Assembly (NCBI GenBank): GCA_017432425.1
Contig: JAFRJE010000029.1
Span: forward strand, 1-36,674
Length of the DNA: 36,674 nucleotides
Source: Candidatus Saccharimonadota bacterium
Lineage (GTDB): Bacteria > Patescibacteriota > Saccharimonadia > Saccharimonadales > Saccharimonadaceae
Direction: 5' to 3'
Position numbers and translations under genes: made by a program. The notes under the pieces were generated by a model. It worked only from the letters and a program-made list of their open reading frames with translations, was not told where the DNA came from and ran no database searches. Position 1 is the first letter of the stretch; the number at the start of each line of letters is the position of its first letter. Of the stretch, positions 1-36,674 are shown piece by piece.

Positions 1-1874
1 ACTCGCCTCTGGAGTTTACTAACTTCCTCCATTTTAACCTTAAAAACTTCCGCCGCCGTCTTCGTATGAATATCAATTCCCGCGTTAAAATCTTCCGTCA
101 ACTTCTCGTCCCCCGACAGAACCGCCGCCAGCCGAAGTTCAAATTGCGCATAGTCCGCCGAAATCAGTACTTTCCCCTCTGGCGCAACAAACCCCTCGCG
201 AATCCGCCTCCCCTCCTCCGTCCGAATCGGAATATTCTGGAGATTCGGGTTAACCGACGACAATCTCCCCGTCGCCGTTACGTTCTGCGTAAATGTCGTG
301 TGAACTCTTCCCTCTTTATCCGCCAAATTCGGCAACGGAATAATATATGTATTCAACAGTTTCGCCGCCTCGCGATATTCGACTAAAACCGGAATAATCG
401 GATGTAAATCTTTTAATTTATCCAGTTCTTTCGCTCCCGTCGAAAAACCTCTCGTCGACTTTTTAATTCCTTTTGTCGGTAGCCCTAGTTTCTCAAACAG
501 AATCATACCCAGCTGGATTGGCGAGTTTATATTAAACTCAACTCCCGCTAGTAAATAAATTTTTTGTTCAATTTTATGAACTTCCTTTTCATATTCCGCC
601 CGTAATTCCTTAAAATACTCTCGAGAAATCAACATTCCCTGCTTCTCTACTCTATAAAGAACCGGAATTAGCGGCAAATCAAACTGTATAAAAATTTTAT
701 TCAATTCCTGATACTTCTTAAACTCATCTTGCTGTCGCCAATATTCTCGCCGAAGCTCCTCTCTGTCCTCGAATAAAGTCAGCTCTCGCTCTTCTTTCAC
801 TCTCTCTAACGGTTTCAGTAAAAACTTCCCCTGGGAAAGGTCATAAAACTTCGCCCCCTTTAAAATCTGCTCCGCGATTTCCTCGTCTCGGTGCATCAGC
901 CCCTTAACGTCCCAAGATACAATCACGTCCTCTGGCAATTCTCGTTTCTCTTCTTTCTGCTCTTCCGCCCCCTTCGCCATCTCAACTTCAAAATCGTCCT
1001 CCTCAAGCCACTTCCTAAACTTCCGCTCCAAACTCTTAAACTCCAATTTCCTTAGCGCATAAATTATTTGTTCAGGTTTTATCGTAAAATCCGGCAATTC
1101 CTCTAGCTTAACCGGCGCGTCCGTCATAATCTTCGCTAACTTATAAGACATCTCCGCCGACGCTTTCCCCTCCTCTAACTTCTTCCGCATACTCCCAGAA
1201 ATCTTCTCTATATTCTCATAAATCCCCTCAAGACTTCCAAACTCGTTTAATAACTTAACTGCCCCTTTCTCCCCAATCCCCGGAACTCCCGGAATATTAT
1301 CCGAATTGTCCCCCTTTAACGCTTTCAGGTCTAGAAACTGCTCTTTTTTTATTCCATACTTCTCCTCAACCGCCTTAACATCAATCTCCTCAATATTCGT
1401 AAACCCTTTCAAAACTCGATACATCTTCACATTTTCGTCAACCACCTGGAGCATATCCATATCCGACGAAATAATATACATCTGCCACCCTGAGCTGTCA
1501 GACGACGCTTGATATGCGAGCGTCCCAATCAAATCGTCTGCTTCATAATTATCGCACTCCACAAACCCCCATCCCAAACTCAAAACCAACTCCTTAAGAT
1601 ACGGAATTTGCGCATAAAAATCCTCCGGCGGCTTTACCCTCCCTGCCTTATATTCCGGATAAATCTCTGTCCGTTTAGCCGTCGAAGTCCCCGCCTTATC
1701 CCAGGCAACTACCACTTTCGTTGGCTTCAGCTTCCGAACAATCTCCATCGCGATTGCCGCAAACCCATATACTCCTCCCGTCGGAACTCCCTCGCTCGTA
1801 CTTAGCGCCCCCATCGCATAATATCCCCTATAAAAAACGCTCTTCCCGTCAATCACTACTAACGTCTTTTTCAT
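1..1874 (-). CDS. polA: DNA polymerase I, C-terminus beyond window
   Basis: The reading frame opens at ATG 1874-1872 and is still open at base 1, giving about 624 residues. The N-terminus is a 5'-3' exonuclease (FEN-like) domain, with VIDGKSVFYRGYYAM at the start, the acidic stretch YEADDLIGTLA near residue 110, and KGDNSDNIPGVPGIG near 190. Residues from about 310 to 400 hold only a shrunken stretch where the 3'-5' proofreading domain would be, and its DEDD acidic residues are not recognisable. The polymerase domain follows, with TGRLSSVNPNLQNIP and motif A as DYAQFELR; motifs B and C are off the window. The start codon overlaps the stop of the upstream glycosyltransferase gene (ATGA), so the two are probably translationally coupled. 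It would act in Okazaki fragment processing and repair, apparently without proofreading. Confidence 0.95.
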   Translation of the reverse strand, partial: MKKTLVVIDGKSVFYRGYYAMGALSTSEGVPTGGVYGFAAIAMEIVRKLKPTKVVVAWDKAGTSTAKRTEIYPEYKAGRVKPPEDFYAQIPYLKELVLSLGWGFVECDNYEADDLIGTLAYQASSDSSGWQMYIISSDMDMLQVVDENVKMYRVLKGFTNIEEIDVKAVEEKYGIKKEQFLDLKALKGDNSDNIPGVPGIGEKGAVKLLNEFGSLEGIYENIEKISGSMRKKLEEGKASAEMSYKLAKIMTDAPVKLEELPDFTIKPEQIIYALRKLEFKSLERKFRKWLEEDDFEVEMAKGAEEQKEEKRELPEDVIVSWDVKGLMHRDEEIAEQILKGAKFYDLSQGKFLLKPLERVKEERELTLFEDREELRREYWRQQDEFKKYQELNKIFIQFDLPLIPVLYRVEKQGMLISREYFKELRAEYEKEVHKIEQKIYLLAGVEFNINSPIQLGMILFEKLGLPTKGIKKSTRGFSTGAKELDKLKDLHPIIPVLVEYREAAKLLNTYIIPLPNLADKEGRVHTTFTQNVTATGRLSSVNPNLQNIPIRTEEGRRIREGFVAPEGKVLISADYAQFELRLAAVLSGDEKLTEDFNAGIDIHTKTAAEVFKVKMEEVSKLQRR

Positions 1875-3499
1875 TTCTTTACTACCTTTCTCGTCACATC
1901 AAATTTTTCCATATATTTCCCAATCATCAACCTCGTCTGGGAATAATACGCCGCCAAACTCGTATAAACTAACGCAATCACCGGCATCAAAATCCACTGC
2001 AACACCATCATCACTCCCTTAACTTTCTTATATTTTTTCGGCCTTTCCGGCAGCAACCTCAAACTCGTCAAAATTGTTACAAAAAGCCCAATCACCGCAA
2101 TCGTCTGTACGACCGAAACTACCCTCGGTAGGTTAAAAACCGCCATTCCTCTCGCCGTCAAATTCATGATCGCCGGTACCCACCCCCCAAACGCCACAAT
2201 CGGCGACATCATCGCCAGCGTAACGTGCCCGTCTAGAAGCCGTATAAACTTCGGAACTAACTCAACCAACGGAACCCCTCTGCGTTTTTTCTTATCAAAC
2301 AACCTTACCCCAACATACGCCACGTCGCTCGCTCCGTAGTCCCACCTCCTCAACTGAATAAATTGCGCCTTTAGCGTCTCAAGTAGCGTCTCCCCAATTA
2401 CCGCGTCTTGATAAATCGGAACTCGAATCGGTATAACCTCATAGTCCCCCCTAAAATAAAACAAACTTCTCCAATATTGATGCCCATCCTCGACAATCGT
2501 CCGTTTACTCCAATACCCCATTCCCTCTAATGCCTCTAGCGGTTGCGAATGACTCGCAAAATTTCGTAAATTATGCGGCCTCATTGTCGAAATCACGTTA
2601 TAAAACGAATTTGACATCGCAATTACCCTCATCGGCGCCGGCGCGTCCCAAATATTATTCGTAAACAAAGAAATCGGCTGATAACTAACTTTTTGTCGAT
2701 TTTCTCTCGTTATAAACTCATATAAAACATAATCTAAATACCCCTTGCTAACTCTGTTATCCGAATCAAGCGACGTTACAATTACGTTTTCCGATTTAAT
2801 TCCCTTTTTCCTAACATATTCGCTTAATTTTTCCGCCGCAAAACAAAGATTCGGGCCTTTCCCCTTTATTTCCCCCTTAACCCCGTCTGGATGCTCCGCA
2901 ATAATCAGTTTAGAAAAAGTTTCTTTATATTTCTTCTTAATCTCTTCCGCGTTTTTTCTCATTTCTTCCCCGCCACGCGCCTCATATCCAAACACAAAAA
3001 TAATCCGCTCGTTCGGAAAATCCGCTTCGCGAATCGCCTCAATACTCGGAATTAACGTCTCTAGCCCCTCGTTATACGCAACCATAATTATCGCGTGATA
3101 AACTTTTTCCGGATTTGGATATTTTCCCTTTTCCGCAACGCTAATTCTCTTTAAATTTTTTATATGCTCCTCAATTCCATACGCTTCCGACCTCGTTCCG
3201 CGTACCCGCTCGTACGCTTCGTGTGGCGTCGCCAAATCCTCAACTCGCTTTCGCCAATCAACTCGCTCCGCTTTTTTCATCGTCTCAAACCCCTGCCACG
3301 TCCTAAACGCGACCGCAATCGCCTTAACCAAAGTCGCAGAAATAATCAACAATAAATAAATCGCCGCTAGAATCGGCGTAAAATATGATAACAAAAACAA
3401 CAAAATTACCGCAAAATAGCTCAACGCCCCCGGCAAAATCTCAAAAAAACGATATAGCCCAGTTCGCTTCCCCAGCGGCAACTCAAGCTCTTTTTTCAT
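1871..3499 (-). CDS. membrane GT2 family glycosyltransferase
   Basis: A 542-residue processive-type glycosyltransferase family 2 protein. Two membrane segments lie at about residues 25-65. The GT-A catalytic domain follows, with the entry motif IIMVAYNEG near 140, the metal-binding DxD as SLDSDN near 245, the acceptor motif VEDGHQYWR near 335 and the QxxRW-like QLRRWDYG near 390. Three or four more membrane helices make up the C-terminus. Such proteins transfer sugars from nucleotide donors to lipid or polysaccharide at the membrane; the substrate cannot be told from sequence. It is the middle gene of a run: the membrane protein upstream ends 5 bases before this ATG, and polA overlaps its stop. 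Confidence 0.9.
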   Translation of the reverse strand: MKKELELPLGKRTGLYRFFEILPGALSYFAVILLFLLSYFTPILAAIYLLLIISATLVKAIAVAFRTWQGFETMKKAERVDWRKRVEDLATPHEAYERVRGTRSEAYGIEEHIKNLKRISVAEKGKYPNPEKVYHAIIMVAYNEGLETLIPSIEAIREADFPNERIIFVFGYEARGGEEMRKNAEEIKKKYKETFSKLIIAEHPDGVKGEIKGKGPNLCFAAEKLSEYVRKKGIKSENVIVTSLDSDNRVSKGYLDYVLYEFITRENRQKVSYQPISLFTNNIWDAPAPMRVIAMSNSFYNVISTMRPHNLRNFASHSQPLEALEGMGYWSKRTIVEDGHQYWRSLFYFRGDYEVIPIRVPIYQDAVIGETLLETLKAQFIQLRRWDYGASDVAYVGVRLFDKKKRRGVPLVELVPKFIRLLDGHVTLAMMSPIVAFGGWVPAIMNLTARGMAVFNLPRVVSVVQTIAVIGLFVTILTSLRLLPERPKKYKKVKGVMMVLQWILMPVIALVYTSLAAYYSQTRLMIGKYMEKFDVTRKVVKK

Positions 3500-3504
3500 T
3501 TTTT

Positions 3505-3909
3505 CTACCCTTCCCCAAGCAACCGTATCAAAACCACAAACGCCCCCAGAACCAACATCGCCGACAACAAAACAAACATTCTCGCGACCCCTTTTCCGCG
3601 TCGCTCATAAATCTGTACCGAAATTAAACTATGTAATAGCCCAAACACCACCGCCGCGACCGCAAACGCCATCAAATCAATCATTCCCCCCGAACGGTAC
3701 CCGCCCGAACTCCAAAGGCTAGAAATTTCCCCGCCCGCAAATTTCCCAATGTCCGAATACCCAACATAAGCCATACTCCCGACCCCCAAGGCTTTCACAA
3801 AAGCGAAGATAAACAGCGCCAACGCCAGCAAAAACAACAAAACCAAAAGCCCCAAAAACCCCCTGTCTTCCTGATAAATCTTCTTAAAGCTTTCGCCTAG
3901 ATTCTTCAT
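3505..3909 (-). CDS. small multi-pass membrane protein, unknown
   Basis: A 134-residue protein starting MKNLGESFKK. An upstream TTG start at 3939 is possible, but a TATAAT box lies between it and this ATG, so the inner start is favoured. Hydrophobic segments lie at about residues 20-40, 75-95 and 110-130, and a Gly/Ser-rich linker (SSGGYRSGG) sits between the first two. No family is recognised. It heads the run with the glycosyltransferase and polA and may work with the glycosyltransferase, but that is only a position argument. Confidence 0.75.
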   Translation of the reverse strand: MKNLGESFKKIYQEDRGFLGLLVLLFLLALALFIFAFVKALGVGSMAYVGYSDIGKFAGGEISSLWSSGGYRSGGMIDLMAFAVAAVVFGLLHSLISVQIYERRGKGVARMFVLLSAMLVLGAFVVLIRLLGEG

Positions 3910-3916
3910 AAACTCA

Positions 3917-3922
3917 ATTATA
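3917..3922 (-). promoter_or_regulatory. -10 box, leaderless start of membrane protein run
   Basis: TATAAT on the - strand ends 7 bases before the ATG at 3909, placing the transcript start at or within a base or two of the start codon. No Shine-Dalgarno sequence is present. Confidence 0.7.
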
Positions 3923-3927
3923 TCATA

Positions 3928-3956
3928 TTGCTTTAACAAGCAAAATATCCTATAAT
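3928..3956 (+). promoter_or_regulatory. tRNA-Thr/tRNA-Gly promoter
   Basis: TTGCTT at 3928-3933, a 17-base spacer and TATAAT at 3951-3956, 9 bases before the mature tRNA-Thr. It is divergent from the promoter at 3917-3922. Confidence 0.7.
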
Positions 3957-3965
3957 AAAGAGGTC

Positions 3966-4041
3966 GCCGATGTAGCTCAGCTGGTAGAGCAGCTCATTCG
4001 TAACGAGCAGGTCACAGGTTCGACCCCTGCCATCGGCTCCA
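3966..4041 (+). tRNA. tRNA-Thr(CGT)
   Basis: A cloverleaf with acceptor GCCGATG/CATCGGC, D-arm AGCTCAGCTGGTAGAGC, anticodon loop TTCGTAA (CGT, reads ACG), T-loop TTCGACC and an encoded CCA. The last anticodon-stem pair is A-C. Confidence 0.95.
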
Positions 4042-4071
4042 CATACGTCAATCTCTTCGTTAGGTAAAAGC

Positions 4072-4146
4072 GCGGGTATCGTATAACGGCTATTATGTAT
4101 CCTTCCCAAGGATGAGACGAGGGTCCGACTCCCTCTACCCGCACCA
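4072..4146 (+). tRNA. tRNA-Gly(CCC)
   Basis: Acceptor GCGGGTA/TACCCGC, anticodon stem TATCC/GGATG around loop TTCCCAA (CCC, reads GGG), T-loop TCCGACT and an encoded CCA. It lies 30 bases after tRNA-Thr and is probably cotranscribed with it. Confidence 0.95.
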
Positions 4147-4165
4147 ACATTTCACCCCCGAAACT

Positions 4166-5242
4166 TTACTCTTCTTCCCTCTTCAGGTCTATATATTCCT
4201 TAACTTTCCCCGCTTCCCGAACCGCCTTAACTTCTTTCTCAAATTCCTTAAACGGTATTTTCAACGAGACGTAGCTAACCTGCGTCTCGGTTTTTTCTAG
4301 AACCCTTAAATAATAATATCCGTCCCCGTTCGTCGACAAAAATCTCCCACTATTCGCCCCAACTTCTAACTCCGCCGCCTTTACCGCTCTTCCCCCATCA
4401 ACATTCTTCACATCAACCAACCCGTTCGTACTATCAATATCAACTTCCCCCTTAAGTTCCTCCGCGACTTTTCCATAATCTCCCCCGTTCTCCGCCAACT
4501 TTCGCTCAACTTCCGCCGCAATCTCGCGCGCATGGTCATCAACTTTTTCCTCGACCTTACTCTTAACCAACAAAAGATACAACATTCTCAAATATTCGTC
4601 TTTCGAATATCCAAAATTCGAGTTTAAAACTTTCAAAAAACTCTCCTCGCTTCGCTCAACTCCGCCAACTTTCCGGTGTTGGTCAAAAACTTTCTCGACT
4701 TCCTCGTCCGTTACCTCGACGCCCAACTCTCTCGCCAGCTTCATCGCATAAACATAATCTTCCGCCTGCTCTAGCGCCGTCCTCTTATATTCTAATTTCA
4801 TTGCCTCCTCGTCGTTCCCCTCGCCGTCCTCCCCCGCCGTCCCCGTTCGAATCGAAGAAATCTCGCCCGACTGTTGTTTAAAAACCGTCAAACTACTCCT
4901 TAAAATCATTAAATAATCAGAAAACCGTACCTTTTCCCCGTCAATCTCCGCGACCGAAACCGGAATAATTCGCGAAATTCGATACATCACGTCCCCTGTG
5001 TCTTGGAATCGGTACAACGCCAACCCCCCAATCACAACCAACAAAACCACCGCAACAACCCCAATCACAATCGTATTCACGACTAACCTATGTTTCGCAT
5101 ACTGAAGCGGATATTTAAACTTCCTCCCCCTCGCCAGTACTTCCTCGCGTCGCTCCTCGACTTTCTCTTTCTCCGTCTTTCTCTCCGCGACTTTTCTCGG
5201 CGCGCTAGTTTTTTTTGACTTGCCCCTAAGATTTAATTTCAT
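4166..5242 (-). CDS. membrane-anchored SurA-like chaperone/foldase
   Basis: A 358-residue protein with a basic, charged cytoplasmic N-terminus (about 1-55), one membrane helix (about 55-78, NTIVIGVVAVVLLVVIG) and a long extracytoplasmic part. That part resembles the SurA N-terminal chaperone domain: an opening VAEIDGEKVRFSDYL, then helices including LARELGVEVTDEEVEKVF and SKDEYLRMLYLLLVKSKVEEKV. The C-terminal part sits where a PpiC parvulin domain would be, but its signature is too degenerate to claim isomerase activity. It likely assists folding of exported proteins. No clear coupling to neighbours; it is convergent with the tRNA pair. Confidence 0.75.
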   Translation of the reverse strand: MKLNLRGKSKKTSAPRKVAERKTEKEKVEERREEVLARGRKFKYPLQYAKHRLVVNTIVIGVVAVVLLVVIGGLALYRFQDTGDVMYRISRIIPVSVAEIDGEKVRFSDYLMILRSSLTVFKQQSGEISSIRTGTAGEDGEGNDEEAMKLEYKRTALEQAEDYVYAMKLARELGVEVTDEEVEKVFDQHRKVGGVERSEESFLKVLNSNFGYSKDEYLRMLYLLLVKSKVEEKVDDHAREIAAEVERKLAENGGDYGKVAEELKGEVDIDSTNGLVDVKNVDGGRAVKAAELEVGANSGRFLSTNGDGYYYLRVLEKTETQVSYVSLKIPFKEFEKEVKAVREAGKVKEYIDLKREEE

Positions 5243-5248
5243 AACCTC

Positions 5249-5254
5249 ATTATA
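5249..5254 (-). promoter_or_regulatory. -10 box, leaderless start of SurA-like gene
   Basis: TATAAT on the - strand is separated from the ATG by exactly 6 bases (GAGGTT). A divergent TATAAT for tRNA-Arg lies 13 bases away. Confidence 0.75.
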
Positions 5255-5267
5255 CCATAAATCATGT

Positions 5268-5273
5268 TATAAT
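5268..5273 (+). promoter_or_regulatory. -10 box of tRNA-Arg(CCT)
   Basis: TATAAT 10 bases before the mature tRNA-Arg. No good -35 box was seen. Confidence 0.65.
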
Positions 5274-5283
5274 GTTAAAAAGC

Positions 5284-5360
5284 GGCCTGGTAGCTCAATT
5301 GGATAGAGCAGTTCCGTCCTAAGGAAAAGGTTGTGAGTTCGACTCTCGCCCAGGCTACCA
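5284..5360 (+). tRNA. tRNA-Arg(CCT)
   Basis: Acceptor GGCCTGG/CCAGGCT with a G1-U72 wobble, D-loop with A20 (GGATA, an arginine identity element), anticodon loop GTCCTAA (CCT, reads AGG), T-loop TTCGACT and an encoded CCA. Confidence 0.95.
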
Positions 5361-5376
5361 TTTAAACCTGAAAAAT

Positions 5377-5405
5377 CCCCCGATTCCTCGGGGGTTGTTT
5401 TAATA
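5377..5405 (+). terminator. terminator of tRNA-Arg(CCT)
   Basis: CCCCCGA-TTCC-TCGGGGG hairpin followed by TTGTTTT. On the other strand it lies just past the end of the small membrane protein gene and could also serve that gene. Confidence 0.85.
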
Positions 5406-5412
5406 TTCTATT

Positions 5413-5673
5413 TTATGCCTCTTCTCTGTTCTCCAGTTCCATCAACTCTTCCTCAACGCCTATTTTCGCCCCCACGATAAATACCAAAACGTAGAATATT
5501 CCCGCCATCACTCCGGAGCTAACCAAAAATTCCCGAAACTCGATTTTTCCGATCATCAGCCGAAACGTGACCGAAATCCAATAAATCGACGCAATCACGA
5601 ACGCTAAGCAGCACACCCCTCCCAACACGCATAGCACGTTCATCAGAATTTTCAGCATCTTCTCTCGCATCAT
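5413..5673 (-). CDS. small two-helix membrane protein, unknown
   Basis: An 86-residue protein with two hydrophobic segments (about 8-33 and 50-70) and an acidic C-terminus (EEELMELENREEA). The first helix carries three cysteines (VLCVLGGVCC). No family is recognised. It has a proper leader: AGGAGG lies just before the start, about 70 bases downstream of a consensus promoter. The second ATG, two codons later, is an equally possible start. Confidence 0.7.
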   Translation of the reverse strand: MMREKMLKILMNVLCVLGGVCCLAFVIASIYWISVTFRLMIGKIEFREFLVSSGVMAGIFYVLVFIVGAKIGVEEELMELENREEA

Positions 5674-5699
5674 CTCTTACCCCTCCTAAAGGCACAAAA

Positions 5700-5771
5700 T
5701 CAAAAAGTCCAGACCGGCTCAAAACACCAGTCCTATCCCCTTATTATACCAAATTTCTTAAGTTTTGTCAA
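5700..5771 (-). promoter_or_regulatory. consensus promoter and hairpin leader
   Basis: TTGACA (5766-5771), a 17-base spacer and TATAAT (5743-5748) on the - strand match the sigma-70 consensus exactly. The leader folds GACTGG/CCGGTC and is followed by a T-rich stretch, so it could act as a weak attenuator ahead of the 86-residue gene. Confidence 0.7.
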
Positions 5772-5792
5772 GGTAAATCTGAGCACAAAAAA

Positions 5793-5869
5793 TGGCGGAT
5801 CCGACGAGACTCGAACTCGCGACCTCTGCCGTGACAGGGCAGCGCTCTAACCAACTGAGCTACGAATCC
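5793..5869 (-). tRNA. tRNA-Asp(GTC)
   Basis: Acceptor GGATTCG/CGGATCC, anticodon stem CTGCC/GGCAG around loop CTGTCAC (GTC), T-loop TTCGAGT, discriminator G and an encoded CCA. Confidence 0.96.
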
Positions 5870-5883
5870 AACCCATATTAAAA

Positions 5884-5912
5884 ATTATATATTAGATTCC
5901 TTGTTTTATCAA
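5884..5912 (-). promoter_or_regulatory. tRNA-Asp promoter
   Basis: TTGATA (5907-5912), 17-base spacer, TATAAT (5884-5889) on the - strand. Confidence 0.75.
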
Positions 5913-5924
5913 GCCCTCTAACGA

Positions 5925-6020
5925 ACAAATAGTGCCCCGAAGAGCACTAATAGCCGCTCTTGAGTCGGCGCCGGTAAACGACGCTTACTAAAAAGAAAGC
6001 TCATCAAGAGGCTTACGCCA
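5925..6020 (-). ncRNA. structured small RNA candidate
   Basis: About 95 bases between a strong promoter and a terminator-like hairpin, with no open frame. From the 5' end on the - strand it holds a GGC-GUAA-GCC hairpin, CUCUUGA pairing at long range with UCAAGAG (6004-6010 with 5957-5963), an inner hairpin GCGUCG-UUUAC-CGGCGC (5968-5984), and a final AGUGCUC-UUCG-GGGCACU hairpin (5931-5948) with a UUCG tetraloop. I do not recognise it as SRP RNA, 6S RNA, RNase P RNA, tmRNA or a known riboswitch. The next gene downstream is tRNA-Asp, which has its own promoter, so this is more likely a free-standing RNA than a leader. Confidence 0.6.
5931..5948 (-). terminator. 3' hairpin of the small RNA
   Basis: A seven-pair stem closed by a UUCG tetraloop, followed by AUUUGUU. 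The U-tract is weak, so termination is likely but not certain. Confidence 0.5.
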
Positions 6021-6025
6021 ACCTA

Positions 6026-6055
6026 ATTATACCAAAGAAACCGCTAATCTGTCAA
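6026..6055 (-). promoter_or_regulatory. promoter of the small RNA
   Basis: TTGACA (6050-6055), 18-base spacer, TATAAT (6026-6031) on the - strand. The -35 box overlaps the last codons of the DUF3800 gene. Confidence 0.75.
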
Positions 6056-6702
6056 TTTTCCTCAGGGAAACCGCCCCTGGGAAACTCATCAAAATCAATC
6101 ACTCTCGTTTTCAGAATGTTGAAAAAATGGTCTAGTTTATTGTTATAAGATTGGTAAGTCGCCCCCGCAACCATATCAGCCGCTTGTAATAAAAAGTTCG
6201 TCTTCGAATCCGCCTGATTAACTACAATCTGTTTCCGAACCAAATTCGCTAAAGTAAACGCATTCGATTTAATATAGTCAGTCAGCGAGTTCATCGACTT
6301 TACCGTCGTCGACCTCTGGTCAAAAATAATCATAAAATCATCATTATATTTCTTAAAAAATTGTTCACAAAGCAACCACGCAAAATAATTATAGACCAGA
6401 TTCTTCGACTTCCCCTCGTTAAGCAACATCACTTCCGGCTTATAAGCAACAAAATAATACAAATCAACGTCCGCCCGCCGAACAATTTTATTTAAAATCC
6501 TCTGTCGCGAAACGAACCCTAGCCGACTAAACTTAATTTCGTTTTTCTTTTCTTTGCTCCCCGCGACGATTAGTTGTTCTTTCCTTATTACTCTCTTAAC
6601 GCGATTTCTTCCCTTTTCCGTATCAAACACTACCGCCGACAGAACAAAATACTCCCCACTCTTTCCCAAATTCCCAGATTCGTCGATATAAACGTAAATC
6701 AT
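6052..6702 (-). CDS. DUF3800 family protein
   Basis: A 216-residue protein beginning MIYVYIDESGNLGKSGEYF, the acidic N-terminal signature of DUF3800. Later conserved-type segments are MIIFDQRS near 145 and QAADMVAG near 180; the spaced acidic residues suggest an RNase H-like metal-binding fold. Members are widespread, often near mobile or defence genes, and their biochemical role is not settled. A TAGAAT box six bases before the ATG suggests a leaderless message; the same bases include GAGGA, which could act as a ribosome site if transcription began earlier. Confidence 0.8.
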   Translation of the reverse strand: MIYVYIDESGNLGKSGEYFVLSAVVFDTEKGRNRVKRVIRKEQLIVAGSKEKKNEIKFSRLGFVSRQRILNKIVRRADVDLYYFVAYKPEVMLLNEGKSKNLVYNYFAWLLCEQFFKKYNDDFMIIFDQRSTTVKSMNSLTDYIKSNAFTLANLVRKQIVVNQADSKTNFLLQAADMVAGATYQSYNNKLDHFFNILKTRVIDFDEFPRGGFPEEN

Positions 6703-6708
6703 TCCTCT

Positions 6709-6714
6709 ATTCTA
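6709..6714 (-). promoter_or_regulatory. -10 box, leaderless start of DUF3800 gene
   Basis: TAGAAT on the - strand, 6 bases before the ATG. Confidence 0.55.
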
Positions 6715-6737
6715 ACACATCGGGGAAGCTACGTACT

Positions 6738-7253
6738 CTATCTAGTATATTTTTCGTTCAAATCCTCGTAATCATACAATTCGTCGTCATCAAACCAGAG
6801 TCTAATCTCCCTTTTCGCTTCCTCTGGGCTTCCCGACGCGTGGATTAAGTTCGGAACTCCAATCCCCTTAGCGTCCGAATAACCAAACGACATGTGCGAA
6901 TAATCTCCGCGAATCGTCCCCATTTCCGCGCTCTTCGGCTCGGTCGGTCCAACAATCTTTCTAACTAACGGAACTGCCTCAACCCCCTCTAGGACAATCG
7001 CAATGACCGGTCCCGTCATCATATACGCTACGTTATAATGGAACGCCTGCTCTCCCCTCCTCGTAATCATCTGACCAATATCCTCGTAGTGTGCGCGATA
7101 ATGGTCTTCGCTCGGTTTAACCATCTTCATTCCAACGATTTTCAAACCTACTCGCTCAAATCTCGTCAAAATCTCCCCAACCAGCCCTCGCTGAACCGCG
7201 TCCGGCTTACAAACCACTAAACTTCTCTGGATAAGGTCTTTTTCTTTTCCCAT
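6738..7253 (-). CDS. ndk: nucleoside diphosphate kinase
   Basis: A 171-residue NDK that transfers the gamma phosphate of NTPs to NDPs through a phosphohistidine. The opening QRSLVVCKPDAVQRGLVGEI and the active-site segment NLIHASGSPEEA (His near 138) are diagnostic, and RGDYSHMSFGYSD precedes the active site. It is longer than the usual 140-150 residues, with additions such as the YSDAKGIGVP stretch before the active site and an acidic tail (DDDELYDYEDLNEKY). It is led by TATAAT at 7274-7279 and an AGGAG ribosome site, so unlike many neighbours it has a leader of about 14 bases. Confidence 0.96.
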   Translation of the reverse strand: MGKEKDLIQRSLVVCKPDAVQRGLVGEILTRFERVGLKIVGMKMVKPSEDHYRAHYEDIGQMITRRGEQAFHYNVAYMMTGPVIAIVLEGVEAVPLVRKIVGPTEPKSAEMGTIRGDYSHMSFGYSDAKGIGVPNLIHASGSPEEAKREIRLWFDDDELYDYEDLNEKYTR

Positions 7254-7273
7254 AATAATCTCCTTTTCCGAAT

Positions 7274-7279
7274 ATTATA
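7274..7279 (-). promoter_or_regulatory. -10 box of ndk
   Basis: TATAAT on the - strand, 20 bases before the ATG, with AGGAG in between: a leadered message. Confidence 0.65.
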
Positions 7280-7281
7280 CC

Positions 7282-7857
7282 CTAAAATTCTATTTCTTTC
7301 AAAATTTCTTCTATTTTTTCGTGCATCTCTCCGACGCTTCCGTCGTTCAAAATATAATAATCCGCCGCCGCAATCGGTCCCCCTTTCTCTAAGTTCTCAA
7401 TCTCGCTCCTGTCCCGTTCAATAATCTCCACCCGATTAAACGGTCTTTCCGGTCGCGCCGCAACCCGTTTATATCTTAACTTTTTCGGAACAACAACCGC
7501 CACAAACGTCAACTCCCCCGGATAATGTTGCTTTAAGGTCTTATATTCCGTATAAGAATAAACCCCGTCAAGCACAATTCGCCTCTGTCCTGCATCTATC
7601 AAATCATCTGTCTCTTTTATAACTTGGCGAACAACCCAATCTTTCCCCTCTTTCTCCCGAATTTCCTCCCGAAACCTCTTCTCGCTCTCCCCGTCCGGCG
7701 TTCGCTCAATCCCCCTCCTCTCCATCTCTTTATAAATCATTCCCCCAAAATAAACTTTTGGTATTCCTTTCTCTGTCAAATAATCAACCACAACCGACTT
7801 TCCACTCCCGCTCATTCCAACAATCGCCAAAATCTTTACCGGCTTATTTTCTTTCAT
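7282..7857 (-). CDS. P-loop NMP-kinase-like protein (UPF0200/dephospho-CoA kinase-like)
   Basis: A 191-residue P-loop protein with Walker A GMSGSGKS at residues 14-21, a lid-like region rich in Arg/Lys/Glu (RFREEIREKEGKDW), the strand RIVLDGVYSYTEY near 97 where the second nucleotide site acid would be, and ARPERPFNRVEIIERD as the adenine/lid segment. It fits the UPF0200 and dephospho-CoA kinase-like kinases. The substrate is unknown; it is not a canonical CoaE by eye. Its start overlaps the end of the lipid kinase gene by 14 bases, so the two are probably cotranslated. Confidence 0.75.
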   Translation of the reverse strand: MKENKPVKILAIVGMSGSGKSVVVDYLTEKGIPKVYFGGMIYKEMERRGIERTPDGESEKRFREEIREKEGKDWVVRQVIKETDDLIDAGQRRIVLDGVYSYTEYKTLKQHYPGELTFVAVVVPKKLRYKRVAARPERPFNRVEIIERDRSEIENLEKGGPIAAADYYILNDGSVGEMHEKIEEILKEIEF

Positions 7858-8845
7858 TCTTTTTCCTTTCTATTCGAATTACTTTAATCGGTTTTTCTAA
7901 TTTTCTAACTAAAATCTCCCGCACTCCCGAAACCCGTTTCTCCTCTCCCTCCGCGTGGAGAGAAACAGTTAGCGGTTTCTCGAACTTAATCAAATCCCCT
8001 CCCGTTTCTTCTCCTGGAAGCCTATTCTTTAAAATCCCCCGAATAAACCCTAGCCGAAACAATCTAATCAGCCCGACCAGCTTCTCCGCTCCGCTCCAAA
8101 AAATCTTCTCCTCCCTAAAATAATCTTTCCCGCCCGACCCTTTCGGAGCTCTCAAAACTCGCGCAACCGTCCCCCCGTTCATCGCCACATAATCCGTCTC
8201 TTTCCCCGTCAACGTTGTAATTTTTACAACATCTCCTCGATTATCTAATCTTCTTAATTCCCCTCTCCCTAAAAACTTCTTCCGCTTATTTTTTAGATAC
8301 CAAAAAAACAACTTTCTCGCCGAAAAGAAAATCCCCGTCTTCCCCGTTTTCAATTTCTCCCGCGTCTTTTTTTCGTCAAACACTCCCGCACTTTCTGCCA
8401 TCATTCCAACCGTAAAATAAACCCCAAAGTTCCAAAACTCCCGCCCGTTTATTTTTACTCCAATCGGATAAAATTCTTCCCCCCTCCCCTCCTTAAATTT
8501 CCCGACCGCCTCTTTAATCGACAATTCCCCGAACAGCCTCGGAAAATCGTTAAAGTTCCCAAACGGCAACGCCGTAAAAACCGCCTCTTTTCCATATTTT
8601 TCCCGCGCTAAAATTACCCCGTTCATCGCAATCGTCGCCGTTCCGTCCCCTCCCGCCGCAATAACCAGCTCCCCTCCCTGAACTACCTCCGCAATTCTCT
8701 CCGCATTATCTCTCGGATTTGTCGGCTCAATCTCATATTTTCCGACTAAAACCCCTTTCTCTCCTCTTATCTTCTCAAAAACTTCCCGCGAAACTTCCTT
8801 AAATCTCGAACTTCGCGGATTATAAACGACGATTATTTTTTTCAT
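7844..8845 (-). CDS. diacylglycerol kinase family lipid kinase
   Basis: A protein of about 333 residues starting MKKIIVVYNPRSS. A longer frame begins at 8884, but it would overlap the upstream gene by 23 bases, and GGGGAAGAA lies just before the inner ATG, so that start is preferred. The DAGK catalytic signature IAAGGDGTATIAMNG lies near residue 75, followed by TALPFGNFNDF, the usual GT-N-DFAR-type region. Such enzymes phosphorylate diacylglycerol or related lipids at the membrane face. It is flanked by the VirB2-like gene (17 bases upstream) and the overlapping P-loop gene. Confidence 0.85.
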   Translation of the reverse strand: MKKIIVVYNPRSSRFKEVSREVFEKIRGEKGVLVGKYEIEPTNPRDNAERIAEVVQGGELVIAAGGDGTATIAMNGVILAREKYGKEAVFTALPFGNFNDFPRLFGELSIKEAVGKFKEGRGEEFYPIGVKINGREFWNFGVYFTVGMMAESAGVFDEKKTREKLKTGKTGIFFSARKLFFWYLKNKRKKFLGRGELRRLDNRGDVVKITTLTGKETDYVAMNGGTVARVLRAPKGSGGKDYFREEKIFWSGAEKLVGLIRLFRLGFIRGILKNRLPGEETGGDLIKFEKPLTVSLHAEGEEKRVSGVREILVRKLEKPIKVIRIERKKNERK

Positions 8846-8861
8846 TTCTTCCCCAAAAGTC

Positions 8862-9263
8862 TTATAAAACTCCGCCCGGAACAATCCAGTTCAAAAAAGC
8901 AACCATCAGCCCATACGCAATCAGCCCAATAATAACCTGGAACAATCTGTTTTTCGCTTTTATAACTTGTTGTTCATTTCCGCCCGCCGTTAAATATAGA
9001 AAGCCCGAATAAACGATCCCGAACGCCCCCAATACCGCGATTAAATAAATTAAAATTTTCAAAACCAACGCCAAAATCCCCTCTGTCCCCCCGCAAAAAC
9101 ATCCACTACTTCCCCCCAGCAACACCGTCGTCGCGCAACCTTTCTCGATCTGGTCATCGCTACAAGCCGCCAACGCCCCTTGCCCCAAAACACTAACTAC
9201 CCCAAAACAACTTACTCCCCCAATCATCACAACCGCCAACGCTCTCGCTAAAAACTTTCTCAT
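8862..9263 (-). CDS. VirB2/TrbC-like pilin-type membrane protein
   Basis: A 133-residue protein with a signal peptide (residues 1-33, cleavage likely after GALA), a cysteine-rich segment (ACSDDQIEKGCA, GCFCGG) and two membrane helices, the second following the polar loop GGNEQQVIKAKNRL. This architecture matches the TrbC/VirB2 pilin-like proteins common in Patescibacteria. Whether it forms a pilus cannot be told, since no VirB4 or other secretion genes are in the window. It lies 8 bases after rpoD and probably shares its transcript. Confidence 0.75.
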   Translation of the reverse strand: MRKFLARALAVVMIGGVSCFGVVSVLGQGALAACSDDQIEKGCATTVLLGGSSGCFCGGTEGILALVLKILIYLIAVLGAFGIVYSGFLYLTAGGNEQQVIKAKNRLFQVIIGLIAYGLMVAFLNWIVPGGVL

Positions 9264-9271
9264 AAACCTCC

Positions 9272-10231
9272 TTACTTTAGATATTCGTGTAGTTTTTTCG
9301 TATCTTTATGTTTCCTCAACTTCGACAACGCTTTCGCCTCAATCTGGCGAATCCTCTCCCTCGTAACCGAAAACTCAACTCCAACTTCCTCTAGCGTATG
9401 CGGTCTTTCTCCTCCAATTCCAAATCTCATTTTAATAATTTTCTGTTCCCTGTCCGACAACGTCGCAATAATCGACGCTAACTGTTCCTTTAGAATCTGT
9501 GTCGCCGCCGAATCCTCCGGAGAAACTCGCTCCTCGTCCTCAACAAAATCCCCCAAAACCGAATCTTCATCGTCTCCGTCTCGCCCCACGCTCGCGTCAA
9601 GGCTCGCGATGTCCTGTTTAATCCTCATCACATATTCGACTTTTTCCGTCTCCATATCAAGTTCTTTCGCAATTTCCTCAATACTCGGCTCGCGGTTCAG
9701 TTCCTGCGTCAACTTTCTCGTCGTTCGAAGAACTTTGTTGATTGTCTCAACCATGTGAACCGGAATTCGAATCGTTCTCGCCTGATCCGCAATCGCCCTC
9801 GTAATTGCCTGTCGAATCCACCACGTCGCGTACGTCGAAAACTTAAACCCTTTCTCTGGGTCAAATTTATCAACCGCGCGGAGCAGCCCCGTATTTCCCT
9901 CTTGAATCAAATCCAAAAAATCTAGCCCTCTCCCCGAATATCTTTTCGCAATCGAAACAACCAGTCGCATATTCGCTTCGACCATTTTATCTTTCGCCTT
10001 TTTGTCCCCCTCGACGATTTTCTTCGCCAGTTCTTGTTCCTCGTCTTGCGTCAAAAGCGGGATTTTCCCAATCTCTCGCAGATACAGCCGAACTGAGTCG
10101 TCCGCGAATGCGTCAACATTATCAACTGTGATTTCTAAGTCTTCGTCCGAAAGCTCTTCTTCGTCAGCCAAGTCTAACGCATCTGGCTCCGCTAAAGGCT
10201 CCAAAATCAAATCATCTTTTTCTTGGTCCAT
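9272..10231 (-). CDS. rpoD: primary sigma factor RpoD
   Basis: A 319-residue sigma-70. After an acidic N-terminus with no full region 1.1, region 1.2 reads [17 protein letters not shown], region 2 holds [28 protein letters not shown] and the -10-recognising [15 protein letters not shown], region 3 has [12 protein letters not shown], and region 4 ends with [25 protein letters not shown]. It directs polymerase to the TATAAT/TTGACA promoters seen in this window. It follows dnaG as in the classical macromolecular synthesis operon, but has its own -10 box immediately before its ATG. Confidence 0.97.
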
Positions 10232-10238
10232 TAGAAAA

Positions 10239-10244
10239 ATTATA
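10239..10244 (-). promoter_or_regulatory. -10 box, leaderless start of rpoD
   Basis: TATAAT on the - strand, 7 bases before the rpoD ATG, in the 52-base gap after dnaG. No ribosome site. Confidence 0.7.
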
Positions 10245-10283
10245 CTTAAACTATTCTAAAAAATCAACCTAAAAATCCGTCGC

Positions 10284-12014
10284 CTAAAGCGCCATGATTT
10301 TCCTTAACAATATCTTTACTTCCTCTTCGTCCCCTTTTTCTTCCGCAACCGCTAATTCCGCTTGTAATTTTAATTTTTCATGTTTATTTAATTCATTTTT
10401 ATATCTTTTTGTCAATTCTTCCCCCTCTTTCTCTAGCGCCGCTTTTTCCCAACCCCCATATTCTTTCTCAAAAATCATTTCTAGTTCTCCGAGTCGAACC
10501 TCATCCTCCGGAATTTCTAACTCAACCTTAGTTTTAACCCCCCCAAAAATCATAATCGCGAGCAAATTATTCTCTAATTTTTCTAATTTCTCGCCCTTAA
10601 CTTCCGTTTTTGCTTTTTTAAACCTCTTTCGCGTCCCCTCCTCAATTTTCTTCTCTAAATCTTCCCCTTTCTCTCTTAAGTCTTCTCGACTTACTCCGAG
10701 CCTCTTCGCGACAATCTCCTCGTAGTGCGCTCGCTCGATCTTATCTTTAACATATTCCAAAAGCCCCAACGCCAACGTCGAATACTCTTTCTTCCCAAAC
10801 CCCGTCGAAAGGTCGACTTTCTCCTCATATTTATCAAGCAACCATTCTACCGCCGGTTTTCTCTCCTCGACCGCTTTCTGCCACAATTCCGCCCCTCGCT
10901 GAATTAACTCGTCCGGGTCTTTCGCTCCCTGATAATCGGAAATAACCGTCAACTCAATCCCCAAATCCCCCGCCATTCTAATCGCTCGCTCCGCCGCTCG
11001 AACCCCCGCCTCGTCCCCGTCGTATGCTAACCGTATATCTCCCGTTAATCTCGACAAAATTTTCAAATGATTTTCCGTCATCGCTGTCCCGCTCGTCGCA
11101 ACCGCCTCCTTAACCCCCGCTTGATGCGAAGAAATAACGTCCATATTCCCCTCAACAATCACCACAAACCCACTCCGCCGAATCGCCTCTTTTGCCTGAT
11201 ATAGCCCAAAAATAAACCTACTCTTATTAAAGAGTATAGTGTCAGGAGTATTAAGATACTTAGGACCAAAGGATTGTTGAGAATTAGTAAGATGCGATGA
11301 AGCAGGAGTAGCGGAACGAGACGTATTTGACATACGTTGAGTGAGCAACGCATCTGCTGAAGAAGCAGATTGCTGATTCTCAACAATCCTCGCCGTATAA
11401 CCGATAATCTTTCCGTCTGTATCAATGAACGGAACCATCATCCTCCCTCGAAACATATCTCCCCCAAACCGATTCAAAAGCCCCGCCGTTTCTAATTCTT
11501 TCTCCGTATATCCCCGCGACTTTAAAAACGTCTTTAACGCTTTTCCGCTCGCCGGCGCATACCCAATCCGAAACTCCTCGACCGTCTTCCGGTTCAAATT
11601 TCGTTTATAAAAAACATACTCACAAACTTTTTTCGATTTTGAAAGCGCAAACTGATAATATTTTGTCGCTAGCTCTAACGCCTCTCTCGCCCGAACTTTC
11701 TTCTTCGTCACTTCCGCGTCCCCGCCTCGATATTTAGCGATATCAACCCCCGCCTGCGCCGCCAACTTCTCTAACGCTTCCTTAAAACTAATCCCCTCAA
11801 CTTCCATTATGAACGTAAAAATATCTCCGCCCTTGTTCGCAGAAAAATCGTGCCAAATCCCTTTCTCTGGCGAAACCATAAAGCTCGGCGTCTTATCAAC
11901 CCCCCACGGCGACCTCCCCTTAAGCGTCCTCCCCGCTCGTTTTAATTCAACATATTGAGAAATCACGTCCTCAATCGCCAACCTCGCCTTAATCTCCTCC
12001 TTCGCGTCATTCAT
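10284..12014 (-). CDS. dnaG: DNA primase with insertion element, zinc site lost
   Basis: A 576-residue primase that makes RNA primers at the fork. The N-terminal zinc-ribbon fold is recognisable (GRSPWGVDKTPSFMVSPEKGIWHDFSANKGG), but all the usual ligands are replaced: CPFH reads SPWG and CFGC reads DFSA. The RNA polymerase core has DGKIIGYTARIVEN and then, after an inserted stretch of about 38 residues, FGPKYLNTPDTILFNKSRF. The TOPRIM acids follow in VVIVEGNMDVIS and RLAYDGDEAG. The C-terminus is helical and charged, a plausible DnaB-binding domain. The insert (11270-11390) is a hairpin element in frame. Transcription probably starts at the ATG. Confidence 0.95.
   Translation of the reverse strand: MNDAKEEIKARLAIEDVISQYVELKRAGRTLKGRSPWGVDKTPSFMVSPEKGIWHDFSANKGGDIFTFIMEVEGISFKEALEKLAAQAGVDIAKYRGGDAEVTKKKVRAREALELATKYYQFALSKSKKVCEYVFYKRNLNRKTVEEFRIGYAPASGKALKTFLKSRGYTEKELETAGLLNRFGGDMFRGRMMVPFIDTDGKIIGYTARIVENQQSASSADALLTQRMSNTSRSATPASSHLTNSQQSFGPKYLNTPDTILFNKSRFIFGLYQAKEAIRRSGFVVIVEGNMDVISSHQAGVKEAVATSGTAMTENHLKILSRLTGDIRLAYDGDEAGVRAAERAIRMAGDLGIELTVISDYQGAKDPDELIQRGAELWQKAVEERKPAVEWLLDKYEEKVDLSTGFGKKEYSTLALGLLEYVKDKIERAHYEEIVAKRLGVSREDLREKGEDLEKKIEEGTRKRFKKAKTEVKGEKLEKLENNLLAIMIFGGVKTKVELEIPEDEVRLGELEMIFEKEYGGWEKAALEKEGEELTKRYKNELNKHEKLKLQAELAVAEEKGDEEEVKILLRKIMAL
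11270..11390. repeat. in-frame hairpin element, family A copy 1 (dnaG)
   Basis: The core contains the hairpin ACGTAT-TTGAC-ATACGT and the shared stretches AGCAGGAGTAGCGGAACGAG and GAGTGAGCAACGCATCTGCTG. It is bracketed by perfect 15-base inverted arms (11270-11284 and 11376-11390) made of dnaG coding sequence. On the dnaG strand it encodes a Ser/Ala/Thr-rich stretch (SADALLTQRMSNTSRSATP), placed between the conserved ARIVEN and GPKYLN segments. Confidence 0.9.
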
Positions 12015-12020
12015 ACTAAA

Positions 12021-12026
12021 ATTATA
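12021..12026 (-). promoter_or_regulatory. -10 box, leaderless start of dnaG
   Basis: TATAAT on the - strand, 6 bases before the ATG. It lies back to back with the divergent -10 box at 12040-12045. Confidence 0.75.
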
Positions 12027-12039
12027 TCATTCCCTATGT

Positions 12040-12045
12040 TATAAT
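12040..12045 (+). promoter_or_regulatory. -10 box, leaderless start of gene at 12052
   Basis: TATAAT, 6 bases before ATG 12052. The two divergent -10 boxes are 13 bases apart, so each -35 zone lies in or beyond the other gene's start. Confidence 0.75.
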
Positions 12046-12051
12046 ATAAGC

Positions 12052-12684
12052 ATGGACAATTTAGAATATCTTAACCAAATCTCCTCCCGCGCTCCCGCTC
12101 CCGCCGCCCCCGCTGGAACCTCTCTTCTCGACAATAAACTCCTCCGAATCGTCCTCGGCGCGCTTCTCGGAATTGGTCTTCTTTTGATTATTTTACTCGC
12201 CGCCTCCGGCTCCGGAAAATCCTCCGAACCCGCCGAACTTGCAAACCTCCGCGAACTCTATCTCCGAACGAATAACTTAACTTCCGTTATTGGAACTTAT
12301 AATAAACAAATCAAAAACTCCTCCCTCCGCTTCGCCGGCTCCTCCCTCTCCGTTGTTCTCGAAAACTCAAAAAACAATTTCTCCTCCCTCCTTGAGTCGG
12401 ATTATGGCGTAAAACCCTCCGACTTAAAACCCGAATCTTTTCCCGCCCTCGCTTCCGCCTTTTCCGAGCTCTCCTCTTCCCTCGAAACCGCTCGCCTGAA
12501 CGGTCTTCTCGATCGAACCTACGCGAACGAAATGGCGTATGAAATCTCCGTCCTCTTGATTCTCGAAAATTCCGTCCTCGAAAAAACTTCTTCCGAAACT
12601 CTCGTCTCCGCCCTTAAAAATTCTTCTTCCTCCCTCGAAACTCTCTCCGAAGATTTCTCAAAATACTCCGAATCTAGCCAATAA
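12052..12684 (+). CDS. single-pass membrane protein, unknown
   Basis: A 210-residue protein with a short Ala/Pro-rich N-terminus (SSRAPAPAAPAG), one membrane helix at about residues 32-50 (IVLGALLGIGLLLIILLAA) and a long helical, Ser/Leu/Glu-rich domain, probably outside the cell. No family is recognised. It is divergent from dnaG and 26 bases before mscL, which has its own promoter. The strand's C-rich skew inflates Ser, Leu and Pro content here. Confidence 0.8.
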   Translation: MDNLEYLNQISSRAPAPAAPAGTSLLDNKLLRIVLGALLGIGLLLIILLAASGSGKSSEPAELANLRELYLRTNNLTSVIGTYNKQIKNSSLRFAGSSLSVVLENSKNNFSSLLESDYGVKPSDLKPESFPALASAFSELSSSLETARLNGLLDRTYANEMAYEISVLLILENSVLEKTSSETLVSALKNSSSSLETLSEDFSKYSESSQ

Positions 12685-12697
12685 TCCCCTTTTGGGC

Positions 12698-12703
12698 TAT
12701 AAT
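12698..12703 (+). promoter_or_regulatory. -10 box, leaderless start of mscL
   Basis: TATAAT, 7 bases before ATG 12711. Confidence 0.7.
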
Positions 12704-12710
12704 TATATTT

Positions 12711-13190
12711 ATGAAAAAAGAAGATATCTCCAAAAACCTAGACAACCTTAAGAAAAAAGAACCGAAAATTCTTAAAGAGTTTAAAGAATTTATTAACCGC
12801 GGTTCCGTAATCGACCTCGCCGTCGGTATCATTATCGGGGGCGCTTTTACCAGCATCGTCAATTCTCTCGTTAGCGACGTCGTTATGCCTGTCATTTCGA
12901 TGATCATCGGTGGTTTCGACTTCTCGAATTTAAAGCTGACGATTCCCGCCTATATCGACGGAATCGAACCGGCGACGATTAACTACGGAAATTTCATTAC
13001 CGCCGTTATTAACTTCCTCATCATCGCTTTCGTTATCTTTATCCTGATTAGAAGCATTAACAACATGAAGAAAAAAGCCGCTCCCGCTCCGGTCGAAGAT
13101 AAAGCCGCCACAAAAGTCGAAGAGTCCCAAACCGAAATCCTTAAGGAAATTCGCGACCTCTTAAAGAAAGACGCGAAAAAGTCTAAATAA
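12711..13190 (+). CDS. mscL: large-conductance mechanosensitive channel
   Basis: A 159-residue MscL that opens under membrane tension to release solutes. The N-terminal amphipathic helix leads into TM1 (EFINRGSVIDLAVGIIIGGAF, residues about 24-44, the pore-lining pattern), a periplasmic loop with FDFSNLKL, TM2 (ITAVINFLIIAFVIFILIRS) and a C-terminal bundle helix (TEILKEIRDLLKK). It is slightly longer than usual because of a charged extension at each end. Its last 8 bases overlap the convergent MmcQ/YjbR gene. Confidence 0.96.
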   Translation: MKKEDISKNLDNLKKKEPKILKEFKEFINRGSVIDLAVGIIIGGAFTSIVNSLVSDVVMPVISMIIGGFDFSNLKLTIPAYIDGIEPATINYGNFITAVINFLIIAFVIFILIRSINNMKKKAAPAPVEDKAATKVEESQTEILKEIRDLLKKDAKKSK

Positions 13191-13497
13191 CCTCGTTAAT
13201 TTCTTTCGTTAAATTATAAGAAAGCCGAATTAAATCTTCTAGTTCGGCTTTTTCTAGTTGCCCCGAATTAACGATCTCGATTCCCCCTCGTCCAAAATAC
13301 CTACTCTCCATCACGCTTTCATATTTCCCAATCAACAACTTTTTTAATTTCTCGTCCGTCCTCATCTCTAGCGTATTTTTATTCAAAACCAAAAAAACTC
13401 GGTTATTAACCCTATAGAAAATTGAGGCGGAGTCTTCGTTTTCTTTAAAAACGCTAAATTCTCCAATCCCACTTATTTTAGAAACGTCAAATACCAT
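13183..13497 (-). CDS. MmcQ/YjbR-like protein
   Basis: A 104-residue protein whose layout fits the MmcQ/YjbR (DUF419) family: FYRVNNRVFLVLNKNTLEMRT at the start, then LIGKYESVMESRYFG, and the closing AELEDLIRLSYNLTKEI. Members adopt a CyaY-like fold and are suspected DNA-binding proteins; the role here is unknown. It overlaps the end of orn by 25 bases and likely belongs to the argS-orn transcript. Confidence 0.7.
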   Translation of the reverse strand: MVFDVSKISGIGEFSVFKENEDSASIFYRVNNRVFLVLNKNTLEMRTDEKLKKLLIGKYESVMESRYFGRGGIEIVNSGQLEKAELEDLIRLSYNLTKEINEVI

Positions 13498-13997
13498 TTT
13501 AACTCCTCAATCGAACCTTGAATATCGGCGAGCGCGCGATGTTCCTCCGGTTTCACAAATTTCTTCCTCCGCGCCCCCTCAAAATAAACTTTCCAAGCAC
13601 TTACGTCGAGCATTCTATAATGTAACTTCTTCGCAACTTTCGGCAATTCCCTGTCGATAAATTTCCGGTCTTGATGGATCGAATTTCCCGCGAGAATAAT
13701 CTCTTTCCCAAAGTTCTTCTCCAAAAACTTAACCAATTCTTTCTCGACTTCCTTAATCTCTCGCCCGGAATTATTTTGTTCAATCAACACGTCCCGCGAT
13801 TTCGCGTTTTTCTCCCAAAACTCCCCGACCATTCTCTCTTTAATCAAACTCTCCGGAACTTTAACGACTGCCGTAAAGTCCGCTTTCGGCTTTAAGTCCC
13901 AACCCGTCGCAATCGCCGCGACCTCTAAAATCCGGTCTTTCTCCGGCTCTAGCCCCGTCATTTCCAAATCAACCCACAGTAGCTTCGCTTTTTTCAT
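13473..13997 (-). CDS. orn: oligoribonuclease
   Basis: A 174-residue DEDDh 3'-5' exonuclease that clears 2-5 base RNAs. ExoI is LLWVDLEMTGL (the paired D and E), ExoII is AGNSIHQDRKFIDRELP and ExoIII is EEHRALADIQGSIEEL with the catalytic His and Asp. The length is close to the usual 180. Its ATG overlaps the last base of the argS stop (TAATG), so it is translationally coupled to argS. Confidence 0.95.
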   Translation of the reverse strand: MKKAKLLWVDLEMTGLEPEKDRILEVAAIATGWDLKPKADFTAVVKVPESLIKERMVGEFWEKNAKSRDVLIEQNNSGREIKEVEKELVKFLEKNFGKEIILAGNSIHQDRKFIDRELPKVAKKLHYRMLDVSAWKVYFEGARRKKFVKPEEHRALADIQGSIEELKWYLTFLK

Positions 13998-16075
13998 TAC
14001 ATCTCCTCCGGAACCATAATTCCTAAAATATTTAGTCCATGTTTCATAATTTTAGTGAACACTCTAACAAATTTTTTACGCTCGTCCTCAAACTCACTCC
14101 CCACAACCGGACAATTTTCATAAAAACGACTAAATTCCTGCGCCAATTCAAACAAATAATTCGCAACCAAATGCGGCGCCTTTTCTCGAACCGCCTCCCT
14201 TAAAACCCCCGGATATTGAACAATTTTTTTACTCAATTTCCGCTCATAGACATTAAGATTATAAAAAGTTTTAGTAGCGATGCTATTCGAGGAAACGGGA
14301 GTAGCGGAGCGAGACGTATTTGACATACGTTGAGCGAGCAACGCATCCGTTGACGACGAAGAGCACGCTAATAAAACTTTTTTAGCTCTAACAACTGAAT
14401 ACAACAAGTACGGTCCCGAATTCCCCGTCAAACTAACCGACTCTTCCGCATCAAACACAATATTCCCCCCAATCCGATACTTTAAGAAATAATACTTAAT
14501 CGCTCCCAAGGCAATTTTATTAAAATCATCTGGCGTCTCAAAATCGTCAGTAGCGAGCTTATTCAATGAAGCAGGAGTAGCGGAACGAGACGTATTTGGC
14601 ATACGTCGAGTGAGCAACGCATCTGCTGAAGCCGAAGAAGCCGCTAATGTCGATTTTACTAACTCTAACACCTCAACCGCTTTGACAAAATTCCCCTTCC
14701 TACTCGACATCTTCTCATTCCCCGGCAACCTCACATTCCCATGCGTAATATGTGTCGTTCTCTCAACCAACTCCGGCGCATATTGCTCAACCGACTTTAA
14801 AACAACTTTCATATAATCGATGATATCGTTCCCCGTTATAACAATCGACTCGTCAAACTTATAGTCCGCCCACTTCGTAAACAACAACCCAACGTCTTTC
14901 GCTTCGTATGTTGGCAACCCCTCCTTATTAATAAACACGCGCGTATGTAGCCCAAACTTCTCCCCCGGAAAAACTATCGCCCCCTCCGACTCTGAATAAA
15001 TTCCTTTTTCTTTCTGTTCTAAAATTTTATTCAACCCCGTCTTCATTACAACCGACTCTGGATAAAATTTATCAAACTTAACCCCAATTTCCTTATAAAA
15101 ATCTTTAAAATACTGATAACTTAAAGCTCTCCCCCGCCAATAAATCTCCGCAACTCGTTTCTCTTCCTCATCCAACCCCTCCTCGTTCCCCTCCCCAAGT
15201 TCCGCAATCTTATAAATTATTTTATTAAGCTGAACAATTTTTTTCCTCGCCTCCTCGTCTTCCTCATACGCTCTCGTCCCCTCAACGTATGCCCGCGCTA
15301 TATCGTCTATAGTCAACTCGCTAGCCGAGTCCAAATGTTCAATAAGGGGATGTCCGGAGGTTACGACCGAGGATGAAGGCGCCGAAGCCCCGCAACGGCG
15401 GGCGCGAAGGACGCCGGTCCCCGTTTGGACATTGGACGAGGGCTTCGTAAGAATACTATATATGGTCTTCGCAACGTGCAACCCCACATCTCCCCCAAAA
15501 TTAACTCGAATTACTCGCCCTCCTGCTTCCTCAACCAACCTCGAAATCGCATCTCCAACAATCGACGTATATAAATGTCCAACGTGTAAAACTTTAAACG
15601 GATTCGGGTCGGAAAATTCGCAAATCACCGTCTTCCCTTGATAATCGCTCGGCAAAATCTTCTCCCTAAACGCCTCCTCGCTCTCTAAAACTCCCTGAAT
15701 AAACTCTCGATAAAACGCGTCTCCGAACGTAAAGTTCAAAAACCCTGGCCCCGCAATCTCAACTTTCGTTCCCTGAAGCTCCGGAAGTTTATCTACCGCA
15801 GTTTTTAGAAACTCGCGCCTTAAAACTTCCGCGATTTCTCTCGGATTCGTTTTTTCCAAAGCAATCCCCTCGAATTTCTCCCCCTCGCCGAGTTTCTTAT
15901 TAATCTCCCCCGCCAGTTTCATCGCCACGTTCGTCGCAAATTCTGGTTTAGAAATCGCCTCTAGGTCGCCCTCCCCCTCGCGCGAAAGCTCCGGCGCCGG
16001 CGTAACCAAAACGTCCGCCTCGAGCCTAAAAACCCTTAAAATAATCTTCTCTAATTCTTTTTTAATCAAATCCAT
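13997..16075 (-). CDS. argS: arginyl-tRNA synthetase carrying three insertion elements
   Basis: A 692-residue class I synthetase, about 120 longer than usual. The HIGH motif is LHVGH in VLHVGHLYTSIVGDA near residue 165, and the KMSKS equivalent is KMSSRKGNF near 475. The N-terminal Add1-like domain and C-terminal DALR anticodon domain (LVANYLFELAQEFSRFYE) are present. The excess length is explained by three in-frame inserts: family C (15330-15436) in the catalytic domain, and two family A copies (14540-14657 and 14263-14382) after the KMSKS loop and in the anticodon domain. Without them the protein is of normal size. The -10 box at 16087-16092 gives at most a very short leader. Confidence 0.96.
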   Translation of the reverse strand: MDLIKKELEKIILRVFRLEADVLVTPAPELSREGEGDLEAISKPEFATNVAMKLAGEINKKLGEGEKFEGIALEKTNPREIAEVLRREFLKTAVDKLPELQGTKVEIAGPGFLNFTFGDAFYREFIQGVLESEEAFREKILPSDYQGKTVICEFSDPNPFKVLHVGHLYTSIVGDAISRLVEEAGGRVIRVNFGGDVGLHVAKTIYSILTKPSSNVQTGTGVLRARRCGASAPSSSVVTSGHPLIEHLDSASELTIDDIARAYVEGTRAYEEDEEARKKIVQLNKIIYKIAELGEGNEEGLDEEEKRVAEIYWRGRALSYQYFKDFYKEIGVKFDKFYPESVVMKTGLNKILEQKEKGIYSESEGAIVFPGEKFGLHTRVFINKEGLPTYEAKDVGLLFTKWADYKFDESIVITGNDIIDYMKVVLKSVEQYAPELVERTTHITHGNVRLPGNEKMSSRKGNFVKAVEVLELVKSTLAASSASADALLTRRMPNTSRSATPASLNKLATDDFETPDDFNKIALGAIKYYFLKYRIGGNIVFDAEESVSLTGNSGPYLLYSVVRAKKVLLACSSSSTDALLAQRMSNTSRSATPVSSNSIATKTFYNLNVYERKLSKKIVQYPGVLREAVREKAPHLVANYLFELAQEFSRFYENCPVVGSEFEDERKKFVRVFTKIMKHGLNILGIMVPEEM
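14263..14382. repeat. in-frame hairpin element, family A copy 2 (argS)
   Basis: The family A core with ACGTAT-TTGAC-ATACGT lies inside 17-base inverted arms (14263-14279 and 14366-14382) with one mismatch. The outer arm bases are argS sequence and unlike the arms of the dnaG copy. It encodes SSTDALLAQRMSNTSRSATP on the argS strand. Confidence 0.9.
14540..14657. repeat. in-frame hairpin element, family A copy 3 (argS)
   Basis: The family A core, here with ACGTAT-TTGGC-ATACGT, lies inside 16-base inverted arms (14540-14555 and 14642-14657) with two mismatches. It encodes SADALLTRRMPNTSRSATP on the argS strand. Confidence 0.9.
15330..15436. repeat. in-frame hairpin element, family C copy 1 (argS)
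   Basis: A 72-base core, starting TGTCCGGAGG on the + strand and containing CCGAGGATG and GAAGCCCCG, is alignable end to end with the valS core at about 28440. Arms 15330-15349 and 15419-15436 pair (TCCAA-TGTTCAA with TTGGACA-TTGGA) with one G-U pair. The core reads + here although argS is on -, so it is translated in the opposite sense from the valS copy. Confidence 0.85.
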
Positions 16076-16086
16076 ATCTTCTCCAT

Positions 16087-16092
16087 ATTATA
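16087..16092 (-). promoter_or_regulatory. -10 box of argS-orn-MmcQ run
   Basis: TATAAT on the - strand, 11 bases before the argS ATG. The short leader includes GGAG. Confidence 0.6.
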
Positions 16093-16143
16093 CCATATTT
16101 CCCAATTTTCTATTTTTCCCTTTAAAAATCAAAACCAACCAGT

Positions 16144-16149
16144 TATAAT
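16144..16149 (+). promoter_or_regulatory. -10 box of the ABC exporter pair
   Basis: TATAAT, 10 bases before ATG 16160, giving at most a 3-4 base leader. Divergent from the argS -10 box. Confidence 0.65.
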
Positions 16150-16159
16150 ATCCCTTAGA

Positions 16160-16987
16160 ATGCCCGACGAAAAAGAAACAATTATTAAATTGGAAGGTCT
16201 AACCAAAAAATACGGCTTCCGCGAAGCCGAATCTTTTGCGCTTAATAATTTCGACCTAACCGTAAAGCGCGGCGAATTTATTATGATTATGGGGCCCTCC
16301 GGTTGCGGAAAAACAACCCTCTTGAACGTTATCGGTCTTCTAGATACGGCGACCTCTGGAACTTATTTTCTCAACGGCGAACCCGTCAACCGTATTAAAT
16401 CCCGTAAAAAAGCCCGCGTCCGTTCGAAAAAAATCGGTTTCATTTTCCAAAACTTCAATTTAATTCCCGATCTCCCGATTATCGAAAACGTCGCCCTCCC
16501 CCTCGTTTATTCTGGCTTCCATAAAACCCGCCGCCTCCTCCGCGCCTCGGAAACCCTCGAACGCTTTAACTTAAAAGACAAAGAATATTATATGCCCTAT
16601 CAACTCTCCGGCGGTCAACAACAGCGCGCCGCAATCGCCCGCGCCATCGTCTCGAAACCCGAAATTATTCTCGCCGACGAGCCGACTGGCAATCTCGACT
16701 CCCACTCTTCTCATATCGTCATGGAGGAACTTAAACGTATCCACTCCGAGGGCAACACTATTATCATGGTTACCCACAACCCGAACTTAACCTCTTACGC
16801 AACCCGCGTTATCAATATGCTCGACGGCGGAATTGATACAGACATCAAAACCGTCGAAGACTCCGACCTCCCCGAACCCGTTGTCGTCCGCAACCGCCGT
16901 AAAAAAACCTCGAAAAAACAAAAACCCGCTCTCCCGAACCTCCGTCGCTCAAAAAAGAAAAAACTAAAAAAGCGAGGTAAACGTTAA
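16160..16987 (+). CDS. MacB/LolD-type ABC transporter ATPase
   Basis: A 275-residue ATPase with Walker A GPSGCGKTT near residue 46, Q-loop FIFQNFNLIP, signature LSGGQQQR near 150, Walker B IILADEPTGNLD and switch His in VTHNP. After the usual end of the domain (about 225) there is a Lys/Arg-rich tail ending KKKKLKKRGKR. Its stop overlaps the next ATG (TAATG), so it is coupled to the FtsX-like permease. Such pairs export peptides, lipoproteins or antimicrobials, or transmit mechanical signals; the substrate is unknown. Confidence 0.93.
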   Translation: MPDEKETIIKLEGLTKKYGFREAESFALNNFDLTVKRGEFIMIMGPSGCGKTTLLNVIGLLDTATSGTYFLNGEPVNRIKSRKKARVRSKKIGFIFQNFNLIPDLPIIENVALPLVYSGFHKTRRLLRASETLERFNLKDKEYYMPYQLSGGQQQRAAIARAIVSKPEIILADEPTGNLDSHSSHIVMEELKRIHSEGNTIIMVTHNPNLTSYATRVINMLDGGIDTDIKTVEDSDLPEPVVVRNRRKKTSKKQKPALPNLRRSKKKKLKKRGKR

Positions 16988-18213
16988 TGGCGCTGCTCTT
17001 AAAAACCCATCTCGAACTAGCAAAGGCTTCCCTAAAACGCAATAAAGCCCGCTCGTTTTTGACCTGCCTCGGAATCTCAATCGGCGTCGCCGCGATTATC
17101 CTTATTCTCTCCCTAATGGGCAGTATCGAAACCCTAATCAAAACCCAAGTCTCGAACATCGGCTCCGATCTTATCGTCGTTCGCCCCTCCGTCGAACGAG
17201 ATACCGTCTCAAAAATCGTCGACGAACTAACTTCCTCTTCCGCCTACTTAAAATCGAATTTAACCCTCGAAGACGTAAAAACCATCAAAAACCTCGAAAA
17301 TATCGAATCTGTCGCCCCTCTCGCAATTTCCGTTAATGCCCTCTCCGGCGACAACGCCGTTCCCTCCGCAACCGTCGTCGGAACGACCCCCGATTTTATT
17401 AAAATCCAAAACTTCTCCCTAAAATCCGGAACTTTCCTCTCCGATTCCTTAAAAACCAACGCCGCCGTTATCGGCTCCAATCTCGCGAACACCCTCTACG
17501 GAACCGCCGAGCCAATCGGCAAAACCCTAACCCTCCTCGGAACTAAATTTTTCGTCGTTGGCGTCCTTTCCGAAATCGACGACCCGATTAACTTTAACAA
17601 TCTCGACCTTGATAATTCCCTGTTCGTCGATGCCGAAAAACTTGCCGTTACCGCCGGCTCTCTCCAAATCCAACAAATCAATATCCGCGCCAAAACAACC
17701 GACTCCCTCGACAAAACCGTCGAAAACATTAAAGACTCTCTCCGCCTCGCCAACTCCGGCGACGCCAACTTCTCCGTTTCCTACGGCGACCAAATCACCC
17801 ACCCCGCCGGCTCTCTCCTCTCGATTATCTCTGGCGTTCTCTCGATTGTCGCCGGCATCTCCCTTATCGTCGGCGGAATCGGCATCATGAACATCATGCT
17901 CGTTTCCGTCTCCGAACGTACCCACGAAATCGGCATCCGCAAAGCCGTCGGCGCTTCCGGCTCAAACATCCTCCTCCAATTCCTCTTCGAATCCTTAATC
18001 CTCTCGCTCTTTGGCGGTATTCTCGGACTCGTTCTCGGCTATGGACTCGCTTTCGCCGTCTGCCTCGTTACCCCGTTCGACCCTTACCTTTCCTGGGAAA
18101 TTCTTTTAACAACTTTCATAACTGCCCTCTCTGTCGGTTTAATCTTCGGTCTCTATCCCGCCCTAAAGGCCGCAAACAAAAACCCAATTTACTCCCTTAA
18201 ATTCTTCCGCTAA
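16987..18213 (+). CDS. MacB/FtsX-family ABC permease
   Basis: A 408-residue permease with an N-terminal membrane helix (about 20-45, SFLTCLGISIGVAAIILI), a large extracytoplasmic MacB_PCD domain (about 50-270) and three C-terminal helices. The FtsX signature MLVSVSERTHEIGIRKAVGA lies near 305 between helices two and three. It forms a homodimer with the preceding ATPase in the known family. The start ATG overlaps that gene's stop. Confidence 0.92.
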   Translation: MALLLKTHLELAKASLKRNKARSFLTCLGISIGVAAIILILSLMGSIETLIKTQVSNIGSDLIVVRPSVERDTVSKIVDELTSSSAYLKSNLTLEDVKTIKNLENIESVAPLAISVNALSGDNAVPSATVVGTTPDFIKIQNFSLKSGTFLSDSLKTNAAVIGSNLANTLYGTAEPIGKTLTLLGTKFFVVGVLSEIDDPINFNNLDLDNSLFVDAEKLAVTAGSLQIQQINIRAKTTDSLDKTVENIKDSLRLANSGDANFSVSYGDQITHPAGSLLSIISGVLSIVAGISLIVGGIGIMNIMLVSVSERTHEIGIRKAVGASGSNILLQFLFESLILSLFGGILGLVLGYGLAFAVCLVTPFDPYLSWEILLTTFITALSVGLIFGLYPALKAANKNPIYSLKFFR

Positions 18214-18251
18214 AATCTTTAAAACCTCTAGCGTTTTAAAAAACTCTGTGT

Positions 18252-18299
18252 TATATTTATTCCATAAGAGTTTTAAGGTGGGCTAAGGAGGTCCCCATC
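18252..18299 (+). promoter_or_regulatory. pyrG promoter and strong ribosome site
   Basis: A TATATT box at 18252-18257 precedes a leader of about 35 bases that carries AAGGAGGT at 18285-18292, 7 bases before ATG 18300. This is one of the few genes here with a full Shine-Dalgarno sequence. Confidence 0.65.
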
Positions 18300-20063
18300 A
18301 TGCAAAATAAACAGTCAAAACAAACAAAATATATCTTCGTTACTGGTGGCGTTCTTTCTGGCGTCGGAAAAGGGATAACTGCCGCCTCGATTGGCGCAAT
18401 CTTAAAGGCTAAGGGCTTTAAGGTAACTATGCAAAAGTGCGACCCCTATTTAAACGTTGACGCTGGTCTCTTAAATCCCGTTGAACACGGCGAATGTTTC
18501 GTAACGAAAGACGGCGTCGAAACTGACCTCGACCTCGGTCATTACGAACGCTTCCTCGATTTTGAAACTAATAAATACTCAATTACTCTCTCTGGCGCAA
18601 TTTTTAAAGAACTAATCGACAAAGAACGCTCCGGCGGCTTCCGCGGCAAAACCGTCCAACTCGTCCCTCATTTTACCAACCTCGTCCAAGAAAAAATTGC
18701 CCGCGCCTCCGAAAACTCCGATATCCATATCGTCGAAATCGGCGGTACAATCGGCGACTACGAGGGTCTTTCTTTCGTCGAGGCAATTCGTCTCTTTGCG
18801 AACCGCGTCGGACGTAAAAATTGCCTCTATGTTTCCGTCGTCTATGTCCCCTGGATCAATACCTCTAAAGAATTTAAGACCAAACCCGCCCAAAACGCCC
18901 TAAAAGACCTCCGTGGCTTCGGAATTATCCCCGATGTCGTCTGTACTCGAACCGAAAAACCCGCCCCGAAAGAAATCCAAGAAAAAATCGCCGCTTTCGC
19001 CGGCATCAACCCCTCCGGCGTCGTCAACCTCCCCGATATTAAATCCGTCTACGACGTCCCCTTTAACGTCTTAAAATCTGGCGTCCTCTCGATTCTAAAT
19101 GATTTCGTCGACGACGACTCCGAACCCGATATGTCGCGCTGGCTCGCTTTCTCGAAAAAGCGCAATAAAACTTATCAAAAAACCGTCCGCGTCGGCCTCG
19201 TCGCGAAATATGTCGGAAACGAAGATACTTATATCTGCGTAACCGAAGCCCTGAAAGCCGCCGCCGCTTGGGAAAACGTCAACCTCGACCTCGTCTGGAT
19301 TAATGCCGAAAAATTAGAAGAGATTATGAAAGATTTTTCAAACGATTCCGCAGATTCCGACAGTAAAAATTACAGCAGTCACAAAAGTGAATGCCTGGAC
19401 AGTACCAGTGCTGAACTTTTGACTGACTGTTGTAATTTTAACGATTGCGAATCGAGGACCAGCGAGAAAAAACTTTCTAATCTTTTCAAAAATATGAGCG
19501 GCATCCTCGTCCCCGGCGGCTTCGGTCCCCGCGGCGTCGAGGGCAAAATCGCCGCCGCCTCTTATTGTCTCAACAACAACCTCCCCTACCTCGGTCTCTG
19601 CCTCGGTCTCCAGGTCGCCTGTATCGCCGCCGCCCGAAAAGCCGGCGTCGCGACCGCGAACTCCGAGGAATTTGGCGCCTCCGAAAAATCCAAAAATAAC
19701 GTAATCTATATTATGGAAGACCAAAAAGGCAAGGAGCAAACCGGCGCCTCTATGCGCCTCGGCGACTACCCTGCCGTTCTTAAAAAAGGTTCAAAAGTCG
19801 CTAAAATCTACGGAAAAACCTCTATCTCCGAACGCCATCGCCACCGTTACGAAGTCAACCTCGCTTTCGCTGAAAAAATCGAACAGGGCGGTCTCGAAAT
19901 CTCCGGAACCTCTCCCGACGGAAAACTCGTCGAATTTGTCGAAGCTAAAAACAACGACTTCTTCGTCGCAACCCAAGCCCACCCCGAGTTCAAATCTCGC
20001 CCTCTCGCCCCCTCTCCCCTCTTTACCGCTTTTATTAAAGCAATGAAGAAACGTCTCAACTAA
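18300..20063 (+). CDS. pyrG: CTP synthase with insertion element
   Basis: A 587-residue CTP synthase that aminates UTP to CTP using glutamine. The synthetase domain opens with IFVTGGVLSGVGKGITAASI and includes KCDPYLNVDAGLLNPVEHGE and IVEIGGTIGDYEG. The glutaminase domain has GILVPGGFGPRG, the nucleophile loop LGLCLGLQVACIAA and, at the end, ATQAHPEF. The family is usually about 540 long; the extra residues form an insert between the two domains (DSADSDSKNYSS to CESRTSEKK, element 19328-19477). The insert sits in the interdomain linker just before GILVPGGFG, where it may be tolerated. A bidirectional terminator follows. Confidence 0.96.
   Translation: MQNKQSKQTKYIFVTGGVLSGVGKGITAASIGAILKAKGFKVTMQKCDPYLNVDAGLLNPVEHGECFVTKDGVETDLDLGHYERFLDFETNKYSITLSGAIFKELIDKERSGGFRGKTVQLVPHFTNLVQEKIARASENSDIHIVEIGGTIGDYEGLSFVEAIRLFANRVGRKNCLYVSVVYVPWINTSKEFKTKPAQNALKDLRGFGIIPDVVCTRTEKPAPKEIQEKIAAFAGINPSGVVNLPDIKSVYDVPFNVLKSGVLSILNDFVDDDSEPDMSRWLAFSKKRNKTYQKTVRVGLVAKYVGNEDTYICVTEALKAAAAWENVNLDLVWINAEKLEEIMKDFSNDSADSDSKNYSSHKSECLDSTSAELLTDCCNFNDCESRTSEKKLSNLFKNMSGILVPGGFGPRGVEGKIAAASYCLNNNLPYLGLCLGLQVACIAAARKAGVATANSEEFGASEKSKNNVIYIMEDQKGKEQTGASMRLGDYPAVLKKGSKVAKIYGKTSISERHRHRYEVNLAFAEKIEQGGLEISGTSPDGKLVEFVEAKNNDFFVATQAHPEFKSRPLAPSPLFTAFIKAMKKRLN
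19328..19477. repeat. in-frame hairpin element, family B copy 1 (pyrG)
   Basis: The 130-base core (19343-19472) differs from the tsaD copy at a single base. It folds into one long hairpin: AAAATTACAGCAGTCA...AAAAGT pairs with ACTTTTGACTGACTGTTGTAATTTT, around CTGG-ACAGTA-CCAG. The outer arms (19328-19339 and 19464-19477) are weaker than in the tsaD copy. It encodes a Ser/Asp/Cys-rich segment. Confidence 0.95.
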
Positions 20064-20084
20064 TCCGCTAATCTCCCTCCAAAA

Positions 20085-20108
20085 AAACGCCCCGTGAAGG
20101 GCGTTTTT
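20085..20108. terminator. bidirectional terminator after pyrG
   Basis: AAACGCCC-CGTGAA-GGGCGTTT with an A-tract before and a T-tract after it, between convergent pyrG and the surface-protein run. Confidence 0.88.
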
Positions 20109-20126
20109 AAACTTCACGAAACCCCC

Positions 20127-20807
20127 CTAAATCTCGTAATATTTCGCGCTATAAACTTCTTTCCCCTCCCCGTTATAAACTCTTACGCGCGTAACTCCCC
20201 CCTCGCTCCCCTCGACTTTAACCGTAACAGCATGACTATTCCTCCCCGTTGCAACAAACGCGCCGTCCCCCTCGCCTTTCGCAATCGTCGCCGCACCATC
20301 GCTCGGATATGCCGCGGTAAAATAATAGTCAACCGTCTCTTTAATAAAATCGACTGCCTTTTCTGTATAATCGCCTAAAACTCCGTCCTCGACCGTAACC
20401 GCCGTCGAAGCTCCTGCCGTTCTTTCTTCGCAGCTATCGTCTCCGCAATACCCCGTCTCTTCCGTTACGTCTTCTCCGTCTTCATACGTCTCGTCCGGAT
20501 CAAACTCCCCTAGCTCAATCATTTTCGCCTCAACTTCTTCCGGCGTCGCATCATCGCTCAACCCATAATCCGCAAGCGACAAAACTTCTCCCTCCCCCGA
20601 AAGTTCCGCCGTCTCCTCCCCCGTTTTCGCTCCCTGTTCATTTCCCTTAAACGCCCCCAGCAAAATCGCCGTCAAAACCCCCGCCGCGACAACCAACAAC
20701 CCGACCCCTCCAAAAATCAGCCATTTTTTCGACTTCGCCGCTGGCGCTTGAGTCTGGATCGGCGTTTCGACTGCTCCTTGCCCCTCTATGATATTTTTCT
20801 CGTCCAT
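20127..20807 (-). CDS. single-pass membrane protein with acidic ectodomain
   Basis: A protein of about 226 residues starting MDEKNIIEG at 20807, preceded by GGAGGA; a longer frame to 20852 would overlap the upstream gene by 31 bases and is less likely. A short cytoplasmic part ends in PAAKSKKW, followed by a membrane helix (LIFGGVGLLVVAAGVLTAILLG), a Thr/Glu/Asp-rich linker with a CGDDSC pair and a C-terminal globular part (about 130 residues). No family is recognised. It is the last gene of a run with two other exported proteins. Confidence 0.7.
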   Translation of the reverse strand: MDEKNIIEGQGAVETPIQTQAPAAKSKKWLIFGGVGLLVVAAGVLTAILLGAFKGNEQGAKTGEETAELSGEGEVLSLADYGLSDDATPEEVEAKMIELGEFDPDETYEDGEDVTEETGYCGDDSCEERTAGASTAVTVEDGVLGDYTEKAVDFIKETVDYYFTAAYPSDGAATIAKGEGDGAFVATGRNSHAVTVKVEGSEGGVTRVRVYNGEGKEVYSAKYYEI

Positions 20808-20821
20808 TTTTCCTCCTCTCC

Positions 20822-21451
20822 TTATCTCAGCGCGTACGCCGTATTTGTCCATTTAGAAATCGAACTTGCGCTAAAGCACTTCCCTCGGTTCTTTTTATGT
20901 CCAGGGTCTTCAATACAAAAACTTCTAACCGAGACCGGCTTTAGTTTTCCCGTCGAAGTATCTTTATAAGCGTTAACATATCCGCCATACGTCATAATCC
21001 AGTGTCCGCTTCCGTGTAGCGCAACTACTTTATGGTTAATCAACGCTTTCGCAATCGACGTCGAACCCGAACCAACTCCCGAGACCGACAGCCCTGCTTT
21101 TTTCGCATACGAAACAAAATCGCTATTTCCTAACCCCTGGTTTAATCTCGACAGCGTTACTTTCCCCGCTTTCCCCAGATTCGTCCATAGCGTTTTTGGC
21201 GAAATCCCGCCTCGCGTATAACTTCTTGCCGACGCAATCACAACCCATCCACAACCCTTATCTTTAGAGTTCCAACCTTTAATCCAAGTCGTATCTTGGC
21301 GATAGTTATAACTCGACTTCGTACTATAGCCAATATGAACAACAACTTTCTTTATTGCTGCGTTCGCTTCCCCTCTGTAAAACCCTAAAGCCCCAAAAAC
21401 CGCTAACATTCCCCCAAAAACTAACGCTCTAATCTTAAAGTTCTTCATCAT
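20822..21451 (-). CDS. secreted C39-like (papain-fold) cysteine peptidase homologue
   Basis: About 208 residues with a signal peptide (residues 1-32, cleavage likely after GEANA). The mature part has the hallmarks of the peptidase_C39_2 group: a catalytic-type Cys in DKGCGWVVIASA, a His in LHGSGHWIMTYGG and a later acid in CIEDPGH. It would act outside the cell. Substrate unknown; an inactive relative remains possible. The second ATG (MKNFKIRAL) is a likely start. It overlaps the upstream gene by 17 bases and forms one run with its two neighbours. Confidence 0.7.
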   Translation of the reverse strand: MMKNFKIRALVFGGMLAVFGALGFYRGEANAAIKKVVVHIGYSTKSSYNYRQDTTWIKGWNSKDKGCGWVVIASARSYTRGGISPKTLWTNLGKAGKVTLSRLNQGLGNSDFVSYAKKAGLSVSGVGSGSTSIAKALINHKVVALHGSGHWIMTYGGYVNAYKDTSTGKLKPVSVRSFCIEDPGHKKNRGKCFSASSISKWTNTAYALR

Positions 21452-21959
21452 CTTCGTCCTTCTCCCCCTCTTGAACTTCCCTAACTTCCTCGGCGTCGTC
21501 GCCCAGCTCGGTATCTTCTAATTCCCCGCTCTCTTCCGGATCGACTGTATAATTGCTCAAAATCGCGCTTTTCTTTCCGTTCGCACAATCCACCACTCTC
21601 AGTCGCTTAACTTCCTCGTCGCTATAACTTCCGTCCTCCGGCTCCAAACAAACCGCTTTCGGAACATTCCCCTCCTCGACACCAGTTATCTTTCCTGTTT
21701 CTTCTTTCATTCCGTCCATCTTCGCCGTATAACTATATTCAACTCCAGGCTTTAATAAACAAGCCGCCCCTCCGCTACAGCTAATATTTTCCCCGTCGTC
21801 GCTGACAAAATTAGCCTGCGCCCCAAACGGCAAAATCGTCACGCTCCCCGCCTTTATCCCTCCAGTCCCGTTCAGCGCCAACATCGCCCCAGCCCCAACA
21901 ACCGCAATAATCGCCGTCACTATCCCTATAATCGAGAGAGAATTAGATGATTGTTCCAT
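21435..21959 (-). CDS. membrane-anchored exported protein, unknown
   Basis: A 174-residue protein with an N-terminal membrane helix (about 8-28, SIIGIVTAIIAVVGAGAML), an extracytoplasmic part containing four cysteines (SCSGGAACLL, KAVCLEP, VVDCANG), perhaps two disulphides, and a very acidic tail of about 35 residues. No family is recognised. It starts the three-gene surface run and overlaps the C39-like gene. AAGGA lies 9 bases before its ATG. Confidence 0.7.
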   Translation of the reverse strand: MEQSSNSLSIIGIVTAIIAVVGAGAMLALNGTGGIKAGSVTILPFGAQANFVSDDGENISCSGGAACLLKPGVEYSYTAKMDGMKEETGKITGVEEGNVPKAVCLEPEDGSYSDEEVKRLRVVDCANGKKSAILSNYTVDPEESGELEDTELGDDAEEVREVQEGEKDEDDEEL

Positions 21960-21987
21960 AAATCATAATCCTTAATTTTTAATATAT

Positions 21988-22010
21988 TATATATAATATA
22001 CCACAACCGT
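21988..22010. promoter_or_regulatory. palindromic AT promoter of the surface run
   Basis: Self-complementary TATATTATATATAATATA. Read on the - strand it supplies a TATAAT box about 25 bases before the ATG at 21959. Confidence 0.45.
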
Positions 22011-22061
22011 TAACAGCGAACAATCCCCTAATGTATATTTTACTTATCTAGAGGAAAATAG

Positions 22062-22067
22062 TATAAT
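22062..22067 (+). promoter_or_regulatory. -10 box, leaderless start of tsaD
   Basis: TATAAT, 6 bases before ATG 22074. Confidence 0.75.
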
Positions 22068-22073
22068 ATTTTC

Positions 22074-23543
22074 ATGAATATCCTGGCTATTGAATCTTCT
22101 TGCGACGAAACCGCGGCGGCTAGTCTCTCCGCCCCCTCTCTTTCTAAGCTCAAAACTTCCCCCGCTTTCGACCCAAACAACCCTCTCCGCTCCGCCTCTT
22201 ATAAACTCCTCTCAAACGTCGTCGTCTCCCAAATCGACATCTTCAAAGCCTACGGCGGCGTTATTCCCGAAGTCGCCGCCCGTTCCCACCTCGAGGCGAT
22301 TCTCCCTGTCATTCATCAAGCCTTCTCAAACGCCGGCTTCATTGAAAAATCCCCTAAAGCCGCTTTTTCAATGAATAAAGCCTCGTTCAATGAAACGCCC
22401 TCCGAACGCGAAGATTGGTCAAAAATCGACGCTATCGCCGTAACGAATACTCCCGGTCTCCTCGGCTCTCTTCTCGTCGGAACCCTAACCGCCCGCACTC
22501 TCGCCATTCTCCACGACAAACCCCTCTACCCCATTCACCACCTCAAGTCTCATATCTATTCAGCTATACTAGGAAACGAAAATGTTTTTTCGAGCGATTC
22601 CGCAGATTCCGACAGTAAAAATTACAGCAGTCACAAAAGTGAATGCCTGGACAGTACCAGTGCTGAACTTTTGACTGACTGTTGTAATTTTAACGATCGC
22701 GAATCGAGGACCAGCGAGAAAAAATATTTTTGTTTCCCAAACATTGCCCTCGTTATCTCCGGCGGCCACACTCAACTCATCTACATGCCTTCCGAAAACT
22801 CTTTCGAAATAATCGGAACAACTCTCGACGACGCCGTCGGCGAAGCCTTTGACAAAATCGCCAAAATCCTTGGTCTTCCCTACCCCGGCGGGCCCTCAAT
22901 TTCTAAAGCCGCCCTCTCTGGCAACCCCGAAAAATACTCTTTCCCACACCCTAACGTCCCCGACCTCAACTTCTCTTTCTCCGGCCTAAAAACCGCCGTC
23001 CTCCGCACAATCCAAAAAGAACTCGGCGTCCCTCTTTCTTACCCGTCCCATGATATAAAAAACCTCCTCTCCGAAACCCAAATCGCCGACTTCGCCGCCA
23101 GTTTCCAGAGAACAGCAATCGACATCTTAATCGAAAAGTTAAATCTCGCCCTAAAAAAATATCACGACGTAAATACCGTCATCATCGCCGGCGGCGTCTC
23201 CGCAAACGAAGAATTGCGAAAAAGAATATCAGAAAAGGTTTCTTGTTCGGGGGTTAGTCCGAATCCGCAGACGCCAGCAGTCAGAACTACAGCGATTACT
23301 AAGCGAGTTCGAGGTAACGTCGTCGACGAGCGCGAGACTAATCGTTGTGGTTCTGACGATTGCGCGGCGAGGACCAGGACGAAACCCGAACGAGAAGCCA
23401 TTCACATTCTTTTTCCCGAAAAATCCTTTTCCGGCGACAACGCCGCCATGGTCGCCCTCGCCGCCTATTCCGAACTTCTCTCAAACATCCCCCCAACCGA
23501 CCCCTATTCTCTCCAAATCCTCCCCCGTAGCAAAATCAACTAA
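22074..23543 (+). CDS. tsaD: tRNA threonylcarbamoyl transferase TsaD with insertions
   Basis: A 489-residue Kae1/TsaD that transfers threonylcarbamoyl to A37 of ANN-decoding tRNAs, with TsaB and TsaE as partners. Diagnostic parts are AIESSCDETAAA at the N-terminus, GGVIPEVAARSH, the metal-binding HHLKSHIYS, LVISGGHTQL, and near the end GGVSANEELRKR and FSGDNAAMVA. The family is usually about 340 long. The excess consists of a family B element after HIYSAILG (22572-22737), a family D element near the C-terminus between RKRISEKV and HILFPEKSF (23237-23399), a short perfect palindrome (22338-22375), and a stretch near residues 18-40 of unclear origin. All remain in frame. Confidence 0.95.
   Translation: MNILAIESSCDETAAASLSAPSLSKLKTSPAFDPNNPLRSASYKLLSNVVVSQIDIFKAYGGVIPEVAARSHLEAILPVIHQAFSNAGFIEKSPKAAFSMNKASFNETPSEREDWSKIDAIAVTNTPGLLGSLLVGTLTARTLAILHDKPLYPIHHLKSHIYSAILGNENVFSSDSADSDSKNYSSHKSECLDSTSAELLTDCCNFNDRESRTSEKKYFCFPNIALVISGGHTQLIYMPSENSFEIIGTTLDDAVGEAFDKIAKILGLPYPGGPSISKAALSGNPEKYSFPHPNVPDLNFSFSGLKTAVLRTIQKELGVPLSYPSHDIKNLLSETQIADFAASFQRTAIDILIEKLNLALKKYHDVNTVIIAGGVSANEELRKRISEKVSCSGVSPNPQTPAVRTTAITKRVRGNVVDERETNRCGSDDCAARTRTKPEREAIHILFPEKSFSGDNAAMVALAAYSELLSNIPPTDPYSLQILPRSKIN
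22338..22375. repeat. short perfect palindrome in tsaD
   Basis: TTCATTGAAAAA and TTTTTCAATGAA, 12-base perfect arms around a 14-base loop. TTCAATGAA recurs at about 22388. It encodes FIEKSPKAAFSMN in a part of TsaD with no counterpart in the usual family. Confidence 0.8.
22572..22737. repeat. in-frame hairpin element, family B copy 2 (tsaD)
   Basis: Core 22595-22724 matches the pyrG copy at 129 of 130 positions. Outer arms 22572-22591 and 22718-22737 pair at all 20 positions, two of them G-U in the tsaD mRNA sense. The arms are unrelated to those in pyrG. Confidence 0.95.
23237..23399. repeat. in-frame hairpin element, family D (tsaD)
   Basis: Arms 23237-23251 and 23385-23399 pair over 15 positions with two U-G pairs. 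Inside, 23280-23298 pairs with 23339-23357 over 19 positions with two more G-U pairs. The ends resemble family B (CCGCAGA near the 5' side, GCGAGGACCAG near the 3' side), so B and D look like branches of one family. Confidence 0.88.
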
Positions 23544-23552
23544 AATTCCCTC

Positions 23553-23581
23553 TTGCAATTTACTTTTCTTTGTGTTAAACT
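23553..23581 (+). promoter_or_regulatory. promoter of the long RNA locus
   Basis: TTGCAA (23553-23558), 17-base spacer, TAAACT (23576-23581). Confidence 0.6.
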
Positions 23582-23695
23582 ACCCTCTATAACTTCTTAT
23601 CTCCTCAAAAAGAAGCTCAGTAGTCTCAGAGGCTATACGAGCCTCAAAATAAAAGAAGATAAAGAAGTTAATGTTCTTTACAAGGAGGTGAAACC

Positions 23696-23905
23696 TTGAG
23701 TTCCGAAACTATCGCCGCCCTGCGTGGAAGCCTCTCGACGCTACTCCTGGGTCGAGCCGACTTTTCCGTAAAAACCTATAATGAACCGCCGAGACAGTTC
23801 GTAGGCTCCAACCACCGGAAAAATCAACTCGGTTCTGAGCGTACGATTCCGCGTTCGCCAAAGAGCGGTCCTCCCTATCGGATTCGCGACGTGACCGGCT
23901 CTTAA
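23696..23905 (+). CDS. possible 69-residue protein inside the RNA locus
   Basis: A TTG start is preceded by AAGGAGGTG at good spacing. The product would be basic and Ser/Pro/Arg-rich, with no hydrophobic core pattern or family match I can see. Third positions are often G, unlike neighbouring + genes, and the start lies in a hairpin. The strong ribosome site is the main support; the RNA itself may be the product. Confidence 0.3.
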   Translation: MSSETIAALRGSLSTLLLGRADFSVKTYNEPPRQFVGSNHRKNQLGSERTIPRSPKSGPPYRIRDVTGS

Positions 23906-24071
23906 CTCTAACGACCGACCTAAACAACAAGTCTTTGTCATCCCCTCATCCCCGTAACCAAAAAAGACTTCAGGAAATCCCCTACCAGTCCGCTAAGGAC
24001 TGAGCTGCGGGCCCTTGCGGACTCAATCACAATTCTGCTGTGAACATGGCAACAAACTCCTTTCAATTCCC

Positions 24072-24098
24072 GCCCCCTCTCGGATGAGGGGGCTTTTT
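24072..24098 (+). terminator. terminator of the RNA locus
   Basis: GCCCCCTC-TCGGAT-GAGGGGGC followed by five T. Confidence 0.92.
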
Positions 24099-24110
24099 CA
24101 TTTTCTATGT

Positions 24111-24116
24111 TATAAT
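24111..24116 (+). promoter_or_regulatory. -10 box, leaderless start of FemAB-like gene
   Basis: TATAAT, 8 bases before ATG 24125, directly after the terminator of the RNA locus. Confidence 0.7.
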
Positions 24117-24124
24117 AAATATAT

Positions 24125-25072
24125 ATGAATTCTCATTTTCTCCAGTCCCCCTCTTGGGAACTCTTTCTAAAAGAAAAAGAAGCGAAAAAAACTTTCCGTC
24201 TCCTCGAAAATTCCCCGAACGAAACCCTTGCCGTCCTCGAAAAAACTCCTCTCGGAAACTATCTTTACTGCCCCTACGGACCGACCTCGCTTAATAAAAC
24301 AACCCTAAACGCCCTAACTTCCCTCGCAAAAGAAAATAACTGCTTCTTCCTCCGCCTTGAACCCTTAAAACCCCTCTCCGCTTCCGAAATTAAAAAATTC
24401 CGCTTAAAAAAGTCAAAAGACATTAACCCCGCCGATACTTGGGTTCTCGATTTAACCCCCGAAACTTCCGATCTGCTTAAAAATTTCTCCCAAGGAACCC
24501 GAACCCGCTATAATACCTTCGCTAAAAAAGGTCTCTCTGTTAGAGTCTCAAAAAACCCCGAAGATATTAACTTCCTCGTCCGCCTCCAGTCTAAACTCGC
24601 CAGAGAAAAAGGTATAAAAACTTTCTCAAAATCCTATCTAAAAAACGAACTCGAAATGCCCTTTTCCTCTCTTTATCTCGTCGAATATACCCCTCCAGAA
24701 TCCCCCGCTAAAAAGCCCGAAATAATCGCCGCTTCCCTGTTCTTCGACGATCTCGAGAATAAAACTCGCTTCTATATGCAATCCGCCGCCGACTCCGCCT
24801 ATAAAAAACTCCCCGCGACCGTCGCCTTGCTTTCTACCTCTATTTTCGACGCTAAAGCCGCCGGGCTTAAATTCTTCGATTTCTGGGGAATCGCCCCCGA
24901 TAATGCCGGAAAAAACCACCCTTGGGCGGGCTTTACCGCTTTCAAAAAATCTTTCGGCGGCTTCGAAAAAAACTACGCCGGAACTTTCGATTTGCCCCTG
25001 AATCGCCTAAAATACCCCTTCTACCGCCTCCTCCGTTTCCTAAACTTAAAACTCCGTAAACTAAAGTCCTAG
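24125..25072 (+). CDS. FemAB-family peptidyltransferase
   Basis: A 315-residue protein of the FemAB/GNAT-fold type that adds amino acids from aminoacyl-tRNA to peptidoglycan precursors at the inner membrane face. Visible hallmarks are the opening FLQSPSWELFLKEK, PYGPTSLNKTTLNALTSLA, the central FSQGTRTRYNTFAKKGLSVRVS (the RRNIRKAEK-type helix) and the C-terminal LKFFDFWGIAPDN followed by FKKSFGGFEKNYAGTFDL. The length fits the single-enzyme type without a long coiled coil. The amino acid added is unknown. It points to a Gram-positive-like envelope. Confidence 0.88.
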   Translation: MNSHFLQSPSWELFLKEKEAKKTFRLLENSPNETLAVLEKTPLGNYLYCPYGPTSLNKTTLNALTSLAKENNCFFLRLEPLKPLSASEIKKFRLKKSKDINPADTWVLDLTPETSDLLKNFSQGTRTRYNTFAKKGLSVRVSKNPEDINFLVRLQSKLAREKGIKTFSKSYLKNELEMPFSSLYLVEYTPPESPAKKPEIIAASLFFDDLENKTRFYMQSAADSAYKKLPATVALLSTSIFDAKAAGLKFFDFWGIAPDNAGKNHPWAGFTAFKKSFGGFEKNYAGTFDLPLNRLKYPFYRLLRFLNLKLRKLKS

Positions 25073-25086
25073 TTCCCCTCTCGCCT

Positions 25087-25290
25087 CTATTTATTATACT
25101 TATTTAAGTTAAACAATGGATTTTTATCTTTGTCAATAATCTCCTGCGCTCGTCGGAGGAGTTTTTTTAGTCCAACCTCGCTCTGCGCCGAACCGACGTG
25201 AACCGTCCGAACGACTTTTCCTCTCTCTTTATAACAAACCTGTACCCCCGTCGCTCCGCTTCCAGTTTCAAATTGTCTAATATAAGCCAT
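25087..25290 (-). pseudogene. N-terminal remnant of an IS1634-type transposase
   Basis: 67 residues beginning MAYIRQFETGSGATGVQVCYKE and containing VRTVHVGSAQSEVGLKKLL, the pattern seen at the N-terminus of IS1634-like transposases. The catalytic DDE part is absent, and no terminal inverted repeats were recognised. The frame ends cleanly and a TATAAT box sits 6 bases before the ATG, so the small protein may still be made. Confidence 0.55.
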
Positions 25291-25296
25291 AACTAG

Positions 25297-25302
25297 ATTA
25301 TA
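25297..25302 (-). promoter_or_regulatory. -10 box, leaderless start of the remnant
   Basis: TATAAT on the - strand, 6 bases before the ATG at 25290. Confidence 0.65.
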
Positions 25303-25357
25303 ACATTATTTTTCTCTTCTACTCTTCCCTTCCTAAAAGTCTTTCTGGAGCCGAGAA

Positions 25358-25449
25358 ATTTTTCGATCTCTAGACTCCGAGCGAAGCGAGGAGTCGGGCG
25401 CGCGCAGCGCGCCCAAGGGGTATATCCACTTTTTAAGGCGTCGAAAAAT
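25358..25449. repeat. intergenic hairpin element
   Basis: Outer arms ATTTTTCGA (25358-25366) and TCGAAAAAT (25441-25449) enclose two hairpins: GACTCC/GGAGTC (25373-25395) with inner GA mismatches, and a perfect GGGCGCGC-GCA-GCGCGCCC (25396-25414). The architecture resembles the intragenic elements but the core sequence is different. Confidence 0.75.
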
Positions 25450-25535
25450 CCAACCAAAATCCATAATTCCCCGCCTTTTATCCACAATTCCCCGCTCATC
25501 TTCCCCTCCAAAATCTCCTTATTCTTAGAAACCTA

Positions 25536-25564
25536 TTGACTTAGCAACCCTCCTTTGCTAAACT
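25536..25564 (+). promoter_or_regulatory. promoter-like site in the intergenic region
   Basis: TTGACT, 17-base spacer, TAAACT. Its transcript would run through the hairpin at 25573-25607 toward the gene at 25803. Confidence 0.5.
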
Positions 25565-25744
25565 AAAACTAACCAAAAGCCTTTCAGCGAGGAAAATCGA
25601 CTTTTGGGAAGTGTGTAGAAAGTGTAAAAAACTTATAAAACTTACAAACCCTAAATCCCTGTTTTTTGAATTTTAAAAGAACATGGAAATGTAGATGATG
25701 TCAAAAAAATCCGTGTGAAAAAGGGAATTGTTGTTGATATTTAG

Positions 25745-25802
25745 TTGACTATGCCGCCTTAGAGTGGTATATTTTTTTATGGATTTGTTAAGGAGGGATA
25801 AA
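25745..25802 (+). promoter_or_regulatory. promoter and ribosome site of gene at 25803
   Basis: TTGACT (25745-25750), 17-base spacer, TATATT (25768-25773), then AAGGAGGG at 25790-25797, 5 bases before the ATG. This fixes the start at 25803 rather than the upstream in-frame ATGs. Confidence 0.75.
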
Positions 25803-26285
25803 ATGAATCAGTACATTAGGGAATTAACAGTTGGAGAAGCTATGAAAGGGAAAGGTTTTCCGTTCGAAATCAACGTAAACGGAGAAACGCTGAAGATGAC
25901 GTTCTACGGCGGCGACCAACTCTTCGACTTCTGTATTGCCGACAATCCGAACGACAATTCAAGTCTCGAACTGATCAATGACGCCCTGGTTGAACTCGCT
26001 TCAACCGTCGAACGCCAGTTTCATCGCGACCGCTCGCTCCCTGATTATATCTCGGAGATTCCGTTCTCAACCAAAACCCCGCCACCCATCGGCGAATCCG
26101 TCCTCTTGACGACCCCGAAAAAGCGACCAAATTCTTTCTTCATGGTTACTCGTCTCGCCGAGGGCTGGCTCGTCCGCGGCGGCGGCAGCAACCACATCTA
26201 CCTCCAATCGCTCCACGCGCTCTTCGAGAACGCCAAAGCCCAATCGCTTCTCCTCCCCGAAACAACTCCCCCAACCCCTGGCTAA
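25803..26285 (+). CDS. hypothetical soluble protein, unknown
   Basis: A 160-residue protein starting MNQYIRELTVGEAMKGKGFPF. No membrane segment or known motif is seen. The first half looks like a mixed sheet/helix domain (INVNGETLKMTFYGGDQLFDF), and the end is Pro/Thr-rich. The first 25 codons lack the strand's C-rich bias while the rest has it strongly, so the 5' end may be newer or under different constraint. The stop lies in the loop of its own terminator. Confidence 0.75.
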   Translation: MNQYIRELTVGEAMKGKGFPFEINVNGETLKMTFYGGDQLFDFCIADNPNDNSSLELINDALVELASTVERQFHRDRSLPDYISEIPFSTKTPPPIGESVLLTTPKKRPNSFFMVTRLAEGWLVRGGGSNHIYLQSLHALFENAKAQSLLLPETTPPTPG

Positions 26286-26299
26286 CCCAGGGGCTTTTT
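26275..26299 (+). terminator. terminator overlapping the gene's stop
   Basis: CCCCTGG-CTAAC-CCAGGGG followed by CTTTTTC. The TAA stop is in the loop. Confidence 0.88.
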
Positions 26300-26321
26300 C
26301 TTCGCTCCCCTATAAATTAAT

Positions 26322-26445
26322 GTAAATTTCGTTTCTATAAATTTCGTAGATCGGGATTTTCTTTGTCCGAAGCGCAAACGAATGTAAATTCGACCTCTAC
26401 AAATCGTTTAGATTGGTGATTTCTTTGTTTGAAACGCGTCTTATG
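26322..26445. repeat. imperfect tandem duplication, about 62 bases twice
   Basis: The first unit starts AATGTAAATTTCG and the second AATGTAAATTCGAC. Both continue with an AAAT-CGT motif, GAT, then ATTTTCTTTGTCCGAA or ATTTCTTTGTTTGAA and GCGC or CGCG. No open frame. The purpose is unclear. Confidence 0.65.
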
Positions 26446-26460
26446 GACGAGTGAAAACAA

Positions 26461-26484
26461 AAAATCGCCAAGATAAGCGATTTT
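26461..26484 (-). terminator. terminator of tRNA-Gln
   Basis: AAAATCGC/GCGATTTT, 8 perfect pairs, followed on the - strand by TTGTTTT. Confidence 0.8.
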
Positions 26485-26496
26485 AGTGTCGAATTT

Positions 26497-26571
26497 TGGC
26501 TGGACCGGCTGGATTCGAACCAGCGCATGACGGGACCAAAACCCGTTGCCTTACCACTTGGCGACGGTCCA
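26497..26571 (-). tRNA. tRNA-Gln(TTG)
   Basis: Acceptor TGGACCG/CGGTCCA with discriminator G, anticodon stem ACGGG/CCCGT around loop TTTTGGT (TTG), T-loop TTCGAAT and an encoded CCA. Confidence 0.95.
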
Positions 26572-26580
26572 ATCCCTTTT

Positions 26581-26609
26581 ATTTTACCCCTTTCTCCTCC
26601 TTTTGTAAA
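26581..26609 (-). promoter_or_regulatory. tRNA-Gln promoter
   Basis: TTTACA (26604-26609), 17-base spacer, TAAAAT (26581-26586) on the - strand, divergent from valS. Confidence 0.6.
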
Positions 26610-26623
26610 GCCGACCAATATGT

Positions 26624-26629
26624 TATAAT
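26624..26629 (+). promoter_or_regulatory. -10 box, leaderless start of valS
   Basis: TATAAT, 6 bases before ATG 26636. Confidence 0.75.
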
Positions 26630-26635
26630 CGTCTT

Positions 26636-29317
26636 ATGAAATTCACATCTTCTTATGAACCTAGCGACTTCGAAAGCGACGTCTACGCCGCCTGGGAATC
26701 CGCCGGTCTTTTTAAACCGACCCTCCCCCAGCCGTCCGGTATTGAACAAAATACCCCCTCGACCTACTCAATCGTCATGCCTCCCCCGAACGCCAACGGC
26801 AATCTCCATATCGGACATGGTTTAACAATCGCAATCGAAGACTCTCTAATCCGCTACTACCGCCTAAAGGGAAAATCCGCCTGGTATATCCCCGGCGCCG
26901 ACCACGCCGGCTTCGAAACCTGGGTTGTCTATGAACGCGCCCTCGAAAAAGTCGGTCATACTCGCTTCGAATACTCTCGCGACGAACTTTATGCCCAAGT
27001 CTGGAACTTCGTCGAAGAACAGCGGGGGAACATGGAACTCCAAGTCCGCTCCCTCGGCGCTAGCTGCTCCTGGGACGATTTAACCTTTACCCTCGACGAA
27101 AACGTCGTTAAACGCGTCTACTCGACTTTTGAAAAAATGTGGAACGACGGAATGGTCTATCGCGGCGAAAAACTCGTTAATTATTGCCCAAAACACCAAA
27201 CCGCTTTCGCTGATATCGAAGTCGAACAAGTCGAAGAAAAAGGTTTTCTCTATGATATACGCTACTCCAACGAAATCGTCGTCTCAACAACCCGCCCCGA
27301 AACCCTCTTCGGAGATACCGCCGTCGCCGTCAACCCCGAAGATGACCGCTATAAATCCCTAATCGGAAAAACCGTTAAACTCCCCCTTTCTGGTCGAGAA
27401 ATCCCGATTATCGCCGACGAACACGCCGACCCCGCCTACGGAACCGGCGCCGTAAAAATTACCCCTGCGCACGATTTCGACGATTTCGAAGTCGGCGAAC
27501 GCCATGACCTCCCCCGCCTCCGCGTTATCGACGATTCCGGAAAACTCTGTTCCGAATACGTCCCCGAAGTTTTCCGCGGCTTAACCGTCGAAGAGGGAAG
27601 AAAAGCCGTCTTAAAAGCCCTAAAAGCCGAAGGCTCTCTCTTAAATACGAAAAAAATCGTCCATACCGTCCCCCATTGTTACAAATGCGGAGCCGTAATC
27701 GAACCGACCCTTAAGGAACAATGGTTTGTCGATACCGAACGCCTCGCGAAAGCCGCAATCTCTCGTCTTGAAAATAACGAAATTAAATTCTATCCAAAAA
27801 ACAAACAAAAAGTCCTAATCGACTATCTAAAAGGTCTAAAAGATTGGAACATCTCCCGCCAAATCCCCTGGGGAATCGCCATCCCGATGTTCAAGAAAGT
27901 CGGCGACGCGCCGGACTATCCCGACTGGATCTTCGATACTCGCGTAAATTTGAAAGAAATCGAATACGGCGGCGTAAAATATGTCCGCGACGAAGATACT
28001 TTCGATACTTGGTTCTCTAGCTCCCATTGGCCGCTCGTCTGTACTAACTGGGAAGAGGGTCGCGAAAACCCCTATTATCCGCTAAATGTCATGGAAACCG
28101 GCGCCGACATTCTCTTCGCCTGGGTCGCCCGCATGATTATGATGGGCATCTATGTAACCGGCGAAATTCCTTTCCGCGAAGTCTATCTCCATGGTCTCGT
28201 GCTCGACGAACACGGCAAAAAAATGTCGAAGTCAAAAGGGAACGTAATCAACCCCGTCGAACTCGTCGCGAAATACGGCTCCGACGCTTTCCGCCTCGGC
28301 ATTCTCCGCGGCCGCTCCGCCGGCCTAAACCAAGCGTTCTCCGAAGAAAGCGTCAAATCCGGCCGCAACCTCTGTAATAAACTCTGGAACATCTCAAGAT
28401 TTATTGAAGTGGCGGCTCAAATGGTTTCTTCTCGGGAACATCCGGAGGCAACGGCCGAGGACGAGACGCCGGAGCCCCGTGACGACGGGAGCGCAGGACG
28501 TCGTTTCCCGAAAGGAACCTTTGAGCGCAAGCCACAATACGAAACCCTTAACATGTCCGAAGACTGGATTTGCCGCGAAATAACAGAGGCGAAACGCCGA
28601 ATCGAAAAGGGAATGAAAAACTACCGCTTCTCCGAAGTCGTCGAAGAACTCTATTCTTTAATCTGGGACAAATACGCCGACTGGTTCCTCGAAGCCGAAA
28701 AAATCTACAAAAACCTCCCTCTCTTAAAAACAACTCTCGAATCTATCCTTACCCTCCTCCACCCCTTTGCTCCGTTCGTGACCGAAACCATCTACCAAAG
28801 CCTCTCCTGGACCGACGGCTTCCTAATCAACCAAAAATGGCCCTCTGACCTCGAATTTGACCCAATCAGTGCCGAAAACTTTGAAAGGTTGGTCCCAGTC
28901 ATAACCGAAACCAGACGCGTCCTCGCGGGGCTTCCTGGCGCGTTTAAGACCAAAAAATACGGGCTTCTCTATGGCGACGACTCCCTCGTTAGCGATAACT
29001 CCCTCCTCGTCATGAAACTCGCCCGCGTCCCCTCAATTTCCTCGACCTCTGGAACTCCGCGCGGTATTCGCCTCGCCGTCCCAAACCACGAAGTCTATCT
29101 CGACGTCCCCGCCGAAGTTATTAAGGGCTATAAAGACAGTTTAACCGAGCGCATTCTCGCCGTCGGTCGCGAACTCAACTCTCTCGAAAAACGTCTCGAA
29201 AACCCAAACTACGTCAAAAAAGCCCCCGAAAAACTCGTTAAAGAAACTAAAGAGGGAATTAAAGAGAAAAAAGTCCTAATCGAACGCTTGAGAAAAGAGC
29301 TCGAAGTAATCGCTTAA
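26636..29317 (+). CDS. valS: valyl-tRNA synthetase with insertion element
   Basis: An 893-residue class I synthetase. HIGH is in PPPNANGNLHIGHGL near residue 50 and KMSKS in GKKMSKSKGN near 530. The CP1 editing domain contains STTRPETLFGDTAVAVNP and GTGAVKITPAHDFDDFEVG. CHKCG-type cysteines are represented by HCYKCG. The anticodon domain (CNKLWNISRFIE onwards) is interrupted by an in-frame hairpin element encoding about 40 residues (28409-28535). The C-terminal ValS-type coiled coil (LNSLEKRLENPNYVKKAP) is intact. It starts without a leader or ribosome site. Confidence 0.97.
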   Translation: MKFTSSYEPSDFESDVYAAWESAGLFKPTLPQPSGIEQNTPSTYSIVMPPPNANGNLHIGHGLTIAIEDSLIRYYRLKGKSAWYIPGADHAGFETWVVYERALEKVGHTRFEYSRDELYAQVWNFVEEQRGNMELQVRSLGASCSWDDLTFTLDENVVKRVYSTFEKMWNDGMVYRGEKLVNYCPKHQTAFADIEVEQVEEKGFLYDIRYSNEIVVSTTRPETLFGDTAVAVNPEDDRYKSLIGKTVKLPLSGREIPIIADEHADPAYGTGAVKITPAHDFDDFEVGERHDLPRLRVIDDSGKLCSEYVPEVFRGLTVEEGRKAVLKALKAEGSLLNTKKIVHTVPHCYKCGAVIEPTLKEQWFVDTERLAKAAISRLENNEIKFYPKNKQKVLIDYLKGLKDWNISRQIPWGIAIPMFKKVGDAPDYPDWIFDTRVNLKEIEYGGVKYVRDEDTFDTWFSSSHWPLVCTNWEEGRENPYYPLNVMETGADILFAWVARMIMMGIYVTGEIPFREVYLHGLVLDEHGKKMSKSKGNVINPVELVAKYGSDAFRLGILRGRSAGLNQAFSEESVKSGRNLCNKLWNISRFIEVAAQMVSSREHPEATAEDETPEPRDDGSAGRRFPKGTFERKPQYETLNMSEDWICREITEAKRRIEKGMKNYRFSEVVEELYSLIWDKYADWFLEAEKIYKNLPLLKTTLESILTLLHPFAPFVTETIYQSLSWTDGFLINQKWPSDLEFDPISAENFERLVPVITETRRVLAGLPGAFKTKKYGLLYGDDSLVSDNSLLVMKLARVPSISSTSGTPRGIRLAVPNHEVYLDVPAEVIKGYKDSLTERILAVGRELNSLEKRLENPNYVKKAPEKLVKETKEGIKEKKVLIERLRKELEVIA
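28409..28535. repeat. in-frame hairpin element, family C copy 2 (valS)
   Basis: The 72-base core beginning CATCCGGAGG aligns with the argS copy. The arms 28409-28436 and 28507-28535 pair in blocks (GTGGC/GCCAC, CTCAAA/TTTGAG, GGTT/GAACC with a U-G pair, CGGG/CCCG). It is in the sense orientation here. Confidence 0.88.
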
Positions 29318-29349
29318 GTCCCCAGTTTGACTTTTCCCTAAAAAACCCT

Positions 29350-29355
29350 TAAAAT
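29350..29355 (+). promoter_or_regulatory. -10-like box of gene at 29364
   Basis: TAAAAT, 8 bases before the ATG; a weaker match than the others. Confidence 0.45.
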
Positions 29356-29363
29356 AATTCTCA

Positions 29364-30185
29364 ATGGACGGAGAATATAAAAAACCCTTAATTAAGAAAT
29401 TCGAAAAACTCCTGATTAATGGCGTCTCTGAAGAAAATTGGCTAAAATTCCCCGCTGAAGTTGCAAAAGCCTCGCCTAGTGACGTAAAAAACAATTTCGT
29501 CGATCTCTTTGTCATCGTAAACATAAACCCCCCGCTCCTCGATAGCGAGACCTCTCTCTCCGTCGATAATCTAACTTTCTCCCTGAATTTTACCCTCGAG
29601 CAATCCCGCGAAGAAATCAAATCCCTCCTCTTAAAGACCCCTGATTCTTCGCTTCCAAACGGTCTAACTTACCTCGGCGAAAACTCCGTCGAAATCCCTC
29701 GCCTCGTCCTCGGCCTAAGCGACTACGATCTCGACCGCGTCTCCGAAAACCCAAATTCTCCGTTTGCGAAAAAAAGCCGCTTTAAACTCCTCTCCGAAAT
29801 CGTCGCCGAACTCGACCTCTATTTAACAATTTTCCCCGATTCGACCCTCCCGACCTCCCTCGAGGGCGACCCCTCTCCCGCCTTAAAAAACTACGCCTCC
29901 CTCTCCGCCGCCTCTAGCTTCTTCCGCGACCTCCTCTTCGACTCAATCGAATCCCTCCTCGATCTCGACCTCCTTCCCCCGCCTCCCCGTTCCGTCTCAA
30001 AAGTCCCCCGAAAACTCCTTGCCTACGCCGAAGCCTACTTTAAAAAGGAGTCGCGCGATAATTTCCACGCCGAAACTCTCGAGAAAAAATCCCGTCCGTT
30101 CTACGAACGCGTCGGCGTAACCGATAACGATACCTTTGTCCAAATCCTCTCCCTCGCGAACGAATGTAAACTAACTTCCTCTTAA
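29364..30185 (+). CDS. hypothetical protein, unknown
   Basis: A 273-residue soluble, acidic, Leu/Ser/Asp/Pro-rich protein with no membrane segment or family I recognise. A run of prolines (LLPPPPRSVSKVPRKL) separates a helical middle from a helical C-terminus. Codon use is strongly C-ending like its neighbours, so it is resident. It lies between valS and the rRNA methyltransferase, 7 bases before the latter, and probably shares a transcript with it. Confidence 0.75.
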   Translation: MDGEYKKPLIKKFEKLLINGVSEENWLKFPAEVAKASPSDVKNNFVDLFVIVNINPPLLDSETSLSVDNLTFSLNFTLEQSREEIKSLLLKTPDSSLPNGLTYLGENSVEIPRLVLGLSDYDLDRVSENPNSPFAKKSRFKLLSEIVAELDLYLTIFPDSTLPTSLEGDPSPALKNYASLSAASSFFRDLLFDSIESLLDLDLLPPPPRSVSKVPRKLLAYAEAYFKKESRDNFHAETLEKKSRPFYERVGVTDNDTFVQILSLANECKLTSS

Positions 30186-30192
30186 TAATTTT

Positions 30193-31452
30193 ATGATTCA
30201 TGTTGAAAAATTCGTCCCTGGCGGACAATCTCTCGGAACTCTTTCCGACCCCTCCTCTCTAAACAACGGCAAAAAAGTCTTCCTCTGGAACGCCCTCCCT
30301 GGCGAAACCGTTGAGGAGTTTAAACTTCTGAAACAAAAATCCTCCTACCTCGAGGCCGTCGCAACCAAAATCAAAAACCCCTCAAAAGACCGCCTCTCCC
30401 CGAAAGACGCCTGTTTTCTCTCGACTTCTCCCTGGCAAATTCTTAATTTCTCTCGCGAACTCGAAGAAAAACGCCTCCTCGTCGAAGAATCTCTAAAAGA
30501 AGCGAAAATCCCTCTCGAAAATCTAGAAATCGAACCCGTCGCGACCGACGGAAAAGATTTCTTTTACCGTAATAAGATGGAATATTCTCTCTATTGGGAC
30601 AATGATTTAGAAAAAATCTTCCTAAGTTTTCACGCTCGCGGCTCCCATCGTAAAATCCCTCTCTATAAAAAATCCCCTTCGCCGTCAAACCTCACAGAAT
30701 CGCTTCTAAGCCCCTTCTCGCCAGAAACCGCCGGAAGTAGCCTCGAACGCCCAGAAATCGCTGAGAGGGCGCTTAAAATCGTCGAGGAGTTAAATAATGC
30801 TCATGCTTCCGCCCGCGACTACCAATCCCTCCTCCTCCGCGCCAACCAACAAGGCGTCGTCTCTGGCGGTCTCTTCAAGAACAACCAGCCCCACCCCGTC
30901 TTCCCGAACCTAACCGACAAAATCCTCGGTGTCGAATATTCTTATTCCCCGAACGGCTTTTTCCAAATTAACCTCCCCGTCTACGAACTCGCTCTTAAAG
31001 AAATCAAACAAATAATCGACGCCTCCTCCTGTAAAAACGTCCTCGATCTCTATTCCGGCGTCGGAACAATCGGCCTTTCCGTCGCCCGCGACCGAAATCT
31101 CACTCTCGTCGAAGTCGATAAAGATGCATATAGAGAATTAACAAATAATTGCAAAAAGGCTTCAGCCAATCCAGTCCTCTCAAAATCCGAAGAAGCCCTC
31201 GACTTTATCCAACCCGACCAAATCGTCATCCTCGATCCCCCTCGCGCCGGTTGCGACAAAAAACTCCTCGACCGCCTCCTCGAAGTCCTCCCCGAAAAAA
31301 TCATTTACCTCTCCTGTAACCCCTCGACCCAAGCCCGCGATATCGCCGCCCTCCTCTCGAACAAAAACTATAAGCTAACGAAAATCGCCCCCTTTAACTT
31401 CTTCCCCCGAACCCCCCATATCGAAAACCTAATCGTCCTAGAAAAACGCTAG
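30193..31452 (+). CDS. 23S rRNA (uracil-5-)-methyltransferase, RlmD/TrmA family
   Basis: A 419-residue SAM-dependent enzyme that methylates uracil C5, probably in 23S rRNA. The SAM site is VLDLYSGVGTIGLSVA near residue 280, followed by VILDPPRAGCDKKLL and the nucleophile loop YLSCNPSTQARDIA; NGFFQIN lies before the domain. The N-terminal part keeps the outline of the iron-sulfur region, but only one of its usual four cysteines remains (ACFLSTSPWQILNF), so the cluster is probably absent. RlmD, RlmCD and TrmA types cannot be told apart. It overlaps the convergent HIT gene by 4 bases. Confidence 0.88.
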   Translation: MIHVEKFVPGGQSLGTLSDPSSLNNGKKVFLWNALPGETVEEFKLLKQKSSYLEAVATKIKNPSKDRLSPKDACFLSTSPWQILNFSRELEEKRLLVEESLKEAKIPLENLEIEPVATDGKDFFYRNKMEYSLYWDNDLEKIFLSFHARGSHRKIPLYKKSPSPSNLTESLLSPFSPETAGSSLERPEIAERALKIVEELNNAHASARDYQSLLLRANQQGVVSGGLFKNNQPHPVFPNLTDKILGVEYSYSPNGFFQINLPVYELALKEIKQIIDASSCKNVLDLYSGVGTIGLSVARDRNLTLVEVDKDAYRELTNNCKKASANPVLSKSEEALDFIQPDQIVILDPPRAGCDKKLLDRLLEVLPEKIIYLSCNPSTQARDIAALLSNKNYKLTKIAPFNFFPRTPHIENLIVLEKR

Positions 31453-31826
31453 AACCTAAGTTTTTCCTGTATCTCCTTAAACTCCTCCTCTGTCAATTCC
31501 AAAACCCTCCCGTGTTTCCAAGTCCTATCCATCGGCATCAAATGAACGTGCGCGTGCGGCACATCCGTCCCGACAACTTTCATAATCACTCGCTCCCCAA
31601 AAATCTCTTCCATTCTCTTCGCGACCTTCTTTACCGCGAAGAAAAGGGAACTATAATCCTCATCTCCTAACTCATAAACCTTATCAACATCTACTTTCGG
31701 AATTACTAAAGTATGACCTTTCGTCTCTGGCGCAATATCTAAAAACGCTAGATTCTTCTCGTCTTCATAAATCTTATAACAGGGAATCTCTCCCTTAACT
31801 ATTTTCGCGAAAACATTCTCTTCCAT
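31449..31826 (-). CDS. HIT family nucleotide hydrolase
   Basis: A 125-residue histidine-triad protein with FAKIVKGEIPCYKIYEDE at the start, GHTLVIPKVDVDKVYEL, and the triad PHAHVHLMPMD. Related proteins hydrolyse nucleoside phosphoramidates and similar substrates. It has AGGAGG 4 bases before the ATG and a promoter upstream, so it uses a leader. Confidence 0.93.
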   Translation of the reverse strand: MEENVFAKIVKGEIPCYKIYEDEKNLAFLDIAPETKGHTLVIPKVDVDKVYELGDEDYSSLFFAVKKVAKRMEEIFGERVIMKVVGTDVPHAHVHLMPMDRTWKHGRVLELTEEEFKEIQEKLRF

Positions 31827-31895
31827 ATAACCTCCTAATATAGAAATATATTCTCATATTTCTAACCAACAGTCAACGAAACAGGATCTTTTTGC

Positions 31896-31901
31896 TATAA
31901 T
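31896..31901 (+). promoter_or_regulatory. -10 box, leaderless start of gene at 31908
   Basis: TATAAT, 6 bases before the ATG. Confidence 0.7.
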
Positions 31902-31907
31902 AAAAAC

Positions 31908-32783
31908 ATGAAGAAAATTTTCGAAAAAATCTTTGGTGGGCTAAATATTACTTATCCGAAACTGATCATTTTTGCAGTAATCATGGGTCTTTATACTGCT
32001 CTTGTGGCAATGCTCGTGCCGGATGGCAACTCCTTCCACGATATTGCCGTCACGCCAGAATGGTGGGTTTTGCCGGCGATTCTCATTATCGTAAACTCTA
32101 AAAAACCTCTCGAAGCCGCGCTTAAAACTTTCGTTTTCTTCCTAATTTCTCAGCCCCTCGTCTACCTCTTCCAAGTCCCGTTTAATAGTATGGGCTGGGG
32201 ACTCTTTGGCTACTATAGATATTGGTTTATGATTACGCTTCTGACTTTCCCCGGCGGCTTTATTGGATGGTTTATTAAAAAAGACCGCTGGTATTCGGCG
32301 CTCATTCTATCCGTCATGACGGTTTATCTGGTTTATACTGGGGTCGGCTATGTGCTAGTAATGCTAGAAAACTTCCCGAATCATCTACTCTCGATTATTT
32401 ATTGTTTCGGTATTGTTCCAATATTCATTTTTTCAATCTTAAAAGAAAAAATCCCTCGCATTATCAGCGTTGTTCTGACCGTAATTAGCTTAGTAGCGTT
32501 CGTATTATTGATCGGCGCTTTCGACAAACCTTTCGAAGCCTACAACAATACCTTCATATCCGAAAACAACATTACTTTTATTGGCGAACCGGAAATTACT
32601 GCTTATTCCGGCGATGCGCAAGGCGAGGTCAAACTTATTACTAGCGAGTCGGGCTATACTATAAAAATGATCGGTAGAAAAGGCGAAAAATACACTTTTG
32701 AAATCAGCGACGACGAGAATACCTATAATTTTAAATATTATTACGACGATGACGCCCAAACAGTTATCATTATAAAAGAATAA
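31908..32783 (+). CDS. multi-pass membrane protein, unknown
   Basis: A 291-residue protein with about six membrane helices in residues 15-207 and a C-terminal domain of about 80 residues rich in Glu, Thr and Ile. Aromatic pairs (PEWWVLPA, YYRYWFMI) sit at helix ends. The family is not recognised with confidence. G and C are balanced, unlike the resident + genes, which suggests recent acquisition. It is followed by a short CCGCC/GGCGG hairpin. Confidence 0.75.
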   Translation: MKKIFEKIFGGLNITYPKLIIFAVIMGLYTALVAMLVPDGNSFHDIAVTPEWWVLPAILIIVNSKKPLEAALKTFVFFLISQPLVYLFQVPFNSMGWGLFGYYRYWFMITLLTFPGGFIGWFIKKDRWYSALILSVMTVYLVYTGVGYVLVMLENFPNHLLSIIYCFGIVPIFIFSILKEKIPRIISVVLTVISLVAFVLLIGAFDKPFEAYNNTFISENNITFIGEPEITAYSGDAQGEVKLITSESGYTIKMIGRKGEKYTFEISDDENTYNFKYYYDDDAQTVIIIKE

Positions 32784-32815
32784 AACCGCCCAGACGGCGG
32801 ATTATATCGAAAACA

Positions 32816-32826
32816 TGGCGGAAGCG
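32816..32826. repeat. possible left attachment repeat
   Basis: TGGCGGAAGCG is identical to the 3' end of tRNA-Ser at 34481-34491, in the same orientation, and is followed by a degenerate GTTCGAAC. This fits a left-over att site, but it is only 11 bases and no integrase is present. Confidence 0.4.
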
Positions 32827-32908
32827 TCTGGACGAAGTTCGAACACGGCTTGACATAATCGATCACACGCTTCAATGCCTTCCTTAAAGGTTGGGTTTTT
32901 ATTTTTGT

Positions 32909-32965
32909 ATTACTGTGTTTTACAGTGTTTTATTGTGTTTTATTGTGTTTCTTATTGTGTTATCT
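32909..32965. repeat. GTGTTTTATT tandem repeat
   Basis: About five imperfect copies of a 10-base unit spanning the stop codon of the AlbA_2 gene. They produce the repetitive C-terminus NTIRNTIKHNKTL. Confidence 0.7.
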
Positions 32966-34383
32966 TTGCTAACACAATATGTCCATCTTGAATATTTGTT
33001 ACTTCCATCATTTTTTATTATTCCATTACGACTAAGGTTAGCCATAGTGTTGTGTACCTTTATTGTTTTCTGTGCATCGCTGTACTCTTCCATAAACGGA
33101 TATATATATTCGTTTATCCCCCTTCTAGAAACTCCTGGATTTTCAATGATAAAATCTAGTATGAGCTTTCTAATGTCAGCTGCCTGCTTTCGCCTCGGAG
33201 CTCCAGATATATACACAATAGCCGTAAACGACTCATCCTCTTTAAAGCTAGGCTTACTTTTACTATAAATTTGAGAATACTTCACTATCTTCTTTATTCC
33301 AGACCCAAGTTCATCAGCATAACCTATTTCCTTAAAAAAGCCTGCTATTTTAGGATTTTTTGGGAAAGGCGAAAAACTAGTTGTATCTATATATCCCACA
33401 AACCTAGGTTTATTGGCATTTATCGTAGTTATAGACTCATTAGTAATAATCAACTGTGCAGGAGTAGGGTTCGAATATTCACGATGAATTAGCATATTCG
33501 CGCACAATTCCCTTGCTATCACATCTCTGATATCAATACGCTGCCCGTTTTCAATATAAAATTTTTCATTAGTATGTTTACGCAAGAAAGCTATTAGGCG
33601 ATCATAGCTATCTAATAAGTTCGTGCGGATATCGTCTCTATCGTCGTATCTCTCCACATCTTTCACCCTCAAAATAGCATCTGTACGATAATAAGATAAT
33701 GCAGATGATATTACTTCATCCTTTCCCAAAAGTAGAATACCAGCGAGATTTATTCCTTCTTCCCCCGTTTGCAGGTCGCGCTCATAAAGCCCGGCGCTCT
33801 TCAGAAGTTCCTCGTTGCTCATTTGCCCCCACGGGTGGTTAGCCGTTCTATTCAGAGCAAGCTTTCTCGCCCTGTCTATAAGGTCACCACGAAGATCTGA
33901 AAGTTTTGCGTATGGATAAATTTTATTTTCTATATATGTGCTACTTTTTCTAATATACATTTGAGATATAAGATGTGTATTACAGGTTATATCATAATCC
34001 CCATCTTCATTGCGATCAAAAATTTTCCCAGCAGTCCTATGAACATCAGAGCTTTCATAAATGTACGCATAGAGTATAACTTTACCGTTAACAAGATAAT
34101 CATAGACTTCTATATGGACAGTAGGGAAAATTTTCTGAGGGTTATTACACAAATTTACAAAATCTTTTTTCATTTGTCCTACGGAACCTATATCGACTCC
34201 ATCAACAACTACTCCGCTATTTTCCACACCTAGAAATATATGCCCTCCGCTACGGTTAAGCATTCCGCAAACCGTTTCAAAAAGATTATCAGGCAAAGCA
34301 TTATGAGCGCGCTTAAATTCGACCATACTACTCTCACCGTTGTTTATATACGACAATAGATTATCCGGAATCAACTCTGCCAT
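32920..34383 (-). CDS. AlbA_2 (Schlafen-like) ATP-binding regulator
   Basis: About 487 residues. The N-terminal AlbA_2 domain has ESSMVEFKRA near residue 18 and the glycine-rich GHIFLGVEN near 48. A middle region follows (LAGILLLGKDEVI), then an ATP-binding HATPase-like block with VIARELCANMLIHREYSN and DELGSGIKKIVKYS, and a C-terminal winged-helix part. Such proteins are common in mobile islands and are thought to be transcription regulators. The start at 34383 is preferred over 34389 because the TATAAT box touches the outer ATG and stands 6 bases from the inner one. G/C is balanced, unlike flanking genes. Confidence 0.85.
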   Translation of the reverse strand: MAELIPDNLLSYINNGESSMVEFKRAHNALPDNLFETVCGMLNRSGGHIFLGVENSGVVVDGVDIGSVGQMKKDFVNLCNNPQKIFPTVHIEVYDYLVNGKVILYAYIYESSDVHRTAGKIFDRNEDGDYDITCNTHLISQMYIRKSSTYIENKIYPYAKLSDLRGDLIDRARKLALNRTANHPWGQMSNEELLKSAGLYERDLQTGEEGINLAGILLLGKDEVISSALSYYRTDAILRVKDVERYDDRDDIRTNLLDSYDRLIAFLRKHTNEKFYIENGQRIDIRDVIARELCANMLIHREYSNPTPAQLIITNESITTINANKPRFVGYIDTTSFSPFPKNPKIAGFFKEIGYADELGSGIKKIVKYSQIYSKSKPSFKEDESFTAIVYISGAPRRKQAADIRKLILDFIIENPGVSRRGINEYIYPFMEEYSDAQKTIKVHNTMANLSRNGIIKNDGSNKYSRWTYCVSKDNTIRNTIKHNKTL

Positions 34384-34389
34384 AGCCAT

Positions 34390-34395
34390 ATTATA
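34390..34395 (-). promoter_or_regulatory. -10 box, leaderless start of AlbA_2 gene
   Basis: TATAAT on the - strand, 6 bases before ATG 34383. Confidence 0.7.
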
Positions 34396-34480
34396 ACATA
34401 TTCAGGTCTTGGACAGACTCAGAATAGAAAAAAATAAGAAGCGCCACGCACCTCTTGCCGACTGGGAACACCACAATAAC

Positions 34481-34568
34481 TGGCGGAAGCGAGAGGATTC
34501 GAACCTCCGAGACATTTCTGCCCACACGATTTCGAGTCGTGCGCCTTCAACCACTCGGCCACGCTTCC
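34481..34568 (-). tRNA. tRNA-Ser(CGA)
   Basis: A class II tRNA with acceptor GGAAGCG/CGCTTCC, discriminator G and encoded CCA, anticodon stem CACGA/TCGTG around loop CTCGAAA (CGA, reads UCG), a long variable arm and T-loop TTCGAAT. Its 3' end faces the skew-free region. Confidence 0.95.
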
Positions 34569-34575
34569 ACCTCTT

Positions 34576-34604
34576 ATTATACTACTTTTCGTCTCCTTAC
34601 TCAA
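34576..34604 (-). promoter_or_regulatory. tRNA-Ser promoter
   Basis: TTGAGT (34599-34604), 17-base spacer, TATAAT (34576-34581) on the - strand. Confidence 0.7.
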
Positions 34605-34613
34605 CCTAGACAG

Positions 34614-36011
34614 CTAATACTTATAGATTTTTCGAAGCGTTTTCACAAAATCGTTCCACCTTTCGGGAGTCATTTTTCTAGCAGTCCTCTGCTCAAACAA
34701 CTGTTCAATAGCATCTTTGTCTTTTTTGTCACTCACGGCATATTTTTGTGCAAATTCTATTTTATTATCTTTCGTAGTCCTAACTCCAGCTTCAATCGCA
34801 AAAACATTACCTTGCTTAAAAAGTAAAAGGGGCGCAAAAGCAGAATCTTTAAGCTGATAAATAATTGCGGACTGAACTTTAGAATCCGACCTATCGCTAT
34901 AAATAAACGGCTCAGACAAGGCAAATCTTCCATCAACGCTAAGATATCTCGGACCCAACTCAATATCTCCTAGTTCCTCCCCAAATTTAACCTCGGTATT
35001 CATTCGCCCAAACCTTGAAGAAGCGTAATCCTCAAAAAGAGAAAGCTTTTCCGACTCTTTCGGCTTCTCCGGCTCGGCTTTCGGCTCAACCTCTGGTTCG
35101 GCTTTCGGCTCGGCTTTCGACTCCGGTTTAGCTTCGGATTCCACCCGCCTCGGCTTCTCGGGTCTTTCCGCCCTCTCTGTTCTTTCAGCCCTTTCGGCTT
35201 CAACTTCCTCTACCTCCTCCCCTGGCGCCGGATTCTCAACCTCCATTTTCCCCTCTAGAAACGCCTCCGTATAAACTTTCGCATATCTGTACTGATTCCC
35301 GTAAACAATCCGCCCCAATTTCTCCGCTTTCTTCCTAAACGCTTCAACCTGTTCTTTTGATTCCTCTCCTTGAACCAAAAAATTACAATGTCGACAAAAA
35401 TCAACCGCCGTCGGATAGGTCGCGACCAGCTCTTTCAACGCATCTATCCCCATCTCGCGCTTATCTTTATCTGTATATTCCTCCCCCTTATCTACCTTAA
35501 TCTTATCTTTAGTTTTCCACTCTTCCGTAAAACTATATAACTGTTCTAAAACTTTATTATCCGCGTTTTCACCCTTTTTCCCGACGATTTTATCATAAAC
35601 CGCCTCGACTCCCTCAGTCTTTACCGGCGTCGCAATTTTTCGAATTACTTTCCTCCCCTCTCTATAAGCCGCATCTTCATCGAGGTCATCCAACCACATT
35701 CTTACCTCGTCCAAATCCCCCTCGCTCACATCATAATCTCCTTTAACCGCAAGTTTTCTCGCATCCTCCGTAACAATCGCTACCGCCAACTTCCTCGCCG
35801 TTCGCCAATAATCCGCGGCGTATTTTTCCTCTTTCATCAACTTTTCCAGCTCAAAAGGCTTTTCCTCCAAAGAAGAAAACTCCTCCCGTAACCTCTCAAC
35901 CGGTTCAGCTTCGTCAATTACTACGCGATTAACCTTACGCCCAACCTCTCCCTTTGAACTTTCAGTTTCCGCGCCTTTTATTACCTCAGGATTATTCATA
36001 CTACTCTCCAT
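34614..36011 (-). CDS. acidic low-complexity protein, unknown
   Basis: A 465-residue charged protein. Residues about 1-270 are helical and Glu/Lys-rich. A linker at about 270-325 consists of short repeats (ERAER, EPKAEPEVEPKAEPEKP). The C-terminal 130 residues look like a compact folded domain (LGPRYLSVDGRFALSEPF, FAPLLLFKQGNVFAIEAG). No signal peptide or membrane segment was seen. The family is not recognised. A Met five codons in is an alternative start. Confidence 0.75.
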   Translation of the reverse strand: MESSMNNPEVIKGAETESSKGEVGRKVNRVVIDEAEPVERLREEFSSLEEKPFELEKLMKEEKYAADYWRTARKLAVAIVTEDARKLAVKGDYDVSEGDLDEVRMWLDDLDEDAAYREGRKVIRKIATPVKTEGVEAVYDKIVGKKGENADNKVLEQLYSFTEEWKTKDKIKVDKGEEYTDKDKREMGIDALKELVATYPTAVDFCRHCNFLVQGEESKEQVEAFRKKAEKLGRIVYGNQYRYAKVYTEAFLEGKMEVENPAPGEEVEEVEAERAERTERAERPEKPRRVESEAKPESKAEPKAEPEVEPKAEPEKPKESEKLSLFEDYASSRFGRMNTEVKFGEELGDIELGPRYLSVDGRFALSEPFIYSDRSDSKVQSAIIYQLKDSAFAPLLLFKQGNVFAIEAGVRTTKDNKIEFAQKYAVSDKKDKDAIEQLFEQRTARKMTPERWNDFVKTLRKIYKY

Positions 36012-36019
36012 TTTACCCG

Positions 36020-36025
36020 ATTATA
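36020..36025 (-). promoter_or_regulatory. -10 box, leaderless start of the acidic protein
   Basis: TATAAT on the - strand, 8 bases before ATG 36011. Confidence 0.65.
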
Positions 36026-36074
36026 CCATAAACGCTTTTTAAAAATCCATCTTTATTTTTCCCTTAATTAGTGA

Positions 36075-36156
36075 TATAATATAACCGTCGCGTTAACGCG
36101 TGATGTTCATTTAATTTCTAGGTGGATGTCGTAGCGTTTTTCGCGAAAATATCCAC
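36075..36156 (+). promoter_or_regulatory. promoter and structured leader of tRNA-Arg(GCG)
   Basis: TATAAT at 36075-36080 starts a transcript about 75 bases before the tRNA. It contains the palindrome CGCGTTAACGCG (36089-36100) and a GTGGAT/ATCCAC hairpin (36122-36156) with an inner GCG-TTTTT-CGC. Confidence 0.55.
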
Positions 36157-36160
36157 ATTC

Positions 36161-36237
36161 GCGCCCGTAGCTCAGCTGGATAGAGCGTTTGCTTGCGGAG
36201 CAAAAGGTCGTAGGTTCAAATCCTGTCGGGCGTACCA
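36161..36237 (+). tRNA. tRNA-Arg(GCG)
   Basis: Acceptor GCGCCCG/CGGGCGT with a G1-U72 wobble as in tRNA-Arg(CCT), D-loop GGATA with A20, anticodon stem TTTGC/GCAAA around loop TTGCGGA (GCG, reads CGC), T-loop TTCAAAT and an encoded CCA. Most bacteria use an ACG anticodon (edited to ICG) here. Confidence 0.92.
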
Positions 36238-36267
36238 CGGTAAAGATAATTGGTTATTCTTTATAAA

Positions 36268-36296
36268 ATTACCCCTGTAAAATGGGGCAATTTTTG
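36268..36296 (+). terminator. terminator of tRNA-Arg(GCG)
   Basis: AATTACCCC/GGGGCAATT with one mismatch, then a T-run. Confidence 0.75.
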
Positions 36297-36528
36297 TATA
36301 TAATTTACAAATTGACATAAGCAGGAAAAGGCATAAACCCATGCCCAAATTCGCCATTTGACACACTCGACACAAAACCTCCAGCAAATTCAATCAAACT
36401 ATATAATTGACACACTCGCTCAATGAAACCCATCAACAACGTATATTCTACCCGTTCATACACGATTTATGTTATTTTCCCGCAACGCTATAACTGTGGT
36501 ATAATTATGACATAAGCAAGGATAATCT
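36297..36528. other. intergenic region with duplicated promoter-leader motifs
   Basis: No gene beyond a six-codon frame at about 36340. Holds TATAAT-TTACAAAT-TGACATAAGCAGGA near 36301 and TATAAT-TA-TGACATAAGCAAGGA at 36500-36522, plus TTGACACACTCG twice (near 36357 and 36407). The second copy drives the MNT gene, with AAGGA 6 bases before its ATG. Confidence 0.6.
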
Positions 36529-36674
36529 ATGCTAACAATCGATAGAATCAAAGAAGTCGTAACTCGACTAGGCAAAAAATACGGCGTCAAAAACGTCTAT
36601 CTATTTGGTTCTTACGCTAAGAATACAGCTACAGAAAATTCCGATGTCGATCTGATAATCGATAAGGGAAATAT
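36529..36674 (+). CDS. MNT-type nucleotidyltransferase, 3' part beyond window
   Basis: 48 codons before the window ends. MLTIDRIKEVVTRLGKKYGV leads into VYLFGSYAKNTATENSDVDLIID, the GSxA...DxD active site of minimal nucleotidyltransferases. In the known HEPN-MNT toxin-antitoxin modules such a protein is the antitoxin, but the partner is not in view. AAGGA precedes the start. Confidence 0.8.
   Translation, partial: MLTIDRIKEVVTRLGKKYGVKNVYLFGSYAKNTATENSDVDLIIDKGN

Follow-up and report, generated by a model that had tools for sequence, protein, structure and literature searches.

Mobile palindromes in essential genes of Saccharibacteria carry host-specific stems that were probably copied from the native flank

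Small mobile palindromes have inserted into essential genes of Saccharibacteria, and the stems that surround them were probably made when DNA synthesis snapped back and copied the native flank as its reverse complement. The arms of these stems pair beyond chance, one of the two arms is native to the host, the core fold covaries, the inserts lie in frame, and one of the families (family 3) occupies host genes in both orientations. From these observations we infer that template switching does the copying, either during insertion or soon afterwards, and that the protein includes the insert. In the course of events that we propose, small palindromic DNA elements (~75-150 nt) of Saccharimonadales would move into permissive loops of essential proteins or to positions behind stop codons, and an element inside a gene would be read through by translation as extra residues. 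At or after settling, the growing strand would fold back over the hairpin, copy the flank that it had just passed and return to the chromosome, so that a conserved core becomes enclosed by a stem of roughly 12-25 host-specific pairs. Template switching is known both to create and to repair stems (PMC8794818).

The window, that is, the whole 36,674-nucleotide stretch of DNA analysed here, belongs to a Saccharibacteria genome of 711,736 bases (~700 kb), and the relatives that share its core are Candidatus Saccharibacteria of the goat, roe deer and sheep gut. Three mobile-palindrome families (1, 2 and 3) are present within the window. Insert sites lie in frame in the essential genes tsaD (two), pyrG, argS (three), dnaG and valS, and others lie directly behind stop codons. 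The features on which the following account draws are:

22572-22737, + strand: tsaD insert B with both arms, family 1, recovered by folding and by inverted-repeat search, in frame inside tsaD (22074-23543)
22572-22583, + strand: 5' arm of tsaD-B, GGAAACGAAAAT, site-specific and read as native from the comparison of LGNEN with LGNERVP of the empty relative L025
22726-22737, + strand: 3' arm of tsaD-B, ATTTTTGTTTCC, site-specific, complement of the 5' arm, matching the empty site only at its end (TTTCC, FP codons)
about 19334-19472, + strand: a second family-1 unit, within pyrG (18300-20063), 97-98% identical to tsaD-B with different outer arms
23225-23405, + strand: tsaD insert D, family-1-like, with 15-pair arms including two U-G pairs
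11286-11370, + strand: family-2 core in dnaG (gene at 10284-12014, - strand), given on its better-folding strand
11376-11390, - strand: native dnaG arm, AGGATTGTTGAGAAT in gene sense, codons R-I-V-E-N, assigned by empty-site comparison
11270-11284, - strand: new dnaG arm, ATTCTCAACAATCCT in gene sense, missing in 11 of 11 empty relatives
14263-14382, - strand: argS insert A1, family 2, core at 14279-14363, 17-nt arms from inverted-repeat search
14535-14655, - strand: argS insert A2, family 2, core at 14555-14639
15348-15421, + strand: insert C of argS, family 3, whose functional strand opposes that of the gene, the valS copy being oriented the other way
28436-28508, + strand: insert in valS, family 3, with gene and functional strand the same

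Elsewhere in the window, 12-base tandem repeats at 35070-35140 encode an A/E/P/K-rich stretch of the open reading frame at 34614-36011 (- strand).

At tsaD-B, both searches recovered the uninterrupted run of 20 outer pairs, including two G-U, that had been read from the sequence in a preliminary description, and the arms of tsaD copy D likewise paired at 15 of 15 positions, two of them as U-G; the inverted-repeat search gave 15 of 15 pairs for dnaG and 16 of 17 for argS A1. The tsaD-B stem is composite. About eight of its 20 pairs, the inner ones (TTTTTTC/GAGAAAAAA), are part of a mobile unit common to the pyrG copy, and the outer twelve or so are site-specific. This second copy of the tsaD-B core, in the gene for CTP synthase, occupies a site missing from the original list. 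The reading frame of tsaD runs through insert B without a stop, and the family-1 fold is better on the sense than on the antisense strand. Among relatives, many have an empty tsaD loop, and about thirteen carry long inserts there whose arms are unique. Three of the inserts in tsaD (L014, L022 and L029) have perfect arms, but their resemblance to the host is limited to the outer few bases; these may be nested insertions, or their arms may have been brought from elsewhere. Two other genomes (G022, locus L028; G017, locus L035) carry short, perfect, core-less hairpins in the same loop, possibly remnants after core loss.

Whether each copy has arms of its own that pair with one another was evaluated on family 2, the family whose core is common to argS and dnaG. 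A search over 174 genomes of the genus gathered 72 distinct copies, 68 of them with full flanks, and for these 68 the complementarity of each left flank was scored against each right flank. Flanks scored a mean of 28.9 with their own partner against 13.7 (s.d. 3.6) when crossed, and the own partner was the best among all partners in 57 of the 68 copies, which come from mostly metagenome assemblies and include sites occupied in several genomes, where copies are possibly inherited and hence non-independent. In 10,000 permutations of the flanks the highest mean was 16.1. The arms of family 2 therefore differ among copies and pair inside each copy far above chance, as the preliminary description had held. 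Arm identity was no lower around more divergent cores (Spearman 0.11, p = 0.39). Related copies behind tuf (L081 against L083 and L088) have two arm mismatches in common and differ by a two-base change that is compensated in both arms, a change that fits template switching because compensated changes are predicted by that process (PMC8794818).

Empty sites in relatives identify the native arm. In all 11 relatives with an empty dnaG site, GYTAR or GFTAR is followed by a short stretch (e.g. VLDKSE or ILDKGE) and PKYLNT, and there is no insert; in the genome of the window dnaG reads GYTARIVEN, then the core, then NSQQSFGPKYLNT. The 5' arm AGGATTGTTGAGAAT corresponds to native RIVEN and the 3' arm ATTCTCAACAATCCT is its perfect complement over 15 of 15 positions; no counterpart of this 3' arm occurs in the 11 relatives, in which the best chance complement scores 7.25 of 15. 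At ileS, the 5' arm consists of the conserved SAFVLF codons and the 3' arm lies within extra residues that are missing at 12 short empty sites. At tuf, the 5' arm contains the last codons and the stop codon, and its complement is present only in the three occupied genomes, where the nearby complement score is 11.75-13.5 (28 unoccupied sequences: median 6.25, maximum 9.75). The corresponding scores for polA are at most 6.8 at 22 sites without family 2 and 8.5-12.0 at five occupied sites, and argS gives the same picture as polA in weaker form. Since empty dnaG, ileS, polA and tuf sites lack the second arm, the usual pattern appears to be one native flank and a new reverse-complement copy on the other side. 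The pyrG site is an exception, with resemblance to native sequence on both sides and native complementarity between EEL and ELL, and polA has a natural QAD mini-palindrome.

In family 2 the native arm lies on the 5' side of the gene wherever the two arms can be distinguished, and tsaD-B behaves likewise despite its opposite functional strand. A polarity fixed relative to the element was considered and is doubtful, as tsaD-B shares the polarity of family 2 on the opposite functional strand and some other tsaD inserts look reversed. It is a tentative proposal, to which we give somewhat less than even weight, that an inverted rather than a direct target duplication is the signature of integration itself, the strand joined to the element snapping back over the hairpin and copying 12-25 nt of one flank before it returns to the chromosome. 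If true, inverted target duplication would be a way of integrating that has not been described before, shared by members of a whole order of ultra-small bacteria.

The family-2 core forms a long hairpin whose internal loops are conserved and, on one strand, purine-rich. Of 66 copies, 64 fold better as antisense than as sense (consensus energies -31.4 antisense and -19.8 sense), and both sides have changed in 15 of the 23 pairs of the core. The alignment opposes adjacent G and A in the internal loops of the antisense strand, which suggests tandem G.A pairs. Searches against Rfam matched only tRNAs over the window, with no match to a self-splicing intron or other known RNA family, and gave no match at E <= 1 in three related loci; the cores are mobile hairpins of small size rather than introns. 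Because the strand preference differs by family, and because family 3 sits in its host genes in either orientation and keeps the frame both ways, these features point to mobile hairpins at the DNA level whose strand choice is unrelated to mRNA.

Long reading frames contain 40 family-2 copies, all of them in sense and 37 in one frame; a further copy, at L110, with only a 169-aa antisense frame, was counted as non-coding. Coding copies keep the favoured frame open in 38 of 39 cases and non-coding copies in 22 of 27, where "coding" is defined by an open frame and interrupted genes may have been missed, and the other frames are open less often. As the favoured frame is open in non-coding copies too, the bias mainly reflects which frame of the element lacks stops. 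Most likely, judging from the reading frames, the inserts are translated as extra residues. Most non-coding copies of the genus lie 0-22 nt behind a same-strand stop codon, which falls within the left arm. In L081, L083 and L088 the element lies immediately behind the tuf stop codon, and in at least two of them the native terminator has been pushed downstream. Copies outside the genus are of mixed orientation.

Four origins of the stems other than copying of the flank at or near insertion have to be weighed. Elements might home to pre-existing hairpins such as terminators and quasi-palindromes and insert in the loop, the arms being the old stem. The many family-2 copies directly behind stop codons, where terminators are common, are in keeping with such homing, as are the native complementarity at pyrG and the mini-palindrome in polA. 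We regard it as unlikely: empty dnaG, ileS, polA, argS and tuf sites have the native arm without a partner, and the native tuf terminator of empty genomes lies further downstream. Insertion into pre-existing hairpins, one of four options raised in the preliminary description, accordingly fails at dnaG, ileS, polA and tuf, where the empty-site comparison that it called for finds the native flank and misses the complement, pyrG retaining some native complementarity. The arms could instead be ordinary terminal inverted repeats of the element that co-diverged after insertion, and an inner stem is indeed common to copies in families 1 and 3 (two family-3 copies, in argS and ileS, have long inner arms in common). 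For family 2 this reading is contradicted, and for the inner stem it could still hold; as a general account it is very improbable, given outer arms that are wholly different around cores 97-98% identical and, at dnaG, ileS and tuf, a left arm made up of conserved codons of the host gene. No fixed terminal inverted repeat was found in family 2, the flanks beyond its core varying by copy and pairing only within each copy. The arms might also form long after insertion, if the hairpin stalled replication and quasi-palindrome correction slowly perfected a weak native complementarity. That stems can be both made and preserved by template switching is established (PMC8794818), pyrG and polA offer some complementarity to start from, and arm quality is undiminished at greater core divergence, yet dnaG, with no native seed beyond chance in 11 relatives, pairs at 15 of 15 positions; we rather doubt this slow route while granting it a real chance. 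The interpretation in the preliminary description is supported in part: of its four options, creation of the arm at insertion fits best insofar as the complement is missing at empty sites; palindrome repair at a later time may account for the same observations.

The fourth alternative places the cause in the transcript, with arms made or kept by selection for an mRNA stem that enables splicing out or ribosome bypass. Its attraction is that the stems are strong in sense RNA and that the family-2 copies of the genus are all in sense within genes and otherwise nearly all behind stops. Selection on an mRNA stem would lead one to expect G-U to be tolerated more than A-C, and the counts are opposite: read on the sense strand, mismatches in family-2 arms comprise 31 G-U and 53 A-C (18 and 35 in coding copies, 14 and 18 in non-coding copies), so that A-C is as frequent or commoner. 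The earlier argument that G-U closure points to RNA folding is not borne out by these counts, nor by a core that folds better antisense, and folding of sense-strand RNA was on both grounds rejected as the cause of the arms. Excision from RNA or ribosome bypass, also suggested at the outset, is unneeded and disfavoured by the open, continuous host frame and by the in-frame residence of family 3 in both orientations. The open, length-conserving frame would argue against a bypass element in particular, and Rfam returned no ribozyme or intron. We therefore judge selection for an mRNA stem to be very unlikely.

No transposase has been linked to the elements. A Y1 transposase was found neither in this genome nor in ten relatives of the genus, and in other families a core lies near only 1 of 25 Y1 loci; Y1/RAYT was rejected as mobiliser on this absence and on the lack of core enrichment at Y1 genes elsewhere. 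A reverse transcriptase match is present in 17 of 22 genus genomes (14 of 16 core carriers and 3 of 6 non-carriers). Target-primed copying by such an enzyme would give the observed polarity, but its role as mobiliser is not supported: nearly all of the reverse transcriptases inspected resemble those of diversity-generating retroelements, and no family-2 core lies beside them. Enzymes with the motifs YGRYVDDF and IGNLSSQLLSNIYL are encoded at L252 (positions 2639-3802; contig 28 of G000) and at L253-L264. A viral origin was set aside as well, the core pattern having no exact match in viral contigs.

In genomes sampled across the order, the family-2 core is recognised by a covariance model in 117 of 295 genomes, belonging to 80 of 143 genera, with up to 15 per genome among the matches listed. 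For 53 copies outside the genus the own-flank mean is 16.0 against 11.5 for crossed flanks (permutation maximum 13.2), and in one quarter of them the site-specific arms score beyond the 99th percentile for crossed flanks. One ileS site (L071, G102) retains its two arms and, of the core, the 3' end alone, as if it were the scar of a deleted core; arms with a partial core fit core loss from an occupied ileS site. In L315, L316, L322, L333 and other loci from other families of the order, the core is preceded by a second small hairpin (CCGGC-nnn-GCCGG, followed by GCACCG and then GCTTYTGGCG), which suggests a longer, two-hairpin element outside the genus. Two or more element copies lie within ~0.4-2.5 kb of one another at L106 and at L125/L086 (G088, G095).

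These elements add a distant lineage to those in which selfish palindromes inhabit essential proteins, and they offer hundreds of natural pairs of empty and occupied sites from which to read how a hairpin element builds a stem from host sequence. The tolerance of 30-60 extra residues by aminoacyl-tRNA synthetases, TsaD, PyrG, DnaG and PolA becomes testable. They also call for caution, as strong stems with compensated changes need not imply RNA function: template switching in DNA can make them.

Our literature search found no prior description of such elements in Saccharibacteria. REP/BIME sequences with their RAYT (Y1) transposases are likewise small, dispersed, many-copy hairpins; Y1, however, is missing from this genome and from ten others of the genus, and REPs are chiefly extragenic, unlike the in-gene elements described here. 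MITEs leave a short direct repeat of the target on both sides; none was apparent on inspection of the dnaG and ileS sites, and the flank copy of the Saccharibacteria elements is inverted. Mobile translational bypass elements of yeast mitochondria are palindromic inserts in genes according to the account in PMC6649704; they are transcribed and untranslated, whereas the Saccharibacteria inserts keep an open frame. In template-switch hairpins (Monttinen and Loytynoja 2022) and in the coding palindromes of Nematomorpha mitochondria, stems arise as reverse-complement local copies and are kept paired (PMC8794818, PMC6649704); these have no mobile core, whereas in Saccharibacteria the copy flanks a mobile hairpin. 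Of the known systems, the Rickettsia palindromic elements (RPE) come closest, together with the related protein-coding palindromes of Wolbachia; both are described as mobile, ~105-150 bp long, present as several families per genome, and inserted in frame in conserved genes, where they are tolerated as extra residues (PMC2229807, PMC10969869). The Saccharibacteria elements share with RPE their size, palindromy, several families and in-frame residence in conserved genes. They belong to a different phylum and, as far as the descriptions allow comparison, are set apart by a conserved core with internal loops that are purine-rich on one strand and by their ends: RPE are described with a terminal inverted repeat (about 12 bp), whereas the terminal stem of the Saccharibacteria elements is host-specific and probably comes from flank sequence.
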